Shown here piece by piece: positions 1 through 64,000 of a DNA stretch of 64,000 nt. The notes beneath the pieces were generated by a model that had not been told where the DNA came from, did not search any database, and was given only the letters and a program-made list of their open reading frames with translations. The position numbers and the translations under genes are program-made. This stretch comes from Hoplostethus atlanticus (lineage: Eukaryota; Chordata; Actinopteri; Trachichthyiformes; Trachichthyidae). The stretch spans positions 3,395,001 through 3,459,000 of the forward strand of contig JAXDDX010000003.1 of the NCBI GenBank assembly GCA_034670405.1, read 5' to 3'. The stretch's first letter is position 1. Each line of letters begins with the position of its first letter.

Positions 1-618
1 ATACTTTATTGATCCCCTAGGGGGGAGGATTTCTTTTGCTCCCTCCACAGCAAGGTCAGTGTACATGGTTAGCAGCAGATGCCAGTATGGATTCAGTGTC
101 TATGAACTGGTATTCCTACTCTTAATAGAGTCCAAGTTCATAATATGTGACAAACCCCATCCTAGCTTCCAGGTTCGTTTAGCTTCCTTAACCATATGAA
201 GCCAGAACTGCAAATGTCCTCATTAGCATCCAGTTTATAGCGAGTGGAAGAGCGGAGGCCACAGCACCCCCAGGCTCTAACCCTTCAAAGGAAACCAGTC
301 CTCCCATAGTGCACTTCTACTACCTTCAACTACCCAGCGACCCCCACAAAGCAGCCTCAGCCAATCACAGCCACAGGACAGGCTCATGCTGTTGTTTTGA
401 AAGTGAAAGCACAAGGTCTGGTGTGGGTCCATTAGAACATGAACAACATGTTGATGAAGATGTAAGTCAGTTCACTGTCCCAAAGCTTACACGTAACTCT
501 GTTGTAAACTAGGAATGACTGCAGTGCAAAGACTGGTAGGGGTTGCACGCAGACATTTAATAAACACAACGGTTGATGCTGTAATATTTTACTCATCAGA
601 TGTTAATGGAAAACTCAC
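1..618. other. megf6 intron at left edge
   Basis: No exon recognised here. The first 40 bases read TTTATTGATCCCC followed by a G run, resembling the 3' tail of a dispersed fish LINE or SINE; a similar string occurs near 8315-8345. Confidence 0.35.
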
Positions 619-1431
619 CATACTGGCACCGTGAGCCTTTGAAGCCCTCTGGACACTGACATATCTGGTCTCCACTCTCTGCACACCGGCCTCCATTGAA
701 ACAGGTATTGGCAGCACACAGCCCTGCAGAACGGAGCAGCATATCATGTACACTATAAACATGAAAACCAGCCACATCCCATACACAACTGAAATACTAT
801 TACTCACTATGCAGACAGCCCATCTCTTCACCCCTCTGAATCCAGCCAGGGCAGCACTTATAGACTGTGTGCAAGTCCATGCTGTACACCTGCCTGTAGG
901 CGGTATAGTACCCGGTCCTGAAGGGGAGAAATTGTGTTACAGTCCCTGGATTATATTGTGGGTATATATGCACGAATGAACATATTTATGAAGAGAATAT
1001 GGCTTGCAGAGAAAATAGAAAATAATCTTTTTGTGTAAACACAGACAAAGAGAAGCTCTCTCCCCTCCCTTAAGTAGCAAAACAAGAAAATGAATGGAGT
1101 TGATCAATGGCCAAGAGTGCAAAACTGTGGTTGCACCAAGCAACTCTGTGGGTGTATGTGTATGTGTAAAACCCTCCTCCCCCTGCCGCCACTCCCTCCA
1201 GGTGTCCTTGTAAATGTTTTCATGGATTCTTAAGGATTTTTAAAAGGTATGTGCATTGTGGATGCATGGTTGTTCTCACCTCCTCTCATAGCCCATACAC
1301 CAGCGATGGCCTGTGCAGCCCTGCTTCCACACCTTGACCATGCGGGTGAAGGCCTGGACACAAGGCTGACGTGCCCCCAACATGGACATCTCCTGGTCAG
1401 CACAAACATTTGGCCTGCACATGGAAAACAC

Positions 1432-1486
<55 letters not shown>

Positions 1487-2644
1487 TATAGATGCAATCA
1501 AAACATTGTTAGGCTACAATGTATGTGAGTACTTTATAAGGTATGTTTCATGTGTTTTGAAGAGGTAGAAGACAGCTAAGAGGTAGAGAGCTGCCCATGG
1601 TGGTCTGGGCCAGCTGCAGAGCAACCGCATGCATCCAGACATGAAGTTCATGTATTTGTATGTACTCCCACATGTTCCACACACTCCCTGAGTTGCAACA
1701 GCTCATCACACATCTTGTTTGACAATATGCTCTATAACTTCCTGGTACAATGTGCTTGATTAAGTTGCAGAAAAAAAGGTCCAGGGTTTGGACCTTGTTT
1801 AGAACACCCAATAATCAATCAATGAAACTCCACAAGAAATTCAGTTTCTGCTCTCTCTAAAGAGTGTGCATTTTTACGCGAACACACATTCATATGTGTG
1901 AGAATATTTAAGTATGTCCATGTTCATGTGCATGTGTGGGATTCCGTGTGTGTGTGCGCGTGTGCATGTTATGCTACAGAGGTTTACACTGTACAGCACT
2001 CTATATCAGATAGTCTGCATCCTGATGTTGTCAGTGCAGATGTTCAAAACCATCCAAAGGTGTCCTCCTCCACAAGCCATCTGGCTTCAATACAGATCAG
2101 CCTCTAGTTAAACTGAGGAAGTAAGGCCTCTCCGGTAATCAAAAAGATTCCTGCAATCATGTCCAGCACACTCTATTTAATTTGGAAACCTCTCATAAGG
2201 TATCATGCAAAAATCCACATTCCACTGAATCCCCATATGCATCAATACATGTGGAGGCATCCACATCCCGTAGGGGGCCAGAAAGAGCGACTCCTAGTGG
2301 GCTAGTAAATACTGAGCAGAGCGAAATAATAACGGTAAACTAATGGAACAGCGCACACAATTACAAAAGTGCAATGGACTGTGGAAAGGATTTAATTAGC
2401 CAAACGTTTGTGCAGAAAATATCGCATGGTTACTCGTCTGTTATGTTAAAACATCTAGGCGTAAAACCAAAGTTTCTCTTCCACTCGATTAATCATCAAT
2501 ATCCTATAAGTGCAGCAGCCCATAATAGAGCCAATCTCATTTGTAAAACGATCTCACTTACATGCCAAATTGCAGCTCCAAAGTTGATGCGATGCGCGCA
2601 GTGCTGAATGATACCACACACCAAATGAAAATATTCAGGAACAT
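619..2644 (-). CDS. megf6: Multiple EGF-like-domains protein 6, 5' exons only (partial)
   Basis: Four consecutive exons join in phase. Exon 1 (2562-2644) encodes a signal peptide starting MFLNIFIWCVVSFSTARIAS and ends at GTAAGT. Exon 2 (1280-1414) and exon 3 (808-917) together make an EMI domain (PNVCADQEMSMLG, RQPCVQAF, WKQGC, RTGYYTAYRQVY, KCCPGW). Exon 4 (619-723) begins an EGF-like module (CFNGGRCAESGDQICQCPEGF). Signal peptide, then EMI, then EGF is the order known for secreted MEGF6; the match PNVCA-QE-VG-RQPCVQAF is to my recollection of that family. The remaining EGF repeats must lie off the left edge. The start Met was chosen because it heads a hydrophobic leader directly spliced to the EMI exon. 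EMILIN or EGFL7-type proteins are less likely because the EMI domain is N-terminal and followed at once by EGF. Confidence 0.78.
1438..1484. repeat. (GA)n microsatellite
   Basis: Pure GA dinucleotide tract of about 47 bp, just upstream (in gene sense) of the megf6 EMI exon 1280-1414. Confidence 0.97.
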
Positions 2645-3899
2645 AATTTGGACCGGCTATTAACACAGAAGAGAAGAGAAGCGGTTACTCAGTCGGCGCA
2701 GCCTCTTTGTCCGTCAGATGAAGTGCATCCTGACATTTAATGAAGCGCGCCTTCAGACTGGACTCAAAAGTTGCTCTTTGTTTTGCAGTGGTATTTCCCG
2801 TGATTCCGGTGTGATTTTGCCGTTACGTGATCAGCGGAGGGTCGACTTGTCCCTTGTCAACCTGCATCCTTAGCATGACTCGTCCGAGTGAACGCACCAC
2901 CCACAGTCACTTCAGGGGCCAACTCCCAAAACCCTCAGCGACACTCATCAGTCCCACTTCGGTTACATGTTATACATAAGAAGAACTATAGTCATCTTAT
3001 AATCAATTTTAGAAGGATACTACAAATTTAAAAGCAAGTTCCTATAGGAATATTTTACGATTATTCGAGTGATACTATAGGAATTTTTTAAAAAAACCTC
3101 ACAATTCAGTACCCCAAACAGCTTAGTGATTATTTACAAACCTTAGATCTAGTGTTGTGCTCGGCGGAGGGGATTAGTTACTTACATGTAGTTTACCTAC
3201 ACTAGTTTTCTATATTTAATTTAATGATAGTTTTAATTTCATTTATTTCTTGGTGTCATTTAGGTAGCAATAAGGATTTATGTCTGTTACCTCAGCATTT
3301 TACGTTGATAAATTGTATGTGGATTAAGTTGTAGGCTAAATGTTTTTCTAAAACAGTGGGGTTTTATCAGAGAATTTGGATGATTTCAAGCCCGTTTGGC
3401 AAGTAAATAGGCTTAATTTACTGTTGCTAGGACACAGCTTATTGAGTGGAAAAACCATAGGTCAAAATTAACACAAGTTGCAGTATAATGATATTTTTTA
3501 AACAACAGTGGTCAAAACTAAAATTGTTTTTTGAGTATAGACGGATCTATATTTGACGGTTCCCACCCTACTGCACTCTTCTTAGCTAGACCAAAACAGC
3601 ATACAAATGTCTATAACTATAATATTAGCTAGTAAGAAGATAGCTAGCTAATGCATACGGCAGCTACTTTATGCAGGAGTTTTATTCGTTACTGACATCA
3701 GGCATCAGCATACTAAGCGTACGAAAACCAGGAACACCTGTTAAAAAATGTCATTAATTTAATTACAGACATATCTAGGACTCGCTATTGACAACGCTAT
3801 TACATCTTGCTAAGATTTTAATCATTACCCTCTTTCTAAAACCAATCTTGGACCGAATGTGTCACAATTCTCGTTGACTGCCAGGCAGAAAAATAAGTA
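2645..3899. promoter_or_regulatory. Divergent intergenic region between megf6 and mff
   Basis: About 1.3 kb between the megf6 start (minus) and the 5' region of mff (plus). The megf6-proximal 250 bp is relatively GC/CpG-rich. No open reading frame of interest. The mff-proximal part from about 3690 is homologous to the region upstream of agfg1 (see that entry). Confidence 0.5.
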
Positions 3900-3985
3900 T
3901 GTTTAACAGAATTTAAGCGAGAACGGAAGTAAGCAGACGTTACCCTCTTGCTTCGTCTGTATACGTTCTCGTATTATACTATCTT
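3690..3985 (+). promoter_or_regulatory. Candidate mff promoter, homologous to agfg1 promoter
   Basis: Contains an ETS/GABP-type site CGGAAGT near 3915-3925 inside the shared phrase ATTTAAGCG followed by ACGGAAGTA. The stretch aligns discontinuously but recognisably with 15847-16150, just upstream of agfg1 (for example ACTGACAT, CATC, CATACT, ACGAAAAC, AGGAACA, TTGG then CCGAAT, ATTTAAGCGA, CGGAAGTA, TTCGTC, GTT). A first noncoding exon probably lies between here and a GTAAG donor at 4226. Confidence 0.5.
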
Positions 3986-4099
3986 TGTGATTGGACCGCT
4001 TGGTACAAGCAACGTCACTTCCTTCTTCGTGATAGCTCCTGTTTGGTTTCCCACAGAGGAAGAGAGGTGTCTCGGTGTCACACATCAACATAAGGAGAT

Positions 4100-4225
4100 G
4101 CTTGCTAACAGCATCATTTGTAATACACTTACGTTATTGTGTTATTTGGAGTGTATTCTGTAAATTAACGTTAGTATTTATATAGAAGTACTTCTGTGGA
4201 GAGGTATCTCGCAACCAACCAAAGG
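4100..4225 (+). other. mff: Probable noncoding first exon of mff (3' boundary only)
   Basis: The 3' boundary is suggested by AAAGG followed by GTAAGAAAG at 4226, about 665 bp before the coding acceptor at 4889. The 5' end is a guess; a start site anywhere from about 3930 to 4150 is possible. Downstream, 4228-4550 is rich in GCTAGC, GTTAGC and TAGCTA words. Confidence 0.35.
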
Positions 4226-4893
4226 GTAAGAAAGCGAGGCTAGCGCGCTAGCTTCGAATGGCGCTAATCTGTTGTCTAGCTGTCAAAGCAAAATTAGCTT
4301 CCATTAGGTCAAGTTAGCCAAATGTAGCCCACTAAGTTAGACAGCCAAAGTACCTAGCAACAGAGCTAGATGGTAATGGTAGATAATACAAACATTCGTG
4401 GATGCCAGCTTCACTAATAAGCTGTTATTAACATTAGTTGATATCTATAGTAATGTGGTCTTACGTTTATTTGCTATTAACGATTATACTAAAGGTTGCC
4501 AACACACTGGTTTATTTAGCCAGCTAGCCAGCGTTAGGTTACTGTTCAGTAGACCTTCATGCTTGTTATCATCATATGTCAGCATCACTAGCATTCTCCA
4601 TGTCTAGCCCCTGGTTACAACACACCAGATGTACTAGACTTTCTGAAGTTCAGGAGATCCTTTAATAGATTCTTCCTTTGTGATCTTGTTTGTGATAGCT
4701 GCAGTTTTAAGGTGGTGTGCCACTAAATATACAATGTGTCCGGTTAAACAGGATTGAAGTTGACACTATATATATAACTTAATGTTCAGTTCTTGTGGCC
4801 TCTCTTTCACCCCTTAATGATCTTTGTGTGACTAACAACTAGTTATGTGTGTTACTGTCAAGTGACTAATTGTTGTTCTTGTTTTACAGCCAA

Positions 4894-7800
4894 ATGAACG
4901 GAGCAGCTTTCCCTTCCCCCACGGCAGAGATGGCGGCGATGAACCGTATCCATTATGAGCTGGAGTACACAGAGGGGATCAGCCAGCGGATGCGCATCCC
5001 TGAGATGCTCAAAGTGGCCTCTCACGCCTCCGAGGACCCTGATGCCGGATCGCAGGTGTTCCCTCACACTGTCATGATGCAAGTCCCAGAGAGAATTGTG
5101 GTGGCAGGTAGGTGTACTGTTACATTCTCTCTATGTAGGAACTATCCTTTCATTCAAAATGCATTGATCCTGTTATAGACACTCAGCTCTGCATGTCATT
5201 GATGATTATGATCTAACTGTAATCTAGCTATTATGTGGTTTTGTCAGAGCCATTAACAGATTTCAGATGCTTCTATCAGTGGCTCTGGACCATCATCCTG
5301 CCCAAGCTACTAGAGGTCCATTTACTGTCAGTTCAGTTAGTTTAAAATGTACATTTAAACAAATGCTGCAATGCCACATTTATTCAGAATGTTATGTTAC
5401 TTTATTGTACACTGAATATAATGACCATTTTTAGAATTTCAAGGAAAATCCATTATTTAAATTGATAGAAATGGAATTGAGCTCAACCCCTAACTCTGAT
5501 TCACACCCTCCTTTGTCAGGAGACAGTAATGACCCCCAGTACTCCAGACCCCGGGACCTCGACCTAATCCAGTCCACGCCACTAGAGACCCTGTCACTGA
5601 AGACTCCGCCCAGAGTCCTCACCCTCAACGAGCGGCCCCTGGACTTTATGGCAATGGAGCGGAGTGCAGCTCCAGCACTGCCCAGTGAGGAGGTGAGGAG
5701 CTGTTGGAAGCAGAGTAGAATCAGGGTTCTCTCCAAGTGGTGTTAGGGTGCCGCTGCAACACCGTGTGACTTGACATGAGTCAAGATTTCATACTATCAT
5801 TGCAGCAGCAGCACCACCATGTAACAATATAATGGGGAGAACCCTGGAATGAATACCTGCATTTGATTTATTGCTAGGGCGGCACAGAGGCTCAGTGGTT
5901 GCCTCACAGCCAGAATGACCCAGGTTCATTACATTACAGTCATTTAGCAGACGCTTTTATCCAAAGCGACTTACAAAGGTACTTGACACTATGTGGGGAT
6001 CGAACCCACAACCCTGAGACTGAGAATCTCTCTGAGCTGTCCGGTTCGACTACCAACCTGCCCCTTTCTGTGTGGAGTTTGCATGTTCTCCATGTGTTAG
6101 CGTGGGTTTCCTCCAACTGCCCTGTTTTTTCCCCCAAATTCCAAATTCCAAATACATGCTAGTTGGGTGGATTGGAGACCGTAAATTGCCCATAAATTGA
6201 CTGCCTACCTGTCCGGGGTGTTTCCCTGCCTTCTATCCAATGACTTCTTCCCCATGACTGTGAGTAGGAATAAGTGGGTAAAGACAATGAATGAGTGGTT
6301 TGTTGGCCACACAGAATTACAAAGATGATGTTTTTGATTGGACAAAGCGGCTTACAGACCAGTCACAGGCTTGCTTATCATGTCAAGCCTAACAAGGTCG
6401 CTAAATCAAATCCACCCTCTGACCACAAGGAAATTTTCAGAGTAAAAGCACAGTCTGCATAAATATGTTGTCATGATTGCCCACAGTTGCGGCCCCAAGG
6501 TCGATTACGACGGGAACGCTCATCTAGTGAGAACACAGCTATCCGTCACAACAGCCAGCTGATCCGACACGATTCCACGTGAGTATTGTTTTGGACTTCT
6601 GATTCTCTGTATTTTCATCTTTCCCTGGTCCAGCCCTGTGTGCTTGCTTCAGTTACTTGGCTTTAATTGGTTGTCTGTGCGTCACTGGCATTGTACATGT
6701 TGTCTGTTTTTAAGCTGTTGCTAGACCTGTAGCTTTCAGAGTTAACGCTTCACCCAGCTGTTTGTCACTGACACTAACCCATTAACACCATACACTTAAA
6801 CTACTAAACTTAAACTACTTATACATCACATTTTGATTTGATCATGTCCAGATCTTGAAGTTTAGAAATTGCTCACATTTTTTGAAAAAATATGAGAAAG
6901 TATTGCTGTTCAGTCCCCCACATGACCACACATTATGATGTGTGCTGCAGGTTTGTTGTTGTGACTATCAATCTACAGCAATATAAAATGAAAGCATAGT
7001 TGAATCATATTGCCCAGGCATTGTTGAACACTTACCTCAATTTTCAAATTCAGTCAAGAAAGTAAGGTCTGGAAAAAATCTTGGAATTCTCAAGTGGAAA
7101 ATGTGTATCACACTTCACTTATTGGACTACACCTTACCTCCAAACAAATCTACATGATGTCCCTGGTGCTCTTCTGTTGATCAGCTCATCACTTGTTGTG
7201 CGGGTTGATCTTTATTTTTGTGGTCTTATTTGGTTGATCTAATCAAAGATCGAATCATTTGCTTGCCCATGTCTTTATGTTCACATCTCCTCCTCCATTT
7301 CTGTTGGAGTGCTTGGGTGTATGTTAGTGGATCACTGCTAGGGGTTTGCAGGTTTAATTCTATTTTCATCATGACAACACTGCTTTTGTTTACATCTTCC
7401 ACTTGGTGGCTTTTTCTGCGCGGTTAGCAAAGTTGAGGATGGTCTCTTTACCTTCATTCTCTCCCTCCCTTCCCTCCCTCTTTTCTCTTCTTCTACCTTT
7501 TTTCTCTGACTTTCGCTGCTCTTATCGGTGGGCACTGAGCAGTGCAACCCCATCCCCCCCAGCCCCTGTCCGCCCCTGCCCCCCCCTTGCCGTGGCCGAG
7601 GACGAACAGAACCTGTACAGCACTAGCGGCGTTCTATCTTTCATCCAGTCCACTACACGTCGGGCCTACCATCAGGTCCTGGAGGTCCTGGATGAGAACC
7701 ATCGCAGGTGACCAGCCAATCACCCGTCCTGCTAGGGCCTTGATACTTGCTCAGTGCTTCCTCTAGTCACACCATTCAGAAATATAGTAGTATAGTATAA

Positions 7801-9325
7801 GTCGTAGGCTATTTCTACAGACATCTGGCTCGCATCAGGATCATTAGATCAGTTCTCAACAATCTGTCAAATGGTCAGATTGATTATTTATTTACAGCTT
7901 GAAAGAGCCTGTGTGTCATCCTGATGTAATTGATCCTATCTATAAATTGGTTTTGGGTAAGTGGTTTGCTAAACATTGCTCACGGAGGGGCATAGAGACT
8001 GCATCAGCTGTCTCTACTGTTGAAGTCCCTCTTTAGCGCCCTTGGTGTACATTCTTAAGATTGCAAAATGACAATCTAACCTTCAGTAACACCATTAATA
8101 CAGCATGTTCATTATTCTGCGTGATATGTAGCCTGGTTTGCCTCATGTGCCTTTCTAATCTGTGGCTTTCCTTAAGAGAAGAGAAACCTCTTATACTATC
8201 TACCGGCATTACGCGTTTTAGTTTAGAACTAGTTACAGGAGGTGATGACAGTATCATCACATTATGGGAACAGTTCCACTAAGACTAGCCAAACATTTTT
8301 TATTCATATCTTAGATGAAAGTTTAATGATCCCCTTTGGGAAATTGGGTCATTGTATAGAAACAGAGCAGATGTTACTCCTTTTGGTTTGTTGGCTTTCT
8401 CAAAACTTGACTAAACCTTCCACATACTTAGCCTCAGTTGTAGTAGCAGGGAGGCAGTCGATGATAGTTTGTGAATACTGCAGTGATCGGCATGCTACTT
8501 TAGTTAATGAAGACGTAGCATTGGGCTTGTAACGATTGGTCTTGGAGTATCGGTTTCCAGGACAACACAAAAGGTGTAGGCGAGGGAGACGCGAGTTGTG
8601 TCTGCATGTATGCAACACTGTACCATGTATGTTGCTCTATCTGTCTTGTTTTCCTTTCTCCCGTCTCCCATGTCCCCCACCTCTTTAGCAAGCCATCACT
8701 GCGAGGGGGGTCGGCGTCAAGCTCCAACCCCCTGCATGAATCCAGGTAACTCCACCTGGCAGGCAGAGACTCCTTTCTGTTCCTCTCTCGGTTTTCCTTC
8801 TTCCTTTCCTGCCTTTCATTCTCATTTCGGACCAAGAAATAAAAAGATTAACTGTAGGTGGAAGAATATCCATTGAAATGAATTTGCCAGTGTTGCCTTA
8901 GACATCGTGCAAAGGAGAAATGCAATCTATAAAATAATGATGTTCTCTGTCAGGACTGATTTTGGATTCTGTACTGGGTCTCAAAATGATTCCTTTTCTT
9001 CTCAAGGCTTACATTATCGACACTTGACACCACTCTGGAGGGAGGGCCTGACGACATGGCTGTTGTCGACGCAGCGGCACTTCGACGTCAGGTTAGTTCT
9101 TCACAAATGCATCGGCTCCGTTTCGTGGAGTGAGTGCCAATCTTGAATCCCTTGTGACTGAGAAAAGAAAATGTATTTCCTATTTCTTGGTAGCTCATCA
9201 AGTTGAACCGGAGGCTCCAGCTGTTGGAGGAGGAGAACAAGGAGCGAGCGAAGCGTGAGGTGATCCTGTACTCGGTCACCGTTGCTTTCTGGCTCATCAA
9301 CAGCTGGGTGTGGTTCCGCCGTTAA
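4894..9325 (+). CDS. mff: Mitochondrial fission factor
   Basis: MFF is the tail-anchored outer-membrane receptor that recruits the GTPase Drp1 for mitochondrial and peroxisomal fission. Seven coding exons keep phase: 4894-5107, 5520-5692, 6487-6578, 7543-7707, 8689-8745, 9007-9091, 9194-9325, giving 305 residues. Visible: N-terminal Drp1-interaction region (AAFPSPTAEM, YELEYTEGISQRMRIPE, MQVPERIVVAG), the PPRVLTLNERPLDF block, the repeat-like segment FIQSTTRRAYHQVLEVLDEN, a coiled coil (LRRQLIKLNRRLQLLEEENK) and a C-terminal membrane anchor ending FWLINSWVWFRR. The exon carrying the start follows acceptor TTTTACAG at 4889; no in-frame upstream ATG is seen in the presumed 5' exon. Mammalian alternative exons between exon 3 and 4 (6579-7542) are not recognised here. 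Confidence 0.96.
5876..6298 (+). repeat. Dispersed fish repeat interrupted by a SINE
   Basis: The element opens GGCGGCACAGAGGCTCAGTGG and continues after the insertion with TTTCTGTGTGGAGTTTGCATG, GTGGATTGGAGACCGTAAATT and CCTGTCCGGGGTGT, the layout of a very common fish interspersed repeat. A SINE sits inside it at 5928-6042, flanked by GGTTC on both sides. Another copy of the same family lies at 61320-61500 on the other strand. Confidence 0.75.
5928..6042 (-). mobile_element. tRNA-derived SINE, minus orientation, nested
   Basis: On the minus strand the copy reads a tRNA-like head with B box GGTTCGATCCCCAC and an anticodon-stem-like GAGACT-CTC-AGTCTC, followed by the tail AAGCGTCTGCTAAATGACTG. 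Nearly the same as the copy at 30577-30709. A 5-bp GGTTC occurs on both sides and fits a target duplication. Confidence 0.8.
8308..8365 (+). repeat. LINE/SINE-like 3' tail fragment
   Basis: TTTAATGATCCCC followed by TTTGGGAAATTG resembles a widespread teleost retroposon tail. Lies in mff intron 4. Assignment is from memory of the motif only. Confidence 0.35.
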
Positions 9326-10549
9326 AAGCACCGTGAGAAGAGGAAGTACTCTCCCTTATTCTGTGTGTCACATATTAGCAAAATCTACTCGCTGCACTCA
9401 GTCCCTGTACAAGCAGTGTGCGCCCAAGACCTGTCGCACAAAGGGATGCTATTTTGATTTCCTTTATTGAATACATGTACATTTTTTATTTTTTTACAAT
9501 TCTGTATTATTTCTCCCATTCTGTTTTCTTATGTTTTTATTACAAATCTTCTAGCTCAATGATGCTAAGCATGGCTGGCTGTAAATATTTGTTCATGTCA
9601 CTCTGACCTGTGGTAATGATTCCTCCAGAGATACATGTATTTACAACATTAGTGTACCAAAATAGGGAAACGGAGCCACAGTGTAGAGGTGTAGCAGTGG
9701 ATTGAATGTTGACTATTTATTAGGAAGAGAGCAACATGTATTTGAATCGAGGAAAATAATGCTATGTTGTAAAACGATACATATGACATATTGCTGTATT
9801 TTTTATTGCTACTTAAAAACGAATGCACACTTCACTATATCAGTTTGTCATTATTCTGCTATTGTGTGATATAAGGAACAATATCACACCTTAGCATGAC
9901 ATGCTCTTCTTTCTTCCACTCGTTCATGTTCCTGTTCATCAAGTACCTGCCTGATACTGATAACCATATATTTAATTTTAATAAATGCCTATTACTGTAG
10001 CTTAAGATGTGCCATTTATTTTCTTAGTGCGCTGAAATACAATGCAATGAATATACAGTCGTTAGTGTACATACTACACTTCTCTAAAAATAACCCACAA
10101 TTTAGCCACTGTTATTCACACTTGTGTTCTGGGGTGTATTCTCTGTATATGGCCATTCCATTAGGTGATTCCAAAATGAAAAATATTGGTTCTGGACCCG
10201 ACATGAAGGGGATGTTCACTAAAACTATCCTGAAAGCAGAAATACCACTTAAAGGATTTTGAAAACGTATTCTGTGACCTGGTGAAGTTTATAATTGTAT
10301 TGAATGTTTGTTATAACTAACCATTAACAGAAAAAGAGAGCTTTCAAATTTCTAAACAAAACTGCAGATTAAGCTTGTGAACCTCAAACAACACTTAAGT
10401 TTCTTGTGTTACACTGCAGCCTCGTGAACATATGCTGTATATTTGTTAACAGCTAAACACATTTTCAAACTGAAAGCTGCACCCCGATTGGGCTGTTTTT
10501 ATTACATCAGTACTTTAACTTTACACAAATCCTTTCTCCCCTGAAAGCA
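9326..10549. other. mff 3'UTR and convergent gap to dnaaf1
   Basis: AT-rich 3' untranslated sequence. A canonical AATAAA at 9980-9985 is a likely mff polyadenylation signal, giving a 3'UTR of about 670 nt. For dnaaf1 on the minus strand, TTTATT at 10498-10503 gives AATAAA about 50 nt past its stop, so the two genes end tail to tail roughly 500 bp apart. No other gene seen. Confidence 0.6.
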
Positions 10550-12550
10550 TCAGTCCAGTTCCTCAATCAAACAGCGTGGTGGACAGGAGACTTGGCTTGT
10601 TTTGGACTTTCCCTGTTGTTCCAAAACCAGTGGCTCATGGCCATCCCCAGCCTCTGGATCCGCCAACGGTGAAGAGTTGTTAGAGACTTCAATTGAAATT
10701 GGTTCATCCTCATCGCTATCACCTGATGTAACCTCTATTTTTGGCCTGGGTACTTGCTGAGAGGAGAAGATTGTTGTGAAGTCCCAGTCTTCTGTGTCTG
10801 CATCCTCTAGATCAGGCAGATCATCAATACACAGTGAGCGATGTGGTGGTAGGTGAATGGTTTCCAGGTGCTCTTCTTCCTCCAGTTCTGTCACCAGCGG
10901 CCCGGGACCGTGTGCTGTTATCACTTCATCTGGTTCAGAGGGAGCTGTCATCATTAGAGGAGGCTGTTTCCTCTCAGACTGCTCTCTCTCTAGCGCCTCT
11001 TTGTTTGCCTGCTCTCTCTCTGCTTGGTTTCTCACAAACTGGATTCTGCGTGACTGGATTGTCTCTGACTGTGGTTGTTGGGGATCTTCTAGTTGCTCTC
11101 TCTCTAACATCTCTGTTGCTGACTGCTTTGAATTCACTCCCTCTTTCTCCTCTCTCACAGTCTGCTTTCTCTCTGATTGGTCCTGGTGATCATTCTCTAC
11201 CTGCCCTCTCACTAACCCTTCACCCGATTGCTCTCCTCCTAGATGTTCACCGTCACCGTCTAGCTTGTCTTCAGACACCTCTGTTAATTTTCTCTGGTTC
11301 TGTAGAAACTCTTCATGGGCTTCCAGGCTGTCCTGCACAAATGTCTGGATCTTCTCTCCCCCTGATGGGCTCATAATCTGGGTATGAGTCTCCTCACAAG
11401 GCGTTTGAGACCCTGCAGTGGTGGAAGCTTCAGTCTCACCTGGAATGAAACATACTTTTCAGAGATGCAAATCCATGTTCACTCTGTGTGTGTGTGTGTG
11501 TGTGGAGTTGGAAGAGTTGAAGAATTGAATATATTCACCTTTCTCCCGTAGCTCTCGAAGGCGTCGTCTCTCCTGAGCTTTATCTCGGATCGCTGCCATG
11601 GCATCTAAGCTGTCCTGAATTTTCCTCCTCTCTCGTGTTTCCCATAAGTCCCTTTCTTTGCGTTCCCCTTCCAGCCCTCCCACTGCCCATGCCTCTGCAC
11701 ATGCCCTGTCCTTGGGGAACACGGGTCGATCGTCAAGGTAGGTGAGCTGTTTAAGACGCACAATCATAGTCTTCCTGTAGTCTGGGATTTTTTTCACCAC
11801 TTCATTTCCCATTAGATTTAATACTCGCAGTTGTGGCATGCTCTCAAACACAAAGAGGATTTCTGGGTCATTTAACAAGTTGTGGGACAGGTCCAGAACA
11901 CTGATGGCGGGGCACTGATTCAGGTGCTCTACATCCCCCACCGTCTCCAGCTTGTTGTGGGCAATCTGCAAAGTGCCCAGCTGAGGAAGGCAGGAAATGT
12001 TCTCTATGGTGCGTATGTAGTTGTTGGAGACATTCAGGGTGCAGAGCTTGCTGAGATGTTCAAGGTTTTCCAGCTTGTATATGAGGTTCTGTTGAAGGAA
12101 CAAGCAGCGCAGCTCAGTCTGGGCATGCAGGTTCTCAATGCGTCGCAACCCATTGCTCTCCAACCAAAGACACTTCAGTCCTGTATACTCCTCTAAGTTC
12201 TCTATGGTGGAGAAACCTTTAAAATGCAAATACAACGTGTCGTTCAGGTAGGGTGTTGAGTAAAGTTTGTTTTCCTTGCAGTGGTCTTTCAGGAATTTCT
12301 TGGTCATTCTTGGTCCTGATTCTTTTCCTTGTTTATCTTGTTGAAGTGAGGGTTGCAGTGTTTTTTCATTTTCCCCGTTTTCTTGAGGCTGGTCTCTGTT
12401 GACTCCTGCCCTCATCAAGGCGGTGCAGTTCATCTTGGTATCCACTCTATCTTCGACAGAAACATCCAGTATCTCGGCCTCTCCAGCTTCCACCTGAGTT
12501 GCTCTCACCTCCTCGTCTCTCCTCGTTTCATGCACTTCAGCAGAGAACAT
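10550..12550 (-). CDS. dnaaf1: Dynein axonemal assembly factor 1 (LRRC50)
   Basis: DNAAF1 acts in the cytoplasm of ciliated cells in preassembly of outer and inner dynein arms. Two coding exons, 11539-12550 and 11439-10550, joined over a 99-bp intron (donor GTGAAT, acceptor TTCATTCCAG) give 633 residues. About five leucine-rich repeats run from roughly residue 105 to 235 ([85 protein letters not shown]), followed by the LRR cap with [20 protein letters not shown] typical of the family. The C-terminal exon is acidic and Glu/Gln-rich. The intron count is far lower than the dozen or so exons I recall for the mammalian gene, and the locus is not in the human 2q36 block. The start Met precedes the acidic leader and is the first in the frame. 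Confidence 0.95.
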
Positions 12551-12798
12551 CGCGAGAAAATATATACAATTAGATAATCAGATAAATTATCCCTCTTAAA
12601 TGTATTTCTTATATGTTTTAAGAGAGTTAACAAGTTATATCGTCACGTAAGTGTTACGGGGCAATCTCCTCTGTTAGTTGACGCTTTTCTTTGTTTCCAT
12701 GGTAACGTCGGGACGTCGCCTCGACTCGGCCGGATATTGTTTCCTGTTCCGCGTCGGAACGTTTTCACTGTTACACTCACTGCTGTCAGTGAACCGTC
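12551..12798. promoter_or_regulatory. Bidirectional dnaaf1/mrpl44 promoter
   Basis: Only 248 bp separate the two start codons, which diverge. The segment is GC/CpG-rich (CGTCGGGACGTCGCC, CTCGGCCGG) and contains a perfect X-box (separate entry). A shared promoter is inferred from spacing. Confidence 0.75.
12693..12706. promoter_or_regulatory. RFX X-box (palindromic)
   Basis: GTTTCCATGGTAAC fits the RFX consensus GTNRCC-N(0-3)-RGYAAC apart from the fourth base, with a 2-nt spacer, and is a near-perfect inverted repeat. It lies about 145 bp before the dnaaf1 ATG and 93 bp before that of mrpl44. RFX2/RFX3 are known activators of motile-cilium genes. Confidence 0.8.
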
Positions 12799-14498
12799 AT
12801 GGCGTCCGGATACATCATTAATCGCGGTGCGCTAACTTTAGGAATTCACTGTCAACGTGTCTGTAGAAATATCTCATTCACACAGATTAGAGAGAAGAAA
12901 CGATGGATGAGGGCATATACATTCCTCATGGCAAGGAAGTTAAAGATTGAAGGACCTCCACCACCGAAGCCACGGTAATGCTAGCTAGCTAACACACGAG
13001 AGTTAGAGAGCAACTCAAGGCCATTAACGTTAGTGATCTGTCTGGTGGGAGACATAGCATTGTTGTGCACTGGGGTGAATTTGGGCAGAACCGTTAACTT
13101 GCTCCTAACACTATCACTAGCTGGTTAGTTAAAACGGTCACTTGGGAAAATGAACAGTTCAAGTGTGTGTTAATTCACCCTAACTTGGTCGCTAGGCCTG
13201 TTCGAGTAAACATCCAACACATTTCCAGTGCAAACCAAATCTGTTATTTGGAATAATGCCATGTTCTGCTGTTTTCCAGCTCCCAAAAGCCTAACTGGGA
13301 TTACCATGCAGAGGTCCAGGCTTTCACCAGCCGTCTTCATGAGAACATCACCTTGGAGCTGCTGAAAACTGCCTTTGTCAGTCCCTGTTACCTGCAGGCA
13401 GAGCAAGACAGGAGACTGGGGTTAGGCATGGACTCTCAGACTACAGCTCTTGTCCTGAGAGATAATACTCAGCTGAGTACGCATGGCGTGGCTTTCACCA
13501 GGAGCTTCCTGACTGACTGGTGCAGGGCCAGCTTCCCAAGCCTTCCCAACGAGGGTGTAGCCGCTATTGTAGGGCACCTCACCAGTTCAGACGTTGTGTG
13601 CCATGTAGCAAAGAACCTTGGCATTGAAGATCTAACCATGAGTGCCGAGTTTCCCGTCCCCGATGATGTGCTCCATTCAACATTCATGGCTGTGATTGGA
13701 GCGCTACAGGAGAGCAGTGGTGCAGAGCGAGCAGGATTTTTCCTCAGGGTAAGAGAATTACTGCAATTACTTACTCAGTATTTTAATATTGCTGGTGTCT
13801 GGCATGCTGGCACCTATTTGACTAGCAGGTATGAAATTGGCTAAAGGTTTATCAGGAGGAAGCTGTAATCCTTGCTTGTGTGATTACCACCTGTAATGGA
13901 ATCTGATTGATGACTCTCCTGTCTCCTAACACACTCTTTCCTCCCACTCCCTCCTTCTTCTTCTTCTTCTTCTTAGGATTTCCTAGTCACTCAGCTGATA
14001 GGTAAGGACCTGTTTGATATGTGGACAGTGGTCGACCCCATGGGGCTACTGATGGAGGAGCTTACTCAGCGGAACCTTCCTCCTCCAGAGCCCCGCCTCA
14101 TCAGGTCAGCTGGGGCCAGCACCGTTCTCCCACTGTACTTTGTTGGCCTGTACAGGTATGTAAAACATGCACCATTTGGTAGATGCCTTTGAGATGTTTG
14201 ACAAAATGGAAAATAACACATGGCCTGTTTGACCAGTGCAAATCATTCATGATAAACTTGAGTGTTTGTCTTTGTGTGTATGTGTGCCTGTTTGTCTGTC
14301 TGCCTCTCTCTGTGTGTGTGTGGGTTCAGCGATAAGAAGCTTCTGGCTCAGGGCCCGGGAGAGACGGTTCTGGCTGCGGAGGAAGAGGCAACTCGCGTGG
14401 CCCTGCGTAAACTCTACGGCTTCACTGAGAACCGCAGACCCTCTGACTTTTCCCCCCAACAGCAGCCTCAGCACCTTCAGTCTATCAGCAGCAATTAA
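12799..14498 (+). CDS. mrpl44: Mitochondrial large ribosomal subunit protein mL44
   Basis: mL44 is an RNase III-like protein of the mitochondrial 39S subunit. Exons 12799-12974, 13280-13748, 13977-14155 and 14330-14498 keep phase and encode 330 residues. Visible: a basic mitochondrial targeting leader ([20 protein letters not shown]), the conserved [26 protein letters not shown], an RNase III-like region ([32 protein letters not shown]), the joining block [15 protein letters not shown], and a double-stranded-RNA-binding-type end ([43 protein letters not shown]). Close to human MRPL44 in length. AATAAA occurs at 14647-14652 and 14818-14823. The acceptor of exon 3 is preceded by a (TTC)n run. 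Head-to-head with dnaaf1. Confidence 0.97.
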
Positions 14499-15846
14499 TG
14501 AACAGAGAACAGAGACCTCCTGTCCAGCAGCAAAGTACCAATTGAACAGGGCGGGGGCTGGCAATCTCCCTTTGTCCAACTATACTGGTTGGGCTTGATT
14601 CAGTGATCTTAGGCTCAGAAGGAGGAGACAAAAGCCTCATTGTCCAAATAAAAACTATCCATTTTTTCCACTGGTCCTGTAGCTTACTCTGACTCACTAC
14701 TCATAGGCTCACTGTTTCATTGAAAAATACCCCTGGGAAATGTTCTCTGCTCTTCCTTGTAAATAGTAGTATTGCCATTTGGCTGGATAGGTATTGTGTA
14801 TTATTTTGTTGATTTATAATAAAGAATTCATACATGTACATCATGAATATTTAGTCCTGTGTGCCTCTTTGTATCATGGCCATTTTCTTCATCATTAAAT
14901 AATCTTATTTTCTAAAGTGTACTCTTGACTGCTTAGTATTGAATGTGTTTCACTCTTCGTCACAGCCAAACCATGCCTTGGAATGGGAATGCTTCAAGAC
15001 AGTTTGAGCTGAGGTTATTGTAATTTCTGTGTATTTACTGGTTTGAATTGCAACATTCAGATTACTATTTGACTGTTTTCATAATGTGTAATTGTTTATT
15101 AATGTCACTCATTCCTTCATTTGCAGCAAACTGAGTATATTTAGAGTTGTTTATTGAACTTATTTGGGGTAATTGATAGTTGGACGTGCACTGATTGTTG
15201 AATACTAATACTAGTCATGCTAAAATCATACTATCAAGTTTCTTCCATAAATCTCAATGAGAAAGCATTGAGATCACTGATGAATGGCATTCAAATCCAG
15301 TCTCTGGGGTATTCATTCATTAATTTTCTCTACCCACTTACTGGAAAAACACCACCCTCCTGCAACCGATTAAAAATGTTTTTAGTGGTGTTTCCTTGAA
15401 TGGGGTAATTGGACAGGGAAAAAATTACTGATCAGTGTGCACTGGATATTTGCCCAAATAGTGATAGAAGAGTGATTAAAAAATGTTGTGCAAGTAATAT
15501 TAATATTAATATTACGCATAACATTAGAAATATAACACCACCCTTTCTACAACCCTTGGACCCCTAATTATTTTTAACTGATATGAAGTACCGCTGCAGT
15601 GATAATGCGAAATCGCTAGGGGGTGCTGGTTTGCCGACGGAAGACTAGTGGCAGAGTCCGACCCGCCTCTCTTGACTACAATCAAAGATTATCTTTAACC
15701 ATCAAGAGAATTCACATGCTTTTCCAGCCTACGGAAGCCGTTGTCCGCTAGAACGGAAATATTCTTAGACGCGTACATAGCATCAAAGCTATATAATCCA
15801 CAGAACAATTCATTTATACATAAATAGTCATGAAAATGCATAACTG
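14499..15846. other. mrpl44 3'UTR and intergenic gap
   Basis: Two AATAAA signals (14647, 14818) mark the probable end of mrpl44. The rest is AT-rich intergenic sequence without a convincing reading frame, leading into the agfg1 upstream region. Confidence 0.55.
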
Positions 15847-16150
15847 ACATTAGACATCGCCATACTGCGCATTCACGAAAACAGGAACAGCCGCTAAACA
15901 TTTTTGGGCCTGTTAGTGTCTTAGTGGAACACAACTCCAATAATAAGACTTTGCTAAACCCTTAACATTATGCTGTTTAGCTAGAAAAAAGCCGCCTCTC
16001 ACAGAAAAAAAAACATTGGCCCGAATATAAGATCCTCATTACTCCCAACCAAAAGAAGCGGTCCAGTCTGCATACCGGAATTTAAGCGAAGACGGAAGTA
16101 GACGGAAGTAGGCAGAAGTAAGCCTCTCGATTCGTCCGTGAACGTCAACG
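15847..16150 (+). promoter_or_regulatory. Candidate agfg1 promoter with repeated ETS sites
   Basis: Around 16085-16125 there are three closely spaced GGAAGT/GAAGT units (ACGGAAGTAGACGGAAGTA then GCAGAAGTAA), the ETS/GABP core. The interval is homologous to 3690-3985 upstream of mff. The 5'UTR of agfg1 follows and the ATG is at 16337 in a CATGGCGGCG context. Confidence 0.55.
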
Positions 16151-16336
16151 TCCCGATACAACGCCTCAAGCTCCTTGTTCGTGGAGACTCGAGGCCGCCC
16201 TGACAGCAGAACCACCTACCTACTCCCTCGGTCTGAACGGATCGGTAACCGTCATCCAGCAAGATCTTTTGTTTTCATCGTTGCTGACCCCCTAGTCTTC
16301 CCTGATTTTATTTTAGTCCCCCGTGTGTCTCTTACC

Positions 16337-38469
<22,133 letters not shown>

Positions 38470-39220
38470 CCCTCCATCCAATCAGCACCACTACAGGGTC
38501 AACAACTGGCGCGCTTGCACCTCTTGCACTGTTTTGTTTCCACAAGTAGCTTTAAAAACACAATGTTTGTAAGAATTTGTATTTTCTATATTGCAATTTG
38601 ACTCAAATGCAACAAGATGAAAGACATGCTGAATAGTGTCCATGGCAACAAAATAAAAAGTGATGTGTGTGTGCAGAGAGAGAGGTTGATCCCCTCTTCT
38701 CCTCTATTTAACCTGTGAACTGGCCTGGCCTCTACTGAGCCACAATGTATATTCAAACTGGCTGACAACTAAGTTATTGCATATGTCCCATTCATTATGC
38801 TGCAATTCTGTACATATTTTTACTGTGAGGAAATTAGCTCTTTGTGCATATCAGTATTTGTATCTAACACACACAAGGTTTAAGACAGAACTGTTACTTG
38901 GAAGAGCTGATGGGTACTGCCAGTTACTGTATTTGTAAAGAACCAAACAGTTTATTTGTGCAGTATTGTTTTAGGTGAGCTGTTTTTACTGAAGAGTGAA
39001 TGCATATTCTGTTCGTGAGAGATGAAATAACAGAGGAGTGCTGCATCAGGGAACGACGGGGGAAACGTTTCTCTGCCATCCCCTGCCCTGCTGATGGTGG
39101 GGGCAGGTTCAAGATGCTTCTTAGGCTCATGGTCAACCAGGCCCACGTGGCTAACCAGAATGTCTGATGAACTGAAGACCACTTACATCGGGTGTTAAAG
39201 AATTTTAAGTTAATGTGTAA

Positions 39221-39264
<44 letters not shown>

Positions 39265-39409
39265 TAATTTTAACTAAGAAAAAATTACCAAACCATTCAT
39301 TTAAATCGATCACGCTTTTTGCTTTTACACTGGAATGTGGCCAGTTGGACACAACAGACCTAAAGCACCAGTGATGGTTAAATATTTGTCAGCGGAGAAT
39401 TCCTTGTAT
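38470..39409. other. agfg1 3'UTR and slc19a3 (copy 1) 3'UTR, tail to tail
   Basis: AATAAA on the plus strand at 38652-38657 serves agfg1; TTTATT at 38950-38955 is AATAAA on the minus strand for slc19a3 copy 1. An (AT)n tract lies at about 39221-39259. No other gene seen. Confidence 0.6.
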
Positions 39410-42400
39410 TCAGAGTCTGTGTTCAAGGCAGGCGCCTGGGTCCGGCAAACTTGGGTGTTCGTCTGGAGGAGTTGACTCTTTGCTTTTCCGTACTCTCCAT
39501 ATGGTGAATACTCCCCGCAGTGAAAATATAATGGCGATGACTGAGAAGTAGCTGGCATATATGGTGAACTGCAAAAGAGGATGTATATAAGTGATGAGCT
39601 GACCTCCAGAAGACCTGTTGGCCATTTCCTGAGCAACCAACTCACCTGAGGGATGATGGGCAAGCCGAGCCCTCCGCTGTCAACCACAATGGAGGTGATG
39701 ATCGTCTGTAGGACCAAAGCTCCAAAGTTGTTCATCCCAAAGACCAGTGCATATCTTTCCATTGACAGGTCAGCTGCAATTTGGTACCTAAGAGAAGTGT
39801 TGAGTTGTTTTGTTTGTTTTTTTCAAGGTGAGGAAGGGAGGGATGTAATCATGAAGTGCTGTTCTGTAATTTCAAACACTTAAAATTTGTTTGATTTACA
39901 CTTATGACCCCTAAATTTGGCCTGCAATAAAAATATCAGGTCTGGATCATAAATGGTAAAATGTTTGTATTTGTAAATGTAGTCTTTTATATCGCATATG
40001 AAACTTACATGGCTATTGTAATCAGCAGCATGTACAGGCACTTGAAGATGACGTAGCCAGTGTAGCAGACCCAGATGTTGGCTGTGAAGGTAATGAGGAA
40101 GAGTGCTGCTGCCCCCAGCCCAGAGAACCCACCCAGGGCCAACTCTCCCCACTGTTGCCAGTTCACCTGAGTGAAGCCTATACCATAGGCTGTCGCTGCA
40201 CCTGCAAACCACACAGTTTTAGACTTTTTCAGTCATTTGAATTATCAGTTAGAAAATGGGCTAATGTTTTGGTAGGCATCATTTCCTCTTAGTGGTTTAG
40301 TGTATTTTCAATGTCGGGACAGAATAATGTGACAATGTGAAGACAATATTTGCACATCAGAAATATAGCCCAAATTACTTCAACTACTTCAGTTAGCGAA
40401 AACATTCTTTTTTTTTCACTTTTGTAAAAGTAAACATAATCCCAATTTTATGGGGGACAGCCCTTCCTAGTCCTATTTGATGTTATTTACCGAACAGGTT
40501 GGACACAGCCTCCACTCCTCCGTTGTAGACGCTGAAGTTCTGGGAAGGCTGCACATGTTCCCACAGCACCTGCAGGATGTATTTTAGATATCTTAGGTGT
40601 TTTAGATTCTCCTGATTGTCTCCCCTTGTTATTTCCTGCTGCTTTATGTGGGCCTGAACGTATTGAATATCTGATAATAAGAGCAACCTTTGACCACAAC
40701 TTGACTTTAGAAGCAATTTAATCTGAGATCAGCCCTCCTACGTCTAATATTTGTCTAAATATAATGCACAGAGGCCCTGATCACTTTATTTGTACAAAGA
40801 GAGTGGAAAAACATGCTAAGCTTAAAGCTGCACTAGGGCAACTTCTTTGGGGAACACACTTTGGGCCCCAAATGGCAGCAGGAGATGAGCACTTTTTTTA
40901 TTTTATTTTGAAGGATTGAAGTTTGAAGTTGGAGGATGTCAATAGCCACAAATTTTGAAAGGTGATATCTGTAACTAAATGCATTCTTAGTGACTGATGG
41001 AGGTGATAAAGTGGTTCAGCCATCGTCGGTGAATCTGCCTTTCTCTGCCTCTTTTGGAGACACTTTTGGATTGGTCATTTCCTGTGTGTGGGTGTGGAGT
41101 AGATTTCCTGTCAGAGGCTATACCATACATCAGAATTTAGGTAAATCAGACGAATCTACGGTGTAGATTAGAGGAGATGCTACACTCTTCTCTGCTGCGG
41201 TCCTACTTGATTGTGACTGAAAAGACAGGTTGATCTTGACAGGGAAATCTTGTCTAGGTTTAATTCTAGCTTTTTTTGTTTATGTTGCCCCCATGACTGA
41301 CCTGTACATAGTTGACAGTCTGGTTGTAGCCACAGGTGGCCAGTGCCCACCACACTGACCAATAGAGCAGCTGTCGGGAGGAATAGCACTGGAGGAAGTC
41401 CCTCCACAGCCGGAGGAGAACCTGGCCACAGCTCTCTGCACCCACAGACTCCTCAGGGTCCTCAGCCATGGGCCCCTCCCCTTTCCTCCCTGTTCCTGCT
41501 CCCTCACATGTTCCTCCTCTTTCCTCTGCCTTTTCATTTATTCCTCCCATTTCTTCCAGGGATGTCTTTGATCTGTTTTTTTGGTCTGTTGCGTCAGCAC
41601 CCCCATCTACTTGCTTCCTTGTGCCCTCTGTTGCCTTTGTCTGTTCATCTGTACGTGTGCGGTGGAAGAACATGCTCCGCCGTGGCATTGGCAGGAGGCA
41701 GGAAGTGAGGAGAGCGATGGAGGTGAGGACCAGAGTAAATACCAGGATGTAGTAATAGGACATGAGGTTGAAGCTGACCAGCAGCTGGCCCAGCACAGAG
41801 CCCACTGTGTACCCCAGGAGCTGCACACTGCGGCAGTAAGAAGTGGCCTGGTGTCACAGGGTGACGTGTGTGTGTGTGTGTGTGTGCCTGCCTGCCTGCT
41901 GAGCTGATTGACGGACACACCTCCCTCCGTAATTTCAGCGTGTGGGTAATTAGGTCACAGGTGTTGGTGGTTTGGGTTTTCCCTGCCCTTTTATTTAAGC
42001 AGCAGCAGAGGGGCAGGCTGGAAGGAACGGTGAGCAAGCAACGATCGGGAAACGCTGTTGGAGGAGCACTGGTCGGACGGCTGTCACAGTCGAGAGGGCA
42101 TCTTGTCCAAAGTTCCCGGGAGCAGCGCGAGAGAAGTGTTCCTGACCGGGGACGTGCACAGCCACTGTCAGAGCCACTGCCGGGACCGAAGGAGCTGCTG
42201 CTACGCAGAGGACCGGGTCGTCATCACGCCCGAGGAGGCTACAGATACGCACGGTGCGTGAGGGGGAAGTCTTTGATGAAAGTGGAGGGGTGGGGACGCG
42301 TTCCACCCTTCCTCTAGATAAGTACCCCTCCTGATCGATAGCCGATTCTCATAAAAAATACACTGGAGAAGGCGTCACCTAGTTGGCGTTGTTAATGCTG

Positions 42401-44247
42401 CTGTTGAATGATTTTTATACAATTATCCTGTTAAATAATTATAACGTTGGCATCCCGCCAGCAGTCATTCTATATGGACAAACTTCAGTAATGTTGGACT
42501 GGGCTTTATTATTTCATTTGAGTTGAAGTGGATTCATTTGGAAGTGGATTCATTTGAATTAATTTGGTGTTCCCTGTGTTGGACTTTTAGTTTGCTGTGT
42601 TTATATGTTGATTTATATTATATTTTTGATTTCTTTTCCATCCAAAACTTATTGTTGTTTTTGTTCTAAAATAAGTTATTACAACTAAAGACTGCTAGGT
42701 AGGTTACCCTGACGGATATCTTGTGTCTTCTCAAGCGACTGGCAGCCAGCTGAACTGGGACCTGCTGTCCAAGGACTTACCTGTTCTTACCATTTGGAAA
42801 CCAGACTGTTGAACTCTTTTAGATTGATCCTCCGGAGTATCCCTTTATCCATTGATTTTAGAACTATTGTAATAAAGAAGTGTTTTATATATTTAATTCT
42901 TGTCTGGTCGTGTTGTTCAGTGTAGCTGCTCCCCAACAGAAAGGAAAAAGTGTGGTTTTACACAGTCACTCCACCCGGTGACACTTACGGTACTTCTCCA
43001 GATCTACCACGCTGTAATAAATAAAATCTATGAATATATGCCACTTGTTGCACACTATTAGTGCAAAATGTAACACAATACCATGACAGTTTTCAGTAAG
43101 GACGGCCTCACTTTAGTGTTTGGGGAGTTGTTAAGCTACAAGTATTTGAACTCTAAACTACATACATTTTTGGTATTGTAATTTCATTGAAACTACCAGT
43201 TTAAAGGGGAATTAAACCTGGGCTCTATTTGTACAAATTCATCATTTATACCGCAAAATCGGTACAAAAAGTTTTGCCAAACAACACTCTGTGGTGTTGT
43301 TCTCGACCAAGAATTATAACATAAACATTTGTTAAAGTTGTAATTAATTGAATACACATTCAGAGTAGTTTCCCCTCCCCAGTGGGATCCAAAGCCTGAC
43401 CCCTGGCAGTACTAGTGTGTTGCTCTACCCGCTGTGCTACATGACCTGTAGATGTAGGAGAAGTAGGCCACCTCGCTGGCCGTCACCACGCCGTAGAAGA
43501 ACTGCATGGCCTGCATGGCTGCCACGCTTTGCATCCAGAGCAGCATTGCTGTGGTGATGAAGAGGTTGACACACTGGAACACCACCACAGGCTTGTAGCG
43601 CAGCCAGTCAGTGAGCAGAAACACTGGCACTAGCACACAGAGGTAGGAGTACGTCCACACCGGGAAAATCTCATTGTTTACCTGAAATCAAGGAAACGCT
43701 AGTATATAGACATCGGATCTGAATTAGACATAGACATAGATCCTTTGCGTGTAGGACAAACAGTATTGCTTGGTAACAATAAATCAGAAGGTTTTATCAC
43801 TTTTATCGCTCAGGTAATAAAGTGATTTTCTTTTTTTGCTTTGATTAATTGGGCTTATTTTATAAGTTTGCTTATTGTTAAAAAAAAAAAAAAGGATACA
43901 GAAAACTTCCATTGCCATTTGGTTTAATCAGTGGACAAAATGTATTTGTACATTCAACATTTTTTGGTGACTTGTGTCAATGCTGCAAAACTAACAAGGG
44001 AAACTAAAATACAGTCAGACAGTCGACAGTCAACAGTCAGAACCTTAATTCTATACATGGTTTGCTAAAGTAATAGGAAAATCTGTCTTTGCTTTTATAC
44101 CTGTTGTGTTGTCAGGTTCTTGTCCGGTCCTGTCAGGAACGGGATTAGGAAGGGCTCCAGGGGTTTAACTGTGCTGAAGAAGCCATAGATGCACAGCAGA
44201 GTAGTGGGATACCCCCAGCCCGCCTTCCACTTCCTCACTGCCTCCAT
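39410..44247 (-). CDS. slc19a3: Thiamine transporter 2-like, tandem copy 1
   Basis: SLC19 carriers are 12-helix plasma-membrane transporters of the MFS fold; SLC19A3 takes up thiamine. Exons in gene order: 44247-44101, 43681-43446, 43011-42989 (or to 42975), 41847-41302, 40569-40491, 40201-40009, 39787-39646, 39568-39410, giving about 512 residues. Markers: [20 protein letters not shown] and [16 protein letters not shown] (helix 1), [113 protein letters not shown]. The central loop is long and hydrophilic (about 80 residues). The intron between exons 3 and 4 is a 1.13-kb element; the strong donor there (GTAAGT at 42988) breaks the phase by two bases, whereas a GTGGAG donor 14 bases on keeps it. 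slc19a2 is less likely given neighbours agfg1 and daw1. Confidence 0.88.
41851..42984. mobile_element. 1.13-kb element with inverted terminal repeats occupying an slc19a3 intron; class unresolved (solo-LTR-like or DNA element)
   Basis: The outer 13 bases are GTGTCACAGGGTG and, inverted from the other end, GTGTCACCGGGTG. Read as TG...CA ends (41852-42983) it could be a solitary LTR fossil. On the plus strand it has a TATA-like TTATTTAAG at 41991, a 67-codon frame (42058-42261) and AATAAA at 42871-42876, consistent with LTR-type signals but also with a DNA element. A GT-rich run follows the left repeat. No matching target duplication is apparent. It looks moderately old and carries no transposase or viral protein gene. 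Confidence 0.55.
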
Positions 44248-44675
44248 CTTCACACAGCCACTGACAATAGTATCGCCTGCCTCTGAGCTGCTGAAGCTCT
44301 TTTACTCCGTCTTGGTTGTTCTGTCTGTCTCGGGTTTGTGGGAAACACCTGAGTTTGTCTGTAAATGTTGAGCTTGGTTTGTCAATGAACAACCGGCTCA
44401 AAGGGCACAACAACCTAGGTCACGTTCACCTGAGATACATGTGTCATAAATAACACATGAGGCAGATAGAGGAATTTCACAGGACTTTAACGTGCCTTCT
44501 TAATCAGTTGAAGACTCCAGTTTTATTATTTCATTTGAACTTTGCCATTGCATTTTTAGGCAGTAAAGATGGGCAATTTTGCAGGCATTTATGAGCAGTA
44601 TTGTACAGTATTGTAGTATTGTACTGCTGACATCACTTTTCAGTATCAGTAAGACTAACAGTTTGTTAACGCTGG
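44248..44675 (-). promoter_or_regulatory. Spacer between tandem slc19a3 genes
   Basis: Only 428 bp separate the copy 2 stop from the copy 1 start. TTTATT at 44522-44527 gives an AATAAA for copy 2 on the minus strand, so the copy 1 promoter must lie within roughly 250 bp or overlap the copy 2 3'UTR. Confidence 0.5.
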
Positions 44676-46829
44676 TCAGAAGTGGTGAGCAGAGATCACC
44701 TCCACGCCGGGCTCGTGCTCTCGGTCCTTGGCCTCTGTCTGCTCGGGGTAGCAACGATGCACACAGACTGTGTACATCCCTCGAATCAGGAAGAGCACCG
44801 AAATGGCGGCATAGTAGCTGCCATAGATGATGAACTGCAAAGAGAGAGCCTTCTGTCACCCTCTGTAACTGCAGTATGATTTAGATTATGTTGATCAGTC
44901 TACATCAGACGTGTCCACATGCAAAAGTAACTGTCCACCACCAGGTGTCACTCTTTGTCCTTGTGCTTCGATGTTGGTAGTCCATACTGCTTATATTTTT
45001 GCAGCTAAGTGAGCATTTTAGTGTTGAATCTCAGTGACATGCCATTAAAACAATACATTTATAGAATGTTAGTGCTGGGTGAAAAAACAAATAATAATAA
45101 TTTTCATCTTCAAGCTCGAAACGTACCGAGTGTGCAATGTTACATACAAGTAAATCAAACCTCCCACTCAGAGTTTCCCATCAAAGCTCATTGTTGGATT
45201 CTACATGAATATGCTGATAGTTTTTTGTGTACATCCTCTGGATCACTAGAAAGCACTACTCAGTATTACATACCTGTGTCACAATGTCCAGTCCTAGTGC
45301 AGTTTCATCAACAACAATGGCTGTTAAAACGGTCTGCAGTAAAAGTGCCGCAAAAGTGTTGATTCCAAATGTCAAAGCGTAGCATTCCATGGAGAGATTG
45401 GATGCGATCTGAAATCTAAAAAGGGCAAACGACATATCATTTTTGAGACACATTTTTAGTCACCTTGTTCCAAATACTCATTCATGTGAACTGGACCCTC
45501 TGCAAGTGTCTTAGATTCTTATTAGCGATCTGAAACCAGCTTACGTCCTTTATCAGCAGCTTGTTATACAGATCACTGCAGGGTCTTCCAAACAACGGGG
45601 GACATGGTGGGACAGCAGTGCATCTTATTACATTCTTCATGCACTGCTGTTCCTCCGCCCATAGGAACTGTCTGGAAGATCCTGCAGTACCAATGCAGAA
45701 TGATAGATTCAGGTTGGGGGTCTTCAACAGTGCCCACTGCTGTATGGCTGCTGGCCAAACTTACGTTGTAATGGTGATTAGGAGCATGTAGGAGGCTTTG
45801 AATATCACATAGCCCGCATAGCACGCCCAGATGCTGCCGGTGAGCCCCATCAGAAACACGGCACCCGCTCCCACAGCTGAGAACAATCCTAGAGCCAGCT
45901 CCCCCCACACGGCCCAGGCCACCTTGACGTGACCTACAGAGAAGGCCGCTACGGCACCTGGCCCGGGGAAGGGGCAAACGCAGCGATTAACCTGTTGTTC
46001 AGGGTGGACAACACCTCGAGTGTGCCAGTGCATCCTTATTGTCTTCCCAGGGACAAATTGTGTTTCTACAATCAGAGTGGAGGACGTGGCTGCTCTTTGA
46101 TTTTTTGCTCCTCTCCACAGCCCCTGTTTATCACGGTGAACCACTTTCACCCCTCTGTTAGAACCCAGCTACCAGAAACAATCAGAGAAACCATTACCCT
46201 CCAACTCTATCTCCTTAATTGAATCAATTACTCCTCTCCTTCTCATGCTGAGCCGGCTTGGACCTAAGCCAACAGGACCATGGTACTACTATTCCCTTTC
46301 CCAATCAAGCATTATCCATTATCCATTCCCTTTCCCCCCGAGCATTATCCATTCAATCAGTTATTATCCCCATATAAACAGGATTGGGGCGGGGCTGTTT
46401 TCTTGTAATTGCAGATTTTTACAGGTCTATCTGTAAATCATTTTATCTAGGTGCTATCTCCTCCTCTGTGTCACTCAGGCTCCTGAAGCCTTCTGTGAAT
46501 CCTCTGTTGAGATTACCATCTCTGAAAGAGACTGTTGCTCTCTGTTACTGAGCGTTCTTCTGTGCACATTGGTATTCTGATGTTATTTGGAACACTCAAG
46601 TCTTCAGTTGGCTTGTCTAAATACCACATCCTGTTTGTGATAACCCAGATAGGCTTGCATCCCAGTTATGAAAGCCCTGGTTTTTGTGGTCTGTGGAATT
46701 CCTGTTTCCGTGGTGATATTTCTGCAATATTCTATTTATTTATGTATACAGTGACATGAACAGGATATGCGGATGTATCTCAAATATAACCTTAACCTTA
46801 GGGATATGAGGCCACATCAGAAAACAGAA

Positions 46830-46863
<34 letters not shown>

Positions 46864-48949
46864 CTCTCTCTCTCTCTCTCTCTTTCATTTCCACTCAAGC
46901 ACAACTAGAATGACCTGTCTTACCTACAAGAGTGCAGACAGCCTCTACCCCTCCATTGTACACGGATGATGTGGCAGATGGTTCAATATGGTCCCACATC
47001 AGCTGGCTGTAGTTGAAGACCTGCCCATAGCCAGCTGTGGCCAGAGCCCACCACAGGGACCAGTAGATTAAATGCCTGGATGATGATGATGAGGATTAGT
47101 ACTCCTATGTATAAAAAATATTACTATTCCTAACAACAATAGTTTTGAGCTAAAATAACTAAAAACTAAAATATTATTAGTTGTATTTAGAGCAGAAGAT
47201 CATAAAGCATCACATGAACTATACCAATGAATTATCCTATTGGACTTATTTGCTGCAGTTCAATACATGGAAATTATAACTTATTATTATATATTAGAAC
47301 AAATTTAACAACATACAGAGACACAAAGACAAATGAAAGATGTGTATGCTGAATAGATCTGTGTTGCTTATCGTGATCCGTGTCGATAAAAAACAAAAGA
47401 TTGATCATTACCTGGAAGAGTAGGACTCTCTGAAGCTTCTCCAGAGTAGCGGGCCAGCACGGGCCACATTATCCCTGCTGCACCAGCCGCCACTTCCATC
47501 GCACTCCATTTTCTCTGTCCCTGAGCCAGCTTCATCCTCGCCCTTCGCTGCTTTCGCAGGCTCACCCACCACCTCTGCCCCCTCCTGCTGGGACTGGGAG
47601 CCCACAGTTGCAGCCCGTCTCCCTTTGAAGAACATGCCACTTTGCGGCATGGGCAGCCAGAAGGAGATCAGAAAAGCCACACTCACTATCCCCAGAGTGA
47701 TGGCATTGACGTAGAAGTAGTCCATCCCTGCTGGAGTAAAGACTTCATCAGATCTCGCTCCAGGTTCGATGACGCATGGTTCAATACAGGTCTCTTGGCA
47801 GCTAATTGTGTTAAGAATTTTTTTATCATTATCTCTCTGAAGGAGTATTCTGGTCTTCAGATATGGCTTAACACAAAATATAATGGGAGTTTCTTTTTAT
47901 TGCTTCAGCGTTGATTGTATATATCCAAAACGTTACCTGCCAGGGAGATGAGCAGTTGGCCCAGGGTGGCCCCAAACGTGTACCCAGCCAGCATGGCACT
48001 ACGCAAGTAACTGGTGGCTCGCTGGTACTTCTCGACTGGAATCATGCTGTAGATGTAGGAAAAGTAGGCCACCTCTGTGGAAGTCACCACGGCATAGTTG
48101 ACCTGTTGGCGGGACAGGATAGACCAATTTAGTGATAGTAGCCAATGGTAAAGCCCCTCCCATCCATAATGCAAGAGGCTGTAGGGTTTTCTCAGCAATT
48201 CATCTTGGGGGTGGTGCAACAACGCAGCAGTAGAGTAATATCTACTGCTTTAATAATGGTTATGTCTTTTGATAAACCTTTAAGCCAAGATATTACAATC
48301 AAAACACAATATTATGAATGTTTCTGAATATAGCATTACATCAGAAACGGACATCATTTACTATCCAACTGTTTCTGATCAATAATAGTTTTTTGTGTTT
48401 TCATGGACCTGAAGGAACGTCATGGCGGGCAGGCCCGGGGCAAAGCAGAGCAGGACATAGTTGGTGACCAAGAAGAGCCCCTGTAGGATGATGAGGGGCT
48501 TGTACCTCAGGAAGTCAGTCAGCAAGAAGACAGGGAAGAGGATGGCCAGGTAGGAGTATGTCCAGATGGGGAACAGGTAGTTAGTCACCTGTGGGAAAAG
48601 ACAAAGCTCATGAGTAAGTGAGACACCAAGAGGTAGCAGAGACTGTGTCAAGACAGGCTGGTCTGAGATGAGCACCTCTAATGAAAAATACTTGCTGAAT
48701 GCAGGCCCTAATTCTCTGTGCATGTGTGTGTGTGTGTCTGTGTGCATGCATGTATATGATGCATGTGTACGTGCAAATGTGTACGTGTCTGTCCATCTTA
48801 CCACTTCTTCAGAGATGTTTTTGTGTGGTCCAATGAGGTAAGGTGTGAGGAAGGGCTCTGCTACTCTAGTTAGCAAAAAAACCATAGAGTGACAGGACTG
48901 CAGTGGGATAAACCCAACCGGAGGACCTCAGCTTGGCCCAGCAGCACAT
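44676..48949 (-). CDS. slc19a3: Thiamine transporter 2-like, tandem copy 2 (frame interrupted in exon 1)
   Basis: Eight exons in gene order: 48949-48802, 48588-48409, 48102-47937, 47727-47412, 47075-46924, 45957-45765, 45415-45274, 44834-44676, about 484 residues. Markers: [173 protein letters not shown]. All phases fit except exon 1, which is one base too long: a seven-A run (plus 48875-48881) shifts frame between LSLYG and EPFLTPYL. A start at 48885 would avoid the shift but lose most of helix 1. Could be an assembly indel, an allele or an inactivated copy. The exon 2 donor GTCCAT is weak. Three introns sit at positions absent from copy 1. Confidence 0.85.
46832..46884. repeat. (TC)n microsatellite
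   Basis: TC dinucleotide tract with one TTG interruption, in the intron after slc19a3 copy 2 exon 5. Confidence 0.95.
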
Positions 48950-50319
48950 GCTTTTACCCCAGCAGAATTCCCTGGAGATCGTCTTCGGTTGTGAATTCCC
49001 GTGGTGCCGTCTGAGTGCCGACCTTTCTTTAAGCTGTTAATCATCAGTAGCTCCCCGGCAGTAGCTTGCAGATAAGTATATTTATAAAACCTTTATGATC
49101 TGCGTGGCCTTCATGAGCAAAAGACTTTGACCTCTTAGGAAATGGGAGGATCGCTGAGGGATAATAGTAATAATGAGAAGCAATAAATAAATGATAATAG
49201 ATAAAGCAACAGCTATCATTTCAAGACTTCTACCATAAATAGGTAGAAAAGGTATAGTGCAGAGTAGGGTAAATTGAACCTTGCAGTAAGATGATCCACT
49301 CCCTATATCATGGAAACATAATCATTAAATTAGCCCTATAGATAGGTGTAATTAATCAATTATCATTCATTAATCAAGTCAGTTATATAGCAGTTAAATG
49401 AACGGGTATAAGAATCTAGCACTTAAGCCCAACAACTAAACTATAATTTTACTTTATCCGCCATTTGTTGCCTATATAAGGTACAATCCAAACCCAAGTT
49501 GTCAGGGTATTTTGGATTCCTTAAGTGATTTTAGTGTCTTCCAGAAAACGGTGAAACAATTAAGAAAACCCGAGAGGTTAAAATCTTTACTTGAGAAGTT
49601 AAACGCCATATTAGTGATTATTCTCAAAGTTAAGACCATTCTCTAGATCTATTTCACAGGATGTTGGTACATATTAGGTCACACCTGTTTTTCAAAATCA
49701 ACTTATTGGTGACGCTTAAACATTCAAAATAGTATACAATATATTTTCAATTGTATATACTGAATATAATCCAATATTGATGATGTTAATGTGTGACAAC
49801 AAACAATGCTTTGAGACAGTAAACACCCTATATTATTAATAATATTAAAATCTTTTAATCCCTAAAGCATACTCCCAGTGTTGCATTCCACACATACAAA
49901 TAGCAGGTTATATCATTGATGAAAGGCACACAGGCAAGATCTACAAATGATGTTACATTATAGGAGACTGACCCTAATTTTTTCATGCTACAACAAGGGA
50001 AGGCTTCATTCAAGGGTGTAATTATCAACACGAGAGGCACATAGACATGCATTCTTGCATTTCTTATATGAGTGTAAGATTCTATTTTCATTGTGTCACT
50101 GAAATGCAATTTTGTTCCTCTTCGTAGCTCATTTGAAGTTGAAAATCGAATATTTCTCCGTTTATCTCTTCTAGCCGCCCAACTTCTCCGGCAGGTGGTT
50201 GTGTTTATGTCCGTACTACGCATGCGTGGTGAGTGCACGAGAATGTCAGCCACGAGCCAGTGTCGGCATAGCAACGGTTTGTTGATAGAGGATGTAAATT
50301 CTACTGACTACGAGGCAAA
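48950..50319. promoter_or_regulatory. Divergent region between slc19a3 copy 2 and daw1
   Basis: About 1.4 kb, AT-rich in the middle. A decayed relative of the 35591-36492 element begins near 49262 (GTAAATTGAACCTTGCAG then TAAGATGATCCAC). The daw1-proximal 150 bp is GC-richer and holds an X-box-like site. No gene in between; no ccl20-like exon was recognised. Confidence 0.55.
50262..50275. promoter_or_regulatory. X-box-like RFX site upstream of daw1
   Basis: GTCGGCATAGCAAC has a perfect right half AGCAAC and a left half GTCGGC with one mismatch to GTNRCC, 2-nt spacer. It lies 45 bp before the daw1 start codon, suiting a cilium gene. Confidence 0.55.
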
Positions 50320-53300
50320 ATGAAACTCAAACGATTCCTGCTCAGATATTATCCACCAGGTAATATAGATAGTATAGTAGTAGTAGATAGTAGCGTTAGT
50401 AGTATAGTAATACTATTTGGTACCACTGTTGTTCCAGTATATAACTACATTTGAAGGGCAGTGCAGGTGTTTCCAACATTAGCAAAAACTTGTGCTATGC
50501 TAACGTTAACTATTCCAACCGAGTTAAAGGTAACGTTGCTGCATAGCCATGGCTAGCCGGCTTGCTGTTGTTCTAAGGTCTAAGTTAGTTACCTTTCGGT
50601 ACCTTCTTCTTTCCAGGTATCATCCTGGAATATGAGAAAGGAGGAGATTTGAGGACCAAATCAATCGACCTTTTGGATTTGTCACCAGAGTGAGTGAGTT
50701 GTAAAGTTACACGAACATTATCGTTACTGTAGTTAACTTATGTGACATTTGTAAACTATGTGCATTGACCATAAATAACTTGTCTCTCCCAAGTGTCGTC
50801 AGTCAGTCACACTAACCTGGCTTTAGGGATATAATCTTAGACTGAAAACACTGAACACTGTAGACCTATTCTGTTGCCTGTTTGTGTAAAGTTATACACC
50901 TCGCGATTCTGCAAAGTTATCGTATTTGAACTCACTAATTTACTTAACTGTAAGTAACTGTAACTGTAAGTATTTTAGGAATTTCACCCCAGTAGCACTT
51001 TATACATGTTGTTTGTACTCAAAAATGTAGACCATTGAGATACATTGAAATTGAAAATGTGCAGGCTATTTTTTTCAGGTTCCTGTCGGTTTTTATAGAA
51101 TTGTGCATGTATTTTCTCACCGTGTAGGACAAACCCAGATCAGTTGGTGGCAGATATCAGGCTGTCAGAGCCTCTGATCACAGAGTCCCGAGCTGACCAG
51201 GTGAAACAGCTGATCCTCCGACTTCAGCAGAAACAGAGCCAGCAGGACCACCACCACAGGTTCCATCTGTTCAAGGTCAGAAACAGGCTCTGTATTTACA
51301 TTACTTAGCAGATAAATCCACATAGCGACACAACACTCAGTAGAATACCTCCTACCTAGTGAAGATGGTAAATGTTTTAAAACTGGACCGTACATGCATA
51401 GTTGTTAAAAATCAGCTGCGGTTGCCCCATGTACACAGTGTGTACCTTGCTCAGTGCTGCTACAGCAGGACACATCCTTCCTAGTTCATACAAATAACTA
51501 CTGGAGTTAAATTAAATAATTACTGGAGTTTCTTCAGCTTCTCTGTAAGGCAAAAATGCCCTTGGGCACAGTCATTTTTCATCAGATAAACAAATTATTG
51601 TAGATTGTCTTTATCAGATAAGTTTGTTACTTTATCAGCCGCTTTAGCAGGTCAATAGCCTAATCATAGGATGTTGACATTTTGGCTCCAACAGCTAATT
51701 GCAGCAGTTTATTGGTGACAGTGTATTTGGTTTCCCAATCTGACCAGGACCTTCTGATTTGTGCTCTCTGTGCCTATTGTTTAGAGTGGTGACAATTTGG
51801 GAATTTGAATACTGCAATACAGTGTTAGTACCTCAAAGTGACACTAGAGAGCAGCAGTGGGTAGGGTACCAAGTCTTCCCAGCACATCAGAGTCAGATAA
51901 ATTACATGTAGATATTATAAAATCCTATAGATTTTAATTCAGTGAAGTGTATCGCCTTGGAGTTAATATTTCCTAGTCTTCTTTCTCTGTTCTCATTTGC
52001 AGGTGCTGCAGGCACATATACTTCCACTGACAAATGTTGCCTTCAACAAATCCGGGTCAAGGTAAGTTTATCTGCAACACAGAAAACACTGGCAGTCTAG
52101 ATTTCAGAAAACACCAAGCGCAAGTGTTTCTTGGGTTCAGTGAAAGTGTATAGTACCACCCCCGAACTCTCTCTCCCACTCTGCAGTTTCATAACGGGGA
52201 GCTATGACAGGACGTGTAAAGTATGGGACACAGCATCAGGCACAGAGCTGCACATGCTAGAGGGTCACAGGAACGTGGTGTATGCCATTGCATTCAACAA
52301 CCCCTACGGGTAACACAAGTTACATGTGTCAGAAAGCTCCTTTTGCCACTCAATTCTGTATTGTTTAGTTCAAAAAAGCTTTTACCCTATTTTAAGATGT
52401 ACTGTCTTTGCTATATTTCCTCCTCCTGAAACTCAGGGACAAGATTGCCACCGGTTCTTTCGATAAGACCTGCAAACTGTGGAGCACAGAGACGGGAAAA
52501 TGTTTTCATACCTTTCGGGGACACATGGCAGAAATAGTATGTTTGACATTCTATGATCATAATGATTTTTTTTTTTTTTTTCTAAAGGCTAGATTGTCAG
52601 TATGAATAACCACTTTTCCACAGCAAGACCAAGTGGGTTTTGTGGGGACCTATTGGGGACATACTATTTATTCATTTGAAACTATACCCCTACTCACAAA
52701 TAAGCTCTGCTCATAAGAAAATGCAAAAAGAATAATAAATAATGGTGCTTTGGAATTACATTTGGCATATAGATAATAAGTAAGTCCCTGGCAAATCTGG
52801 TTCTGTATCTGAACCCCTGGCTAGTAACTTTAAGAAAGCTGTGTATGGTGTAGGTGTGCCTGGCGTTCAACCCCCAGAGTACGCTGGTGGCCACGGGCAG
52901 CATGGATACCACTGCCAAGCTGTGGGATGTGGAGACTGGGGAGGAGGTGGCTGCTCTGACTGTGAGTTATCTTTTCTCTACTTAAATTTCTGTCTTTGTT
53001 GCTGTCTGTCTGCCTCTTTGTCTGTTTATCTCTGTCTCTCCTCTCTTGCTCTTTCATTTCTGCCAACTGGGCTCACATCCATCTATTAATGACTTATTGA
53101 GTCATTTATTCATTCACTTCTGACAGTAACTATTCTTTCATGGGGAGCTGTTAGCCTTGTGTATGCCCAGCTCTTATTCCAGCTCAGTTATTCCCCCATG
53201 ATCTGATGGTGAATGTAGCTGTAATACTTTAATAAGGTAATCTTAACCCTATATAGGGAATAGAGGGTCCTCTTTGATGTGGGGGCTGCACGTGGGTACA

Positions 53301-53553
53301 TGGTGTGACTGGTTGGCTGACTAGCTATGTGTTCCAGAGACGGCCAAACTCTCTCACAGCTCTATTCTTTTATTACTTGAGTCATGAGTCATGCTGACAA
53401 CTGTCAATTAAGCACACAATTCTAAGCGTGTGCTCCTTATTTATTTCTTTTTTTAAGATCAATCTACTTTTTAGACTGTACTCTTATGAACTCTGCATAC
53501 TAATTTAAAAAAAGAATATTGCTGTTCTTTGATGTGCACATTTTCATTAGCCC

Positions 53554-53586
<33 letters not shown>

Positions 53587-56500
53587 CCTTAACTCATCTC
53601 ATTTTTGTTGTTTCTCTCTTTTATTCTGTCCAGGGTCACACTGCAGAGGTCATTTCTCTGTCCTTTAACACATTGGGAAACCAGCTAGTCACCGGCTCCT
53701 TTGACCACACCGTTTCTATATGGGATGTTGCTTCGGGGAGGTCAGACATTATCAACATCACTGCACTGTGTGCATGCATGTGTGTGTGTTCATTTGTGTA
53801 TGCACATAACACATGTGGTTGCCCCATACATGTACACAAGTGCGCTAATCTGTTTCTATGTACATGTGTCTGACTCTTCACTGCTCTCTCTGCGTTTTGC
53901 TCAGACGTCTTCACACTCTGATGGGACACCGGGGGGAAATCACCAATGTTCAGTTTAACTGGGACTGCTCCCTCATAATCACAGGCTCCATGGACAAAAC
54001 CTGCAAGGTGAGTGCTCATCGCCCTCCCAAAGCCTTACATCGAAAAGAGCTGCAACAATGGGAAATATTATTTAACTCCCTGGAATATTTTTTTGCAAAG
54101 GAATATTACCCAAAAATGACTGTTTACATGCTGGAAATGTTTCCAGGCAACAACGGTTTGAACATTCTCATTCAGTAAGCCTTTCTATCGGTGCCTCAGG
54201 GATACGAGTGGTATAACTATTTGAGATAGACGGCTCTTCTCCCCCATCCACTCTTTCCCATCTCTCCCCACCTCCCGCCTCTAAGCTCTACATCATTTAA
54301 AAGAAGAAAATTAAATCCTCAAATCCTAATTCCTTAATTATGCCAAGATGAGTCATGCTCACAAGTCAGAATTATTCACATCACTGCGTTCCTCTAGGGA
54401 AGACGCATAAAATAAAACCACTTAGACAGCTAACAGGTACATGCAAGCATGTTTTGTAAGGTTGTGTGTGTGTGTGTTTGTTAACATTTTTTTGCCTTTG
54501 TGTGTATAGATATGAGATTGTGTTTTTTTGTGTGTGTTTTCAGTTGTGGGAGGCAGTTGGTGGGAAGTGTGTGGCCACCCTAGTTGGACACAAAGAAGAG
54601 GTGCTGGATGTGTGCTTTGATTTAACTGGTCAGCTCATTGCTACTGCCTCTGCTGATGGTGAGACTCGCTGTAGAATTCACAACTACAGTCAAAACGCAG
54701 TCACCAAACCTGGACAAAACATCTCTGAAATGTGTTTTATTCAAACAGCGATGTTCTGTAATACTATGAATCCTCTATGCTTCAATAAAAAGAAGTAAAA
54801 TACCTGCACACTGGAATGATGCTCCCTCAGTGTTTATTCATGGCAGTTGTGGCAGCAAACTTGTAGCATACGCCTGATGAAGACCAACAGGGTTGAAATG
54901 TTGCTGCCACAACTGCTATGAATAAACACTGAGGGAACAGCAGGTATTTTGTTTCTTTGTATTGATTCATGCTGCAATACCTGGCAAGTACCTGGCCTAC
55001 TTTTTTTGGATGTGCATACGCTATCTTATTGCACCATGTATGCTTGCCTCTTGAATTACTTTTCAAAGAACATGCTTCTTAGCACACCGTTAAACATGTG
55101 TGAAGATAGTTGTGTAGGGGGTTAGAAAATTCAAACTTGAAACAGAAATGTTTCCTCAGGTCACGTAGTAACAAAATTAGCTCTCTCCATGGGCCAACTC
55201 AAAATGTTGGCAACTAGAAAATGCACAGTACATGGATATGCACCCTAAAGCCCTGTCTGTCCCTGTCGGTTAGGTACAGCCCGAGTGTACAGTGCAGCCA
55301 CACACCAGTGTCTCGTGAAGCTGGAGGGCCACAAGGGAGAGATCTCCAAGGTGAGTCACTGGGCCCAAAATTGCTTCTCTGCCAATGCCTGTGAATAGTT
55401 CTTCTATGTCACCATGGCCCAGCGTACTTGGGAGTAAGTATAGCGATAATTAGCAGGCCAGAGAGTTGCGCTTGTGACTGGAAGGTTGCCACTTTTTAAT
55501 CCCTGTATCAGCTCAAGAAATTTGGGCAAGGGATATGAACAAGTGTCACCTCCCCTCCCTCATTTAATACTGGTGATCTGCGCCTGACCAAGATACTTGG
55601 GGGTCAAAAGTACAGGATTGTGGATGTACTGGGCAGCTACCAAGTGTGAATGAGTGTGTGTATTTGTGTAACCCTCAATCCCCAGCAACTACTCTCTTGG
55701 CCATTGTTGTAAACAGGACGTGTCACAACTTGCCAGGGTTAATGGAGCATAATATAGCACAATGGTGAAGAGGACGGACAGGAGTCCTGGCCTTGAGCTC
55801 AAAGTGTCTGGATGGAGAGAAAGAGAGAAAACATATCTCGATGTGTTTTTATTTCCTATAACGGTAGTGATGTCTCTCGCACGTTTATTTGGTTTGTTTT
55901 GCACTTCTAGATTCCATGAATCTACTGTTGTGCAAAGTGACTTACAAGAGACAAGAGACCCCAGGAACCCTTCAGAAAAAAAAAACATTGGTCTACGTCT
56001 GTTGGTCTACAGTGTGTGTGTCATAAATAATGCCACAGCTACTGTGTGTCCCATTCACTAGGTCTCTTTCCATTCATTGTTTTCCATAATGTACCATAAT
56101 GCGGTGAAGAACCCCTTCAGGACACAGCTTTCAGGAAACAACTGATTTGAAAGTAAAGCTGATGTGTTGGATTGTGAAGGGTTTCATTCCAAAACAGGGG
56201 TTACAGGTATATGTTTTACCTTGTTTTGGAAAAATCTCTTCTAATTTTCTCACATCGGTCTCTTTTTCTCTTATTCGCTGTGTTTTTTATTTCAGTGTTT
56301 ACTACCATCTAGGTCATCTCTCACCATCAGTGACCATGGTGCCTAATATTGAACCCAAGCCATTACATGTAATCACATATCCCAAGAATGAGCCTGTAAC
56401 ACTGTGTAACATGGCCGAAGGTGTGTGTGTGTGTGTGTGACCTTGTACTTTAATGGGAGTGATTTTAGTCCTTTACCATTTACAGCTTTCTTGCTCGTGC

Positions 56501-58031
56501 AGTGCATGCGTATGCCTGAGTGCATGTGTGTATGCATCGTGCAGTTGTGTGTGTGTGTGTCTCGCAAGCTCTGGCTCAGAGGGTTGCTGTGTATAAGGAG
56601 CTGAGAAGCTGCCTCTGTTTACTGAAACACATCAGGCAGCCAGTAATAAATAGGCTGGATGGAGGATGATTCCAGAGGATTATGACACTAATCTCTCTCT
56701 AACAGGACACCTCTCCCCCTCCCCTCCAATGCTTCTTAACCACGGCCGTCAATCTTTTCTTTCATCAGTCTCTCCCTCTATTTCTGTTTCTGTCTCTCTC
56801 TATCCGCCCCTGTTTTCACTTTAATTTCCCCTGTTAACTCTCAGTCCCTCCTCTCCCTCTCTCCTAGTCATTTCCTCCCCTACTCTTTTTATTTTTATTT
56901 CTGGGGACTATGAATGATGGACTTTATTGAGCGCTCGGCAGTGATTGGGAATAAAAAGTACCTGTGGAATGAACATCAAACTCACACTTTCTCATATTAT
57001 ACTTCTTTCCTGGATTTTATTTTTTTCTCTTCTCCCTTTTAGCCCCCCCCCCCCCCTTTTTTTTCTTCTTTCCATTTCTATACCTGTCTGAGCACTCTCA
57101 TCTTCTCCCTCCTGTTCTCTGTCTTTGTCAGTGTCTTCCAGAGTCGGTTTCCATTTCCTGTCTGGGGTCACTCCATGCTGCTCAGTTTAGAGCGTTAATA
57201 GAAACACACTTTACTTTTATGGCCATCTAGAGCCAGCTTCATTTAATCATCGCTTCCTTTACCTCAGCGTGTGGATAAAAAGCCCTCCGGGGAAGGATGC
57301 AGCCAGGCTCTAACGCAATCAGCTTCAGCCATGTTTTTCATAACACTCCACAGGAAAAAAGCCTTCACTAAGTAGTGCTGCGGGTGCCTCTATCCTCCTG
57401 TGAACTACTTAAACATAGATGACCTCTCTGGAAAATGTAATGCTGCTGACATGGTGCGTCAGTGTTATAAACTCACTCATTTCCCCCCAGTTTTTGTCAT
57501 GTCTACCACTACCACTTCTGGCACAATCTCCGATTCAGCACTCTCTCTCTCTCTCTCCCTTATGTATCACACTCCCACATAGACACACCTCTCCTCTCTG
57601 CTCAAGACTCCAACCCTCCTGACTCTGTCTCTCTTGGTAGATCTGTTTCAGCCCCCAGGGCAGCAGGGTGCTGACTGCCAGCTCAGACAAGACAGCTTGT
57701 CTATGGGAGGTTCAGTCTGGAGTCTGCCTGCAGGTTCTGGAGGGGCACACAGACGAGATCTTCTCCTCTGCCTTCAACTATGAGGGTGACACCATCATTA
57801 CAGGTACACGCTGTCCACACACCCACACATCTGACAACCATGCGTTGTTAAAATGTAGCCAAGAGCAGCGAATAAAGTGCTCCGCTCTACCCGTCGCAAA
57901 TGCTTAATTGCACATTTTAGATGAGAAGCATGCAGATGTGTTAGTGAAGCGCAACCTTCTGTGCAACCACCTGTTCTTGTCTGTGCTCCTCTGCAGGTAG
58001 TAAGGATAACACGTGTCGGATCTGGCGTTGA
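50320..58031 (+). CDS. daw1: Dynein assembly factor with WD repeats 1 (WDR69/ODA16)
   Basis: DAW1 couples outer dynein arms to intraflagellar transport for delivery into motile cilia. Thirteen exons keep phase: 50320-50359, 50617-50689, 51128-51275, 52003-52061, 52187-52309, 52437-52536, 52854-52961, 53634-53740, 53905-54007, 54544-54658, 55274-55350, 57641-57803, 57997-58031; product 416 residues, the length I recall for the human protein. N-terminus [20 protein letters not shown], then about eight WD repeats forming a propeller ([91 protein letters not shown], and the last [13 protein letters not shown] before the stop). Each repeat has the GH dipeptide and the structural Asp. An X-box-like site lies just upstream. 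Confidence 0.97.
53553..53582. repeat. (CT)n tract in daw1 intron 7
   Basis: CT repeat about 50 bp before the exon 8 acceptor. Confidence 0.85.
54797..54950. repeat. Fold-back (hairpin) repeat element
   Basis: Outer arms AAAATACCTGC (54797-54807) and GCAGGTATTTT (54940-54950); inner arms 54823-54858 and 54901-54936 are near-perfect inverted copies (TCCCTCAGTGTTTATTCATG against its complement). The 42-nt loop contains GCCTGATGAAGACCAACAGG then GTTGAAATG, a phrase common in fish repeats. Probably a small MITE-type element in daw1 intron 10. Confidence 0.75.
55351..57640 (+). other. daw1: daw1 intron 11
   Basis: 2.3-kb intron with pyrimidine-rich stretches, a C run near 57044 and short GT repeats near 56420 and 56548. 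No exon recognised. Confidence 0.6.
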
Positions 58032-60046
58032 CCCGTCCCTTGACCCACGGGTGTGTGAAGAGTCTCAGGCGGCTAGGTGGCCAGACACAGCGACAGATGA
58101 ATTGCATTGTTAACCCTGTATGACCCAGAGTCTATCTTTCTAATTGCAGTCACGTCAAACATGGTTAAAAAACTGATTTTCTGCAAAGCATCATCACTGA
58201 TGACATCATTCTTCTCTCTGCTGTCAGGCCCCCTGTGTCTGAACCAGTTGTCAGCTTCACTTCTGTCCTTCACTTTGGCTAATGGAACCTAACTTTTAGT
58301 TGCTAAGGAGTTACTGTACAGTAACTTTGTTCATAAAAAAAAGTAGTTTGATTTCTTAGTCTTAAAAGCATTGTTCAGATTGTGTCTACCTGATTTACGA
58401 AGAAGGATATAAATAGAGCTGTTTAGACTTCCCATGTTTGAATTGTATGTGTCAGAAACAAGACTTCGCTCTCTGCACTGTAGGCTGCCTACTCCTACTT
58501 CCTACTTTGCAATACAGCATGCTGCAGTGCAATATATTCATACCTGAGCATCTCATTCTTTTAGACTTGCACATGTAAAGTAAGGAGCAGGTGTAAAGCT
58601 GGAAGGTTTTTTTACATGTCTAGTTCAGATTTTAGTGTTTTTGACATGGGTTTCTACCTACATACATTTTAAGGACAAATTTGATTACACAAACTGTAAA
58701 TGGCTTGTGGGTTGGACTTTCATCCTAAGTCCATCATAAGCCAATAGAGGTAATCTTTTGATCAATTAGGTCCCACTGCCTTGTGTTTTTGTGTTGTGTA
58801 CTGAGCGGTATGTTCTAAAAGCACAATTTAATGATGAAGGTCTTTTAGTTTGACAACTGGAATTCAGCTGGGCTGACCTTCCCCAAAGCATCTTTGTGCA
58901 AAAATCATCTGTCCGTTGTTTTACGGTCTCACTGCCTCTGTGATTGCTTTCAGGAAAACCAGGCTCTGGGTTGAGCAGTTTGATGCTAATGTTGATCACG
59001 TGTTAACAGTCAACGTTCAACTGTATCTATGTTAAAGAAGACTATTTGTATTTCACAGCACATACATTTATTGATGTCAAAAGATAAATACATTCAGTTC
59101 TACAGTGACAGAGTTGACAGCTGAAGTGTGTGCTTTTTTCCCAATGCTGATAAAACACTAGAGTACCACTATGTAGAGAAAGATACAGACCAGATTCACA
59201 TACAAATTCAACATTACAAACCTTGCTCTTCCTGACATAGTAAAAACTAATGAGAGCAGTCCACTACTCCAAGGTGCAGCAGTTCAGAATCTACAGTATA
59301 TACAGCTATCCAAAATAACAGTTCTCAAGTAACATGAACAACAAGATAACTTACTTACTCAGAACTGAATTTCAAGGTCACAACAGAAGTGGACGTTATG
59401 GCCAACGAAAACAACAACTACATGGACATCTTGCTTACTTTAAGCAAATGTGCACTCCTAAGTGGCTAGCAGGGGCAGGGGATGGCTTTTACTGGGCTTA
59501 CGTTTCAACAGCCTCTTTTACATAGTGGTTTCTATACAAAAGGTTTGGGTATTTCATCTTGTGTTCTGGGGAAAACTGAACCTGATTTTCCTCTCTTCTA
59601 CTGGTACCTTGTTTCTTGTGTGTTCATTTGGAATAAATAAATAAAAACATAATTTGGTTGTGAGAATCAATATATATATATATATCATCTGAAGCAGTTA
59701 AAACCTGCTGACTATAATCTCTTGAAGGTTAGTTCATTCCCATTAAGAATGTCCAACCCAAACACTTTGTTCTGTGTGTTGCTCACTAGACCTGTGCATC
59801 AAATCATGGTTATCTTAAAGGGAGACTTGTCCATTCATGGCTGCAGACACATAAAGACACAACTTCCACGGACAATGTAAGGGTGAGAAGGCAGTGAGGG
59901 GGTATGCATTTCTCAAGTATTCTGAGGAGGGATCGGGTTGTGCTTTCAGTCTGCATTAGGAGACACTAGTGTGTTCAGGTAGGATGGGGCATACAGGAAC
60001 ATGTTAGGAGTGTGGTGTGTTTGCGGACTAAGGAAGCCGATCCACC
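58032..60046. other. daw1 3' flank and sphkap 3'UTR, convergent
   Basis: TTTATT at 59067-59072 (AATAAA on the minus strand) could end a roughly 970-nt sphkap 3'UTR. On the plus strand AATAAA at 59632-59637 exists but is far from the daw1 stop; the real daw1 end was not located. No other gene. Confidence 0.45.
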
Positions 60047-62682
60047 CTAAAGGGTCTCCAGAAGCCAATCAAACAGGCTGGACAGAGACCCGCCCTCTTC
60101 CTCTTTCTCGTGGAGCTTACAGAACTGAATCACAGCGCTGAACAGGTCAGCAATCCGCCATGCCTTCTGAGACACCAGATGGACCACCCTTTGGAACTGA
60201 GAAAAAAAACAAAAAGCACAATCAATCTACACCAGGTATACAACAAGGTCATGAAAAAAGCCCCAGATATGAGCCATGATCTATTTAATTTATTCATTCA
60301 GCTGTCACACAAGAATGCTAGTCCAGCTGGAGTCACACATCTCTTTTTAAAGGGTGTTGTATCTAAAAAGGCAGCAGCACATTAAATCATAGGCAAAAAT
60401 ATCCCCGGACATTTCCCTTGGTAAGGGGGAAAGGTCTGCAGAACAGCATTTAGACCAAGTGACACTGATAGGGAGCCGAAGTCGAAGTCGTCTGGCTCTG
60501 GTTCATGTCGTCTCTTTCAGTACATTGCAGATTACTTGATATCAGTAAACTACGAACCGTACAGTTCCCATTCTGAAAACGTTTTTACCACACTACACTA
60601 TCCAGCATCTGTTCGATAGGAACAAGGCACAACTTCCTGGTTTGGAATGTTCAAAGCTAACATCACTTAGCTTGCTAGTAAACCTACTAGCTAACGTTGC
60701 ACCATGAATTCTTTATAGCTAGCGATAGTTATGGCCTTTGGCTAGTGTGCACTGTCACCAACTACAAAAAAAGTAATAATTTTGGTACGCTCCTTACAGA
60801 AAAGAGAGGCCATTTCATGGGAAATGTAGTTCTGTAACTGCACTTATAAGCACACAACCTTGCACCCAAGCCTGTTCCCTCAAAAGTCTCGTACTTACTT
60901 ATGTAACTGTGTCAAATCAAATTATACAAATGAGTACCATTTGAGTGAAAAAGTTTGAGACTCTGCTTTATTTGGTTTGATTTGCCAACAGCTGTGCCCA
61001 CCTTTGAGACCCTCTTTACTTTGGACTTCCTGAAACAGAGGGCAGGGAGGCCCAACTCGGAGGCAGCAATCCACTGCAAAGTCACTCTCAGCTCCGAGTC
61101 CACACACTCTGACTCCAGGTCACAGTTCACCACCAACAGCTCCCTGAGGTTGCTACTGCCCCCTGCTGTCCTCACTGAGCTGCTCTCTGGAAGATCAAAG
61201 GTGACGGGGACATATTACAAGGCATCCTTATAGACAGGACACAGTTTAGAGCACTTGAGAAAACCATTTATAACAAATCATTGTTTCATTGTAATACATT
61301 ACACATTGCATCCAGCTTGTGTTCATTCATTAATTTCAGACAATCACTCACAAGTATGGGCAATTTAGAGTCTCCAATCCACCTTTTTTGGATGAGGGAG
61401 GGAACCATGAGAACATGCAAACTCAACACAGAAAGGCACTGGGAATCGAACCCGGGTCCTGAGCCGTTGTGAGACGACAGTGCAAACCAGTGAAACACCA
61501 GGTTGTGTCCAAATAGTCAAAAATCCTTCCTGTACTTGTAGCCTTTTTCATGCCATATCTAGCAAACGCATGCAGGAAGTCACAGAAAAGAGAAATTGTT
61601 GCATTTTTTGTGAATAAACTGAACTGCTTCTGAACGACACAAACACTTGTAATGTCAGGTCAGCTTCATACAATACTCAGTTTTGCTTTGAGACAATCTT
61701 TGTTCCAGTGTCATTAAACAAAGATGATCTTTATGTTGAGACACTTGAAGGAGTACCGCTACTTTTCAAGCACCTCAATTGAGGGATTAATCACACAGAT
61801 ACAGCACATAGCTTGACTCACTCAAGAGCTCTTGGTGTGCAAGGCAGAGATATGTTGAAGTTGAACAAGGAGGTTGAACAAAGGATACGCTCATTGTTCA
61901 TAAAGCAGAAGGACCCTCACTGCACTTACCAAAGACATTCTCCTTGCTCTCCGTGAGGTGGTCTTTCTCCGTCTCCTCTCTGTGAGGAAAAAATACACCA
62001 TCTGAAACGTGTATATACATATCTCTGAATGAAATATCCTACAACTGGTGATGTAACAAATAGCAACATGAATAAAGGCAAACTCTCACTACACCTATAC
62101 AGCTTCTAATGCGCTATTGTGCCCAAAAATGATTTAACTAGTTAGAGGAAATGAAACATCTGAAAGATCAGTTTGAATAATCATAATTCTGAATTCATAT
62201 ATATATAGTTACAAAATTATTTACAAACATACAAATATATAGTTAAAATGAAACCAAGAAGAAACTAATTATAGTAGAAAACAAATAGTAGAAACAAATT
62301 ATATAATTTATCTATACATTTTATATAATAGCTTTCCACTTTGGAAATGCAGCCTTTGTGTGGATACTCTTCCTGTCTAGGAGAACATGTGGGTGAGTGT
62401 CATGTGGGTGAGTGTTAGCTTTGCGGCCTGTCAATCACAAGTCACCCGGTTGCTGTGCTCTGGGTGAGAGCATCAGAAAAAGCAATATGCTGTGTGCCGA
62501 CTTTTTGTCTTTCTTAGGAAAGAAATGTCATTATCGACATTAGAGTGACACCATAATGAGAAAACTGTCAGTACCATGGGCTTGTCAGTGACAGTTACCT
62601 GATTACTGTGCTCTGGGTAGGCACATCAGAAAAAGCATCTAGGTCTGCCAGGCCCAGGCTGGATGCACTGCTGGTCCCATTT
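60047..62682 (-). CDS. sphkap: SPHK1-interactor / AKAP domain-containing protein, last four exons (partial)
   Basis: SPHKAP is a large scaffold that binds type I PKA regulatory subunits and sphingosine kinase 1. In gene order the exons are 62682-62599, 61979-61930, 61186-61002 and 60196-60047; phases 2, 1, 0 agree. They encode NGTSSASSLGLADLDAFSDV, then EETEKDHLTESKENVF, then LRELLVVNCDLESECVD-SELRVTLQWIAASELGLPAL-CFRKSKVKRVSK, then FQRVVHLVSQKAWRIADLFS-AVIQFCKLHE and SLFDWLLETL before TAG. The LQWIAASELG and DLF-AV-Q-CK-HE-SLFDWLLE blocks are the C-terminal signature shared by SPHKAP and AKAP11. sphkap is preferred because daw1 is its neighbour in vertebrates. The long central exon lies off the right edge. 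Confidence 0.82.
60815..60832 (-). promoter_or_regulatory. ZNF143/THAP11-type motif in the last sphkap intron
   Basis: On the minus strand the sequence reads GAACTACATTTCCCATGA, close to the ACTACAATTCCCAG core of the ZNF143 site, which is normally promoter-bound. A TAACGTT/GCTAGC word cluster lies just downstream on that strand (60655-60740). Confidence 0.45.
61320..61500 (-). repeat. Second copy of the 5876-6298 repeat family
   Basis: On the minus strand it reads CCTTTCTGTGTTGAGTTTGC and GGTGGATTGGAGACTCTAAA, closely matching the plus-strand copy in mff intron 2. No SINE inside this copy. Lies in an sphkap intron. Confidence 0.7.
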
Positions 62683-64000
62683 CTGCGAACCATTAAAAAA
62701 CAACAGAGAGCATCGTTCACATCTTGTCTCGAGACATCCGACATGATCACTGACTTGTGAAGAGAACAATAACAAGGCGCAGCGATGCAGGCCATGTCGT
62801 TCATTAGCTGGTGATTAACATATAAATAGCAGCTGCAGCTGAATCGGACGCTGGCGGTGGAAGGCTGGTGGTTTGTGGCTGGCAGCGAGCCTGTCCGGAG
62901 ATGAGGATGAGGAGATTTGGCGGGAGTTATGTCCTGTTCACAACTGAATCTGTTGCATTCTATGTATGTCATCTCCAAGGCAATGTTGCCCCCAGCCGGT
63001 TGGAATTGTCCTTTCTAGCGTGACAAAAATAAATAAGGGATTTCGGACCCCGCCCCCCGTTCAGTCTAACGTGAAAATGAAATAATTGTGTAAAATAATT
63101 GGCTTTGACTACGTGCCGCGCTAATATTGACTATTTTTTGCTTTCAAGGGTTCTCAATTATGCATTTCTGTATTTGTTGAGGTGGATTCTGATGGGTTTT
63201 GAAGCTGTAATCACTAGCCATAATTAGCTTAGCATTCCAACATTTGTGCCTGAGGATTGGGACCTGAGTACTTTTTTTCAGAGTTTAAAATGGTTGATCT
63301 GCCAAATGGATTGAGCCAATGTATTCTCTATGGGGCTGAAATGGTGATGGATAATAGTGTTGGTCCGTATTTTTCCGTACATCAAATGCTGAAACCATTT
63401 GTACATTTTCCAGACAGCAGTATACATCATTATTATTGTATTATTATTGTATTCTTGGCTGGATTCATCAGCTATTACTGATTTTTTTCTTTTAATACAA
63501 TAAAATATCTTAATAGTAGAAAAAATTATAGATTTACCATTTTAAACTTCTAAAATTCTTATGTTTTGCAAACAACATAAATACATGTAATGCTCAAAGA
63601 GGAATTTGAGTCAAGATGAGACTGAACATTTGTAGAGTGCTTCTACCTAGTCTGGTATTCCGACCGGCTTGGAAGCAACATTGTGTTGGAGATGACGTAC
63701 GTATGTCGAATGCAACAGATTCAATTGTGAACGAGGCGTTAGACGGGTAGAGCGGACGGGGAGGGTGTGTGGCCATGCCCTTGTGTTGCAGCATGAAGGT
63801 AATCAGGGGATGAGGTGGAGTTAAAGGAAACAGGTGGATGGAGAGGTTACAGGGAGCAGCAGGTGTCATGCTGGCGCAGACAGCTACCCTACAAGCTGCC
63901 AAACTGAAACCATAGAGCCCTCCTGCTGCCCCCTACCCCTGTAATCTACAGACTACAGACCATTCTGCATTAGGATCAATACTTTCAGAAACATATGCAT
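62683..64000 (-). other. sphkap: sphkap intron at right edge
   Basis: No further exon recognised. Weak frames here lack splice context or homology. Confidence 0.5.

What the first reader, a model, noticed from the sequence alone, without database searches (positions are those of the whole stretch)
41851..42984. An slc19a3 intron that is almost exactly one inverted-repeat element
Seen: in copy 1 the coding sequence breaks in the middle of LEKY...RATSY, where tandem copy 2 is continuous ([10 protein letters not shown]). The intervening 1.13 kb starts and ends with 13-nt inverted repeats, the acceptor CCAG abuts the element and the donor lies within 4 bases of its other end. This looks like an intron created by insertion into an exon, with splice sites supplied by or beside the element termini. 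The strongest donor (GTAAGT) leaves the reading frame two bases out, while a weaker GT 14 bases inside keeps it, so the host gene may be either newly adapted or damaged.
Basis: partly seen in the sequence, partly recalled or inferred. Interest (0 to 1): 0.75.

Follow-up and report, generated by a model that had tools for sequence, protein, structure and literature searches.

The report
Solo LTR interrupting slc19a3 exon
A recently inserted retrotransposon remnant (one long terminal repeat) splits a protein-coding exon of one copy of a fish thiamine-transporter gene; it most likely damages that copy, and nothing seen here shows that it works as a new intron.

Summary
The interruption is real. 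The element is window 41852-42983, 1,132 bp, TG...CA: a solo LTR of a young Ty3/Gypsy retrotransposon, not a terminal-inverted-repeat transposon. The genome holds 40 aligned LTR copies including this one, and 60 matches of its 3' end. Most two-LTR copies have LTRs without a substitution between them and exact 4-bp target duplications. The LTR lies antisense inside one exon of slc19a3 copy 1. Human SLC19A3 and four paralogs in this genome read straight through the site (YQR motif), and removing the LTR plus 4 bp restores an open frame. Our LTR has three private substitutions in 1,132, so it is young. The rest of the gene is open.

Intron function is not supported. If retained, the LTR brings a stop after 14 codons. 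Junction donor GTAAGT with acceptor CCAG shifts the frame. The likeliest effect is inactivation or strong reduction of copy 1. The junction is odd: its 4-bp flanks (TAAG and CCAG in gene sense) agree at 2 of 4 bases. No transcript or empty allele could be examined.

The parts
41852..42983 (+). Solo LTR (1,132 bp, TG...CA) of a young Ty3/Gypsy retrotransposon, antisense to the host gene
   Evidence: 40 aligned copies incl. this one, 97-100% identical; 60 matches of its 3' end with up to 2 mismatches, 0 for the pattern read backwards; GGTTTGGGGGGG before 15 of 15 downstream LTRs and TTTTGGCGTAG after 18 of 19 upstream LTRs; protease, RNase H and integrase domains in pieces next to LTRs
41848..41851 (-). 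Downstream junction CCAG (gene sense): candidate acceptor and one side of the 4-bp target duplication
42984..42988 (-). Upstream junction GTAAG (gene sense): forms donor GTAAGT with the first LTR base; other side of the imperfect target duplication (TAAG vs CCAG)
42973..42974 (-). Weak GT (CGG|GTGGAG) inside the LTR that keeps the frame with CCAG|GCC and would add three residues net (YRKCHRATSY)
   Evidence: 2.7 bits
42779..42780 (-). Strongest donor-like site in the antisense LTR, CAG|GTAAGT; lies beyond the stop of the retained frame
   Evidence: 12.7 bits; stop after 14 codons of the retained frame
42989..43011 (-). 23-bp exon remnant upstream of the LTR in gene sense (CGTGGTAGATCTGGAGAAGTACC)
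41302..41847 (-). Remainder of the interrupted exon ([12 protein letters not shown]...)
43446..43681 (-). slc19a3 copy 1, exon 2
44101..44247 (-). slc19a3 copy 1, exon 1 (start codon)
39412..40569 (-). slc19a3 copy 1, last four exons: 40491-40569, 40009-40201, 39646-39787, 39412-39568, all open
   Evidence: best solved-structure match thiamine transporter 2, E 3.9e-152

Best explanation
A Ty3/Gypsy retrotransposon of a recently active family integrated, antisense, into a single coding exon of slc19a3 copy 1 (shown from sequence). Recombination between its two LTRs then left a solo LTR (inferred, the usual route). The LTR now separates the codons for LEKY and ATSY. Unspliced transcripts reach a stop after 14 codons of this exon (shown by translation). 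The junction donor with the junction acceptor shifts the frame, and the strongest donors inside the LTR lie beyond that stop (predicted). The allele is therefore most likely a recent loss-of-function or strongly hypomorphic insertion. The intact remaining exons reflect youth rather than retained function (inferred). Because the LTR reads toward the gene's 5' end, its promoter could also start an antisense transcript across exons 1-3 (inferred, untested).
For: Element identity. Youth: 14 of 15 aligned two-LTR copies have no substitution between their LTRs, and our LTR has 3 substitutions in 1,132 bp seen in none of the 39 other aligned copies. Exon insertion: continuous frame in copy 2, three other paralogs and human SLC19A3, and an open frame across the joined flanks. 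Outcomes: retained 142 aa; GTAAGT + CCAG|GCC 202 aa; skipping the 23-bp remnant 207 aa; weak in-frame pair 512 aa. Chance control for in-frame pairs: 851 of 2,860.
Against: All other exons and splice sites of copy 1 are open, as for a gene still in use, although at this age decay would not be expected yet. Seventeen donor-acceptor pairs keep a frame of at least 430 residues, including the junction donor with an exonic acceptor at 41804 (493 aa) and an LTR donor at 42969 with the good exonic acceptor at 41827 (507 aa, 7.9-bit acceptor), so some partly working product is conceivable. A junction donor of at least 5.5 bits together with an acceptor of at least 3.8 bits arises in only 34 of 2,860 simulated insertions, so the pair seen here is a mild coincidence. 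The junction flanks agree at only 2 of 4 bases; at the LTR's private rate two or more changes among 8 flank bases has probability 0.0002, so either integration was imprecise or the flanks changed by another route.
Confidence: 0.8

Rival explanations
1. The solo LTR is already spliced as a new intron, through the weak in-frame donor or another frame-keeping pair, so copy 1 still makes a nearly normal transporter.
For: Frame-keeping pairs exist, 17 of 420. Junction splice-like sites of this strength occur in only 34 of 2,860 simulated insertions. In notothenioid slc26a2 an element with tgt...aca ends and 4-nt direct repeats is described as having become an intron whose gt-ag lie in the repeats (PMC12357937, section 20 read).
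Against: The exon remnant is only 23 bp. Eight pairs rank above it, and each of these also changes or deletes residues.
Confidence: 0.1
2. The LTR is spliced in part of the transcripts but out of frame or with LTR pieces as extra exons, so copy 1 is lost through nonsense-mediated decay.
For: CAG|GTAAGT at 42780 and acceptors at 42863 and 42017 inside the antisense LTR; gene-sense AATAAA/ATTAAA at 42897, 42510 and 41995.
Against: Consensus scores only; the score tables were recalled, not trained on this genome.
Confidence: 0.35
3. The break is an assembly artefact: a repeat copy misjoined into a continuous exon.
For: The 4-bp flanks do not match exactly, and a search with the downstream exon part found no second allele.
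Against: The LTR carries three substitutions seen in no other aligned copy. Both flanks are adjacent parts of one exon with an open frame after removal of 4 bp. Other junctions without an exact 4-bp duplication exist in the family: 6 of 22 events including this one.
Confidence: 0.04
4. The element is a MITE or other DNA transposon with terminal inverted repeats.
For: Ends agree at 11 of 13 bases when inverted.
Against: The same sequence flanks pol-bearing interiors as paired LTRs with polypurine-tract-like and primer-site-like bases.
Confidence: 0.01

Closest known systems
Solo LTRs of Ty3/Gypsy retrotransposons
   Same: TG...CA ends, near-identical copies, two-LTR relatives with protease, RNase H and integrase
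   Different: This one sits inside a coding exon and its 4-bp flanks agree at only 2 of 4 bases
Transposon-derived intron 3 of notothenioid slc26a2, element NTE-1 (PMC12357937; abstract passage, section 20 and other passages seen)
   Same: Fish solute-carrier exon, element beginning tgt and ending aca, 4-nt direct repeats, splice-like bases in the repeats
   Different: There the intron is shared by five species; here the strong junction pair breaks the frame and the insertion is young. The passages seen do not call NTE-1 an LTR
Introners (PMC9860276; passages seen)
   Same: Mobile element whose splice sites may come from the target duplication
   Different: No sign of repeated intron creation in the 15 sites joined: only this one was recognised as interrupting a host exon; C34 lies in a LINE-like frame and C50 in an ffar4-like intron
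Transposon insertion as a route of intron gain (reviewed in PMC3443670; passages seen)
   Same: Possible removal of an exonic insertion by splice sites near its ends
   Different: No transcript evidence here

Membership tests
Solo LTR of a Ty3/Gypsy retrotransposon | Same sequence found as paired LTRs of full-length elements | tested here: met
   15 aligned two-LTR copies, 14 with no substitution between LTRs
Solo LTR of a Ty3/Gypsy retrotransposon | TG...CA ends, PPT before the 3' LTR, PBS-like site after the 5' LTR | tested here: met
   PPT 15 of 15, PBS-like site 18 of 19, C92 being the exception (PBS and PPT recognised from recall)
Solo LTR of a Ty3/Gypsy retrotransposon | Protease, RNase H and integrase domains of Ty3/Gypsy type | tested here: met
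   Pfam gag-asp_proteas, RT_RNaseH(_2), rve, Integrase_H2C2 in separate pieces. Ty3/Gypsy rather than retrovirus rests on these domains, on integrase followed closely by PPT and 3' LTR, and on recall; no tree was built
Solo LTR of a Ty3/Gypsy retrotransposon | Exact short target-site duplication | tested here: not met
   TAAG / CCAG, 2 of 4; exact 4 bp in 16 of 22 events of the family. This weakens the simple integration history, not the identity of the sequence
Spliceosomal intron | Removed from transcripts | not testable with these tools
   no RNA data
Spliceosomal intron | Good donor and acceptor at the element's ends that preserve the frame | tested here: not met
   the better junction pair shifts the frame and the in-frame pair at the ends is weak (recalled score tables)
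Introner | Many introns created by the same element | tested here: inconclusive
   15 joined insertion sites looked at by eye, frames crossing them not searched against any library; only slc19a3 copy 1 recognised inside a host exon; most copies not examined
DNA transposon / MITE | Terminal inverted repeats without LTR context | tested here: not met

The most novel reading that the evidence does not exclude
One ancestral slc19a3 exon shows intron birth at two stages. An older retroelement (tRNA-SINE-like head at 43445, TACAG on both sides) became the working copy-1-specific intron 43012-43445. A young solo LTR 23 bp downstream is now being spliced by sites at or near its own junctions and may become a second intron.
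Probability: 0.08. Interest if true: 0.65.

Novelty: new member of a known kind. Interest (0 to 1): 0.3.

Why it matters
As a damaged gene copy it is an ordinary insertion mutation, useful as a marker of recent retrotransposon activity and possibly of a polymorphic loss of one thiamine-transporter duplicate. If transcripts showed that the LTR is removed, it would be a vertebrate case of an LTR caught while becoming an intron. Whether and how inserted elements become introns could then be followed directly in living populations.

Tried and rejected
TIR/MITE reading rejected (paired LTRs). A second exonic copy was suspected at C50 (ffar4/GPR120-like, name from recall, no library search) and rejected: the LTR lies 40 bp after a donor CAG|GTATGG and 59 bp before an acceptor TTCCACAG, so it sits in an intron of about 95 bp (read by eye). 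The neighbouring intron 43012-43445 was suspected to be a repeated SINE. Its first 120 bases (searched with three exon bases) have one further match, 77% over 70 bp. ARAGORN found no tRNA in 41000-45000. Rfam at E up to 1 gave only a sub-threshold mir-297 match in 40000-49000. The tRNA-like motif occurs once in the window. Only a truncated MITE end inside the intron is repetitive. Its origin stays open. Two histories for the junction were weighed. (a) The 4-bp duplication has two mismatches. (b) The duplication is CCAG, from the TAC CAG codons that all four paralogs keep, with GTA added on one side and one codon lost on the other. Neither could be decided without a relative or an empty allele. 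Promoter scan, structure prediction and fold search were not used. Paper searches on slc19a3 duplicates (10 of 14,593 listed) and on LTRs or solo LTRs as introns (20 of 34, 20 of 223 and 9 of 10 listed) showed no title or abstract start on an LTR-made intron; searches (25 of 77, 20 of 38 listed) led to papers cited.
Full report
What is there. The window lies in an unnamed 633-Mb genome (G000, contig C3). On its minus strand it holds two tandem slc19a3-like genes. Copy 1 (window 44247 down to 39412) has open exons throughout, and its protein matches human thiamine transporter 2 best among solved structures (E 3.9e-152). Between the codons for LEKY and ATSY lies a 1,132-bp sequence, 41852-42983.

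What the element is. The sequence matches 40 loci in the genome, itself included, at 97-100% (the tool scored 40 of 92 candidates). Its last 23 bases occur 60 times with up to two mismatches: 44 exact, 14 with one and 2 with two; the pattern read backwards gave none. Fifteen aligned loci carry two copies in the same orientation, 10 of them 6.12-6.14 kb apart and the others 3.5-6.4 kb (start-to-start). In 14 of the 15 the two copies have no substitution between them; C167 has one. In one search, 18 of 19 upstream copies are followed by TTTTGGCGTAG (one with an extra T; C92 is the exception) and 15 of 15 downstream copies are preceded by GGTTTGGGGGGG (one with an extra G). These look like a primer-binding site and a polypurine tract (recalled features). 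Separate 0.5-1.3-kb translated pieces next to LTRs carry protease, RNase H and integrase domains. The element is therefore a long terminal repeat of a Ty3/Gypsy retrotransposon. Here it stands alone, on the plus strand, antisense to the gene.

How old it is. Three substitutions of our LTR are seen in none of the 39 other aligned copies, that is 3 in 1,132. The family is young. I give no date because no rate for this lineage was at hand.

Insertion into an exon. Copy 2 reads [10 protein letters not shown] without a break (TAC CAG CGA GCC). Paralogs on C83, C132 and C81 read YQRVTGY, YQRVTSY and YQRVAGY in one exon, and human SLC19A3 reads YQRVSGY. Removing the LTR and 4 bp gives one open frame of 158 codons across the site.

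The junction. I read both flanks of 22 insertion events (16 two-LTR, 6 solo; C352's two tandemly duplicated solo copies counted once). Loci with only one outer flank read (C2, C60, C62, C174, C313) were left out, and others were never fetched. Sixteen of the 22 have an exact 4-bp duplication: 13 of 16 two-LTR events and 3 of 6 solos. The six others are C126 (exact over 5 bp), C39 and C78 (one mismatch each), C50 (an extra base), C89 (a 7-bp repeat out of 4-bp register) and ours, TAAG against CCAG in gene sense. At the LTR's private rate, two or more changes in eight flank bases have probability 0.0002. Irregular integration is therefore likelier than later point mutation, and C39 and C78 show that mismatched flanks occur in this family while their LTR pairs are still identical. 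Alternatively the duplication is CCAG, taken from the TAC CAG codons kept in all four paralogs, with GTA added on one side and one codon lost on the other. This remains open.

Splicing. Scores come from consensus tables that I recalled, so they only rank sites. The junction donor ACC|GTAAGT scores 5.6 (the gene's six other donors 3.5-12.1). The junction acceptor scores 3.8 (the six other acceptors 1.9-9.9). Together they give a frameshift and a 202-residue product. Retaining the LTR gives 142 residues, and skipping the 23-bp exon remnant gives 207. The weak donor CGG|GTGGAG with the junction acceptor keeps the frame (512 residues, YRKCHRATSY). The best of them joins a weak LTR donor at 42969 to an exonic acceptor at 41827 (507 residues). 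The junction donor itself keeps the frame only with an exonic acceptor at 41804, among the pairs printed (493 residues, part of the exon lost). The strongest donor in the antisense LTR is CAG|GTAAGT at 42780, 12.7 bits (all). I placed the LTR in silico at every position of seven exon stretches of this gene, ends excepted, in both orientations with a perfect 4-bp duplication (2,860 cases). A junction donor of at least 5.5 with an acceptor of at least 3.8 arose in 34 cases, and an in-frame pair with a summed score of at least 6.5 in 851. The sites seen at the junction are thus mildly unusual, and the in-frame option is not.

Best reading. A recent exonic insertion, now a solo LTR, that most likely inactivates or strongly weakens slc19a3 copy 1. 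The open remaining exons do not argue for function, because little time has passed. No second allele was found with the downstream exon part (the matching search with the upstream part did not complete). No transcript was available.

Against what is known. Solo LTRs in genes (recalled) and transposon-derived introns are known kinds. The closest printed case seen is intron 3 of slc26a2 in notothenioid fish. Its element NTE-1 begins tgt, ends aca, is flanked by 4-nt direct repeats, and the intron's gt-ag lie in those repeats (PMC12357937, section 20). The passages seen do not call NTE-1 an LTR; that resemblance is my inference. Ray-finned fishes gained introns in melanocortin and some other receptors (PMC3151243, passages seen), and introners can recruit splice sites from target duplications (PMC9860276, passages seen).

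A neighbouring lead. The 434-bp intron 43012-43445, just upstream of the 23-bp remnant, is also absent from copy 2 and the three other paralogs. It begins five bases before a tRNA-like GTAGCACAGCGGGTAGAGCA (43421-43440), holds a truncated end of a common MITE-like repeat, and has TACAG on both sides. Against a SINE origin: the acceptor consensus itself explains CAG, ARAGORN and Rfam saw no tRNA there, and the head has only one distant match in the genome.

Noticed in passing
window 43012-43445 (minus): Copy-1-specific intron absent from four paralogs; tRNA-like head next to the donor, TACAG on both sides, truncated MITE-like end inside; possibly an older element-derived intron, but no tRNA call and only one distant genome match for the head.
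   Followed up: partly
window 48875-48881 (minus): slc19a3 copy 2, exon 1: the frame breaks near a run of seven T (YGFFAN*), while the next part ([15 protein letters not shown]) is open in another frame; frameshift or homopolymer error.
   Followed up: no
window 47700-48420 (minus): Copy 2 has introns of its own (before [11 protein letters not shown] and after LISLAG, read by eye) where C83, C132 and C81 have one long open stretch, so intron turnover in these slc19a3 duplicates looks high.
   Followed up: no
L080 / C50:1220868-1222010: Another solo LTR of the family inside a small intron (about 95 bp without the LTR) of an ffar4/GPR120-like gene (name from recall); the junction has an extra G.
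   Followed up: yes
L071/L072, C34:2901027-2908408: A two-LTR copy interrupts a LINE-like reverse-transcriptase reading frame (recognised by eye), i.e. an element nested in another.
   Followed up: no
C352:120805-125182 (L061, L063): Two solo LTRs 3.1 kb apart with identical flanks, that is a tandem duplication that includes one solo LTR.
   Followed up: no
C92:1318130-1318197 (L090): The 3' LTR end is repeated 45 bp further on, the outer one followed by the matching target duplication TAAC.
   Followed up: no
window 41992, 42871: LTR plus strand: TATTTAA and AATAAA at promoter-like and polyadenylation-like places (roles recalled); it could drive an antisense transcript through slc19a3 exons 1-3.
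   Followed up: no
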